Source: Defluviitaleaceae bacterium (GTDB lineage Bacteria; Bacillota; Clostridia; Lachnospirales; WRAX01). Taken from it: a stretch of DNA of 42,380 nt. Where the stretch lies: positions 1-42,380 of the forward strand of contig WQVZ01000007.1 of NCBI GenBank assembly GCA_009785595.1, in the 5' to 3' direction. Of the stretch, positions 1 through 42,380 are shown in pieces (the stretch's first letter is position 1; each line of letters begins with the position of its first letter). Position numbers and translations under genes: made by a program. The notes under the pieces are model-generated. The model was not told the DNA's origin and ran no database searches. It saw only the letters and a program-made list of their open reading frames with translations.

Positions 1-516
1 AAGATACAACTGTTGATGGTGATAGGCCCACTTATCGGAATTGATACTGCGATATGTATCAATAATAGCCTTATCTTTGCCGGTTTGCAGCTTCTCCCAA
101 TGCTTATCAAAGGTGCGTTTTGCACCTTCAGGAATCTCTTCGTCAATGCCGTCAAGAAACGAATCATCATCGACAGCGTAGATTTTATCCGCACCTATCC
201 TTTTGCCCAACCTGTACCCAACCTGTATGGTTTCATCAATATATTTAATGGGACGCGTATCGCCCCATGTATTTACAGTGCCCAATGTACCATTGCGCAT
301 CTTATCAAAATCCGATAAATCTTTCAGCAAAAATCTGTCATAGCTTGCATCCACAGCACTTTGTGCATGCGCCGCCACTTCTACAGCAATGGCATCGGGA
401 TTAAATTTCATCAGTCGCTCATTTATTTCCCAAAGCTGATTTTGTGCGTCCTCCGTGCAAAAATCAATATCACTTTCTCTGAAATGGAATGTGCCCAGCA
501 AAAGTATTTGTGTCAT
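1..516 (-). CDS. DUF5694-like protein, C-terminus cut by window edge
   Basis: The gene starts at ATG 516-514 and runs off the left edge, so 172 N-terminal residues are visible. The start LLLGTFHF followed by a helix ending in FNPDAIAVE resembles the opening of the DUF5694 family (TraB/PrgY-like fold); no biochemical function is established for that family. A strong AAGGAGG ribosome site sits 6-7 bases upstream, inside the 3' end of the M16 protease gene, and the ATG overlaps that gene's TGA (ATGA), so the two are probably translationally coupled. The family call is from recognition of the N-terminal motif only; the existence of the gene is well supported by the ribosome site and uninterrupted frame. 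Confidence 0.7.
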   Translation of the reverse strand, partial: MTQILLLGTFHFRESDIDFCTEDAQNQLWEINERLMKFNPDAIAVEVAAHAQSAVDASYDRFLLKDLSDFDKMRNGTLGTVNTWGDTRPIKYIDETIQVGYRLGKRIGADKIYAVDDDSFLDGIDEEIPEGAKRTFDKHWEKLQTGKDKAIIDTYRSINSDKWAYHHQQLYL

Positions 517-3410
517 GCTTTTCCTCCTTGGCTATATTTTACTATGCTACCAAACAACCCCGCCGCTTGATTTATCGCCGCCTCCGACCCCACGGCACAT
601 ATATTGTCTTGGGCTACAGCGGCCTCCAGCACATCCGCCAGCCGCCGCAGGGCAGCTACATCGGCAGTCAATATTTCTTCCCGCTCACGGGCACGCATTT
701 CGTCTGTTATGCCCAAAATATGGCGGCTGGCCGCTTGTAAGCCCTTGTTGGCGTTGGTCAAGGGTCTATCAAAGCTCCTTATGGTACCCAGGATGAACTT
801 TTCCATTTCATTGCGGCTTAAATCCAGCCGGCGCAGATACTCTGCCCCGCGGCGAAACACCTGGTATGTGTTGGCCACATGGGGGTCGCGATAGCTGTAA
901 AGATACATGCCACCGTTTTGGCCAAAGCTGGAACCCATGCCGTACGCTCCGCCTTTTACCCGTATTTCGTCGTACAAAAAGTCATCCAGCACACTGGAAA
1001 GCACCTTTAGTCCGCCGGTATATTTGTGTCCGTCGGCAAATATGTCGGCAGCCATAGCGCAATACTGCACCTTGCTGGCGGTGATAAAACCCTCGTTTTT
1101 TGGCGCGACAAGGGATAAACCGGCGCAGCAAGCCGTGCCGCCAGTCCCCAAGCTGTCATTAAAATCACGCAAATATCTACTACACCCAGTATATAACTCA
1201 TCATCGGCCACTATGCTATATAGCACATTGGCCTTGGTGTATATCATCCGCGCCAGGCGGGCCAAGTCCTCCCGCAGCTCTTCAAAACGGTTATCGAAAT
1301 CTTCTGTCAGGCCTTTTATATACTCATAGAAGTACAGCCCGCCCATCCTGTCGCTGTATGCCGCCGCCGGGGAAAAATAGCTGGCGGCCCGCTCCACGGC
1401 AAAAAGCGAACCATTGGTCAAAAACATATCTTCCATGCCGGCTTTAAGCTCCAGCACATAGTTTTTTATCTGCCCGCGGTCATCAAAGGCCGTGCCACCC
1501 ACAATTTCTGCCGCAATATCAAACATTTTGCCCGCGTTTTTGGCCAGGACCTTGGCAGACACCGTAGCCCGTGGCATAAAATCCTGCTGGGTTTTGGACA
1601 GCACATCCGAACCAAAAGACAGTCCACCTAAATTGGCCTTTATCTCCTCCGTTAATGCCGCAGTAGAATATTTTTTTGTGGCCACTTTAGACAACAAATG
1701 CTGCAAAATTTTAACCAACGGCAGCATTTGCACAGGCACTGCTTGCATATCAAAAAGCATGGTGGTATATATGATGTCGTTGGTGTGCAATGGCGCGTGC
1801 AGCAGGTTTATACCACCATCCGTCACTACATTCAGCGGCACATGTTCTATATCCTTCTTCACATCAGCCACAGCCACGCGGGGTATAAGCTCCAACACCT
1901 CCTGGCTGTCCGGGGTCTCTTGATATTCCTTTAGCCGCCCATAATCCGCCGCAATGCTATCAATTTCGTCCTGCTCCATGGACGCCAGCACCAACCCCAG
2001 CTTCTCCTCAGCTTCCTGCTCTTTTTGGCCGTCCAAATCCAGCACAGGTTCCATGGTCACATATGCCTGGTGGGGATTTTCCAACAAATATCGTCTTATC
2101 AACCCCTCTAAATATCCCCCGGCCTCGTACAAGGCCCGAATTTCCGCCAAATACGTTATGCCCATCAACCCATCAAATGGGCTTTTGTCATACACCCACT
2201 TGGTCATGGCCCGTTCGTTATATGTCAGTCCTTTTGGATAATATCCGTGGTCGCCTTCCTTCGCCTGAAACTCCACAAAATTCATACATGCCGCCACAAA
2301 ATTCTTGTCCAGCCCATCCGCGACAATATGCGCCAGAGTGTCATCTATTAATTCTTTTAGTTTATCAGCCGCAACAGCCGCATTTTTCATGGAAATACGC
2401 CACACAGGGTGCAAAATATCCCCGCTGCAATAGCCGTTTATGTCCTCTCCCGCCTCTGCCTCTACCAATGCCTTATACAGAGGCGATGCCGGGGTCGCCA
2501 TAAGAATATAATACAGTAGCTTCATGCCGGTAATATCCCTTGGCGGCACATCTTCCGGCAACACCACAGACATAGCCATATAATTTTCCGTCAGGCCATC
2601 CTCATCGGCTACGGAATAACTAGCCGTAGAAAACACAGGGCGGGGCAAAGGCAGCTGGGGCGCAATTTCAATCTTCAAGCCCACCGTGGCAAATTTCGAT
2701 AAATACTCCCCATCCAACTTGTCAAAACAAAAATCAATGTCCATATTACCATAAAAATATATAAGGGCGTTTTCGGGATGATAATACTTTTTGTGGAACT
2801 CCACAAACTTTTTGTATCCCAAATCCGGTATATAGTCAGGATTACCCCCGCTATCCAGGCTGTATATGCTGTTAGGAAACAGCGCCTTGTGCAGCTCATC
2901 GCTTAAAAGTCCTTGAGGGTCACTGTATGCCCCTTTCATTTCGTTATACACAATGCCGTTATATTTCAGCTGCCCGTCCTCAAGCTGATAATGCCAGCCC
3001 TCTTGCAACAGCGTCTCCTTGCGGTCATATATCTTAGGAAAAAACACCGCATCCAAATACACATCCATCAAATTAACAAAATCTTTGTCATTAACAGACG
3101 CTATGGGGTAAATAGTGCGGTCGGGATATGTCATGGCATTAAGGAAAGTATATAACGACCCATTGGCCAGCTCATTAAAAGGGTCTTTTAGGGGATATTT
3201 TTGTGAGCCGTTAAGCACACAATGTTCCATAATGTGCGCAACCCCCGTCTCATCATCCGGCGGTGTCTTAAATGCCACAGAAAACACTTTATTATCGTCA
3301 TCGCTTTTTAAATACAGCACTTGCGCACCACTTATATGCCTGTACAAATATCCTACACAGTCAATATGCGCCAAGTCCCGCTGGTCAATCAATGTATAAT
3401 TCCTATGCAT
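513..3410 (-). CDS. M16C zinc metalloprotease (presequence protease/insulinase family)
   Basis: About 965 residues, the usual size for bacterial M16C peptidases related to mitochondrial PreP, which degrade peptides inside a closed two-half chamber. The inverted zinc motif HIMEH (HxxEH, about residues 59-63) lies near the N-terminus in the context DETGVAHIMEHCVLNGS, followed by the typical YPLKDPF stretch. The C-terminal half contains the non-catalytic M16 repeats. ATG 3410 is preferred; an in-frame GTG at 3419 is possible but sits against the only G-rich upstream sequence. A promoter with an extended -10 lies at 3452-3480. The stop overlaps the start of the DUF5694-like gene. Substrate is unknown; cytoplasmic peptide turnover is the family expectation since no signal peptide is seen. 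Confidence 0.93.
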   Translation of the reverse strand: MHRNYTLIDQRDLAHIDCVGYLYRHISGAQVLYLKSDDDNKVFSVAFKTPPDDETGVAHIMEHCVLNGSQKYPLKDPFNELANGSLYTFLNAMTYPDRTIYPIASVNDKDFVNLMDVYLDAVFFPKIYDRKETLLQEGWHYQLEDGQLKYNGIVYNEMKGAYSDPQGLLSDELHKALFPNSIYSLDSGGNPDYIPDLGYKKFVEFHKKYYHPENALIYFYGNMDIDFCFDKLDGEYLSKFATVGLKIEIAPQLPLPRPVFSTASYSVADEDGLTENYMAMSVVLPEDVPPRDITGMKLLYYILMATPASPLYKALVEAEAGEDINGYCSGDILHPVWRISMKNAAVAADKLKELIDDTLAHIVADGLDKNFVAACMNFVEFQAKEGDHGYYPKGLTYNERAMTKWVYDKSPFDGLMGITYLAEIRALYEAGGYLEGLIRRYLLENPHQAYVTMEPVLDLDGQKEQEAEEKLGLVLASMEQDEIDSIAADYGRLKEYQETPDSQEVLELIPRVAVADVKKDIEHVPLNVVTDGGINLLHAPLHTNDIIYTTMLFDMQAVPVQMLPLVKILQHLLSKVATKKYSTAALTEEIKANLGGLSFGSDVLSKTQQDFMPRATVSAKVLAKNAGKMFDIAAEIVGGTAFDDRGQIKNYVLELKAGMEDMFLTNGSLFAVERAASYFSPAAAYSDRMGGLYFYEYIKGLTEDFDNRFEELREDLARLARMIYTKANVLYSIVADDELYTGCSRYLRDFNDSLGTGGTACCAGLSLVAPKNEGFITASKVQYCAMAADIFADGHKYTGGLKVLSSVLDDFLYDEIRVKGGAYGMGSSFGQNGGMYLYSYRDPHVANTYQVFRRGAEYLRRLDLSRNEMEKFILGTIRSFDRPLTNANKGLQAASRHILGITDEMRAREREEILTADVAALRRLADVLEAAVAQDNICAVGSEAAINQAAGLFGSIVKYSQGGKA

Positions 3411-3451
3411 TCCGCCCACATCCCAAAAAAAGTTTTTCTTTATATTATATC

Positions 3452-3480
3452 ATTATATCATCCCCCCACAGTAATTACAA
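3452..3480 (-). promoter_or_regulatory. Sigma-A promoter for the M16 protease operon
   Basis: On the minus strand TTGTAA (3480-3475) is followed after 17 bases by TATAAT (3457-3452), with TG one base before it (extended -10). A second TATAAT lies 8 bases further on. Predicted start near 3445 gives a leader of about 35 bases. Confidence 0.7.
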
Positions 3481-3503
3481 TCGCAGCCAAATTTATCCAT
3501 TAG

Positions 3504-3604
3504 GCCTGCTCCAAAACCCATGTTGAGCCAATTTTCCCGAACGTAATTTGCACATTGTGCCCATAGGGTGCAAGGTGCGAAGCAAATTTCGCGCGACAAC
3601 CGCG
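3504..3604. repeat. Partial copy of a dispersed inverted-repeat element
   Basis: This segment is the reverse complement, with scattered mismatches, of roughly 11365-11455. The shared outer end is GCCTGCTCCAAAACC and the inner part shares AAATTTGCT and AAATTACGT blocks. Only one terminal arm is recognisable here, so the copy appears truncated. It lies between the divergent M16 and BaiN promoters. Confidence 0.6.
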
Positions 3605-3645
3605 CGTTCTTTAAATAGCATCAGTAAGGGCTATACAATTGCCGA

Positions 3646-3674
3646 TTGCGCCATCTGCCCCGCTATGGTATAAT
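3646..3674 (+). promoter_or_regulatory. Extended -10 promoter directly in front of the BaiN gene
   Basis: TTGCGC (3646-3651), 17-base spacer, TATAAT (3669-3674) with TGG immediately before it. The expected transcription start (about 3681) is within a base of the ATG at 3682, implying a leaderless message. Confidence 0.65.
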
Positions 3675-3681
3675 TACGAAC

Positions 3682-4926
3682 ATGAAGAAAATCGTCGTAA
3701 TTGGCGGCGGCCCTGCGGGCATGATGGCAGCGGCAACCGCGGCAAAATATGGGGCGCAGGTTGTCCTTATTGAAAAAAATGAACGGCTGGGAGCCAAAAT
3801 GCTGATAACAGGCGGCGGACGTTGCAATATCACCAACACCGCTGATTATAGAGCCATGGTGGACAAAGTGTTGCGCAACCCTCGTTTTCTTTATGGTGCC
3901 CTGCGTGGTTTTGATTCCCAACACCTGCGCAATTTTCTGGCGCATGTCGGTCTGGACACTAAGGTCGAAGAGGCCGGGCGTGTTTTTCCCGTTAGTAATT
4001 CGGCGGTTGATGCCATGGAAGCTTTAGCGGCCCATTTGCGGCAACTTAAAGTAAACATACGGTTAAATTGTAACGTAAAAGATATTGTTCCACGTGGAAC
4101 ATCTGGTTTTGCAATAAACCTATCCAATGACGGCAAAATTACGGCAGATGCTGTGGTCATTGCCACAGGCGGTTTATCAGTCCCACGTACCGGCTGTACC
4201 GGCGACGGCCACCGCTTCGCTAAGGCCTTGGGTCATAAGGTGACAAAGCTGCACCCGGCCATTGTGCCGCTGGTTGCCGAAGACGGTTGGATTTCCGGAC
4301 TTATGGGGCTTGGTCTGCCTGATGTTGGTCTGCGAGCCGTCCTGGATGGCAAAGAGATTTACCGCGGCCGCGGCGATGTGATGTTTACTCATTTTGGGTT
4401 GTCCGGGCCGGTGGTATTGGAGGCCAGTTCCTACCTGGCGGACAAACTGCATCTTGGGCCCCAATTTTATCTGGATTTGGCACCAAATTTGCCAGAAAAT
4501 GACCTAAATTTGCAAATTTTACACATTTTTGGGCAAAATTTAAACAAAAATCTGTCTAATATATTAGGGAGCTTATTGCCGGAAAGAATGATTCCCGCGG
4601 TGCTGGAAATTTCGGGCATAGGCACAGATGCAAAGGCAAGAGACACCACCAAAACCCAGCGCAAAAACCTTTGCCGCAACATCAAGGCCCTAGGGGTTAA
4701 AATCACCGGGTCGGCGGGCTTTGGCACAGCAATGGTAACATGCGGCGGCGTGGCCGCGGCAGAAATAGAGCCATCCACCATGGAAAGCAAGCTTGTGCCG
4801 GGGCTGTACTTTGCCGGCGAAGTTTTGGATGTGGATGCCCTAACAGGCGGATATAACTTACAAATTGCCTTTTCTACCGGACATTTGGCGGGACGCATGG
4901 CAACGGGAGGCTGGGATGATGATTAG
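3682..4926 (+). CDS. BaiN/HI0933-family FAD-dependent oxidoreductase
   Basis: 414 residues starting MKKIVVIGGGPAGMMAA, a dinucleotide-binding Rossmann turn (GGGPAG, residues 8-13). GGGRCNITN near residue 50 is the hallmark of the HI0933/YhiN/BaiN family of FAD (and probable NAD(P)H) flavoproteins. The C-terminus has the expected second FAD-contact segment AGEVLDVDALTGGYNLQ. Physiological substrate is not known for most members; BaiN itself acts in bile-acid dehydroxylation, but that role cannot be inferred here. There is no Shine-Dalgarno sequence before the ATG, which fits the leaderless promoter. The coding sequence contains a parS site at 4086. It overlaps aroH by 11 bases. Confidence 0.93.
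   Translation: MKKIVVIGGGPAGMMAAATAAKYGAQVVLIEKNERLGAKMLITGGGRCNITNTADYRAMVDKVLRNPRFLYGALRGFDSQHLRNFLAHVGLDTKVEEAGRVFPVSNSAVDAMEALAAHLRQLKVNIRLNCNVKDIVPRGTSGFAINLSNDGKITADAVVIATGGLSVPRTGCTGDGHRFAKALGHKVTKLHPAIVPLVAEDGWISGLMGLGLPDVGLRAVLDGKEIYRGRGDVMFTHFGLSGPVVLEASSYLADKLHLGPQFYLDLAPNLPENDLNLQILHIFGQNLNKNLSNILGSLLPERMIPAVLEISGIGTDAKARDTTKTQRKNLCRNIKALGVKITGSAGFGTAMVTCGGVAAAEIEPSTMESKLVPGLYFAGEVLDVDALTGGYNLQIAFSTGHLAGRMATGGWDDD
4086..4101. promoter_or_regulatory. parS site (ParB/Spo0J binding), inside the BaiN gene
   Basis: TGTTCCACGTGGAACA is a perfect 16-bp palindrome and differs by one base from the Bacillus subtilis site TGTTCCACGTGAAACA. It is read in frame as part of VPRGT. A second identical copy is at 41131. 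ParB clamps loaded at such sites organise origin segregation; the site in a coding region is normal for Bacillota. Confidence 0.88.
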
Positions 4927-5275
4927 GGCCATACGCGGGGCTACAGTAGCAGAAAATACTGCCAAAAGTATCAAACAAAATGCCGGAGAGCTGCTGAAGC
5001 GGATTTTTGAGGCAAATAGGCTGGATACGGGGCAAATCATCTCCATATTATTCACCTGCACCAAGGATTTAAACGCGGCATACCCCGCCGCCGCCGCCAG
5101 AGAAATGGGCATTGTGAACGCATCCCTGATGTGTGCGCAGGAAATGGATGTGGCGGGCAGTTTGACCGGATGCATACGTGTGCAGGTTTTGGCGGAAATG
5201 GATTGTGGTCAAGGCGAAGTGCGACATGTGTATTTGAAAGAAGCGGCAGCTTTGCGGCCGGATTTAAGCGAGTGA
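4916..5275 (+). CDS. aroH: Chorismate mutase, AroH type
   Basis: 119 residues, a monofunctional class II (AroH-fold, trimeric) chorismate mutase that converts chorismate to prephenate for phenylalanine and tyrosine synthesis. The start MMIRAIRGATV matches the B. subtilis enzyme start nearly residue for residue. Active-site equivalents are visible: Arg7, Cys73 and Glu76 in CAQEMD, Arg88 in CIRV and Tyr106 in HVYL; Tyr56 stands where B. subtilis has Phe57. GGGAGG at 4905-4910 selects ATG 4916, which overlaps the end of the BaiN gene by 11 bases, so the two genes form an operon. No other aromatic-pathway gene is in the window. Confidence 0.95.
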   Translation: MMIRAIRGATVAENTAKSIKQNAGELLKRIFEANRLDTGQIISILFTCTKDLNAAYPAAAAREMGIVNASLMCAQEMDVAGSLTGCIRVQVLAEMDCGQGEVRHVYLKEAAALRPDLSE

Positions 5276-5298
5276 CGGATGTGTAGCGGGCAATGGCC

Positions 5299-5325
5299 TG
5301 TAGGGCGGTGTTCTATCGTCGCCCG
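5299..5325. repeat. GTAGGGCG...CGCCC short palindromic repeat
   Basis: One of a series of short dispersed palindromes built on GTAGGGGCG and its complement (others at 5774, 5918, 6462, 6535, 7940, 37345, 41025). This copy lies between aroH and the first unknown membrane gene. Confidence 0.55.
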
Positions 5326-5345
5326 CATTACGGAGGTGTATATTT

Positions 5346-5801
5346 ATGACATGGCAACCTGTTGAACCATTATCACGTACGCCCTGGACCGCGGATTTTG
5401 TTGCGGCTAAGGGTAGGGCTATTATATTTGGGGTTTTGGCAGTGGTTTTGTTGTCATTCGCAATCGCAGGTAGCCGTTATGAATATACATGGGGCGTGCT
5501 TAGGTCTAGTGGTTTTGGAATGGTGGTTGACTATCATTTTGACGGTCAAAGCTATACAACCCCTCTGCCTGAACAGTATTTCAGAATCCAATTTTCTACT
5601 GGTGGTTCTCCTTTGGTAATAATGCTTATTAGCAGCAATAATCCGCAAAATATATTTTTCCCAACCCATGCACCGATGCCTTCAGGCATAGTGTTATTAA
5701 CAGGTGCGGCGTTTGGCACAGTGTCTTTGTATTGTGTGGTTGTTGCCAGAGCCGGGCGGCGGCGGGATATATCGGGCGACCACAGGTCGTCCCTACGATA
5801 A
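5346..5801 (+). CDS. Unknown two-helix membrane protein, tandem copy 1
   Basis: 151 residues, not recognised. A Pro/Trp-rich head (PVEPLSRTPWTADF, about residues 5-18) precedes a hydrophobic helix at about 25-42. A polar domain containing YHFDGQSY and ISSNNPQN follows, then a second helix at about 113-134. The last 17 residues (RAGRRRDISGDHRSSLR) are encoded by a dispersed palindromic repeat (5774-5797) running into the stop. A clear CGGAGGTG site precedes the ATG. The neighbour at 5968 is a paralog with the same head, helices and tail but a different middle. Both ends probably face the same side of the membrane. Function unknown. Confidence 0.75.
   Translation: MTWQPVEPLSRTPWTADFVAAKGRAIIFGVLAVVLLSFAIAGSRYEYTWGVLRSSGFGMVVDYHFDGQSYTTPLPEQYFRIQFSTGGSPLVIMLISSNNPQNIFFPTHAPMPSGIVLLTGAAFGTVSLYCVVVARAGRRRDISGDHRSSLR
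5774..5797. repeat. Palindromic repeat forming the 3' end of copy 1
   Basis: GGGCGACCACAGGTCG followed by TCCCTACG, the same unit as at 6462, 6535 and the right arm at 37385. Here it is translated as GDHRSSL. Confidence 0.7.
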
Positions 5802-5917
5802 GCTAAGCGGCAAAATGCCGCCCCCACAAAGGCACGTAATCGTAGGCCCCGACCCGCAATCTCACGGGGGATCCCGGACAAAGTACGAGATGACGAATGA
5901 TCGAGGTTACGATAAAT

Positions 5918-5945
5918 AGTAGGGGCGGATTCCATATCCGCCCAC
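5918..5945. repeat. Palindromic repeat between the tandem membrane genes
   Basis: GGGGCGGAT, short loop, ATCCGCCC: a member of the GTAGGGGCG family with a different centre. The 5802-5967 gap also carries GGCAAAATGCC at about 5811 and a GGGATCCCGGA-type repeat at about 5867, and nothing that looks coding. Confidence 0.6.
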
Positions 5946-5967
5946 AAAACCACGGAGGTGTATATTT

Positions 5968-6489
5968 ATGATGTGGCGACCTGTTGAACCATTATCACGC
6001 ACGCCTTGGACGGCAGATTTTGCGGCGGCCAAGGGTAGGGCTATTATATTTGGGGTTTTGGCGGTGATTGCCCTAATAATCGTCGTAAGAAATGCCCACA
6101 GGGAATATCACTTCCCTTACACAGCCAATGTTGTGGCTGAGGCTTTCTCTACATCTCGCGGAAATTTTATGTGCGGATGGCTTCGTACCGATTTTAGAGG
6201 TCAGCCCTACTTGTTTTCGTGGACTTGGAGGTTTGATGGTTGGCCTCACAGATTCGACTCTTCCAGAGATATAGTGATAGGCATTGGGCCCGGCTATTTA
6301 TCGCCTTTGTTAATTGTTGATATCAATAACCCTCAAAATTCTTACATTATGCACTATGCGACACTGCCGTCAGGTGCGGTTTTGGTCATAGGTACGACAT
6401 TCGCCGTAGTGTCTTTGTATTGTGGGATTGTTGCCAGAGCCGGGCGGCGGCGGGATATATCGGGCGACCACAGGTCGCCCCTACGATAA
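5968..6489 (+). CDS. Unknown two-helix membrane protein, tandem copy 2
   Basis: 173 residues, paralog of the preceding gene. The first 34 residues and the last roughly 40 align closely (PVEPLSRTPWTADF head, AKGRAIIFGVLAV helix, then a C-terminal helix and RAGRRRDISGDHRSPLR). The middle, about 45-130, is longer and diverged, with aromatic stretches and NNPQNS in place of NNPQNI. The ribosome site and about 20 bases of leader are also duplicated (CGGAGGTGTATATTTATGA). The tail again reads through a dispersed repeat (6462-6485). This looks like a recent tandem duplication whose exposed middle is evolving faster than its ends. No family recognised. Confidence 0.75.
   Translation: MMWRPVEPLSRTPWTADFAAAKGRAIIFGVLAVIALIIVVRNAHREYHFPYTANVVAEAFSTSRGNFMCGWLRTDFRGQPYLFSWTWRFDGWPHRFDSSRDIVIGIGPGYLSPLLIVDINNPQNSYIMHYATLPSGAVLVIGTTFAVVSLYCGIVARAGRRRDISGDHRSPLR
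6462..6485. repeat. Palindromic repeat forming the 3' end of copy 2
   Basis: GGGCGACCACAGGTCGCCCC then TACG. It is translated as GDHRSPL and lies just before the stop codon. Confidence 0.7.
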
Positions 6490-6534
6490 ATCGGGTAATA
6501 AAACACCACCCATGCGTTTTGCGAAATACGCCAG

Positions 6535-6559
6535 TAGGCGACCACAGGTCGCCCCTACG
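6535..6559. repeat. Palindromic repeat upstream of cmk
   Basis: GGCGACCACAGGTCGCC plus CCTACG, repeating the unit at 6462 about 50 bases later. No gene lies between 6490 and 6633. Confidence 0.65.
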
Positions 6560-6633
6560 AAATAAATGGGATTTCTGTAGGGTGGTGTTCCAGCGGTGTC
6601 CGTACCAATAAAAACATGACAATGAGGGATATT

Positions 6634-7305
6634 ATGGGTATACAAATTGCCATAGACGGGCCAAGCGGCTCCGGCAAAAGCACAATTGCCAAGGCCCTGG
6701 CCGCACGGCTGGGTTTTGTCCATATAGACACGGGGGCTATGTATCGCACAGTGGCTCTGGCAGCACGGCGCACCGGTGTGAATTGGGATGACGAGGCCGC
6801 TATATTGGCATTGATGGAGAAAATTAGCATAGATATAGATTGTACAGACAGCGGCCAACGGATTTTTTTGGACGGATGTGACGTGACAACCGATATACGC
6901 ACGGCGGAAATGGGTATGGGCGCGTCAAGGGTTAGTGTTTTTGCCGGTGTACGGGATAGGCTTGTGGCTTTGCAGCAAGGCCTGGCGGCCGGCCGTAATG
7001 TGGTGATGGACGGCCGGGATATTGGCACGGTGGTGCTGGTTGATGCGACTGTAAAGATATTTTTGACAGCGGATGTGAAGGTGCGGGCAAAGCGGCGGTG
7101 CACCGAGCTCACACAACTGGGCCGTCAAAGTGATTTTGATGATATTGCAGCCCAAATAACCCGCAGGGACCACGACGATAGTAATAGGGCCATATCGCCC
7201 CTTAAAATAGCCCATGGTGCCACAGTGGTGGACACCAGCAGCCTGGATGTAGATGGGGTTGTGGCGGAGATTATGAAAATAATAGCGGAAAGAGAAGTGG
7301 TTTAG
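6634..7305 (+). CDS. cmk: Cytidylate kinase
   Basis: 223 residues, close to the usual 220-230. It phosphorylates CMP/dCMP with ATP in pyrimidine nucleotide recycling. The P-loop GPSGSGKST is at about residues 9-17; HIDTGAMYR (NMP-binding), MDGRDIGTVV and the LID segment RRDHDDSNRAISPL follow in the expected order. ATG 6634 is chosen because GAGGGA ends 4 bases upstream; ATGs at 6616 and 6622 are in frame but poorly placed. It abuts plsC, and cmk-plsC-ispH::rpsA is a common Clostridia order. Confidence 0.95.
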   Translation: MGIQIAIDGPSGSGKSTIAKALAARLGFVHIDTGAMYRTVALAARRTGVNWDDEAAILALMEKISIDIDCTDSGQRIFLDGCDVTTDIRTAEMGMGASRVSVFAGVRDRLVALQQGLAAGRNVVMDGRDIGTVVLVDATVKIFLTADVKVRAKRRCTELTQLGRQSDFDDIAAQITRRDHDDSNRAISPLKIAHGATVVDTSSLDVDGVVAEIMKIIAEREVV

Positions 7306-7908
7306 ATGAAAGGCTTTTACAGATTTGCTATTAAGGTTGTGGGGCCTATTTATCGTGTGATGTTCCGTTTTCGCGTGACAGGGCTGGAGAATGTACCGAC
7401 CGAGGGCGGCGTAATTTTGTGCGCAAACCACAGAAGCAACCACGACACGCTGGTTATGGCCATTGCATGCAAGCGGCAGCTGCATTTTTTGGCTAAATAC
7501 GAGCTGTGGCGCAGTAAAATTTTGGGCAAGCTTTGTGACTGGCTTGGGGCCGTGCCTGTTAACCGCGACAAACCCGGCGTGGATAGCCTAAAGCGCATTG
7601 TGGCTCTGCTAAAAGAAGGCCGGGGCGTGGGTATTTTTATGCAAGGCGGCCGACGGGCAGAAATAGACTATGACGACGTAAAGGCCGGTGTGGCGTTGTT
7701 TGCCATAAAAGGCAGGGCGGTTGTGGTGCCGGTTAATATTTCGTCCAGTTTCAAGCTGTTTGCCGAGGTACACATAAATATCGGTCAACCCATATCTTTT
7801 GAGGAGTTATGGGATGCCAAGGTGCGCACGCAACAACTTAATGAGGCAGCACAAGAAATTATTGATGCTATTGCAAAGCTGGGGGATTCTGGGTCGAACC
7901 CGGAATGA
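7306..7908 (+). CDS. plsC: 1-acyl-sn-glycerol-3-phosphate acyltransferase (PlsC family)
   Basis: 200 residues. The catalytic HX4D motif is NHRSNHD (His42, Asp47), and FLAKYELW and GAVPVNRD fit the family. PlsC acylates lysophosphatidic acid to phosphatidic acid at the inner membrane face. Oddity: the usual EGT motif (FPEGTRS) reads FMQGGRR, with Gln113 where Glu is expected, so acceptor binding or specificity may differ. The ATG immediately follows the cmk stop. The last residues (DSGSNPE) and the stop come from a dispersed GGGATTCTGGGTCGAACCC-type repeat at 7889-7914, suggesting that the original C-terminus was altered by repeat insertion. Confidence 0.88.
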   Translation: MKGFYRFAIKVVGPIYRVMFRFRVTGLENVPTEGGVILCANHRSNHDTLVMAIACKRQLHFLAKYELWRSKILGKLCDWLGAVPVNRDKPGVDSLKRIVALLKEGRGVGIFMQGGRRAEIDYDDVKAGVALFAIKGRAVVVPVNISSSFKLFAEVHINIGQPISFEELWDAKVRTQQLNEAAQEIIDAIAKLGDSGSNPE

Positions 7909-7914
7909 CAGTAT
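7889..7914. repeat. GGGATTCTGGGTCGAACCCGG-type repeat at the plsC stop
   Basis: The palindromic core GGGTCGAACCC followed by GGAATGACAG resembles a short repeat frequent in bacterial genomes. A degenerate relative lies at about 5867. It supplies the plsC stop codon. Confidence 0.5.
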
Positions 7915-7939
7915 AAATCGTGAATGACGTATTATGTTG

Positions 7940-7998
7940 CAAGGGCGGCGCTCCATCACCGCCCACAAAACGCAGGGGCGACCCTTACAGCCGCCCGA
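7940..7998. repeat. Two adjacent palindromic repeats upstream of ispH-rpsA
   Basis: AGGGCGGCGCTCCATCACCG/CCC (7941-7963) and AGGGGCGACCC...GCCGCCC (7974-7997) are two more diverged members of the GGGGCG family in the 150-base gap before ispH-rpsA. Confidence 0.5.
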
Positions 7999-8058
7999 GT
8001 AGCAACGCGGATTTTGCATTTCGACCGGGGCACCTTCAAGCGACATAGGGGGTTTCAC

Positions 8059-10209
8059 ATGGAAATTATTTTAGCAGATTCTTATGGGTTTTGTTTCGGG
8101 GTGCAGCGTGCCGTGGACAAGGTGTACGAAGCGGCCAAAACCCGCAAGGTCACTACCCTGGGGCCAGTGACACATAATAAGATCGTAACCGCAGAAATGG
8201 TGGCGGCAGGCATTGCCATTGCCCATGATGTTGCGGATATAAATGATGGAAACTTGGTGGTAATACGCGCCCATGGCGTGGCACCCGGGGTATATGATGC
8301 CCTTGCGGCAAAGAGCCTGGAATATATCGACCTTACCTGCCCGTGTGTGGCGGCCAACCAAAAGCTGGCCAGGGATATGTTCGAAAAAGGCAAGACGATT
8401 GTTATTGCCGGGGATGCCGCACACCCGGAAATAATTGGCATAAATGGATGGATTGGTGACAGTGCTGTAATTATCAGCGGAGCCGATATGCTGGAAAATA
8501 TGGCTTTTGACGAAGATGCTCCATACTTTTTAATGGCCCAAACCACCTTTTGCGCCGCGGAATTTGCTCGCATTGCAGCCCATATGTTTAAAATTGTGAA
8601 AAATTTGGAGACCGCGGACACTATTTGCGGCGATACCAGAAAAAAACAAGAAGCCTGTGCAGAACTTGCAGCAAAAGTGGACAAAATGGTGGTTATTGGG
8701 GACAAAACCAGCTCAAATTCTGTGAAATTATACGAAATTAGCCGGCGTGTCCAAAAAAATACAATTTTTATCGAAAGTATTGACGATTTGGGCTTGAAAA
8801 GTTTTGCGTTTAGTGGTAAAATTGGTATAACTGCAGGAGCGTCTACCCCTCCTGCCACAATAGAGGAGGCTGTCAGACAAATGAACGAATTAGAAAAAAC
8901 CGCAGAAAATCTGGAAGATATGGGGGTTACCCAGCCAGAAACCGAAGAAAAAGCTGCCGCACCGGAAGCGGAAGCAAGCGCAACAGAACCGAAGGCTGAT
9001 TCTTTTGAACAAATGCTAGAGGGGTCTATTAAATCTTTACATACGGGGCAAATTGTCAAGGGCAAGGTTATTAGCGTCGTAAATGGTGAAGTTATGGTGG
9101 ATTTGCAATACAAATCCGATGGCATTATCCAAAAAGGTCATTTTTCCGAAAGCCAAGATGTGGATCCGGCCACGGTTGTATCTCCCGGCGACGAGCTGGA
9201 AGTTTATGTGTTGCGCGTTAATGATGGCGACGGCAATGTGTTGCTGTCCAAAAAGCGCATAGATGCCCAAAAGGGCTATAAAGACATCGAAGCGGCCCAT
9301 CTGGCCGAACAACCCCTGCCAGGCAAAATTGCAGAAGTGGTAAAAGGCGGCGTTATTGCCACCATAGCAGGCGTGCGTGCCTTTGTGCCATCCAGCCAGG
9401 TTGGCGAGCGCTTTGTCCGTGACCTTACCACAGTTTTAGGGCAAGAGCATAATTTTGCCATACTGGAGCTTGACAAAACCAAGCGTCCGTGGCGCGTAAT
9501 TGCCGGACGCAGAGACCTTGCGGCCAAAGAAGCCGAGGCCATGAAAACCGCCGCCCTTGACAGACTTGAAGTAGGCGCGAAAATAACCGGCAAGATATCT
9601 AATGTGGCCAGTTTTGGTGCTTTTGTAGACCTTGGCGGTGTTGATGGACTTATCCACGTATCCGAGCTTTCTTGGGGTCGTGTGCGTAATGTGGCCGATA
9701 TGCTTAAAGAAGGCGATGAGGTCGAAGCCTATGTTATCAGCCTGGATAAGGCAAAAGGCAAGGTATCCCTGTCCCTTAAAGACATAAACAGCGACCCATG
9801 GGCAAATATTGAAGAGAAATTCCCCGTAGGCGCCATTGTTGAAGGCCGTGTTGTGCGCATGGTGCCATTTGGTGCTTTTGTGGAGCTGACCCCCGGTGTT
9901 GATGGCTTGGTGCATATATCCCAAATTTCTCACAAGCATGTCGCCAAACCCGAAGACGAGCTTAAAATTGAGCAAGTCGTCCAGGTGAAGATAACAGAAA
10001 TAAGCCTGGAAAAGAAAAAGGTAAGCCTGTCCATCAAAGAAGCTATTGAATATGACTACGATGATGATTATGACGACGACTACGATGATGATTATGACGA
10101 CGACTATGACGATGACTACGATGATTACGAAACAACAGAGGGTGAAGCCCCGGCTGAAGCAGAAGAAGAAACACCGGAAGCGGTTAAAACTGAAACTACA
10201 GAAGAATAA
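8059..10209 (+). CDS. ispH-rpsA: Fused HMBPP reductase (IspH) and ribosomal protein S1
   Basis: 716 residues. Residues 1-283 are IspH (last step of the MEP isoprenoid pathway): iron-sulfur ligands Cys12 (YGFCFG), Cys94 (DLTCPC) and Cys190 (DTICGDT), plus HPE at 122-124 with the catalytic Glu124, and TSSNS at 217-221. After an acidic linker (about 284-328) come four S1 RNA-binding domains at about 328-401, 419-485, 513-584 and 598-670; the third and fourth show the canonical SFGAFVDLGGVDGLIHVSEL-type core. The fusion is known in Clostridia. The last 52 residues are an unusual acidic tail: six YDDD-type repeats, then Glu/Thr-rich sequence. ATG 8059 follows AGGGGGT and fits the IspH N-terminus; the upstream in-frame ATG at 7924 lies in repeats. 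Confidence 0.96.
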   Translation: MEIILADSYGFCFGVQRAVDKVYEAAKTRKVTTLGPVTHNKIVTAEMVAAGIAIAHDVADINDGNLVVIRAHGVAPGVYDALAAKSLEYIDLTCPCVAANQKLARDMFEKGKTIVIAGDAAHPEIIGINGWIGDSAVIISGADMLENMAFDEDAPYFLMAQTTFCAAEFARIAAHMFKIVKNLETADTICGDTRKKQEACAELAAKVDKMVVIGDKTSSNSVKLYEISRRVQKNTIFIESIDDLGLKSFAFSGKIGITAGASTPPATIEEAVRQMNELEKTAENLEDMGVTQPETEEKAAAPEAEASATEPKADSFEQMLEGSIKSLHTGQIVKGKVISVVNGEVMVDLQYKSDGIIQKGHFSESQDVDPATVVSPGDELEVYVLRVNDGDGNVLLSKKRIDAQKGYKDIEAAHLAEQPLPGKIAEVVKGGVIATIAGVRAFVPSSQVGERFVRDLTTVLGQEHNFAILELDKTKRPWRVIAGRRDLAAKEAEAMKTAALDRLEVGAKITGKISNVASFGAFVDLGGVDGLIHVSELSWGRVRNVADMLKEGDEVEAYVISLDKAKGKVSLSLKDINSDPWANIEEKFPVGAIVEGRVVRMVPFGAFVELTPGVDGLVHISQISHKHVAKPEDELKIEQVVQVKITEISLEKKKVSLSIKEAIEYDYDDDYDDDYDDDYDDDYDDDYDDYETTEGEAPAEAEEETPEAVKTETTEE
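10051..10128 (+). repeat. 24-bp coding minisatellite (YDDD repeats)
   Basis: GACTACGATGATGATTATGA plus CGAC recurs in tandem (two good copies and a diverged third), encoding alternating YDDD units in the ispH-rpsA tail. Such a repeat can expand or contract by slippage without shifting frame. Confidence 0.8.
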
Positions 10210-10221
10210 TAGATTGTATGA

Positions 10222-10246
10222 GGGGGAATGGCGACATTCCCCTTTT
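10222..10246 (+). terminator. Rho-independent terminator after ispH-rpsA
   Basis: Stem GGGGAATG (10223-10230) and CATTCCCC (10235-10242), loop GCGA, then TTTT. It lies 13 bases past the stop and ends the cmk-plsC-ispH-rpsA unit. Confidence 0.8.
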
Positions 10247-10276
10247 GGTTTGGCGGCAAAATGCCGTCTCTAAAAA

Positions 10277-10426
10277 GCCTGTCCAAAATCTAATATGAAC
10301 CGATTTTTTAGCACATAACCAGCGAAGCAGATTTTTGGTGGCAGACGAATTTTGGTGGTTTTTACGAAATTCTGTCGAGAAGCAAAAGTGCCGAAAAAAT
10401 CGTGTGAAGATAGGTTTTAGACAAGC
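10277..10426. repeat. 150-bp element with imperfect terminal inverted repeats
   Basis: The left end GCCTGTCCAAAATCTA and the reverse complement of the right end GCTTGTCTAAAACCTA match; both continue inward to CGATTTTTT and GCAC. The arms span about 35 bases each. The element resembles the ones at 11316 and 3504. It carries no ORF and ends just before the glmU-like ribosome site, so it could supply part of that gene's promoter. MITE-like by form; no target duplication is obvious. Confidence 0.6.
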
Positions 10427-10444
10427 TATACGGAGGGTTTGCAT

Positions 10445-11134
10445 ATGAAAGATTTTTATGATATTATTGACAAGGCGGCGCGCCAACAGATAAATGAAAG
10501 ACATATGGCGTCGGGGGTTGTTATTATTGACGTGGGCAACGCCTATATCGGTTCGGAAGTAAGCATAGGCCCGGGTACGGTTGTGTATCCAGGAGCTATT
10601 ATAGAAGGCAAAACCACCATAGGGTGTGATTGCGTAATCGGCCCAAACAGCCGCCTGACGAATATGACATTAGGCCATGGGGTGACAATCGAATACAGCG
10701 TGGCCAGGGATTCCGAAATAGGAGACAATTCCACCGTGGGGCCTTTTGCGTATTTGCGGCCGGGGTCAAAACTGGGCAAAAATGTGAAAATAGGCGACTT
10801 TGTAGAGGTGAAAAACGCCGTGATGGGAAATGGCTCCAAAGCCAGCCACCTTAGCTATATAGGCGACGCGGATATTGGCGAGAATGTAAATATAGGCTGT
10901 GGGGTTATTACCGTAAATTATGACGGAGAGAAGAAGCACCGCACCACAGTGGAAGACGGAGCCTTTGTTGGCAGCAATACCAAATTGGTGGCCCCTGTAA
11001 CCGTGGGTAAGGGTGCGTATACGGCGGCGGGGTCTACCATAACCCACGATGTGCCGGAAGAAGCCTTGGGTATCGCCCGCAGCCGCCAGGAAAATAAAGA
11101 AGGCTGGGCCAAGCGTAGCAAAGGAAAGAAGTGA
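10445..11134 (+). CDS. GlmU acetyltransferase domain only (left-handed beta-helix)
   Basis: 229 residues, about half of normal GlmU (about 455). It begins exactly in the linker after the uridylyltransferase domain ([17 protein letters not shown] resembles the R.IN..HM..GV.IIDP of full GlmU) and continues as hexapeptide beta-helix. Acetyltransferase residues are kept: Arg105 (LRPGSKLG), His135 ([10 protein letters not shown]), NYDG and the following Lys. Expected reaction: acetyl-CoA plus GlcN-1-P to GlcNAc-1-P. The N-terminal pyrophosphorylase is absent, so UDP-GlcNAc synthesis needs a separate uridylyltransferase. CGGAGGG selects ATG 10445 over TTG 10439. The position before pth and mfd mirrors glmU in B. 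subtilis, so this is probably the remodelled native locus and not an import. A serine or other O/N-acetyltransferase is less likely given the conserved GlmU residues. Confidence 0.85.
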
Positions 11135-11135
11135 T

Positions 11136-11322
11136 ATGACAGATTTTAGCAAAGAAGAGCTTGTCGAAGCCAGGCAGGCCTTGAGATCTTTGACCGGAAA
11201 GTGCGAAAAGGCTTTTGGCAAACTGGAAGAAGGCACAGCACAACATACATTGATGAAAAAACAGGCTGGGTGCGCTTAAAGTGGCTCTGGCTTTGATAGA
11301 TAAGGCACTGAACCCGCTCTAA
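11136..11322 (+). pseudogene. Small conserved Clostridia-type protein, frameshifted in an A-run
   Basis: The open frame gives 47 residues (MTDFSKEELVEARQALRSLT... ending QHTLMKKQAGCA) and stops at 11279. In the +1 frame the sequence continues KNRLGALKVALALIDKAL to a TAA at 11320-11322, which is how I would expect this kind of small helical protein to end (pattern SKCEK..LKEGT.QHTL.KNRI.AL.IALALI). Removing one A from the run at 11256-11261 joins the two halves into 61 residues. So this is a +1 insertion, a sequencing error, or a slippage switch. The start overlaps the upstream gene closely (stop 11134, ATG 11136). The stop of the restored frame lies inside the inverted-repeat element at 11316. 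Function unknown. Confidence 0.6.
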
Positions 11323-11452
11323 AACCTGTTTCGCACAATTTTTCTTTCACTTTGTGACTATCGCCGCGCAAAATTTGCTACGCATCTTGTACCCTGCGGG
11401 CACTGCGCATAAATTACGTGCGGAAAAATTGGCTCAACATAGGTTTTGGAGC
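11316..11452. repeat. 137-bp element with imperfect terminal inverted repeats
   Basis: The left arm GCTCTAAAACCTGTTTCGCA pairs with the right arm, whose complement reads GCTCCAAAACCTATGTTGAG, and both continue to AATTTTTC and CAC. The right part is repeated in reverse at 3504-3604. The element fills the gap between the small gene and pth and overlaps the small gene's restored stop. Confidence 0.65.
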
Positions 11453-11474
11453 AGGTCTACTGGAGGAACAATAA

Positions 11475-12086
11475 ATGTTTTTGATATTTGGGCTGGGAAA
11501 CCCCGGCAGAAAATATGCGGGCAGCCGCCACAATATGGGTTTTGAGGTGGTGGATAAGATCGCTAACGATCACGAAATACGCATAAAAGAGTCTAAATTT
11601 GCGGCCTTTGCAGGGGAAGGCTTTATTGGCAGCCAAAAAATTGTGCTGGTAAAGCCCACCACATATATGAACCTGTCCGGCGAGGCCGTGCGGGATTTTG
11701 TGCGATATTATAAAATGGCCGAGGAGGATTTTGCCCGGCGGCTGATTGTGATTTATGATGAGATAAACCTGGCGGCAGGACGCATACGCATACGCCAGCG
11801 TGGCAGTGCCGGTGGCCACAACGGCATGAAGAGCATTTTGTACCAACTGGAGACAGAGGATTTTTTGCGCATACGTGTTGGCGTGGGCGGCAAACCAGAT
11901 GGTGGCAATTTGTCCGCCCATGTGTTGGGACGGGCCGCCGGGGAAGAAGCAGACAGCATGGTGCACGGGATAATTACAGCGGCACGGGCTGTGGAGGATA
12001 TTGTGCGCCATGGGGCCGAATATGCTATGAATATGCATAATCCGGTGGCTAAACCAGAAATGCCACCTGAAGGCAGCACAACATGA
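11475..12086 (+). CDS. pth: Peptidyl-tRNA hydrolase
   Basis: 203 residues (family about 185-200). It releases peptides from prematurely dropped peptidyl-tRNA. Visible landmarks: FGLGNPG at 5-11, the catalytic SRHNMGF (His19), KPTTYMNLSG, the YDEINL Asp and GSAGGHNGMKSI. TGGAGGAAC ends 8 bases before the ATG. It lies directly upstream of mfd, as in B. subtilis (spoVC-mfd). The C-terminal 15 residues are a polar extension with no clear role. Confidence 0.96.
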   Translation: MFLIFGLGNPGRKYAGSRHNMGFEVVDKIANDHEIRIKESKFAAFAGEGFIGSQKIVLVKPTTYMNLSGEAVRDFVRYYKMAEEDFARRLIVIYDEINLAAGRIRIRQRGSAGGHNGMKSILYQLETEDFLRIRVGVGGKPDGGNLSAHVLGRAAGEEADSMVHGIITAARAVEDIVRHGAEYAMNMHNPVAKPEMPPEGSTT

Positions 12087-12101
12087 AAAGGAGACGAGAG
12101 T

Positions 12102-15100
12102 TTGAGGATGCAGGCATTGGCGGCTCCCCTTCTGGAAATTGAAAGCTACCGGCAGGTTTTGGATCAATTAAAGAAGAAGGAAGTAGCAACGGCGCTTTGC
12201 ACGGGGGTAGTTGACGGGCAAAAGTGCCATTTGGCGTGGGCTTTTGGGTTGCAAACAGGACGGCCACTGGTTGTGGTGACACACAGCCATGGGGCGGCGC
12301 GGGATTTGGCCGCGGACCTAACCTTTTTTACCGGTGGCGCGCTTAATTTTCCTGTAAGGGATTATCTGACAGGATATGTAGATGTGGCCAGCAAAGATGC
12401 TACCGCGGGACGACTGGCGGTGCTGGCAGCATTATTGGATGGCAACGCACCTCCCATTGTTTGCTGTGTGGAGGCTCTTTTTGCGCCCCTGTCGCCTCGG
12501 GCACAGTTTGAGGGACATGTCATAGAGTTTGCTGCCGGGGATGTTGTGGATATGTCCGTACTGGCGGCAAAATTGGTCGCAGCTGGATATGAGCGCGCCG
12601 ACACGGTAGAAGGCCTGGGGCAGTTTGCCATACGCGGCGGCATTGTGGATATTTTTGCGCCCACATGGGATAGCCCTGTAAGGATGGAATTGTGGGGAGA
12701 TGAAATTGATTCTATCCGCAGCATTGATGTGATATCCCAGCGGTCTTTGGATAAGTTGGAGGGCATCAGAATTTTGCCTGTACGAGAATTTTTGGAAGAC
12801 ACCCAGCCTGCCACCCTGTTTGATTATTTGCCTGCTGATGCCCTAATTTGTTTTGATGAACCAAGCCGCGTGGCCCAAACGGCCCAGATGGCTTATGACG
12901 AGTATTTGCGTTTTGTAGAGGCACGGTTGGAAAAAGAGCAGGAAGTTGGCTCTGGATACTTTGACTATCTGGCGGTGCTAAAAGTTAGCGAAAGGTTCGA
13001 CCGGCTGTTGTTTTCTATGCTTACGCATAATTTGCGAGACATAAAACCCACCGCACTGGCTCATTTTGATGTAAAATCATCCACGGTGTTTAAAAATCGG
13101 TTGGATTTGTTAGAGGAAGATTTGCGGTACCTGCTGGGCCAGGATTATGCCGTGGTGATATTGGCAGGAAGTGCCACCAGAGCGCGGCGGCTAGCCCAGG
13201 AGCTTGATGACGCAGGGTTTGTTGCTAGATATACCGAAGATTTGGACAGTGCACAGCTGGATCCCAGGCAAATACTGCTTAACGCCGGTAATTTAACCAA
13301 AGGTTTTGAATATCCCCACTTAAAGCTGGCTGTCATTAGCGGTGCGGAGTTTTTTGGAGAGGATGGCCCTAAGCGGCGCAAGGTTAGGCGCAAAAAGAAG
13401 GGCAGCCGCATAGACAGTTTTACGGATTTAAGCGTGGGGGATCATGTTGTACATGATAACCACGGTGTTGGGGTTTATCGTGGTTTGGAGAAAATTGAAA
13501 TTGACGGGGCCGTCAGGGATTACCTTAAAATAGGGTATCACGGCGAGTCCAATTTATATATAGCCATTAGCCAGTTGGATGCGTTGCAAAAGTATATCGG
13601 TGGCGAAGGGCATATGCCGCGGCTTAGCCGACTTGGCGGCGCGGACTGGCAAAAGGCCAAGGCCAAGGCACGGGCGGCGGTGGAGGAAGTGGCCAAGGAG
13701 CTTGTGGAGCTGTATGCCAAACGGGAGAGCTTGCGGGGGCATGGATATTCCACCGACACAGTGTGGCAGGCGGAGTTTGAGGAGACCTTTATACATGAAG
13801 AAACCGACGACCAACTGGCCGCCGTGGAGGACGTGAAACGCGACATGGAAAGCCAGCGGGTGATGGACCGGCTGGTGTGCGGCGACGTGGGCTACGGTAA
13901 GACAGAAGTGGCCATACGGGCAGCTTTTAAGGCGGTGTGCGACCAAAAACAGGTGGTATACCTTTGCCCCACCACTATTTTAGCCCAACAGCATTACAAC
14001 ACATTTGCACAGCGCATGAAGGATTTTCCTATAAATATAGATGTAATGTCCCGCTTTAGGAGTACAAAGGAGCAAAAGGCCACCCTGGAGAAGGTGAAAA
14101 AAGGCGGTGTGGACATACTTGTGGGCACCCATCGTTTGCTGTCCAAGGATGTTGAATTTAAAGATTTGGGCCTGATTATTGTGGATGAAGAGCAACGTTT
14201 TGGGGTGATGCACAAGGAGCGTCTGAAGCAAAAATGGCAAAATGTAGATGTTATGACGCTTACGGCCACACCCATACCGCGGACGTTGCATATGAGCTTG
14301 GCAGGCATAAGGGATATGAGTCTGCTGGAAGAACCGCCCCTAGAGCGGCAACCAATACAGACATATGTGCTGGAATACAGCGACGAAATTGTGGCGTCGG
14401 CCATCGGGCGGGAGCTTAACCGCGGCGGCCAGGTGTATTATCTGCATAATCGTGTGGAGAATATTGCCCGCACGGCAGCGCGAGTGGCCCAACTGGCCCC
14501 CGGGGCCAATGTGGCCTATGCTCATGGGCAGATGAACGAGACAGAGCTTGAGAATGTGATGATGGATTTTATTGACGGCACAATTGACGTGCTGGTGTGT
14601 ACCACCATTGTGGAAAACGGGCTGGACATACCCAATGTTAACACCATTATCATACAAGACGCGGACAATATGGGGCTGGCCCAGCTGTATCAACTGCGCG
14701 GGCGTGTTGGGCGCGCAAGCCGGTCATCTTTTGCATACCTAATGTATCGCCGCGACAAGGTGCTTAGCGAAACAGCGGAAAAACGCCTGCAAACCATAAG
14801 GGAATTTACCCAATTTGGCAGCGGTTTTAAAATAGCCATGCGTGATTTGGAGATACGAGGCGCGGGCAATATATTGGGAGCGGCACAGCATGGCCATATG
14901 GATGCTGTGGGTTATGAGATGTACTGTAAGTTGCTTGATTTGGCCGTAAAAGAAATGCGGGGTGACAATGCGGTTGAAGGCTTTGAAACCCTGGTGGATA
15001 TTGTCATCGACGCATTTATCCCCGACAGCTACATCCGCAACGAACACCAAAAGCTGGAGATGTACAAGAAAATATCCCACATCAGCGGCGATGGGGATTT

Positions 15101-15419
15101 TATGGATGTGCAGGAGGAAATGGAGGACAGGTTTGGCACGCTGCCGACCTCCGCACAAAATTTGCTGGATATTGCGCTGTTAAAGGCACGGGCCAATGCC
15201 ACCGACATTACCGGCATTGCACAAAAAGGCCGAACCATCACCGTTACTTTTAAGAGCGACGCGCGGGTTGACCCGTTAAAGATAGGCCAGCTGGTGCAAA
15301 GGAGCAAGGGGCGCATGAAATTTACACTAGGTACGGCACCATATCTGACCCTGTGGTTTAAAGAGGGCGAGGACTTTATGGGGGCGCTGGCTAATTTGGT
15401 TTTAGAGTTGGGGAGTTGA
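12102..15419 (+). CDS. mfd: Transcription-repair coupling factor
   Basis: 1105 residues. Mfd removes stalled RNA polymerase at DNA lesions and recruits UvrA. An N-terminal UvrB-like region (about 1-340) is followed by the RNA-polymerase-interaction domain (about 440-500, around SVGDHVVHDNHGVGVY), then the RecG-like translocase: Walker A GDVGYGKTE (about 595), DEEQ (about 693), the TATPIPRT motif, AHGQM and GLDIPNVNTIII. The C-terminal D7 domain is present, ending LANLVLELGS. The TTG at 12102 is the likely start because AAGGAGA ends 7 bases before it; ATG 12108 would leave 13 bases. Confidence 0.97.
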   Translation: MRMQALAAPLLEIESYRQVLDQLKKKEVATALCTGVVDGQKCHLAWAFGLQTGRPLVVVTHSHGAARDLAADLTFFTGGALNFPVRDYLTGYVDVASKDATAGRLAVLAALLDGNAPPIVCCVEALFAPLSPRAQFEGHVIEFAAGDVVDMSVLAAKLVAAGYERADTVEGLGQFAIRGGIVDIFAPTWDSPVRMELWGDEIDSIRSIDVISQRSLDKLEGIRILPVREFLEDTQPATLFDYLPADALICFDEPSRVAQTAQMAYDEYLRFVEARLEKEQEVGSGYFDYLAVLKVSERFDRLLFSMLTHNLRDIKPTALAHFDVKSSTVFKNRLDLLEEDLRYLLGQDYAVVILAGSATRARRLAQELDDAGFVARYTEDLDSAQLDPRQILLNAGNLTKGFEYPHLKLAVISGAEFFGEDGPKRRKVRRKKKGSRIDSFTDLSVGDHVVHDNHGVGVYRGLEKIEIDGAVRDYLKIGYHGESNLYIAISQLDALQKYIGGEGHMPRLSRLGGADWQKAKAKARAAVEEVAKELVELYAKRESLRGHGYSTDTVWQAEFEETFIHEETDDQLAAVEDVKRDMESQRVMDRLVCGDVGYGKTEVAIRAAFKAVCDQKQVVYLCPTTILAQQHYNTFAQRMKDFPINIDVMSRFRSTKEQKATLEKVKKGGVDILVGTHRLLSKDVEFKDLGLIIVDEEQRFGVMHKERLKQKWQNVDVMTLTATPIPRTLHMSLAGIRDMSLLEEPPLERQPIQTYVLEYSDEIVASAIGRELNRGGQVYYLHNRVENIARTAARVAQLAPGANVAYAHGQMNETELENVMMDFIDGTIDVLVCTTIVENGLDIPNVNTIIIQDADNMGLAQLYQLRGRVGRASRSSFAYLMYRRDKVLSETAEKRLQTIREFTQFGSGFKIAMRDLEIRGAGNILGAAQHGHMDAVGYEMYCKLLDLAVKEMRGDNAVEGFETLVDIVIDAFIPDSYIRNEHQKLEMYKKISHISGDGDFMDVQEEMEDRFGTLPTSAQNLLDIALLKARANATDITGIAQKGRTITVTFKSDARVDPLKIGQLVQRSKGRMKFTLGTAPYLTLWFKEGEDFMGALANLVLELGS

Positions 15420-15432
15420 GCGAGGTGGGATT

Positions 15433-15861
15433 ATGATAGTTCCGGTTTCGAAAGTAAATGAGCGAAAATGGGCGCAACTGTGTGTAGATTTGTGGCCGGA
15501 CAACAGCGTTGAGGCCATGCTTTACGAGCGCGCCAACGGGATGCTGCCCAATGAGTTTTTGTATTATGCAGAGGACGAAGCGGTAGCTTTCGTCAGTCTT
15601 TCATTGCGGCACGATTATGTGGAGGGTACGGAAACCAGCCCCGTGGGATATTTGGAGGGCATATATGTAAAGCCGGACTTTCGCAGACGCGGCATTGCAG
15701 GAGAGCTGGTTTTGTTTGCGCAGCAGTGGTCTACCAGCCGTGGCTGTTCTGAATTTGCCTCTGATTGTGAATTGGACAATGAGGAAAGCAGGCTGTTCCA
15801 TGGGCGGCTGGGCTTTAAGGAGGCCAATAGGATTATATGCTTTACGATGGAATTACCATAA
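15433..15861 (+). CDS. GNAT acetyltransferase, aminoglycoside 6'-N-acetyltransferase-like
   Basis: 142 residues. The sequence around SLRHDYVEGTE, PVGYLEGIYVKPDFRRRGIA (acetyl-CoA-binding motif A, RRRGIA) and ASDCELDNEESRLFH matches the AAC(6')-I type GNAT enzymes, which acetylate the 6'-amine of aminoglycosides. Chromosomal members are often cryptic, so resistance should not be assumed. AGGTGGG precedes the ATG; it follows mfd by 13 bases. The last 47 bases are repeated at 16745-16790, where they form the end of a broken second GNAT copy. Confidence 0.85.
   Translation: MIVPVSKVNERKWAQLCVDLWPDNSVEAMLYERANGMLPNEFLYYAEDEAVAFVSLSLRHDYVEGTETSPVGYLEGIYVKPDFRRRGIAGELVLFAQQWSTSRGCSEFASDCELDNEESRLFHGRLGFKEANRIICFTMELP
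15821..15851 (+). repeat. 31-bp direct repeat, copy A (end of intact GNAT gene)
   Basis: AGGCCAATAGGATTATATGC followed by TTTACGATGGA is identical to 16756-16786 in the same orientation. Weaker similarity extends about 20 bases to the left. Confidence 0.9.
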
Positions 15862-15875
15862 ATATTACGGAAATA

Positions 15876-16817
15876 TCAGCTGGCAAAATGCGTAAGCATC
15901 TCAAGCTCCCTCTCTCTACTAGCCACAATAAAACGGCGATTTACTGTAAGTTCACACTGAAGAGCATGAACATTCATTTGTTCTATCAGTTTAGAGTCAT
16001 CAGTATGGAATACGCCTTTTTCGACCAGACTTTTTCCATTCTCGACTAATACAAACGCACCTTTTGGCGAGAAAGGTGCAACCCACATGAGGTTTCCATC
16101 TCGATAATGTGTGTAGTAGGTACAATTGCGCGGGACAACAAATTCTACATCGGTATTATTCTCGAATGTATTAGCTGAAAAATTATCAAAAGCCCCTGCT
16201 AACGCTTCTGGGTGCATGAGAATCTTTTCGTGCGTGATTGTAGAATTATGCCCAAGAGCCTCTAATAATTCTTTTGTTGCAGAAGGACGGTTCACTTCAT
16301 TAAGAACTAGCTGGCTTCGGAGGAGTGCGTAGCAGATATAATTCTTCATAGCATTAACATCAAATGTTAGAGGTGAAGTCTTGCCCTGATGAAACAGCCT
16401 TGCATTTTTCATCAAATCACCAACAGGCCCCTCAACATAATCTCGTAAAAATTCCTCTGTGTCCTGAGAATAGTAGCCAAACACTGTATCTAATTTCTTA
16501 ATGCTTTCTTTCTTAATTGTTTGGTCGCTCAAATCAAGGAAATACACATATTCCATCTTTACTGGCTGGTTCTTCTCGTTTTTCTCAATTTGAAGATGCG
16601 AAAAGTTTTTCATGATAGACTTTGGTATCTGAACGTGAGAATTAATCGGTAAACTCAAAATATCACCCTTTGCAATGGACTCATAAAATTCCAGCATCAA
16701 CCATACGAGTTTAGTCGTTACTTTAGCCGTCTTCGGGCGGCATTTGGTTTTAAAAAGGCCAATAGGATTATATGCTTTACGATGGATTTGCCGCGTAACC
16801 ATTCCGACTAAAGTCAT
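15876..16817 (-). CDS. DUF4238-like protein with a probably non-native N-terminus
   Basis: 313 residues from ATG 16817. The body resembles DUF4238 proteins: an early I.K..MKNFS segment, YVYFLDL, a YSQDTEEFLRDYVEGPVG stretch, the central helical NYICYALLRSQ, then FVVPRNCTYYTHYRDG, FSPKGAFVLV and a terminal NRRFIVASRERELE. DUF4238 has no settled activity and is often found in accessory regions. The first 20-25 residues are antisense of a GNAT gene remnant (16729-16811), so the original 5' end was lost or replaced. ATG 16697 (MLEFYES) is an alternative start but lacks a ribosome site; ATG 16817 overlaps the relQ stop as ATGA. Codon use is A/T-richer than in the flanking housekeeping genes. Confidence 0.55.
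   Translation of the reverse strand: MTLVGMVTRQIHRKAYNPIGLFKTKCRPKTAKVTTKLVWLMLEFYESIAKGDILSLPINSHVQIPKSIMKNFSHLQIEKNEKNQPVKMEYVYFLDLSDQTIKKESIKKLDTVFGYYSQDTEEFLRDYVEGPVGDLMKNARLFHQGKTSPLTFDVNAMKNYICYALLRSQLVLNEVNRPSATKELLEALGHNSTITHEKILMHPEALAGAFDNFSANTFENNTDVEFVVPRNCTYYTHYRDGNLMWVAPFSPKGAFVLVENGKSLVEKGVFHTDDSKLIEQMNVHALQCELTVNRRFIVASRERELEMLTHFAS
16729..16811 (+). pseudogene. Remnant of a second GNAT gene (C-terminal end)
   Basis: On the plus strand the frame reads AAFGFKKANRIICFTMDLP then RNHSD and a TAA at 16809-16811, parallel to RLGFKEANRIICFTMELP at the end of the intact GNAT gene. The 31-base core 16756-16786 is identical to 15821-15851. No GNAT sequence is recognisable upstream of 16729; the DUF4238-like gene occupies that place. 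This marks a tandem duplication or an insertion that copied the GNAT 3' end. Confidence 0.7.
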
Positions 16818-17449
16818 GCGCCGTCATTTATGAGGGATATTATTTCGTAAATCAAGAACATACGATTATCCAATTCTGCGATTTTATCGGCACAAATGAT
16901 GAGTTCGTCGCTTAAATGCTTGGGTATCTGTTCTTTATATTTGTATTTTGCTTGATGTTCCAGCGTTGACCAAAAATTCATTGCTTCTGTGCGGATTTGA
17001 ATTTCTATGGGCAGTGTTTCTGTTTTGCCGGAATGGTATATCGCAATTTCTATAATGATGTGGTAGCTACGGTACCCACTTGGTTTTGGCTTGGTTACAT
17101 AATCCTTTTCGCTCACAACATTTATGCCCGGCATTTCTCTTATTAGGTCAGCCAAAAAATAAATGTCTTTAGCGTAGGGGCAGATAATGCGGATGCCCGC
17201 AATGTCCCTCAAATGCAACCTGGCGTTTTCTGCCGTAAGCTCTACGCCTTGTTTATGCAGCTTACCGGCAATGCTTTCCGGTGATTTTATGCGCCCGGCT
17301 ATATGCCCTATGGGGTTATTGTCTTGATAGTATTTATGGGCTTCATGGATAATGTCTAGTTTTGTAAGCATGGTTCTGTGCGCCCACTCATAGGCGAGCA
17401 ATAATTCTTTCAGTCGTGCAAATTCTTCGTCACTAAATCTCGCTGTCAT
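16814..17449 (-). CDS. Small alarmone synthetase, (p)ppGpp synthetase RelQ/YjbM type
   Basis: 211 residues, the same length as B. subtilis SasB (YjbM). Synthetase-only RelA/SpoT domain: GRIKSPESIAGKL (52-64) contacts ATP, RDIAGIRIICPY (81-92) carries the metal-binding Asp82, GYRSYH (125-130) is the G-loop, and IEIQIRT (148-154) holds the catalytic Glu. No HD hydrolase domain. It would transfer pyrophosphate from ATP to GDP/GTP. The gene overlaps the histidine kinase gene by 17 bases and the DUF4238-like ORF by 4, so the alarmone synthetase is co-expressed with a two-component pair. Confidence 0.9.
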   Translation of the reverse strand: MTARFSDEEFARLKELLLAYEWAHRTMLTKLDIIHEAHKYYQDNNPIGHIAGRIKSPESIAGKLHKQGVELTAENARLHLRDIAGIRIICPYAKDIYFLADLIREMPGINVVSEKDYVTKPKPSGYRSYHIIIEIAIYHSGKTETLPIEIQIRTEAMNFWSTLEHQAKYKYKEQIPKHLSDELIICADKIAELDNRMFLIYEIISLINDGA

Positions 17450-18497
17450 TCGTAATTTCCTCCGTGTTTAGAATTAAAGTGAAAACCGCGCCGCCATCAG
17501 CAGAATTTTCTGCTTTTACATACCCTTTATGCTGGTCGGCTATGGACTTTACAATAGACAACCCAATGCCTGTGTTGCCGCCTTTGCCTTTATAAAAACG
17601 CTCAAAAACATGCGGTAAAATCTCAGTCTTAATGCCATCGCCGTCATCTGCAACGATGATGTGTACACTGCTCCCCTTCTTGCGGCAGGATAATGTAATC
17701 TTGGACTTGGCATAACGTATTGCATTAGAAATTAAGTTATCAACGGCTCTTGAAGTTAGCTCAGAAATACACTCGTAGTAAATGCTGTTGTCGTCAAGGT
17801 CATAAACAAAGCTGATACGCTTTTTATCAGCAATAGCCTGCTGTCGTGCCGCGCATTCTTTAATAATTGCGACTAAGTCTGATTTTTCGGCGGCATAAAC
17901 AGTGGAGATATTGTCAATTTTTGCAATGTACAGCAAATCTGTTACTAAGTCCGATAGTTTGTCTGTTTCTTCCAAAATGGTTTCGCTTGCCTGTTTTGGC
18001 TCCATAAGCCCATAAATTATGCCCTCTGCATAACATTTAATGGACATCAGCGGTGTACGCAATTCGTGTGATGCATTTTGAAAAAAGTCTTTTTGCTCAC
18101 TATCATAAGCCTTTATCTGCTTCACAGATTTATTCAAAGCGGCATTTAGGTTTTCAAGTTCTGTGTCCCTAAATTCAAAGTTATTGGTATCAAAACCGCT
18201 TTTGCCTATACTAAGTGCAAATTTACCAAGCTGCTCTATAGGCCGGGTGATAGAGTTGGCTAAGAAATAAGTAACAACCACAGCCATCACAAACATTATG
18301 CCTACAAGCACAAATAAAATTATGCCAGCCCTGCCGATACTCTGTTCGGCATAATAGTAGTTTTCTCGAGTGGAAAGCAGCCGTATAAGAATATTAAAGA
18401 GAACGCCCGTAAGCAAAAATGAAATAAACAACACAAAGGAAAAAGCGGCAAGGATTCTCATGCGCAATCTAGTTTTCTTTTCGTTTTTATTCTTCAT
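17433..18497 (-). CDS. Sensor histidine kinase
   Basis: 354 residues. TM1 about 13-40, a very short extracytoplasmic segment (about 41-56), TM2 about 57-80, HAMP about 80-132, phosphoacceptor SHELRTP with His144, then the HATPase domain with DNLISNAIRYAKS (N box), DDGDGI (G1) and GIGLSIVK (G2). The small outside loop (about 15 residues) suggests sensing within the membrane or through a partner. The start overlaps the response-regulator gene by 11 bases. Two-component output would normally pass to that regulator, which lacks a DNA-binding domain. Confidence 0.93.
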   Translation of the reverse strand: MKNKNEKKTRLRMRILAAFSFVLFISFLLTGVLFNILIRLLSTRENYYYAEQSIGRAGIILFVLVGIMFVMAVVVTYFLANSITRPIEQLGKFALSIGKSGFDTNNFEFRDTELENLNAALNKSVKQIKAYDSEQKDFFQNASHELRTPLMSIKCYAEGIIYGLMEPKQASETILEETDKLSDLVTDLLYIAKIDNISTVYAAEKSDLVAIIKECAARQQAIADKKRISFVYDLDDNSIYYECISELTSRAVDNLISNAIRYAKSKITLSCRKKGSSVHIIVADDGDGIKTEILPHVFERFYKGKGGNTGIGLSIVKSIADQHKGYVKAENSADGGAVFTLILNTEEITNDSEI

Positions 18498-18921
18498 TAC
18501 ACCCGACCTTCTCTTCTATAACAAACTGCTCACTATTTGCGTTTTTTTCAAAATCTATGCGCCTAAAAATTGCGTTGACCCTCATTGTAAGAGCCATTGG
18601 GCTAAATGGTTTTGTTAGGTAGTCATCGCTGCCCAAATCTAAGCCCGTTGCATAGTCCAAATCACTATCGCGAGCTGTTAGCATAATTATTGGCACTATA
18701 CTGGTTTTGCGTAGTTCTTTGCAAACAATAAATCCGTTAGAGCCGGGCATCATCACATCAAGCACAACTAAATCCGCAGGGCTTTCCGAGAAGGCTTCAA
18801 GAAGCAAGTCACCGTTCTCAAAATCCCTCACTGTGTATCCTGCACTTTCCAAAAATGTTTTGATGCCAAGTCTAATATTGGTTTCATCATCAGCAATGTA
18901 TATTTTCTTTGTTTTCTCCAT
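18487..18921 (-). CDS. Receiver-only response regulator
   Basis: 144 residues: a complete OmpR-like receiver with acidic pocket Asp11-Asp12, phosphorylation site Asp55 (VVLDVMMPG), conserved Thr82 (LTARD) and Lys104 (LTKPF). OmpR-family regulators are about 225 residues; here, after AIFRRID and a short tail (EEKVGCNEE), the gene ends inside the kinase start. The winged-helix output domain is missing, through internal deletion or by design. Without it, the regulator may act by protein contact. AAAGGGTGA precedes the ATG. It follows copA by 52 bases on the same strand. Confidence 0.9.
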   Translation of the reverse strand: MEKTKKIYIADDETNIRLGIKTFLESAGYTVRDFENGDLLLEAFSESPADLVVLDVMMPGSNGFIVCKELRKTSIVPIIMLTARDSDLDYATGLDLGSDDYLTKPFSPMALTMRVNAIFRRIDFEKNANSEQFVIEEKVGCNEE

Positions 18922-18973
18922 AATATTTCACCCTTTCCGTTTTATATTGGGCCTGTTCGGAAACCCATTTCCT

Positions 18974-21418
18974 TTAAAGCTTAATGCGCTTAAGCCGCAG
19001 GGCGTTGACCAACACCGACACCGATGACAATGACATGGCCACGGCGGCTATCATAGGGTCCAGTAGCGGGCCGCCCAATAGATACCACAGGCCCATAGCT
19101 ATTGGGATACACAGGATGTTGTAGATGAAGGCCCAAAAGAGGTTTTGTTTGATATTGGTGATGGTTTTACGGCTGAGAGTGATGGCGGCGGCAACATCGG
19201 TAAGGTCTCCGCCCATAAGCACTATGTCGGCAGATTCTATGGCCACATCCGTGCCGCTGCCTATGGCTATGCCCACATCGGCTTGGGCCAGGGCCGGGGC
19301 ATCATTTATGCCATCGCCCACCATGGCTACCTTGCCGGTGGTTTGCAGTTTTTTCACATTTTTGGCTTTGTCCTGGGGCAGCACCTCCGCCAGGACATTT
19401 TTTATGCCTGCCTGTTGGGCCACAGCCTGGGCGGTGGCGGTGTTGTCGCCGGTTATCATCACTACGTTTATGCCCATTTGCTGCAATTGCTCCGCGGCCG
19501 CCCGGCTTGTGGGCTTAATTATGTCTGCCACGGCTATTATGGCCTGGACGGTATCGTCTATAGCCATATACATGGGGGTTTTGCCCTGTTCGGCCAGTTT
19601 TGCGACGTCTTTGGCATAATCAGCCAGGTTTATGGTATTTTCGTCCATCAGCCGCTTATTGCCTATCAATATGTTTTTCCCGTCCATTGTAGCAGAAATA
19701 CCCTGGCCGGTGATGGAGTTAAAAGCGGAGGGCTCGGCAAAGATGATATCCTGCTCCAGGCCTTTGTTTACGATGGCTTCGCCCAGGGGGTGTTCGGAAT
19801 TTTTCTCTGCAGAGGCCGCCAGACGCAGAACTTCTTCCCCATCATATGGCCCGTACGTCACAATATCCGTCACATGGGGCTTGCCCATGGTAATGGTGCC
19901 TGTTTTGTCCAGCACCACGGTTTTGATTTTATATGCGGTCTCCAAAGATTCGCCGCTTTTGATAAGGATGCCCTTTTGCGCCCCTTTGCCCGTGCCAACC
20001 ATAATGGACGTCGGAGTGGCAAGACCAAGTGCGCATGGGCAAGCTACAATTAGTATGGCGATAAAAATACGCATGGAAAACCATAGGCTTTCGTCCGCCC
20101 AAAAATACCAACCCGCCAGAGAAGCGATGGCAATAAGTATGATGGCAGGGACAAAACGCTCTGAAATAGCATCCGCCAGGGCGGCGATTGGCGCCTTGCT
20201 TCCTTGGGCTTGTTGTACCAATTGTATTATTTGGGCCAGGGCTGTGTCCTTGCCAACCTTGGTGGCGCGATATTTTATAGAGCCGTTTTTGTTGATGGAC
20301 GCACCGATGATGTGGTCGCCGGCCACTTTGACCACAGGCATGGATTCGCCGGTCAGCATGGACTCGTCCACACTGGTTTCGCCTTCGATGACTATGCCGT
20401 CTGTGGGCATTTTCTCACCCGGACGCACAATAATTATGTCGCCGGGCGTCAGCTCGTCTATGTAAACCTCAACCTCATTGCCATTGCGTATGATTTTGGC
20501 GGTTTTTGGTGCCAGGCCCATTAGCTTCTTAATGGCCTCGCCGGTTTTGCCTTTGGCCACACTTTCCATATACTTGCCCAGCACAATCAGGGTCAAAATA
20601 ACCCCGGCTATTTCGTAATATGGCTCATAATGGCCGCCAAAAAAGACATTGGCGGCGGTAAGGTACAGGCTGTAAATAAAGGCAGCAGCGGTGCCCTTGG
20701 CAATTAGCGAGTCCATGTTTGGGCTGCGCTTAATAAATAAGGCAGAAAAACCGCGGGTATATATCTTCCAATTAACGGCTACAACAGGAATGGTTAGTGC
20801 CAGTTGTATCAAGACATTTTGCGCGGGAAAATTGTGAGGATCAAGGTAGTGCGGCAGGTGTATGCCCATATGATGGAAGAGCATAGGCACCATGGAGATG
20901 ATAAACAGCGGAGTAGTGAAAATGGCTGAAATTACGAAGCGACGCCAGATTTCTTTGGTTTCGCGGGCTTTGCGGGCGGCCTCTTCGTCTATGGTTTCTT
21001 CTTCGTGCAGCCGAAAGCCAGCTTGCCGTACTGATTGTATCACATTTACCACGGAGATTTGTGCGATATTGTATGATAAAGCAAGCTGTTCTGTAGCGAA
21101 ATTTACATCGGCGCGGGCTATGCCATCCAATTTGCTCACTATATTTTCGATACTTTTGGCACAGGCGTTACAAGACATACCCTCTATTTTGAAAATACGT
21201 GTAACAGATGGCAGGGCAAGTCCAAAACCTAACCCGCGAGCAGCAGATATAATGGCATCCTGGTTGGTCACAGCAGGGTCAAAAGAAACAGAAAGTTGCT
21301 CTGTGGCAAAATTAACATGGGCTTGGGTTATGCCATCCAAATCTTGCATAGTGCGCTCCAGTTTTTTGGCACAAGCGGCACAAGACATGCCGGTTATATT
21401 TAGAATTATTGATTCCAT
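18974..21418 (-). CDS. copA: Copper-exporting P1B-type ATPase with two HMA domains
   Basis: 814 residues. Two N-terminal heavy-metal domains carry GMSCAAC (Cys13, Cys16) and GMSCNAC (Cys83, Cys86). Membrane helices begin at about 165. The ion-path motif CPCALGLATP lies near 460, the phosphorylated DKTGT near 503, SEHPLG follows, then GDGINDAPAL and the final helix pair. Family role: Cu(I) export to the outside. No CsoR, CopY or CopZ gene is adjacent, so the regulator must be elsewhere. AAAGGGGC precedes the ATG. Confidence 0.95.
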   Translation of the reverse strand: MESIILNITGMSCAACAKKLERTMQDLDGITQAHVNFATEQLSVSFDPAVTNQDAIISAARGLGFGLALPSVTRIFKIEGMSCNACAKSIENIVSKLDGIARADVNFATEQLALSYNIAQISVVNVIQSVRQAGFRLHEEETIDEEAARKARETKEIWRRFVISAIFTTPLFIISMVPMLFHHMGIHLPHYLDPHNFPAQNVLIQLALTIPVVAVNWKIYTRGFSALFIKRSPNMDSLIAKGTAAAFIYSLYLTAANVFFGGHYEPYYEIAGVILTLIVLGKYMESVAKGKTGEAIKKLMGLAPKTAKIIRNGNEVEVYIDELTPGDIIIVRPGEKMPTDGIVIEGETSVDESMLTGESMPVVKVAGDHIIGASINKNGSIKYRATKVGKDTALAQIIQLVQQAQGSKAPIAALADAISERFVPAIILIAIASLAGWYFWADESLWFSMRIFIAILIVACPCALGLATPTSIMVGTGKGAQKGILIKSGESLETAYKIKTVVLDKTGTITMGKPHVTDIVTYGPYDGEEVLRLAASAEKNSEHPLGEAIVNKGLEQDIIFAEPSAFNSITGQGISATMDGKNILIGNKRLMDENTINLADYAKDVAKLAEQGKTPMYMAIDDTVQAIIAVADIIKPTSRAAAEQLQQMGINVVMITGDNTATAQAVAQQAGIKNVLAEVLPQDKAKNVKKLQTTGKVAMVGDGINDAPALAQADVGIAIGSGTDVAIESADIVLMGGDLTDVAAAITLSRKTITNIKQNLFWAFIYNILCIPIAMGLWYLLGGPLLDPMIAAVAMSLSSVSVLVNALRLKRIKL

Positions 21419-21455
21419 AAGTTGCCCCTTTCGTACATCTATTACAATATTGGGA

Positions 21456-21956
21456 TTATCTTGTTCTTGTCGCGGATATTAGGGCCTTAACGGCATTTTT
21501 TATGTAACCGGGCCGGATCTTAGCGGCGGGATTTTTGCGGACGGTCAGGCGCGGTGTAAGGTCTTTGGATGTGATGGCCACGGCAATTACTCGCTCTTGA
21601 CGATTGGTCTCCAGCTCTTTTACCTGGGCTTGCAGGCTAAAAATTATCTCGGCAGTTATGACGGCCAACTGGATGTGATCTTGTTGTAATTGGGCCAAGT
21701 TGGCTTCGGTTTCGGAGAGATTTTGGGTCAGTTGGACTGTTGTTTTGATGATACTTTTACGCAGACCGGCAACCATGGGTACGATAAGTGCCGCCGCCAA
21801 CATAACTGTTACTGATAGTATTAAAATAGCGATAATGCCTGCATCGGCGACCATAAGAAAATATATGGCCAAGCTAATGATGATGGCCGCAAAAAGAGCA
21901 CAGGCGGCGAAAAGTGTCACAAATTGACGACCAAAGGGGGATTTTTGCAGACTCAT
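21456..21956 (-). CDS. Unknown membrane protein with coiled coil
   Basis: 166 residues, not recognised. Two hydrophobic helices (about 13-35 and 40-64) form a hairpin, followed by a heptad-rich coiled coil (about 70-120, QLTQNLSETEANLAQLQQDH) and a basic, Arg/Lys-rich tail. The ATG overlaps the ispD stop (ATGA), indicating translational coupling. The architecture (hairpin anchor, cytoplasmic coiled coil, basic end) suits a scaffold or nucleic-acid-facing membrane protein, but nothing more can be said. Confidence 0.7.
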   Translation of the reverse strand: MSLQKSPFGRQFVTLFAACALFAAIIISLAIYFLMVADAGIIAILILSVTVMLAAALIVPMVAGLRKSIIKTTVQLTQNLSETEANLAQLQQDHIQLAVITAEIIFSLQAQVKELETNRQERVIAVAITSKDLTPRLTVRKNPAAKIRPGYIKNAVKALISATRTR

Positions 21957-22645
21957 GTTGCACCTCTTTTCAGAAGAAATTCGGCAAAGGCCAGGTCTGT
22001 TGGGTGGGTTATTTTGATATTATTGGTGCTGCCCTGTATGATTTTTGGCGAAACACCAATATTTTCCATGAGTTGACAATCATCAGAAGCCACAAAATTT
22101 TGTAAACGTGCAGTTTCATGAGCGGCCATCAGGGCTTGCCGCCGAAAGGCTTGAGGGGTCTGGGCCAACCAAAGAGTTTGACGATCTATGGTTTGTATGA
22201 CGGACATGTTTGAGTCAGACAGTTTTACCGTATCAGTAATAGGAGCGGCCAATGTAGCAGCATTATGGTGGTATGCGGCGGAAATTACAGCATTTATGTC
22301 TTGATCAGTCACAAAAGGTCTTGCTCCATCATGAATAACCACGATGACATCACCTGGCGGCACCGCCAAAAGGCCGTTATATGTGGATTCTTGGCGGGTT
22401 TGGCCGCCGCGGATTGTGGTCAGCAGTTTGGGGGAATCAAAATACGCGTCGCAATATTCGGAAACAACAAGTATTATGCCATCAATGTGGGTGTTAGCGG
22501 CGAAGCGACTGAGACCGTGAGCAACAATGGGCACACCGTCCAGATGTACGAACTGTTTTGGAGTGTCGCCACCAAAACGCGTACCGCTGCCGGCTGCCAG
22601 TATTATTACATAACATGGAGTGTTATTGTACATGATGGCCCCCAT
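21953..22645 (-). CDS. ispD: 2-C-methyl-D-erythritol 4-phosphate cytidylyltransferase
   Basis: 230 residues. The nucleotide-binding motif LAAGSGTRFGGDTPKQF is at about 16-32, followed by VIHDGARPFV and APITDTVK as in IspD; the C-terminus (NIKITHPTDLAFAE) is typical. IspD joins MEP and CTP in the same isoprenoid pathway as the IspH domain at 8059. No ispF follows. ATG 22645 gives MGAIMYNN; the internal ATG 22633, preceded by GGGGG, is a credible alternative start. It follows pepF by 14 bases. Confidence 0.94.
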   Translation of the reverse strand: MGAIMYNNTPCYVIILAAGSGTRFGGDTPKQFVHLDGVPIVAHGLSRFAANTHIDGIILVVSEYCDAYFDSPKLLTTIRGGQTRQESTYNGLLAVPPGDVIVVIHDGARPFVTDQDINAVISAAYHHNAATLAAPITDTVKLSDSNMSVIQTIDRQTLWLAQTPQAFRRQALMAAHETARLQNFVASDDCQLMENIGVSPKIIQGSTNNIKITHPTDLAFAEFLLKRGAT

Positions 22646-22659
22646 TTTTACCGATTTTA

Positions 22660-24465
22660 TTAGTTAAAGTTGGCCTTATCAAACCTATCCAGCAAATCTT
22701 CAAAAATCTTCATGGCATCGTTGATTGGTTGCGGCGAAACCATATCCAGCCCGGCTTCTTTAAGGAGATTTATTGAGTAATCCTTGCTGCCAGAGGCCAA
22801 AAACGCCAGATACTTCTCCACGGCAGATTGACCTTCTTCCCGTATTTTTTTGGCAAAAGCCATGGCGGCAGCAAAACCTGTGGCATACTGATACACATAA
22901 AATGCACGGTAGAAATGTGGTATGCGGCTCCACTCACAGTTAATTTGGTCGTCCAGCACCACACCGCCGTCACCAAAATGTTTATCCATAAGGCCGCGGT
23001 ATAGTTTACCCAAAGAATCAGCATTAAGAGGTTCGCCTCGCTCCGCCATTTCGTGGGCTATCATTTCAAATTCTGCAAACATAGTCTGGCGGAAGAAAGT
23101 GCCCACAAATTGTTGGATAAAATAATTTAGCAAATAGTTGTATTTAGTCTTATCAACCGTGGTGTTAAGCAGATGCTCCATCACCAAGGCCTCGTTAACA
23201 GTGCTGGCCACCTCCGCCAAAAATATGGTATAGCTGCCATATGGGGCAGGCTGGGTTTTGTGGGTAAAATGGCTGTGGAGGGCGTGGCCCATTTCGTGGG
23301 CAAGAGTAAACATATCACCCATAGTATCATTGTAATTCATCAGTACATAGGGGTGTGCTGCGCCATAAACGCCCCAACAGTACGCACCACTGCGTTTGCC
23401 TTTGTTTTCGTACACATCCACCCAGCCACTATCAAAAGCAAGACGCACCAGAGCTTGATAATCCGGCCCAAGGGCGGCCAGACCGTCAACCACAGCGGTT
23501 TTGGCGTTTTCCCAGTCCATAAAAGTATCGGCATTTTCAACAATGGGTACACGCATATCATACATGTGTAGCTGGTCATACCCCAGGCATTTTTTGCGCA
23601 GGGCCAAATAGCGGTGAAACAACGGCAAATTGGCATTTACGCTGTCCACCAGGTTTTTGTATATCTCCTTTGGGATATTGTCGCCTGACAAAGCCTCATC
23701 CAAAGCACTGTCATAATTGCGCACATCGGCCACAAACAGGTCATTCTTCACGGAATAATTATATGCCTCAGCCAGGGTATTTTTTTGGGCGGCATATGCG
23801 GCATAATAGGTATCAAAAGTATTTTTACGCAGGGTGCGGTCGGCACTTTCCATCAGGCGGCCATATTGGCCATGGGTTATTTCATGCTCGACCCCTTGAC
23901 TGTCGACAGCCTTGCCAAATGCCATGTCCGCGTTATTTATCATTGTATATATGCTTTGGGCTGCATCACCAATTTCCGATGCTTTGGCCATAATTTCCTC
24001 TTTATCGGGAGAAAGCACGTGTTTTTCTTCGCGGAAAAGGTCGTGAAAATAATGGCGGTAGACTTTAAGGCCGTCACAGCCCTCCGCAAGAGCATTTACC
24101 GCATCTTCGCCAATGGCGATAATCTCCGGAGTGATGAAGCTGGCTGCTGCCTGCAATTTTGTTGTCAGACCCCGGGCTTTGTCTCTCATGCCTTGATATA
24201 CAGGGTTTGCGGTATCCTCGTCATGCTTTAGGTGTGAATATAGAATAAGCCGGGAAAGATGGCCCGATATTTCATATCGTTGGGTAAGGCAGGCCAACAA
24301 ATTTTCTGCAGACGCGCCTAATTTGCCCTCATTAGCCTTTATGGCATCGGCATATGCTCCAGCAACATCAAAGGCAGCCTGCCAGGCATCATCGCTCTCG
24401 TACAGGGTGGTTAGGTTCCATTTAAATTCCGGCGCTATCTGGTCTCTGGTTTTTAATTCCGGCAT
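22660..24465 (-). CDS. pepF: Oligoendopeptidase F (M3 family)
   Basis: 601 residues. Zinc motif HEMGHALHSHF near 388, with the downstream Glu in the NEALVMEHLL helix, as in M3B peptidases; these cut cytoplasmic oligopeptides of about 7-17 residues. The N-terminal pattern (APEFKWNLTTLYES) is typical of PepF. ATG 24465 is chosen because CAGGAGG ends 6-7 bases upstream; an in-frame ATG 30 bases earlier overlaps the promoter. The promoter at 24495-24523 drives pepF-ispD and probably the next two genes. Confidence 0.96.
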   Translation of the reverse strand: MPELKTRDQIAPEFKWNLTTLYESDDAWQAAFDVAGAYADAIKANEGKLGASAENLLACLTQRYEISGHLSRLILYSHLKHDEDTANPVYQGMRDKARGLTTKLQAAASFITPEIIAIGEDAVNALAEGCDGLKVYRHYFHDLFREEKHVLSPDKEEIMAKASEIGDAAQSIYTMINNADMAFGKAVDSQGVEHEITHGQYGRLMESADRTLRKNTFDTYYAAYAAQKNTLAEAYNYSVKNDLFVADVRNYDSALDEALSGDNIPKEIYKNLVDSVNANLPLFHRYLALRKKCLGYDQLHMYDMRVPIVENADTFMDWENAKTAVVDGLAALGPDYQALVRLAFDSGWVDVYENKGKRSGAYCWGVYGAAHPYVLMNYNDTMGDMFTLAHEMGHALHSHFTHKTQPAPYGSYTIFLAEVASTVNEALVMEHLLNTTVDKTKYNYLLNYFIQQFVGTFFRQTMFAEFEMIAHEMAERGEPLNADSLGKLYRGLMDKHFGDGGVVLDDQINCEWSRIPHFYRAFYVYQYATGFAAAMAFAKKIREEGQSAVEKYLAFLASGSKDYSINLLKEAGLDMVSPQPINDAMKIFEDLLDRFDKANFN

Positions 24466-24494
24466 AATAGTCCTCCTGGGTATTATTATCTTCA

Positions 24495-24523
24495 ATTATA
24501 GCATACCCCGGCTGGGATTTCAA
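24495..24523 (-). promoter_or_regulatory. Sigma-A promoter of pepF
   Basis: Minus strand TTGAAA (24523-24518), 17-base spacer, TATAAT (24500-24495) preceded by TGC (extended -10). The start is expected near 24488, about 23 bases before the ATG. Confidence 0.75.
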
Positions 24524-24524
24524 A

Positions 24525-24640
24525 TATACTCGCTAAACTTAATTCCGGTCCGCTCTTCGCGGAGTGGCCAACCCGATTGCGTATTCACGAAATCAGGTCG
24601 GCCGCTAAGGGCGGCTTTTTTATGAAGTTTAGCGAGTATA
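24525..24640. repeat. 116-bp element with perfect 16-bp terminal inverted repeats
   Basis: The ends TATACTCGCTAAACTT (24525-24540) and AAGTTTAGCGAGTATA (24625-24640) are exact complements. Inside are three more small stems: TCCGC/GCGGA, GATT/AATC within ACCCGATT...AATCAGGT, and GCCGC/GCGGC followed by six T. The piece would fold as a cloverleaf. No ORF. It abuts the -35 box of pepF. Confidence 0.8.
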
Positions 24641-24837
24641 AAAGCAAAGGGTAGTCAACTTAAGGTCCAAAAAATACGAACCCTATGCCTCTCCGACCTT
24701 AGGCCTCCTTCAGACGACTTTCTATTTCTTCCATGGTATTTGCGCTTAGGGTACTCTTTCACAATATATCTAGGTGTATCTAACAGCTCTTCTTGAAACC
24801 CCATGATAAGTCAATTCATTGACGCACAATATACAAA

Positions 24838-24900
24838 AACACTTTGCCCGACAATACACTTTCCAAAAACACTGAAAAATATATTGTCGGGCAAAGTGTT
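24838..24900 (-). terminator. 19-bp inverted repeat, possible minus-strand terminator
   Basis: AACACTTTGCCCGACAATA (24838-24856) is the exact complement of 24882-24900, with a 25-base A-rich loop. Read on the minus strand the stem is followed by TTTTTGTAT, so it could terminate transcription from the decayed gene to its right. The long loop is atypical; it may instead be a small mobile repeat. Confidence 0.45.
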
Positions 24901-24919
24901 AAAACTCGTCCAAAACCTA

Positions 24920-25150
24920 TTATGCGCATACACGATGATAAAGTGATATAAAACGACGTCTTTTAAATCGAAATAGAAACCTCTGTTTATTACCGAAATA
25001 ACAAAAAGAATAGTAACAATAAGCCAAAATACGCATCTGCAACCGACCACAAAATAAACCATATTTTTTGGGGAAGATGTCTCTCACGGCTGTCAAGTTG
25101 CCAATGTAGGCAATGGAAGCCAAAGAGAATATTGCTGATGCGCTTAGCAC
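24920..25150 (-). pseudogene. Possible broken membrane protein
   Basis: One frame (from GTG 25150) encodes a helix SAIFSLASIAYIGNL, then AVRDIFPKK; the adjacent frame from 25062 encodes a second helix CVFWLIVTILFVISVI and a polar end. They meet at a run of six A (CCCAAAAAATATGG on the minus strand), and removing one A would join them into one two-helix protein. There is no ribosome site and the N-terminus looks cut, so this is a decayed gene at best. Confidence 0.25.
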
Positions 25151-25247
25151 AAAGTTTCAATTGTTAGAAGCAAGTGGTTAGAAAGGTCTAGGAAATTTAT
25201 ACGCTGTTAGATGTTAGAAATTTGTTAGAAATGAGGGGTAAAGGACT

Positions 25248-25298
25248 AAAAAATCTAAAAAAATACGGACTATCCGATGTATCGGAAAGCCCGTATTT
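25248..25298 (-). terminator. Terminator of tRNA-Leu
   Basis: The minus-strand stem AAATACGG...TCCGAT with ATCGGA...CCGTATTT (25261-25298) is followed by a T-run. It starts within about 10 bases of the tRNA 3' end. Confidence 0.75.
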
Positions 25299-25307
25299 TA
25301 GCCATTA

Positions 25308-25389
25308 TGCGGATGAAGGGACTCGAACCCCCACGCCTTGCGGCACAAGATTCTAAGTCTTGCGTGTCTGCCAATTCCACCACATCCGC
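25308..25389 (-). tRNA. tRNA-Leu (anticodon UAG)
   Basis: The acceptor stem GCGGATG pairs with CATCCGC. The D-arm has TGGTGGAATTGGCAGACAC, the anticodon arm CAAGA-CTTAGAA-TCTTG gives UAG (reads CUN Leu), the variable arm is long (class II), and the T-arm has GGGGGTTCGAGTCCC. Discriminator A; the CCA end is not encoded. Confidence 0.96.
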
Positions 25390-25402
25390 ACAAAGCCTTG
25401 TC

Positions 25403-25431
25403 AGTTTATCACTTTTTTGGATCAATGTCAA
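25403..25431 (-). promoter_or_regulatory. Promoter of tRNA-Leu
   Basis: Minus strand TTGACA (25431-25426), 17-base spacer, TAAACT (25408-25403) with an upstream TGA (extended -10). It ends 13 bases before the mature tRNA 5' end. Confidence 0.65.
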
Positions 25432-25647
25432 GGGTATCTTGCAAAAATGTCCCGGCGTCAATGCTAAAGCGTCAATGATAGGTTACAAAATCCTTAGCAA
25501 TACAATAAACTTGCCTGTCTGCATGGTGCATGATGGGTATTTTGTGTTATTATGTTTATGCAAGATTCTCATCTTATAGTGATGAATGAATTTGTGGTGA
25601 ATCCATTGTGCCGCTTGAAGGCTTGTGGGCTCGCTGAGGGGCGGGGT

Positions 25648-27231
25648 TTAATCAACGATTTGTAGTATACCCCATTTGCTACCTTGTCTGGCCCAGGCCA
25701 GACCTTCGGAGAAATTACGTATTTCGTTAAGTGCAACAGAAACAACAGTGTTGCCTTCTCGGTCTATTATGCCCCAATGTCTGTTGTCACCGCCCTGTTC
25801 CCAGTCGCCAAGGCGAACCGCCGCAACGCCATTGGAAAAGTCACGCACCTCATAAAATATTGGCGGCACAACTTCGTTACCTGTTCTGTCAATAAAACCC
25901 CAGCGGGTATCCGGGCCCCAATCTGTGCTGACGGCGGCAAGTCCTTCGGAAAAGCTGTACACACTGCTAAACTGAAAGGGCACCACTTCGTTGCCCGTCC
26001 TATCAGCAAAACCCCAGCGAGCGTCCGACCCCCAGCCTGTGCTGACGGCGGCAAGTCCTTCGGAAAAACTGTGAACACCGCTAAACTGAAGGGGTATCAC
26101 TTCATTGCCGCATCTGTCAATAAAACCCAAGCGACTATCCGGCCAACTTCCCTTGCTTACGGCCGCCAACCCTTCTGAAAAATTTCCAACCCAACAATAT
26201 GCAGGCAGTGCAATAACATTGCCTTCTAAGTCGATGAAGCCTTGACGCGTGTCCCCGTCATGTTCATATGTTACCACAGCAAGCCCTTCGGAAAAATCCC
26301 CTATGTAGTTATAGATAAAAGGGGCAATTTCATTGCCCTGTCTGTCTATTAAGCCCCAATGGCCAAAAAGCCGTCCACCTTCCCAATATTCATGCTCGGC
26401 TTCCCTATCCTTAATCCACATCGCCGCAACACCGTAAGAAAACCTAGGCGAAACATAACCCGCAGGCATAAAAAAGTAAACGTCAAATTGAAAAGGTACC
26501 ACCATCTCGCCGCCAGTATCAATAAACCCCCAGCGCTCGTAACGCCAGCCGCTGTCACATCTCACCGCCGCCAGCCCTTCGGAGAAATATGTTGCATAAG
26601 TAAATTCCGGCAGAATAGCCCAATTGCCATTTGTGTCAACAAATCCCCAGCGCCAAGCACTCCCTTCGTCCATAGACAATGTTGCCACCAGTCCTTCAGA
26701 AAAATCATGGGCATTGCCGAATTTAAAAGGTGTAATTTGCTCCCCATTAGCATTGAAGAAAGCCACGCCGCTGTGGTTCGATGAAAATATACCGGCCACC
26801 CCATAAGTAAATGTGGGAGCACCACGATACGCGTAATGGGGTTCGGGGTGCGGATGCTCCAGAGGTATGACAATCTCACCCAAGTTATTTATGTAGCCCA
26901 TTATATGCATGCCGCTTTCAAATACCTCCACCGCTGCCATGCCGCCGCGGAAATCAAAAACCGCGTCAAACTCCCAGATGGGTTCCACAAGCCATCTGAT
27001 GACGGAAGTATCCATTTCCAAAACAGGCTCCGGTGTGGGTGCCGGTGTGGGTTGTAGCGTAGGAGTTGGCACGGGTGTTGGCCGCGGCGTTAGTTGTGGT
27101 GTCGACTCCGGTTCATAATCATACTCTATGTGGTCGTAGTCGTTTTCCTCTGTGTCCGCATCAGAACCACAAGCTGACAGTATCAGCACAAAGGCCAAGG
27201 CCAGCATAATTATCAACACCTTACGCATCAT
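25648..27231 (-). CDS. WG-repeat lipoprotein
   Basis: 527 residues. A lipoprotein signal peptide ends LILSAC (Cys21). Next comes an acidic stretch and a Pro/Thr-rich linker (about 44-70, TPRPTPVPTPTLQ), then about ten WG (KWG) repeats of the form RWGFIDRTGNEVVPFQF...SEGLAAV, which fold as beta-propeller-like blades. It is probably anchored on the outer face of the membrane, with the repeats reaching into the wall; ligand unknown. The gene overlaps the upstream glycosyltransferase by 11 bases and has GAGGAG before ATG-ATG. It is the last gene of the long minus-strand run. No terminator was recognised between it and the tRNA. Confidence 0.9.
   Translation of the reverse strand: MMRKVLIIMLALAFVLILSACGSDADTEENDYDHIEYDYEPESTPQLTPRPTPVPTPTLQPTPAPTPEPVLEMDTSVIRWLVEPIWEFDAVFDFRGGMAAVEVFESGMHIMGYINNLGEIVIPLEHPHPEPHYAYRGAPTFTYGVAGIFSSNHSGVAFFNANGEQITPFKFGNAHDFSEGLVATLSMDEGSAWRWGFVDTNGNWAILPEFTYATYFSEGLAAVRCDSGWRYERWGFIDTGGEMVVPFQFDVYFFMPAGYVSPRFSYGVAAMWIKDREAEHEYWEGGRLFGHWGLIDRQGNEIAPFIYNYIGDFSEGLAVVTYEHDGDTRQGFIDLEGNVIALPAYCWVGNFSEGLAAVSKGSWPDSRLGFIDRCGNEVIPLQFSGVHSFSEGLAAVSTGWGSDARWGFADRTGNEVVPFQFSSVYSFSEGLAAVSTDWGPDTRWGFIDRTGNEVVPPIFYEVRDFSNGVAAVRLGDWEQGGDNRHWGIIDREGNTVVSVALNEIRNFSEGLAWARQGSKWGILQIVD
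25810..26150 (-). repeat. 114-bp tandem repeats encoding WG units
   Basis: GTGCTGACGGCGGCAAGTCC recurs at 25925 and 26039, a period of 114 bases (38 codons). The DNA-level similarity of neighbouring units shows recent duplication within the WG domain. Confidence 0.75.
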
Positions 27232-28189
27232 TTTTCTCCTCTCTAATCAGCGTGTCTTGGATGATATAGCGTGGGCGTTGTTTTACTTCCAGATATATTT
27301 TGCCGATGTATTCGCCAATGATGCCTGTGGCCAACAGCTGCAGACCGCCTATGGCCCAAATGGATACGATGGTAGAGGCCCAACCCGCAGTTGTGTTGCC
27401 TTGGGCGTAGTCTATTAGAAAATATATAAGGAGTATCAAGCTGGCGACAAAGGAGGCCAGGCCGATGAAGGAGATAATGCGGATGGGGCGGATGGAAAGG
27501 GATGTGATGCCCTCGATGGCAAAGGCCAGCATTTTTTTAAGGGGGTATTTGGTTTGCCCGGCAAAGCGCAGGGCACGTTCGTAAGTGACTGTGGCGGTTT
27601 TGTAGCCTATCATGGGAACAATACCGCGCAAAAACAGGTTGACCTCTTTAAAGCAGGCAAGGCCTTCTAGAGCGCGGCGAGTCATAAGGCGGTAATCGGC
27701 GTGGTTTGGCACAATTTCTACGCCGATAAGACGCATAAATTTGTAGAAAGCCATGGCGGTGCGGCGCTTTATGAAGGTGTCTTTTTCCCTTTTGCTGCGC
27801 ACGGCATATACAATGTCGTTGCCGGCCCGATATTCGGCCAGCATGGCGTCTATGGCATCTATGTCATCTTGCAGGTCAGCATCCATGGATATACTTACAT
27901 CCGCATGGTCTTTGGCTACCATAAGCCCAGCCAAAAGGGCGTTTTGGTGGCCACGGTTACGGGAAAGATTGATACCGGCAAAGATGGGGTTGGTGCTGTG
28001 AAGCTGGCTGATTATATCCCAGGTGCGATCCGAAGAGCCATCATTAACAAAGAGTATTTTGGAAGCAGCGGAGATTTCTTTGGACGCAATAAGAGCCGCC
28101 AGCTTTTCTTTTAGTCTGGTGGCGGTTTCGGGTAGCACTTCTTCTTCTTTATAGCAGGGTACAACAACATATAGTATCGTTTCCGCCAT
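27221..28189 (-). CDS. GT2 family glycosyltransferase (polyprenyl-phosphate sugar transferase type)
   Basis: About 322 residues. GT-A fold with VVPCYKEEEVLP at the N-terminus, nucleotide/metal motif MDADLQDD (near 96-103) and two C-terminal membrane helices around FIGLASFVASLILLIYFLI and WAIGGLQLLATGIIGEYIG. This is the layout of GtrB/DPM-like enzymes that load a sugar from a nucleotide donor onto undecaprenyl phosphate. ATG 28189 has a strong AGGAGGGG and the typical short N-terminus; ATG 28207, which overlaps the previous stop as ATGA and also has GGAG, is possible. Such lipid-linked sugars are donors for GT-C enzymes such as the one at 37445. Confidence 0.9.
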   Translation of the reverse strand: MAETILYVVVPCYKEEEVLPETATRLKEKLAALIASKEISAASKILFVNDGSSDRTWDIISQLHSTNPIFAGINLSRNRGHQNALLAGLMVAKDHADVSISMDADLQDDIDAIDAMLAEYRAGNDIVYAVRSKREKDTFIKRRTAMAFYKFMRLIGVEIVPNHADYRLMTRRALEGLACFKEVNLFLRGIVPMIGYKTATVTYERALRFAGQTKYPLKKMLAFAIEGITSLSIRPIRIISFIGLASFVASLILLIYFLIDYAQGNTTAGWASTIVSIWAIGGLQLLATGIIGEYIGKIYLEVKQRPRYIIQDTLIREEKNDA

Positions 28190-28203
28190 ATTGCTTCCCC
28201 TCC

Positions 28204-28686
28204 TCATTTTACACTCCTCGCCCGCATTTCATGCTCCATTATTTCTAAAAGGTGCGGTTTTGTTTCATCATCCAGAAGGAATGTAAAACCCATATGGCAA
28301 CGGCATTTTTGCTGGCGTTGGCCGTCTAAAACAAAGTCAAAGCCTTTTAGGCAACGAGAATTGCAAGCGGTGGGGTCACTTAACCTGCTGCAATTTCCGC
28401 CTTTTAGGATTGCATCTTTCATTACATCCGGCCATTTGGATACCTTTTCTTCATAAGAAAGAACATTATCCGCATATATACGCAGCATTGGCATTTTCTT
28501 TCGGAAAAGAAAATTAGCTACTGTGCGTTTGGTGGGTTTATGAATATAGGATACGACATAACCGTTTGCTGTTTCTCTTATTTTCCAAGTGCAGTCATTC
28601 TCTTGCAAATATGTGTGTAATTGGTTGATAAAGGTTTCGTGTGAAGTTCCTGCTGATATTAAAAAGTCGTTGAATGTTGTGCTCAA
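28204..28686 (-). CDS. Unknown Cys-rich protein
   Basis: 160 residues from a TTG start (28686), chosen because GGAGG lies 8 bases upstream and the codon overlaps the preceding TGA. The C-terminal half has a Cys cluster (GGNCSRL, TACNSRCLKGFDF, QQKCRCHMGFTF): six Cys within about 40 residues, which suggests a structural metal site. The N-terminal half is alpha/beta-like without a signal peptide. I recall similar unnamed proteins in Clostridia but no assigned domain. It sits between a small membrane protein and the GT2 enzyme with overlaps on both sides. Confidence 0.75.
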   Translation of the reverse strand: MSTTFNDFLISAGTSHETFINQLHTYLQENDCTWKIRETANGYVVSYIHKPTKRTVANFLFRKKMPMLRIYADNVLSYEEKVSKWPDVMKDAILKGGNCSRLSDPTACNSRCLKGFDFVLDGQRQQKCRCHMGFTFLLDDETKPHLLEIMEHEMRARSVK

Positions 28687-29072
28687 TCTTTCATCCTCCG
28701 GTGCAACTCTATTAAGAATTGTTCCTTCATGGTAGGGTGCAGAATTATGGTGTGGCGTTGGTCTTCAGCTATATATTCCAGTTCTATGCCGTCCTCGTGC
28801 TCTACCAGGCCTATAATATTGGTGTAAAATATCTCCTGTTTAGATGGGGCGATTAACAAATGGTCGCCCCAGGCTTGATAATAGCTGCGAAATTTGATTA
28901 TCATACTGCCTGCGCTGATAAGTATAAGCAGGGGCCAGCAAACAACTTGCAAAAGCATATCTCCTATGCTAATGCCATATATCAGCGGCACAAAAACAGC
29001 AATTTGCGCCGCCATATGCAATTGGCGTTGTTTTTTCGGCAGTAGCTTGGTGTATTTTATGCTTTTGTCCAT
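28683..29072 (-). CDS. Unknown small membrane protein (PH-like C-terminal half)
   Basis: 129 residues from ATG 29072, selected by AAAGGGA 6-7 bases upstream; upstream in-frame starts run into the previous gene. A basic head (KLLPKKQRQ) leads to two close hydrophobic helices (about 23-55), then a soluble part with alternating beta strands (DHLLIAPSKQEIFYTNIIGL) that looks like a bacterial PH/YcxB-type domain. Function unknown. It overlaps the next gene by 4 bases. Confidence 0.7.
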   Translation of the reverse strand: MDKSIKYTKLLPKKQRQLHMAAQIAVFVPLIYGISIGDMLLQVVCWPLLILISAGSMIIKFRSYYQAWGDHLLIAPSKQEIFYTNIIGLVEHEDGIELEYIAEDQRHTIILHPTMKEQFLIELHRRMKD

Positions 29073-29106
29073 TATTATTCCCTTTCTCATTAAATGAGTT
29101 GTGATA

Positions 29107-29922
29107 CTACCTTCCGTGTCTGCCCCAAACAATATCCGAAAACAGCTCCGGTGTCCAGTCCGGTGTAACTGAAAACCTTGGTAACACAAATGGGTCGGTG
29201 TTTCTGTAAACATAACCCCAGTGGGTGGCAAAGGCCGCCTGTACCCCTTCGGCTTTTAAGGCACTTATGGCATTTTCGCTGTGGCGCCCAAAGGGATACG
29301 CAAAGACAGATTGCCACAGGATGGGTACGTCAAAACTTTGGCGTATGTCGCTCCTTATGTTTTCCTCGCTTTCCACAGAAAACATGGGGGTACCGTCAAC
29401 AAATTGGTGCATATGATGGCCGTGGGGACCGTATTCAAAAACATCCACGGCGGCGTTAAGTTCTGCCAGACTCATAAATTGCAAGGGATAAGCCGCCATA
29501 GCTGGCGTTTCTTCTTCGATATTGTTTGTTATGATAAATATTATGCCTGTAAAGCCAAATTCCCGCATAATTGGGGCTGCGTATAGGTAATTGTCCAGAT
29601 AACCATCGTCGAATGTGATGAGGACGGGGTTTTCGGGCAGGTCAGCATTATTAAACATAAAGTCCAAAAACTGCTGTGTGGTGAGGGGTGTAAAGTCATT
29701 TTCGTAAAGATAACGCATTTGCTGGTAAAACACTCCGTCCAGCAAAATCCAGGGGTTGTCCGCATTAGTGGGGTAATAAAATTGGTGGGGCATTATTGAG
29801 TGATAGACAAGGACGGGAATGCGAGGCGTGTTTGAAGTCTCGGATTGTCCGCAAGCACTTAGGACTGAAAATATAAACAGCAATGCCGCCATCATGTATA
29901 GTTTGTTTATTTTTTTCCTCAT
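29107..29922 (-). CDS. Polysaccharide deacetylase lipoprotein (NodB/CE4)
   Basis: 271 residues. The lipoprotein signal ends LSAC. The CE4 motifs are VLVYHSI, the metal/catalytic LITFDDGYLDN, a His-rich GPHGHHMH in place of the usual HTxxH, and AYPFG. The enzyme should remove N-acetyl groups from a cell-surface polysaccharide such as peptidoglycan or a poly-GlcNAc exopolysaccharide. ATG 29922 is preferred over TTG 29925 because GGAGG lies exactly 6 bases upstream. It follows the polyamine decarboxylase gene by 26 bases and starts the surface-related part of the operon. Confidence 0.88.
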   Translation of the reverse strand: MRKKINKLYMMAALLFIFSVLSACGQSETSNTPRIPVLVYHSIMPHQFYYPTNADNPWILLDGVFYQQMRYLYENDFTPLTTQQFLDFMFNNADLPENPVLITFDDGYLDNYLYAAPIMREFGFTGIIFIITNNIEEETPAMAAYPLQFMSLAELNAAVDVFEYGPHGHHMHQFVDGTPMFSVESEENIRSDIRQSFDVPILWQSVFAYPFGRHSENAISALKAEGVQAAFATHWGYVYRNTDPFVLPRFSVTPDWTPELFSDIVWGRHGR

Positions 29923-29948
29923 CAAGGGCCTCCAATTTTATACAGGCT

Positions 29949-31082
29949 TTACGACAGTCGCGCCTTAAAATCCTCGTAACCGAAAGTTTTTACTGTGTCA
30001 ATTGTACCGTCCGTGCGCAAAATAGTCAGCGCAGGCAGAGCAACGCCGTTAAAAGTATTGGTTTTTACCATAGAATATATGGCCATATCGGTAAAGACCA
30101 GGCGATCGCCGATCTTAAGGGGCTTAGGGAAAGAATAATCCCCGATAATATCCCCGGCCAGACAGCTTACGCCGCCAAGGCGGTATGTGTTGGGCATATC
30201 GCCGGGATGGCTGCTGCCGATGATATGCGGGCGATATGGCATCTCCAGCACATCAGGCATATGACATGCAGCGGATGTATCCAATATGGCGGTGCGTACG
30301 CCGTTATCAACAATATCCAGCACCTGGGCCGCCAAAAAGCCTGCGTTAAGGGCCACGGCCTCGCCGGGTTCCAAATATACCTCCACATCATATGTGGATT
30401 TTATGCGGTTTATCAAGCCACACAGTCGGTCTATATCATAACCGGGACGGGTGATGTGGTGGCCGCCGCCCATGTTAAGCCATTTAATGCCGTGAAGATG
30501 CTCGCCGAATTTCTCCTCCACGGCGGCCATTGTGGCTTCCAGGGCATCAGCATCCTGCTGGCACAGGGTATGAAAATGCAGACCATCAATGCCCGTCAGC
30601 ATATCCGACCGAAAATTGGCGACGGTAACACCCAGGCGGGAATTTGGCGCGCATGGATCGTATATGGGTTTTTCGTGCTGTTGGGTAGAAAGCTCGGGGT
30701 TTATACGCAAGCCAACACTTTTGCCGCCGCAAAGTGGGCCGAACTGCTGCCATTGTGCAAAGCTGTTAAAAGTTATATGGTCACAAATGTCCAGAACTTG
30801 GGCAAAATCCCGCCGGTCATATGCCGGGGAATACACATGGTTTTCTCCGCGAAAATACTGATGAGCCAGCATGGCTTCGTGAAGACCGCTGGAGCATGTG
30901 CCATCCAGATAGCGGTTTATCAGCGGATAAAGGGAATACATAGCAAAGCCCTTTTGGGCCAGCAATATTTTACAGCCCGTGCGTTGTTTCACTTGGGCTA
31001 ATATTTCCAGGTTTTTGGTTATTAACGCCTCATCCACGATGAAATACGGAGTCTCCGGCGCATGTACATCGAAATTTATCAC
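29949..31082 (-). CDS. nspC: Carboxynorspermidine/carboxyspermidine decarboxylase
   Basis: 377 residues, a fold III (alanine-racemase-like barrel) PLP decarboxylase. The PLP lysine is Lys44 in LLAQKGFAMYSLYP; GGGHHITRPGYD, LEPGEAV and the Cys-containing DTSAACHMPDVLEMPYRP loop are as in NspC. It decarboxylates carboxyspermidine to spermidine (or the nor-analogue). The start is GTG 31082 behind AGGTGG. Its partner dehydrogenase lies two genes upstream, separated by a lipoprotein gene. Confidence 0.95.
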   Translation of the reverse strand: MINFDVHAPETPYFIVDEALITKNLEILAQVKQRTGCKILLAQKGFAMYSLYPLINRYLDGTCSSGLHEAMLAHQYFRGENHVYSPAYDRRDFAQVLDICDHITFNSFAQWQQFGPLCGGKSVGLRINPELSTQQHEKPIYDPCAPNSRLGVTVANFRSDMLTGIDGLHFHTLCQQDADALEATMAAVEEKFGEHLHGIKWLNMGGGHHITRPGYDIDRLCGLINRIKSTYDVEVYLEPGEAVALNAGFLAAQVLDIVDNGVRTAILDTSAACHMPDVLEMPYRPHIIGSSHPGDMPNTYRLGGVSCLAGDIIGDYSFPKPLKIGDRLVFTDMAIYSMVKTNTFNGVALPALTILRTDGTIDTVKTFGYEDFKARLS

Positions 31083-31093
31083 AAATTCACCAC

Positions 31094-31714
31094 CTAGTAT
31101 GCTCTAAACATGCCAAGTATTTCGTCCAACTGACCCATGTCGGTGCTGCCGATGGAAATAAACCGCACAAACCGACCGTCCATATTGATAAAATTACGGC
31201 CGATGGCGGTGCCGTCGGTGTCATCCCAAAGAATATCCCAGGTATACCAGCGTTGGGCACCCAGGCGGCTTGTTGTGTCGTGTACGACAAAATCCGCCAT
31301 ATCTCCAAAGGCATCACGCTGAGACGCCACAATTTCTTCCATAAGGTATGGCGCTGTCACGTCCCCTTCTTCGTAAGGAACCCACAGAATACGCAGGTCT
31401 ATGCCCGAATAGGTATCCTCGCAATAGGCGTGTAGGTCAAAAACAAAGGGGGTGTCGTTGTCTTTAAACAGCTCCGCGGTAATTTCCGCGCCGGCAGGTA
31501 CCATGGTATCCGGGTCAAGCCAATACATTTCGGCAACTTCCTCGTCACTCATCACGGCCCAGTTTTCTGGCAGGTCAAAGCGCAGGCCAAAATATTCGCT
31601 CACAAAGGTATTTCCATCCCACACGCCGCGGGCAGGGGTGGTGGTTTCGCCGGAGCAAGCGGCCAGAAATACAACTACAAATAGTATAAATATAACAAAT
31701 AGCGTCTTTTTCAA
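31094..31714 (-). CDS. Unknown lipoprotein inserted in the polyamine operon
   Basis: 206 residues from TTG 31714 (AAGGAGA 7 bases upstream). The signal peptide ends FLAAC (Cys20), followed by a short Thr-rich spacer and a compact domain starting WDGNTFVSEYFGLRFDLPENW, a pattern seen in many Bacillota lipoproteins whose domain resembles PsbP/DcrB-type folds. Function not known. It is 11 bases from nspC and 12 from the dehydrogenase gene, so it belongs to the operon; an extracytoplasmic role linked to polyamines or the wall is inference only. Confidence 0.8.
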   Translation of the reverse strand: MKKTLFVIFILFVVVFLAACSGETTTPARGVWDGNTFVSEYFGLRFDLPENWAVMSDEEVAEMYWLDPDTMVPAGAEITAELFKDNDTPFVFDLHAYCEDTYSGIDLRILWVPYEEGDVTAPYLMEEIVASQRDAFGDMADFVVHDTTSRLGAQRWYTWDILWDDTDGTAIGRNFINMDGRFVRFISIGSTDMGQLDEILGMFRAY

Positions 31715-31726
31715 TGGAGTGTCTCC

Positions 31727-32926
31727 TTAATCCACTAATGTGGGGTTAAAATCCTCGCGCCAAGGCAGGCCCCATTTGTTAAGTTCGGCCATAAATGGGT
31801 CTGGATCCATTTCTTCTACATTAAAGACACCGGCACCTTTCCAACGGCCGTCCATCATTAACATGGCACCTATCATGGCAGGTACGCCGGTGGTGTAAGA
31901 TATGGCCTGGCTGCCCACTTCGCGATAGCACTCTTGATGGTCGCAAATATTATACAAATAGTAATTTTTAGGTTGGCCGTCTTTTACGCCTTGGAAGATG
32001 CAGCCGATATTGGTTTTACCCACGGTGCGTGGCCCAAGGCTGGCAGGGTCAGGCAACACAGCTTTAAGAAATTGCAGAGGAACAATGTCTTGTCCCTGGA
32101 ATTTTATGGGTACAATAGAGGTCATTCCCACATTTTCTAAGCAGCGCAGGTGGGTTATATAACTTTGACCAAAGGTCATAAAGAAGCGGATGCGCTTGAT
32201 GCCGTTAATGTTTTTGGCCAAACTTTCCAGCTCTTCATGATACAATAAATACATATCTTTTTGGCCAACTTCTGCAAAGTTATATTCGCGCTTAATCTCC
32301 AGCGGCGCGGTTTCTATCCACTGGCCTTTTTCCCAATACCTGCCGTTAGATGTAATTTCTCGGATGTTAATTTCCGGATTAAAATTGGTGGCGAAGGGAT
32401 AGCCATGGTCGCCGCCGTTGGCGTCCAAAATGTCAATATAATGTATCTCGTCAAAATGGTGCTTTGCGGCATATGCGCTGAAAACGCCGGTGACACCGGG
32501 GTCGAAGCCGCAGCCTAGCAAGGCCATAATGCCCGCATCCTTAAAGCGTTGCTGGTAGGCCCACTGCCAGGAATACTCGAATTTTGCGGTGTCCAGCGGC
32601 TCATAATTGGCGGTGTCCAAATAATTGGTTTTGGTAGCCAAGCAAGCGTCCATGATTGTTAAATCCTGGTAAGGCAGCGCCAAATTTATCACCAAATCAG
32701 GCTTGAAGCTATTTATCAAGGCAATAACCTCGTCAGTATTGTCTGCATCTACCTGTGCTGTGTGTATTATTGTGCGGCCGCCATCCAGCTTGGCTTTAAG
32801 CTCATCACAGCGAGCTTTGGTACGGCTGGCAATCATAATTTCGCTGAAAACATCGGGGTTTTGGCAGCATTTGTGGATGGCCACACTGGCCACGCCCCCT
32901 GCGCCTATTATCAGTGCTTTTCCCAT
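31727..32926 (-). CDS. Carboxynorspermidine/carboxyspermidine dehydrogenase (saccharopine dehydrogenase family)
   Basis: 399 residues. The N-terminal Rossmann motif is ALIIGAGGVASVAIHK; GCGFDPGVTGVFSAYAAKH and DANGGDHGYPFATNFNPEINIREI are the signature of the CANSDH/CASDH branch. It couples putrescine (or diaminopropane) with aspartate semialdehyde and NADPH to give carboxyspermidine (or carboxynorspermidine), the substrate of the nspC product. The C-terminus (WRGAGVFNVEEMDPDPF-like) is complete. AGGAGG precedes the ATG. Which diamine it prefers cannot be read from sequence; since speB should make putrescine, carboxyspermidine is the likelier product. Confidence 0.93.
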   Translation of the reverse strand: MGKALIIGAGGVASVAIHKCCQNPDVFSEIMIASRTKARCDELKAKLDGGRTIIHTAQVDADNTDEVIALINSFKPDLVINLALPYQDLTIMDACLATKTNYLDTANYEPLDTAKFEYSWQWAYQQRFKDAGIMALLGCGFDPGVTGVFSAYAAKHHFDEIHYIDILDANGGDHGYPFATNFNPEINIREITSNGRYWEKGQWIETAPLEIKREYNFAEVGQKDMYLLYHEELESLAKNINGIKRIRFFMTFGQSYITHLRCLENVGMTSIVPIKFQGQDIVPLQFLKAVLPDPASLGPRTVGKTNIGCIFQGVKDGQPKNYYLYNICDHQECYREVGSQAISYTTGVPAMIGAMLMMDGRWKGAGVFNVEEMDPDPFMAELNKWGLPWREDFNPTLVD

Positions 32927-32937
32927 AATAATTCCTC

Positions 32938-33792
32938 CTATGACAGTATTAATAGCAATTCTCTTAGTATCTTACAAGCCGTGGCAGTACTGATGCCAGT
33001 TGTATCAAGATGTGGTGCCAGTTCCACCAGGTCACATCCTACTACATTCAGTTGCTTCAGATGCATCATGGCGGCCAAAAGTTCCGTAAATGTGACGCCG
33101 CCGGCTTCCGGGGTGCCCGTGCCGGGAAATGCCGATGGATCCAGTACATCCAGGTCTAGGGTAAAGTACACAGGCGCGTCACCCAGTGATTTAGCCATAT
33201 TGGCGAAGCCTATCAGGCCAAATTTCTCCAGTGCAGCATGGGTTTTCGCCCACTCAAACTCCTCTTTAGCACCAGAGCGTATGCCAAATTGGTATATTTT
33301 GCCATCACCCAAAATGTCGTGGCAACGGCGTATAACCGTGGCGTGAGACAAGTTCTGGCCCAGATATTCTTCCCGCAAATCCGCATGGGCATCCAGATGG
33401 ATTATGTGCAAATTAGGGTATTTTGCGGCGGCGGCACGTATAGCACCAAGGGTCACAAGATGTTCGCCGCCCAGCATTATGGGTATTTTGTCATCAGCCA
33501 AAATTTGAGCCGTTGCGGCCTCAACAGCATCCAGTGCAGGCTCTGGGCGGCCAAAGGGCAACTCCAGCTCACCGGCATCATATATTGCGGCATCTTCAAG
33601 GTCAGCATCCTGATACGGCGAGTATGTTTCTAAACCATGCGAATCATGTCGCATAGCCGCAGGACCAAAACGTGCACCTGGACGATTAGAGGTTGTAGAG
33701 TCATAAGGCGCGCCAAAAATCACAATTTTTGCCTCATCATATGGATCATCACAACCTAAAAAGGTTTGCATATTGCCGGTTTTGTTAAGCAT
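32938..33792 (-). CDS. speB: Agmatinase family ureohydrolase
   Basis: 284 residues. The binuclear manganese ligands are His111 (GGEHLVTLG), Asp134, His136 and Asp138 (HLDAHADLR), and the pair in LDLDVLDPS. It hydrolyses agmatine to putrescine and urea; N1-aminopropylagmatine is an alternative substrate in some bacteria. It overlaps the end of speE by 8 bases. Together with speA it provides the arginine-agmatine-putrescine route. Confidence 0.95.
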   Translation of the reverse strand: MLNKTGNMQTFLGCDDPYDEAKIVIFGAPYDSTTSNRPGARFGPAAMRHDSHGLETYSPYQDADLEDAAIYDAGELELPFGRPEPALDAVEAATAQILADDKIPIMLGGEHLVTLGAIRAAAAKYPNLHIIHLDAHADLREEYLGQNLSHATVIRRCHDILGDGKIYQFGIRSGAKEEFEWAKTHAALEKFGLIGFANMAKSLGDAPVYFTLDLDVLDPSAFPGTGTPEAGGVTFTELLAAMMHLKQLNVVGCDLVELAPHLDTTGISTATACKILRELLLILS

Positions 33793-34630
33793 TGTTTAGC
33801 ATCTCCGTCACGTAATTTGGCAGGGCAAAGGCTCCGCGATGCAGCCGGGTGTTGTAATAATGAGTTTTGATACCCAAAGTATTCCAATCGTCTATATCAT
33901 CCGTCGCAGACGCAAGAGTTTTTGAGCCAAAGCCAAAAAGCCAATGGCCGCTTGGGTACGTAGGAATGTGGGCCTGGTAGGCAGAAGCGATTGGAAAAGC
34001 CCCTTTAAGCTTGCCATAAGCACGGGCCATAGCAGCGGCATCATTAGCATAATATGGGCTGCCCAACTGGTTGACGCATATACCATTTTCACGCAACCCA
34101 TTGTAGCAATTTCCATAAAATTCTTTGGTAAATAGGCCCTCTCCGGGACCGAAAGGATCAGTAGAATCTACAATAATAAGGTCGTAGGCGTCTTGTGCTT
34201 TGCGGATGAATTTCAAGCCGTCTTGATAATATATGGTAAGGCGGCTATCATCCAAAGCACCGGCAGTTTGGGGCAAATATTCTTTACACACAGTTACAAC
34301 TTGCGGGTCAATCTCTACCATATCCATTCTGGTTATACCGGGATATCTGGCCAATTCGCGCACAACACCGCCGTCCCCGGCGCCAATAATTAAAACCGAT
34401 TGTATGCCAGGATTGATGGCCATTGGCACATGTACCATCATTTCGTGATATGCAAATTCGTCTTTTTCTGTCATCATCATTACGCCGTCCAACACAAGAA
34501 AACGGCCAAATTCCGGCGAATCGAAGATATCAATGCGCTGGAATTCGCTTTGCGCGCCGTATAAATGGCGACTGACCTTGATGGACATTCTTGCATTTTC
34601 TGTGTGATTCTCAGAGAACCATAGCTCCAT
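33785..34630 (-). CDS. speE: Spermidine synthase
   Basis: 281 residues, standard length. It transfers an aminopropyl group from decarboxylated S-adenosylmethionine to putrescine (or agmatine). An N-terminal beta domain is followed by the Rossmann domain with YHEMMVHVPM, IGAGDGGVVREL and VDSTDPFGPGEGLF, the canonical PAPT motifs. It lies 13 bases after speA. The decarboxylated SAM would come from speD in the same operon. Confidence 0.96.
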   Translation of the reverse strand: MELWFSENHTENARMSIKVSRHLYGAQSEFQRIDIFDSPEFGRFLVLDGVMMMTEKDEFAYHEMMVHVPMAINPGIQSVLIIGAGDGGVVRELARYPGITRMDMVEIDPQVVTVCKEYLPQTAGALDDSRLTIYYQDGLKFIRKAQDAYDLIIVDSTDPFGPGEGLFTKEFYGNCYNGLRENGICVNQLGSPYYANDAAAMARAYGKLKGAFPIASAYQAHIPTYPSGHWLFGFGSKTLASATDDIDDWNTLGIKTHYYNTRLHRGAFALPNYVTEMLNNA

Positions 34631-34643
34631 ATTTCACCTCACT

Positions 34644-36092
34644 CTACAACAATACATATAGTTGTTCCACAGCCTCATTCTGGGTGCCTGTTAGTGTGCA
34701 ACCTTTGGCCTTAGCATAGCGGATATAGTCTATTGCCGACTTGGTAACTTGCTCACCTGGGGCAATTATGGGTATGCCCGGTGGATAGCACATTACAAGC
34801 TCGACAGAAACGCGAGATACACTATTTTCCAAGGACACTAATTGTTTTTCTGCATAAAATGCCTCTTGAGGTGAACATGACACAATAGGATGTATATATT
34901 CATAATCTAACATACCTTGGGGATTTCGCCTGTGCAGCCTGTAAATTTCTGACAAAGCCGAGCAAAGCCGCTCTATATCCTTCATTCTATCGCCCACAGA
35001 CACATAGGCCAAAAAATTGCCTATGTCCCCCATTTCTATTTGTATGTCATATTCGTCCCGCAGTATATCGTACACTTCACGTCCGGCCAAACCGGTTTTA
35101 AGGGTATTGACGGACAGCTTTGTAGCATCAAAATCATAAATACTGTCGCCGTTAATAATCTCTGCACCAAAGGCATAAAATCCGCCTATTTGGTTTATTT
35201 CTTCTCGGGCATATGCGGCCATTTTACCCACAGTTTCAAAAATTTCTACGCCATTAAGTGCTAAATTTTTACGACTAATGTCCAGGGAAGACATCAGTAA
35301 ATATGATGCCGAGGTGGTTTGTATTAAATTAATGATTTGTCGTACATATGCAGCATTCGGTTTAACACCAAGTAGCAAAAAAGAACTTTGCGTAAGGCTG
35401 CCACCGCTTTTATGCATGCTAACCGCAGCCATATCTGCTCCTGCCGCCATGGCAGATATGGGCAGGCCTCGGCCAAAGCTAAAATGGGTGCCATGGGCCT
35501 CGTCCACCAACACCAGCATATTGCGGGCATGAGCCATCTTTACAACTGCCGGCAAATTGCTGCAAATACCATAATACGTAGGGTTGTTGAGGAGAATGGC
35601 CACAGCATCAGGATTCGCATCCATAGCTTGCTCTATATCTTGAAGCTTCATGCCCATAGAAATGCCTAGATCCGGCTGCAATCCGGGGTCGATATAGCAA
35701 GGTATGGCACCGGAAAGTATCAGGCCGGTTAGGACACTTTTATGGACATTACGGGTCAGCAATATTTTGTCTCCAGCTTTGCAGGCAGACATAATCATAG
35801 CTATAACAGAAGATGTGGTGCCGCTTACCATAAGGAAAGCCTGGGCAGCACCAAAAGCATCGGCGGCAATTTCTTCGGCCTCCTTAATTACAGAAACGGG
35901 GTGGCCTAAAAAATCCAGACTTTTCATGGAGTTAACGTCCAGGGACATGGCCTTTTCGCCTAAAAACGCCGTAAGCTCTGGACTGCCTTTGCCTCGCTTG
36001 TGACCCGGCACATCAAAAGGCACAATACGCTTGTCTTTCATGTTTTCCAGAGCTTCCATAATAGGTGCCCGTTGTTGCAGCTTTATGTTCAT
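34644..36092 (-). CDS. speA: Orn/Lys/Arg decarboxylase family, probable arginine decarboxylase
   Basis: 482 residues, fold I PLP enzyme of the short Bacillus SpeA type (about 490). The PLP lysine is Lys228 in SMHKSGGSLTQSS; DVPGHKRGKGSPEL near the N-terminus and VDEAHGTHF (PLP pyridine Asp) are diagnostic. Substrate could be Arg, Lys or Orn; the adjacent agmatinase argues for arginine. It is the second gene of the polyamine operon, 19 bases after speD. Confidence 0.9.
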   Translation of the reverse strand: MNIKLQQRAPIMEALENMKDKRIVPFDVPGHKRGKGSPELTAFLGEKAMSLDVNSMKSLDFLGHPVSVIKEAEEIAADAFGAAQAFLMVSGTTSSVIAMIMSACKAGDKILLTRNVHKSVLTGLILSGAIPCYIDPGLQPDLGISMGMKLQDIEQAMDANPDAVAILLNNPTYYGICSNLPAVVKMAHARNMLVLVDEAHGTHFSFGRGLPISAMAAGADMAAVSMHKSGGSLTQSSFLLLGVKPNAAYVRQIINLIQTTSASYLLMSSLDISRKNLALNGVEIFETVGKMAAYAREEINQIGGFYAFGAEIINGDSIYDFDATKLSVNTLKTGLAGREVYDILRDEYDIQIEMGDIGNFLAYVSVGDRMKDIERLCSALSEIYRLHRRNPQGMLDYEYIHPIVSCSPQEAFYAEKQLVSLENSVSRVSVELVMCYPPGIPIIAPGEQVTKSAIDYIRYAKAKGCTLTGTQNEAVEQLYVLL

Positions 36093-36111
36093 TTATCATA
36101 CTCCTTGTACA

Positions 36112-36900
36112 TCAATCACCAGCAAAGACATTTGTGCCGCTAAAAATCTCAATCATCTCCCGCCGCAGGCTGTTGGTTATGTCCAGCCTGGTTTTGGGTT
36201 TTATTTCATATACATCGCTGTTAAACAAATAGTTTTGCAAATCAACTTCTTTTATAAGCATTTTTGTGTGGAAAATGTTGTGCTGGTACACGTTCATGTC
36301 AATGGCGTCATATTTGTCCATGGTTTTTTCGTCTATATAATCCTGGATGGACGTAAGCTCGTCATCCCTAAATATTTTTTCACCCTGCATATCCCGCGTA
36401 AAGCCTCGCACCCGATAATCCATGGTGATAATATCAGAATCAAAACTGCCGATAAGATAGTCCAGAGTGGACAGGGGGGTTATTTCACCGCAGGTAGATA
36501 CGTCAATATCCACCCTAAAGGTGGCAATGGAGGTCTCCGGATGAAATTCCGGATAAGTATGCACGGTAACATGGCTTTTGTCCAGATGCCCCGCAATAAT
36601 TTCCGGCACGGCCTGTACGGTTTTTTCGCATTTACGTAAGCTTTTTTCGGCAATTAAAAAATTAACCGAAGAGCCTTGGGGGTCATAATCCTGCTTGGAC
36701 ACAGAAAGAACCGTAGCACCTATCATTTTTGTAAGCTCGTGCAGTATGCCCGTCAAGCGTTCGGAATTATACTGCTCTGCAATATAGGCGATATAGTCCC
36801 TTTGCTCCCTTTGGCCCTTAGCATAACATATGTCATAAATGTTAAAACCAAGAGACTTGGTAAGGTTATTAAAACCGTACAGCTGCAATTTGTTCTGCAT
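36112..36900 (-). CDS. speD: S-adenosylmethionine decarboxylase proenzyme, E. coli type
   Basis: 262 residues, like the 264-residue E. coli enzyme and unlike the short archaeal/Bacillus form. Highly conserved segments: YGFNNLTKSLGFNIYDICYA, the self-cleavage site HLDKSHVTVHTYPE (Lys108-Ser109, Ser becoming pyruvoyl), STCGEITPL and DYRVRGFTRD. It makes decarboxylated SAM for speE. ATG 36900 is preferred over 36906 because GGAGG is then 9 bases away (3 otherwise) and the start matches E. coli. It is first in the operon, behind a leader with an internal terminator (36935-36969). Confidence 0.95.
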   Translation of the reverse strand: MQNKLQLYGFNNLTKSLGFNIYDICYAKGQREQRDYIAYIAEQYNSERLTGILHELTKMIGATVLSVSKQDYDPQGSSVNFLIAEKSLRKCEKTVQAVPEIIAGHLDKSHVTVHTYPEFHPETSIATFRVDIDVSTCGEITPLSTLDYLIGSFDSDIITMDYRVRGFTRDMQGEKIFRDDELTSIQDYIDEKTMDKYDAIDMNVYQHNIFHTKMLIKEVDLQNYLFNSDVYEIKPKTRLDITNSLRREMIEIFSGTNVFAGD

Positions 36901-36934
36901 GGGCATGTTCCTCCAGCATTTAATTAATAATGTT

Positions 36935-36969
36935 AAAAAACCCCAGTGGTCATAATTCTACCACCAAGG
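36935..36969 (-). terminator. Intrinsic terminator inside the speD leader (attenuator)
   Basis: Minus-strand stem CCTTGGTGGT (36969-36960), loop AGAATTATG, ACCACTGGGG (36950-36941), then TTTTTT (36940-36935). All ten positions pair (three are G-U). It lies between the promoter and the speD ribosome site, so read-through is needed for operon expression. An upstream AGGTGGC (about 36991) can pair with GTTGCCT, which overlaps the left arm of the terminator, a possible antiterminator. Confidence 0.65.
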
Positions 36970-36998
36970 CAACACAAAATCAGTCCAACCGCCACCTA

Positions 36999-37027
36999 AT
37001 TATAAAACACTCAACAATTTCTGTCAA
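36999..37027 (-). promoter_or_regulatory. Consensus sigma-A promoter of the polyamine operon
   Basis: Minus strand TTGACA (37027-37022), exactly 17 bases, TATAAT (37004-36999): full match to consensus. The start is near 36992, giving an 86-92 base leader. It is back to back with the ferredoxin promoter. Confidence 0.85.
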
Positions 37028-37048
37028 GAAATAAATTGAAAATTCTTA

Positions 37049-37077
37049 TTGAAATTTGGCGTGAGGTGGTGTATGAT
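37049..37077 (+). promoter_or_regulatory. Sigma-A promoter of the ferredoxin gene
   Basis: TTGAAA (37049-37054), 17-base spacer, TATGAT (37072-37077). Transcription should start near 37084, about 33 bases before the ATG. Confidence 0.75.
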
Positions 37078-37116
37078 AGTGGGTGTGTAACAACAGTTTA
37101 ACAAGGAGGTGCTTTT

Positions 37117-37287
37117 ATGGCACATTTAATTAACGACAAATGCATTTCTTGCGGTGCTTGCGAGCCTGTTTGCCCGGTAAACTGCATATCTGCCGGCGGC
37201 GATATCTATGTCATCGATGCCGATGTGTGCATAGATTGCGGAGCTTGCCCACCAGAATGCCCAGTAGACGCTATCGAAGCTAACTAA
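37117..37287 (+). CDS. 2[4Fe-4S] ferredoxin
   Basis: 56 residues, the clostridial type. Two clusters of the form CxxCxxCxxxCP: CISCGACEPVCP (Cys9, 12, 15, 19) and CIDCGACPPECP (Cys38, 41, 44, 48), each completing the other's four ligands. It is a cytoplasmic low-potential electron carrier for anaerobic metabolism. AAGGAGG lies 7-8 bases before the ATG. It is monocistronic, divergent from speD. No good T-run terminator follows; a 17-bp palindrome lies 58 bases downstream. Confidence 0.97.
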   Translation: MAHLINDKCISCGACEPVCPVNCISAGGDIYVIDADVCIDCGACPPECPVDAIEAN

Positions 37288-37344
37288 TTTAATGACACTG
37301 CTAAAACCGGGGGTGCCAAGTGGCTGTCTCCCGCTAGGTTGCTT

Positions 37345-37401
37345 GTAGGGGCGACCTGTGGCCGCCCGCAAGGTGCTTAGGCGACCACAGGTCGCCCCTA
37401 C
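37345..37401. repeat. Full-length GTAGGGGCG palindrome with 17-bp perfect arms
   Basis: GTAGGGGCGACCTGTGG (37345-37361) and CCACAGGTCGCCCCTAC (37385-37401) are exact complements around a 23-base centre. Copies at 5774, 6462 and 6535 correspond to the right arm, so this looks like the complete form of the dispersed element. Confidence 0.8.
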
Positions 37402-37444
37402 GTTTATAGGTTTCGTGCATCACTAAACCAAGGAGCATATTATT

Positions 37445-40400
37445 ATGAACAAATTATATATCTGGCTTATAGTGATTTTGGCTGTTATTGTGCGTCTGGT
37501 GCTTGCCGGCTTTGACGGCCTGTCCCACCCCACAGACATGCAGGCTTTTAGGGCCTGGGGCCATATGCTGGTAGATGGTGGTTTTTCAGCATTTTATGGC
37601 GACCCGCGCTTTACGGACTATCCACCGGGGTATATGTATGTGCTGGCCGGCGTGGAGTGGCTGCGGCACGCAATAAATTTTGCTCTGCAATTTTTTAATT
37701 TAGGGAGCCTTGATTTTGGTAGCCTAGGCCATAATATGCTGATAAAGCTGCCAGCCATAATAGCAGATGCGTTTACGGTGGTGTTTATATACAAAATAGC
37801 CGCAAGATTTTGTGAAGGCGACAAGAAATATATTGTGGCGTGCATTGCCGCTTTGTTGTATGCCTTTAACCCCGCCATTATCATGAATTCTGCTGTGTGG
37901 GGCCAGGTGGATTCCATACACACTCTTACCATCGCCGTCTCGTTATATCTCATCTCCATAAACAAAATGTTCGCCAGTGTGCTTATTTTTGCCGCCAGCA
38001 TTATGATAAAACCCCAAAGCCTGATGTTTTCTCCCATATATCTATTTATGTTTTACAAATACGTCTTTGGCGATGGGCAACCCAAATTTAACGCAAAGCA
38101 GTTTGGCAAGCTGGCGTTATATGGTCTGGCTTGTTTTACTCTTATGGCCGCCATTGTAGCACCTTTTATAGACTGGGCCAATTTGCCGCCAAATCTGTTG
38201 GACATTCCGGTTTTTGAGCAATATATCCGCACTTTTACCACATATCCCTTTGTCACCCACAATGCCTATAATATTTACGCCATGTTAGGGCTAAACACCG
38301 TATCTCTTAACGAGGTCGCCTTTTTAGGCATAACATACGGTGCCCTGGGCACTGGGTTTTTGGTTGTTATTACCCTTTTCAGCTTTGTTTTGTTATGGCG
38401 CAAACACGACGCCGGCAGTATCTTCTTCGTGGCAGCCCTTTTGGTGTTGTGCACATTTATGCTGTCCGTGCGTATGCACGAACGCTACGGCTTCCCTGCC
38501 TTGGCCATGCTATTGCTGGCATATGTCACCACGCGCGACAAGCGTATGTTGTGGATATATATAGGCTTTTCGGCGGTGTTTTTCCTTAATTATTTTGATG
38601 TGCTGGCCATGTCTCTTGCGGGCTTTAATTGGGCACAAATAGCCCACACCGCTCGTATTTTCGCCATACCTGCCGTGGTGCTGTTTGTTTACACCATTTA
38701 TTTTGCCCTGCGCCACTTCTTTCCTGCCATGCCAACGCTTAGCCCGGCACGGCTTAATTTTAAGCGCAAAGACGTCGTTATTTGCGGCACCATCACGGTT
38801 TTTTACGCTATTTTTGCTTTTACCAATCTTGGTAATATGTCCTCGCCAACGCTGTATTTCCGCGGCGAATCCGGCCACGCTATTGTGGCGGATTTTGGCC
38901 AGGTGCATCATGTGCAGCGGGTGCAGTATATGCTTGGGCCGCGGGACAACCAAAGTTTTTCTTTAGAATTTTCCGAGGACGGCCAGGTTTGGCATTCTCG
39001 CACGCCAATATCCGCCCGCAACGTTTTTGCCTGGGGCTATTATGATTTTGACAGCCAGCCCCGTGCCCGCTTTGTGCGCATAACCCCCACAACCCGCAAT
39101 CTTTATATGATGGAGATGGGGTTTAGGGATCATAATTTGGACCTGATACCGGATATTTTCGTAACTACCCGCACGGGATGGCAGCTTTTTAGCGAACAGC
39201 GCACCGTGCCGCTACAAACACGGGACTATATGCATTCTACATTTTTCGACGAAATATACCACCCACGCACCGCATATGAATTTTTGCACCAAATGGATGT
39301 TTTTGAATGGAGCCACCCACCCCTTGGCAAGGTTATTATATCCGCCGGCGTTAATGTTTTTGGCATGACGCCCTTTGGCTGGCGTTTTATGGGGGCGCTT
39401 ACGGGGGTGCTGATGCTGCCATTGCTGTATGCCTTGGCTAAGGCATTATTTAACGACAGGTTTTGGGCGGCTTTTGCCACCTTCATTTTTGCTTTTGACT
39501 TTATGCACTATACCCAAACCCGCCTGGCTACCATTGACTCCTATGTGGTGTTTTTCATCATGGGCATGTATTATTTCATGTACAAATACACCCAGACCAA
39601 CTTTTTTAGGGACGACATGGCCAAAACCCTACAACCCTTGCTTTTCTCCGGCATATTTATGGGCCTAGCCATTGCCAGCAAATGGCAGGGGGCTTATGCG
39701 GCCATTGGTTTGGCGGTTATTTTCTTCTGGACGCTGTGGCAACGGCATAGGGAACATAAAGTGCTTATTGCCCAGCGCTCTACCAGCAACAAAAGCGAAA
39801 GTCACGAGCGTTTTTGGTCATATGCGGCCATCACCTGCCTGGCCTGTGTTGGCTTTTTTGTGGTGGTGCCGGCTATTATCTATATCGCCAGCTATATTCC
39901 ATACTGGAACACCGGCAGCCTGTACCCAGACCGCGGCTTTTTGGCCGCTGTGTGGCAAAACCAGGTTGATATGTTTAATTATCACTCCGGCCTGGTGGCC
40001 CAACATCCCTATACATCCAGTTGGTGGCAGTGGATTATCAATTACCGGCCCATCTTCTTGTTTTCTAACGACCTTGGTGGCAATATGGCTCAGGGTATAT
40101 CATCCTTTGGTAACCCCCTGGTATGGTGGGGCGGCATTGCGGCTTTTGTGTACTGTGCTTACGCGGCCTTTGCCCGCCGTAGCAAGGTAGCCATTTTCCT
40201 GATGATAGCATACCTGTCGCAGATTTTGCCCTGGATTTTTGTACCCCGCATATCCTTTATTTATCACTATTTCCCCAATGTACCTTTCCTGACCCTGATG
40301 ATAGCTTATGCCCTTAAAGAATCCGGCGTATTTACTAAAGATTTTTGGGCAAACATAGGCATCACCCCAAAAACCGCCGCCGTGGCCTTTGCTGTGGCCG

Positions 40401-40510
40401 TTTTTGCCCTGTTTGTGCTGTTTTATCCTGTGCTTACCGGCACGCCCATTAACCGTGAATTTGTAAATATGTATCTGCGGTGGTTTTCGTCCTGGGTGTT
40501 GTTGATTTAA
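37445..40510 (+). CDS. Large GT-C glycosyltransferase: two membrane halves around a discoidin-like domain
   Basis: 1021 residues. Residues about 1-455 form a polytopic GT-C unit with an early loop DGLSHPTDMQAFRAWG (acidic catalytic type) and DYPPGYMY. At about 467-570 lies a beta-rich domain (LEFSEDGQVW, ARFVRITPTTRN) resembling an F5/8 (discoidin) sugar-binding fold. From about 600 a PMT/GT39-type unit follows: DEIYHPRTAYEFLH, SHPPLGK, LATIDSY, then helices to the end. Such enzymes take sugars from polyprenyl-phosphate donors and glycosylate outside the membrane; the GT2 enzyme at 27221 could make the donor. AAGGAG precedes the ATG. Nothing around it names the acceptor. Confidence 0.85.
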   Translation: MNKLYIWLIVILAVIVRLVLAGFDGLSHPTDMQAFRAWGHMLVDGGFSAFYGDPRFTDYPPGYMYVLAGVEWLRHAINFALQFFNLGSLDFGSLGHNMLIKLPAIIADAFTVVFIYKIAARFCEGDKKYIVACIAALLYAFNPAIIMNSAVWGQVDSIHTLTIAVSLYLISINKMFASVLIFAASIMIKPQSLMFSPIYLFMFYKYVFGDGQPKFNAKQFGKLALYGLACFTLMAAIVAPFIDWANLPPNLLDIPVFEQYIRTFTTYPFVTHNAYNIYAMLGLNTVSLNEVAFLGITYGALGTGFLVVITLFSFVLLWRKHDAGSIFFVAALLVLCTFMLSVRMHERYGFPALAMLLLAYVTTRDKRMLWIYIGFSAVFFLNYFDVLAMSLAGFNWAQIAHTARIFAIPAVVLFVYTIYFALRHFFPAMPTLSPARLNFKRKDVVICGTITVFYAIFAFTNLGNMSSPTLYFRGESGHAIVADFGQVHHVQRVQYMLGPRDNQSFSLEFSEDGQVWHSRTPISARNVFAWGYYDFDSQPRARFVRITPTTRNLYMMEMGFRDHNLDLIPDIFVTTRTGWQLFSEQRTVPLQTRDYMHSTFFDEIYHPRTAYEFLHQMDVFEWSHPPLGKVIISAGVNVFGMTPFGWRFMGALTGVLMLPLLYALAKALFNDRFWAAFATFIFAFDFMHYTQTRLATIDSYVVFFIMGMYYFMYKYTQTNFFRDDMAKTLQPLLFSGIFMGLAIASKWQGAYAAIGLAVIFFWTLWQRHREHKVLIAQRSTSNKSESHERFWSYAAITCLACVGFFVVVPAIIYIASYIPYWNTGSLYPDRGFLAAVWQNQVDMFNYHSGLVAQHPYTSSWWQWIINYRPIFLFSNDLGGNMAQGISSFGNPLVWWGGIAAFVYCAYAAFARRSKVAIFLMIAYLSQILPWIFVPRISFIYHYFPNVPFLTLMIAYALKESGVFTKDFWANIGITPKTAAVAFAVAVFALFVLFYPVLTGTPINREFVNMYLRWFSSWVLLI

Positions 40511-40549
40511 GCATAGTTGGTGAAGCGTAAAGTTGCTTGCTTGAGACCG

Positions 40550-40579
40550 CACCAAATATGGACAAGTGGCATAGTATGT
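40550..40579 (+). promoter_or_regulatory. Conserved 30-bp element, sigma-K-like promoter, copy 1
   Basis: CACC, 15-base spacer, GGCATAGTATGT; it matches 40795-40824 at 28 of 30 positions. AC at -35 and CATAnnnT at -10 with about 17 bases between resemble the mother-cell sigma-K consensus. It lies 38 bases upstream of the first small gene. Confidence 0.55.
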
Positions 40580-40616
40580 GCAAGGGTGTTGTTATAGCCC
40601 ACGGGGAGGTGCGTCT

Positions 40617-40742
40617 ATGTTTGGTTTGCTTGGCGAGGGCTTTTTTCCGGGCTTTAGTCATTCGCTCTTTTGGCTTTTAAGGTTTGACCTTAGGCCTTTC
40701 GGATTTTTGCCCGATTGGCATTCTGATTGGAGCCGCTGGTAA
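40617..40742 (+). CDS. 41-residue Phe/Leu/Trp-rich protein
   Basis: MFGLLGEGFFPGFSHSLFWL followed by LRFDLRPFGFLPDWHSDWSRW. A good ACGGGGAGG lies 8 bases before the ATG. It starts MFG like its neighbour at 40852, ends in an aromatic/Arg tail (SRW versus RRWW) and shares its upstream element, so the two are probably related or co-regulated. Not recognised. If the promoter call is right it is made in the mother cell during sporulation, perhaps as a coat component. Confidence 0.65.
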   Translation: MFGLLGEGFFPGFSHSLFWLLRFDLRPFGFLPDWHSDWSRW

Positions 40743-40766
40743 CAAAATTTCTTGGTGACAGATTTC

Positions 40767-40790
40767 CGGGCGGTTATATGTAGCCGCCCG
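40767..40790 (+). terminator. Hairpin between the two small genes
   Basis: CGGGCGG (40767-40773) and CCGCCCG (40784-40790) with a 10-base loop. No T-run follows, so termination is uncertain; it is also close to the GGGGCG repeat style. Confidence 0.35.
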
Positions 40791-40794
40791 AATT

Positions 40795-40824
40795 CACCAA
40801 TTATGGACAAATGGCATAGTATGT
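40795..40824 (+). promoter_or_regulatory. Conserved 30-bp element, sigma-K-like promoter, copy 2
   Basis: CACC, spacer, ATGGACAAATGGCATAGTAT then GT; near-identical to 40550-40579. It lies 28 bases upstream of the second small gene. Sequence around the two elements is otherwise dissimilar, so the conservation is local. Confidence 0.55.
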
Positions 40825-40851
40825 ACTAAATGCAACAAAGGAGGCATAACT

Positions 40852-41007
40852 ATGTTTGGTCCATTTTGGGGCGGCTCTTGGGGCGGCTTTAACGGCTTTC
40901 ACCGTCACCACCATAATCACTTTTGGGGTTCAAGACCCTGGGGCGGCTGCGGGCCCTTTGGCTGCGGGCGCGGCTTTTGGCCCGGCACCGGCAGACGCTG
41001 GTGGTAG
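40852..41007 (+). CDS. 51-residue Gly/Trp/His-rich protein
   Basis: The sequence starts MFGPFWGGSWGGF, has a central HRHHHNHF, then WGGCGPFGCGRGFWPG and ends RRWW. Roughly a third is glycine, with seven Trp, two Cys and six His. AAAGGAGG is ideally placed before the ATG. Composition resembles short Gly/aromatic spore-coat or crust peptides of Bacillota, and the His run could bind metal; both are inference. A terminator follows at 41075. Confidence 0.7.
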   Translation: MFGPFWGGSWGGFNGFHRHHHNHFWGSRPWGGCGPFGCGRGFWPGTGRRWW

Positions 41008-41024
41008 GCACATTTAGACTTTCT

Positions 41025-41050
41025 GTAGGGGCGATCGTCCTCGATCGCCC
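41025..41050. repeat. GTAGGGGCG palindrome with variant centre
   Basis: GTAGGGGCGATCG, loop TCCT, CGATCGCCC. Same flanks as the other GGGGCG repeats, with GATCG in place of GACCTGTGG. Confidence 0.6.
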
Positions 41051-41074
41051 AAAATTAGGCATATCGGCCATTTT

Positions 41075-41105
41075 AAGCGAAGGGCAAGCACCTTCGCTTT
41101 TCTTT
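41075..41105 (+). terminator. Terminator after the Gly/Trp/His-rich gene
   Basis: AAGCGAAGG (41075-41083), loop GCAAGCA, CCTTCGCTT (41091-41099), then TTCTTT. Confidence 0.65.
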
Positions 41106-41130
41106 GCCCTTCTTAACGCCGCTGCCGCAC

Positions 41131-41146
41131 TGTTCCACGTGGAACA
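41131..41146. promoter_or_regulatory. parS site (ParB/Spo0J binding), intergenic
   Basis: TGTTCCACGTGGAACA, identical to the copy at 4086. It lies between the small-gene terminator and the 3' end of dtd. Confidence 0.9.
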
Positions 41147-41169
41147 TTTTATGGAGCATTTTATCAAAC

Positions 41170-41613
41170 TTATATTTCCACAACAATTGTGTACGGCCCA
41201 TCGTTTATCAGCCTTACCTTCATGTCTGCACCAAAGATACCAGCGGCTACCTTGGCAAAACCCGGGTTGCTACGGCAGCACTGCACAAAGTGCTCGTACA
41301 GCTCATTGCCCAGCTCCGGCGGGGCGGCATCTATAAAACTGGGACGGTTGCCTTTTTTGGTATCTGCGCACAAGGTAAATTGGGATATCACCAAAATTTC
41401 GCCGCCAATATCACTGACAGACAGATTGGACTTGCCATTTTCATCCGGAAAAATACGCAGCCTTGCTATTTTGTCTGCCAGGGCTTCAGCTTTGGTTTCG
41501 GTGTCACCGGCGGCAACGCCCAAAAACACCAAAAGGCCCCTGTTTATTTGGCCCACAATTTGGCCGTCTACTGCAACATCCGCCTCCAACACCCTTTGCA
41601 ACACAATTTTCAT
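41170..41613 (-). CDS. dtd: D-aminoacyl-tRNA deacylase
   Basis: 147 residues, standard size. It removes D-amino acids (and glycine from tRNA-Ala) from mischarged tRNA. The active-site segment SQFTLCADTKKGNRPSF matches the SQFTL.AD..KG.RPSF signature, and the Gly-cisPro motif is seen in LINDGPYT near the C-terminus. AAAGGAGCG lies before the ATG. In many Bacillota dtd follows rel; here it stands alone. Confidence 0.95.
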   Translation of the reverse strand: MKIVLQRVLEADVAVDGQIVGQINRGLLVFLGVAAGDTETKAEALADKIARLRIFPDENGKSNLSVSDIGGEILVISQFTLCADTKKGNRPSFIDAAPPELGNELYEHFVQCCRSNPGFAKVAAGIFGADMKVRLINDGPYTIVVEI

Positions 41614-41653
41614 AAGTTACGCGCTCCTTTTTCATTTTTTTAGTAGTAGCATG

Positions 41654-41662
41654 ATTATACCA
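41654..41662 (-). promoter_or_regulatory. Extended -10 promoter of dtd
   Basis: Minus strand TGGTATAAT (41662-41654). No convincing -35 box is present, which is usual for extended -10 promoters. It lies 22 bases from the divergent serC -35. Confidence 0.55.
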
Positions 41663-41681
41663 CAAACAAATCCAAATGCGT

Positions 41682-41710
41682 TTGACTGCATCCTTCTGAT
41701 ATGCTACAAT
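41682..41710 (+). promoter_or_regulatory. Sigma-A promoter of serC
   Basis: TTGACT (41682-41687), 17-base spacer, TACAAT (41705-41710). Start expected near 41717, leaving a leader of about 160 bases. Confidence 0.75.
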
Positions 41711-41711
41711 A

Positions 41712-41818
41712 TATAGCAAACGGCTTTTCAATCCGTGACTGCGTTCGGCTAAAACACCAAACGCCCCTTGGCGTTCTGTTTCCCTTCACGCTCACGGTTT
41801 CAAAGTCCGCTTGCTATA
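41712..41818 (+). other. Foldable 5' leader or palindromic element upstream of serC
   Basis: The outer arms TATAGCAAACGGCTTT (41712-41727) and AAAGTCCGCTTGCTATA (41802-41818) pair with one mismatch and one bulge. Inside, CCGTGA (41733) pairs with TCACGG (41792), and AACGCC-CCTT-GGCGTT (41760-41775) forms a tight hairpin. No T-box (AGGGTGGNACCGCG) or known riboswitch core is visible. It could be a cis-regulatory RNA or another dispersed palindrome. Confidence 0.5.
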
Positions 41819-41878
41819 GGCAAGTTCAGGCATAAACATTTATCGTCCTATCCATTAAAAAATTTAGGAGGAATTATT

Positions 41879-42380
41879 ATGGAAAGAGTGTTTAACTTTT
41901 CGGCAGGACCATCGGTTTTGCCAGAATCTGTACTTAAAACAGCAGCAGCCGATATGCTTAATTACAAAGGCAAGGGCCTGTCTGTTATGGAAATGAGCCA
42001 CCGCTCGAAAGATTTCATCGAAATTTGGGACAACACCCGCGCTGTTTTAAAAGACATCATGAACATTCCAGATAATTACAAAATTCTGTTTCTTCAGGGC
42101 GGGGCGTCTTTGCAGTTTTCTATGATACCCTTAAACCTTATGACCGAGAAAAAGCGTGTTGACATCATGGATACGGGCGTTTGGGCCGCGGGTGCTGTCA
42201 AAGAGGTTCAAAAGCTGGCCAAGGTTGTAAATGTTGTGGCGTCTTCTAAGGCCACTGATTATGACCACATACCCCATATTGACCCTGCAAAGTTTGACCC
42301 GGAAGCAGACTATTTCCATATTACCTCCAACAATACAATCGCCGGCACAAGAATGATCGACAACTGGCCGGACACAGGCA
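41879..42380 (+). CDS. serC: Phosphoserine aminotransferase, C-terminus cut by window edge
   Basis: The first 167 residues are visible. MERVFNFSAGPSVLPESVL, MEMSHRSKDF, LFLQGGASLQFSMIP and NNTIAGTRM are characteristic of SerC, a fold I PLP aminotransferase that makes 3-phosphoserine from 3-phosphohydroxypyruvate and glutamate. TTAGGAGGA precedes the ATG. The PLP lysine lies beyond the window. The promoter and a structured leader are upstream. Confidence 0.95.
   Translation, partial: MERVFNFSAGPSVLPESVLKTAAADMLNYKGKGLSVMEMSHRSKDFIEIWDNTRAVLKDIMNIPDNYKILFLQGGASLQFSMIPLNLMTEKKRVDIMDTGVWAAGAVKEVQKLAKVVNVVASSKATDYDHIPHIDPAKFDPEADYFHITSNNTIAGTRMIDNWPDTG

Follow-up and report, generated by a model that had tools for sequence, protein, structure and literature searches.

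To our knowledge, RNA control of polyamine synthesis genes has seldom been shown. One case is the spermidine riboswitch, a SAM-I variant that works via a terminator (PMC10853860), and a 79-nt Hfq-associated peak was reported for the speD leader in Bacillus subtilis, the RNA being either derived from that region or of unknown kind (PMC3574147). At another gene, rimP (ylxS), the leader contains a conserved terminator stem that has been argued to be protein-controlled (PMC2965389). We found no published description of a speD attenuator in the open-access literature searched. Here, we analyzed a 42,380-nt stretch of DNA from a Defluviitaleaceae bacterium (contig WQVZ01000007.1, positions 1 to 42,380; hereafter, the window), in which a polyamine operon beginning with speD is preceded by a promoter, a short leader, and a terminator. 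With moderate confidence, we interpret this arrangement as a promoter-proximal speD attenuator that lacks an aptamer, appears to be leaky, and was probably retained from a long leader of the RF02440 type.

A consensus promoter and a borderline terminator precede the polyamine operon

The original prediction placed a full-consensus promoter (TTGACA-17-TATAAT) on the minus strand, followed by a short leader and a terminator with a 10-bp stem and six T residues ahead of speD. Both elements were confirmed, with a leader of ~22 nt before the hairpin (Table 1). The promoter matched the consensus at 12 of 12 positions and was the only one to do so among 23 sites scanned between 33000 and 40000. The GGAGG motif lies 20 nt past the T-run and is followed by speD, and no minus-strand promoter candidate was seen between the terminator and speD; operon transcripts from the 12/12 promoter must therefore read through the terminator. 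All five polyamine genes behind the terminator lie on the minus strand, and a ferredoxin-like gene is oppositely oriented.

The speD gene contains two in-frame ATG codons (36906 and 36900), the second of which is 9 nt from GGAGG, is better spaced, and agrees with the start used by relatives in the sister genus g4. Two genomes of g4 have a gene for a GNAT-like acetyltransferase between speD and the decarboxylase gene (L003:2300-2745 and L005:2395-2850).

Table 1. Features of the speD promoter region and the polyamine operon in the window
Feature	Position	Strand	Basis
Sigma-70 promoter of the polyamine operon, TTGACA (37027-37022), 17-nt spacer, TATAAT (37004-36999)	36999..37027	(-)	12/12 consensus
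+1 (G), putative transcription start	36992	(-)	seventh base after the -10 box, usual spacing
Short leader GCGGTTGGACTGATTTTGTGTTG	36970..36992	(-)	homologous to sister-genus GCAGATAGACTGG..; 68% identical to that of L003 (p 0.002 by shuffling)
Intrinsic terminator, stem CCTTGGTGGT (36969-36960)/ACCACTGGGG (36950-36941), 9-nt loop AGAATTATG, T6 (36940-36935)	36935..36969	(-)	sequence, folding, conservation
GGAGG, speD ribosome-binding site	36910..36914	(-)	sequence
speD, E. coli-type S-adenosylmethionine decarboxylase, first operon gene	36112..36906	(-)	TIGR03331 389 bits, cut-off 255.8
Orn/Lys/Arg-type PLP decarboxylase	34644..36092	(-)	lysine/arginine/ornithine decarboxylase matches below cut-off
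speE, spermidine synthase	33785..34630	(-)	NF002010 and TIGR00417 above cut-off
speB, agmatinase	32938..33792	(-)	TIGR01230 above cut-off
Saccharopine-dehydrogenase-like, probable carboxy(nor)spermidine synthase	31727..32926	(-)	NF043000 below cut-off (402 bits, cut-off 800)

The 10 bp of the terminator stem include three G-U pairs, and the hairpin was missed by a simple terminator scan because of its 9-nt loop. The 58-nt leader folded at -15.2 kcal/mol, a value that 9 of 200 shuffled sequences matched (z -1.97); judged by fold energy against shuffles, the window hairpin on its own is only modest. Its d'Aubenton-Carafa-type score lay close to zero (-4.0 or 1.5, according to which base pair was counted), and by this score it is a weak, borderline terminator. 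We consider it to be more than a product of chance because it is unique among the perfect promoters surveyed in this genome and because the layout is kept in most speD genomes of the family (see below). Genome-wide, the perfect TTGACA-N17-TATAAT pattern occurred at 35 sites, and a reversed control pattern at none. In this survey of perfect sites, the downstream DNA was read for 30 of the 35, and only speD showed a short leader, then a strong hairpin plus T-run, and then a ribosome-binding site (1/30). The possibility that the promoter-leader-terminator layout is a general habit of this genome was rejected on the same count.

A pyrG-type reiterative-transcription attenuator has at least three identical bases at +1 that are complementary to the left arm of the terminator; the expected start in the window, GCGG, has no such run, and slippage of this type was rejected. 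A leader-peptide attenuator was also rejected, since the two small ORFs in the window leader (GTG-TTG-CCT-TGG-TGG-TAG and ATG-ACC-ACT-GGG-GTT-TTT-TAA) were found, by reading, to have no counterpart in the leaders of relatives. An Rfam scan of the window returned tRNA only and no known SAM or spermidine riboswitch aptamer. With ~22 nt before the hairpin (~6-8 nt in two genera), no Rfam match, and no aptamer common to the genera, the idea of a new riboswitch in the window was not supported.

The leader and the hairpin are conserved at speD in the family

We searched 16 genomes of the GTDB family, 12 of which contained speD. The combination of a consensus promoter, a short leader, and a terminator was detected in 9 of these 12 genomes (L002-L007, L010, L011, and L031; genera g1, g4, g10, and g11), although the nine leaders are phylogenetically non-independent. 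The terminator was absent at the remaining three speD genes (L008, L009, and L013). The original prediction had named relatives without the terminator, or leaders without compensatory changes, as evidence against it; the former exist in the minority of the family just given, and compensatory changes in homologous speD leaders were few. A consensus or near-consensus promoter was present in all nine leaders, and with +1 set at base 7 downstream of the -10 box, all of the transcripts (9/9) would start R-C, the predicted 5′ ends being GCGGUUGGACUG in the window, GCARAUAGACUGG in g4, ACGAAAGG in g10, and RCGAAYGG in g11.

Pairwise comparison of the window with L003 revealed 68% identity in the leader and 59% in the hairpin (both p 0.002), whereas the flanks were at chance (p 0.4-0.7). 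The window hairpin was conserved in comparisons with each of L003-L005 (p 0.002-0.01), and across the pairwise comparisons the leader and hairpin were conserved while the upstream flank was at or near chance. Within genera, hairpins were 88-96% identical in g4 and the leader was 100% identical in g10; terminator loops were likewise conserved within genera, but their sequence varied between genera. Covariance models built from the g10/g11 leaders (R1) and from the g4 leaders (R2) matched their own source speD leaders at E 1e-14 or better in the 16 genomes and revealed no convincing further copies outside speD in these genomes. The next-best match (L196, E 2e-4) was rejected as it overlaps a tRNA-like region, and another was rejected as the antisense of the palindrome.

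Since the transcript start and the loop are conserved, we argue that the element is more than a bare terminator, which would need no conserved loop. A termination or antitermination protein might recognize the conserved 5′ end and the hairpin; the five g10 and g11 genomes show no variation in either the loop GAAGTA or the 5′ CGAA, and because just ~6-8 nt precede the stem in these genera, the RNA alone cannot build an antiterminator or contain an aptamer. The rimP leader, with its conserved terminator stem and no visible antiterminator, provides a precedent (PMC2965389). However, there is no candidate protein, and the loop sequence differs across genera. We therefore regard such a protein-controlled attenuator as possible but unlikely, while favoring it over direct sensing, the less likely of the two, as a mechanism beyond the bare terminator.

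A mutually exclusive antiterminator is clear in the sister genus only

The original prediction further proposed an antiterminator in which an AGGTGGC segment at the leader start pairs with GTTGCCT. These segments are complementary over seven pairs (three of them G-U) that overlap the base of the terminator, and a nascent RNA starting directly after the -10 box would adopt the pairing at -6.2 kcal/mol. However, AGGTGGC spans 36997-36991 and would be mostly untranscribed with +1 at 36992, as AGGTGG occupies positions 2-7 after the -10 box, which are normally not transcribed. In addition, AGGTGGC is kept in no relative, and the pairing is far weaker than the terminator (-15.2 kcal/mol). This antiterminator was not supported, and we consider it highly improbable. 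With +1 at 36992, the best alternative fold in the window reached about -4 to -5 kcal/mol, as compared with -15.2 kcal/mol for the terminator.

The presence of a mutually exclusive antiterminator differed by genus, being clear in g4, weak in the window, and absent in g10/g11. In g4, the 5′ GCARAUA pairs with UGUUUGC, and CU/GG pair with AG/CC in addition. All 11 pairs were intact in the three sequences (11/11), as opposed to 32-47% in a slid control, and the RNA folded at -8.3 to -8.9 kcal/mol without the right arm and at about -17 kcal/mol once the terminator was complete. This is complementarity and not covariation; as there are three sequences with one G-U to A-U change, covariation counts for g4 add nothing beyond the complete pairing.

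The pairing of the g4 5′ end with the loop, as an antiterminator or a pseudoknot, would also suit a very small riboswitch, in which a polyamine or SAM is bound jointly by the 5′ end and the terminator hairpin, with the terminator itself as the sensor. The downstream genes are polyamine genes, and a spermidine riboswitch that uses a terminator is known (PMC10853860). Conversely, the g4 pairing is kept neither in the window nor in g10/g11, the genera have no common core, known units of aptamer plus terminator are longer than this leader, and there is no Rfam match. A riboswitch of this size is distinctly improbable, and we give equally little credence to the idea that the 40-58-nt 5′ end and terminator hairpin alone constitute a polyamine-responsive transcription switch that arose when the ancestral speD leader lost a large riboswitch sensor.

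A rare terminator arm is shared with long speD leaders of other Clostridia

In many other Clostridia, a long RNA lies upstream of speD, the first 54 nt of which match Rfam RF02440 (SpF59, "ldcC RNA"); the Rfam model covers only these 54 nt and is classed there as an sRNA. The strongly conserved core of the long RNA measured 191-246 nt (TGACC to GACTC, 28 loci) and comprises a TGACC..GGTCA stem, a UUUUAUAAGU/ACUUGUGAAA helix, and a GAGU..ACUC stem. A terminator follows; its left arm frequently reads CTCAAGTG and is complementary to the ACUUG conserved in the RNA. Examples are L035:2667-2869, L032:2672-2867, and L061:2624-2843, along with about 50 more speD leaders (L032-L111, L142-L176). Among 30 RF02440 matches in the class, eight were located by speD, nine others by an Orn/Lys/Arg decarboxylase gene without a speD match, and one by carboxynorspermidine synthase. 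No RF02440 covariance match was detected in the window or in the 16 family genomes.

The motif CYCAAG was present in the left arm of 30 of 76 terminator-bearing speD leaders (27 of 53 among those with the long RNA) and in only 1 of 471 other terminators of the same loci. By reading, we found it in seven of the nine short-leader terminators, which have no upstream RNA; the exceptions are L005 and the window, where the left arm is CCTTGG. The nominal Fisher value for the 7/9 enrichment (3e-13) is overstated, as the sequences are related. A short leader with CTCAAG and without the long RNA was also found in L019, from another family of the order, and in L040, a Clostridia MAG. From this shared arm, we infer that the short leaders arose when a long leader lost its sensor. 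It is the terminator arm that carries this proposed descent, because similarity of the leaders to the long RNA was not significant overall (p 0.04-0.9). A more specific derivation, in which the leader is a remnant of the RF02440-type RNA at its 3′ end, was based on ATAGACT shared in g4 and was not accepted (p 0.04-0.1).

The rare arm common to the long-leader relatives would also be expected of an unregulated relic, that is, a leaky terminator remaining after loss of the long leader that sets expression and responds to nothing. The absence of RF02440 matches from the family, the three family members with no terminator at all, and the weak terminator score in the window point in the same direction. 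However, conservation of the leader start, the loop, and the arms exceeds what a relic would require, and the sister genus retains a precise antiterminator; this explanation appears improbable to us.

Two further features of clostridial speD loci were observed. In Anaerovibrio (L057, L071, L072, L077, L078, L083, and L084), speD has another conserved leader, CTTAAGAGGGAGAAATACCC.., with a CTCAGG terminator at its end and no Rfam match at the two loci scanned (L057 and L077). In many Lachnospirales and Clostridium species, speD genes have in common a near-identical start region, AGAAAGGYTGTGATGTTAGGGTTGGAA (L065, L086, L093, L098-L102, L109, L152, L160, L162, and L177), and the conservation of this region seems greater than that of a usual ribosome site.

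A model for the speD attenuator and its relation to known systems

An intrinsic terminator between the promoter and the first gene, with no other promoter, and its conservation at the same gene in 9 of 12 genomes support the attenuator reading: from this promoter, speD can be reached only by conditional or leaky read-through, and the element is conserved as well as specific to speD. In our model, RNA polymerase would start at the consensus promoter, synthesize ~22 nt, and then form the marginal terminator hairpin, at which some transcripts would stop in vivo at about 58 nt while the rest continue through speD and the four downstream genes. The efficiency of this stop would set, and perhaps regulate, expression of the polyamine operon. 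The most likely ancestor of the hairpin is the expression platform (the terminator) of an RF02440-type long speD leader, whose large sensor domain would have been lost in the family while the shortened terminator module stayed under selection. In g4, the first 13 nt of the transcript may form an antiterminator with the left arm and loop of the terminator; in the window, this type of pairing seems to have eroded, and the balance may be set by the leaky hairpin or by some other factor.

Across Clostridia, the leaders of speD form a series, with a long conserved RNA plus terminator at one end and, at the other, a bare terminator right where the transcript begins. This series allows a test of whether a riboswitch can still regulate once only its expression platform is left. 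The long RNA before speD and decarboxylase genes, modeled in part in Rfam, is a riboswitch candidate for polyamine genes in its own right.

Like the RF02440 (SpF59/ldcC RNA) leader, the element described here places a terminator before speD, and many members of both have the CYCAAG left arm; unlike it, neither the window nor the 16 family genomes match its 190-245-nt conserved upstream RNA. The spermidine riboswitch also places an intrinsic terminator ahead of polyamine genes (PMC10853860), but it has a full SAM-I-like aptamer, whereas the window has a ~22-nt leader and none. The rimP (ylxS) leader precedes other genes, has another stem (GGGc..gCCC), and is widespread, whereas the short speD leader occurs in one family; in both, nonetheless, the first gene is preceded by a short, conserved terminator, without an aptamer and often without a visible antiterminator (PMC2965389).
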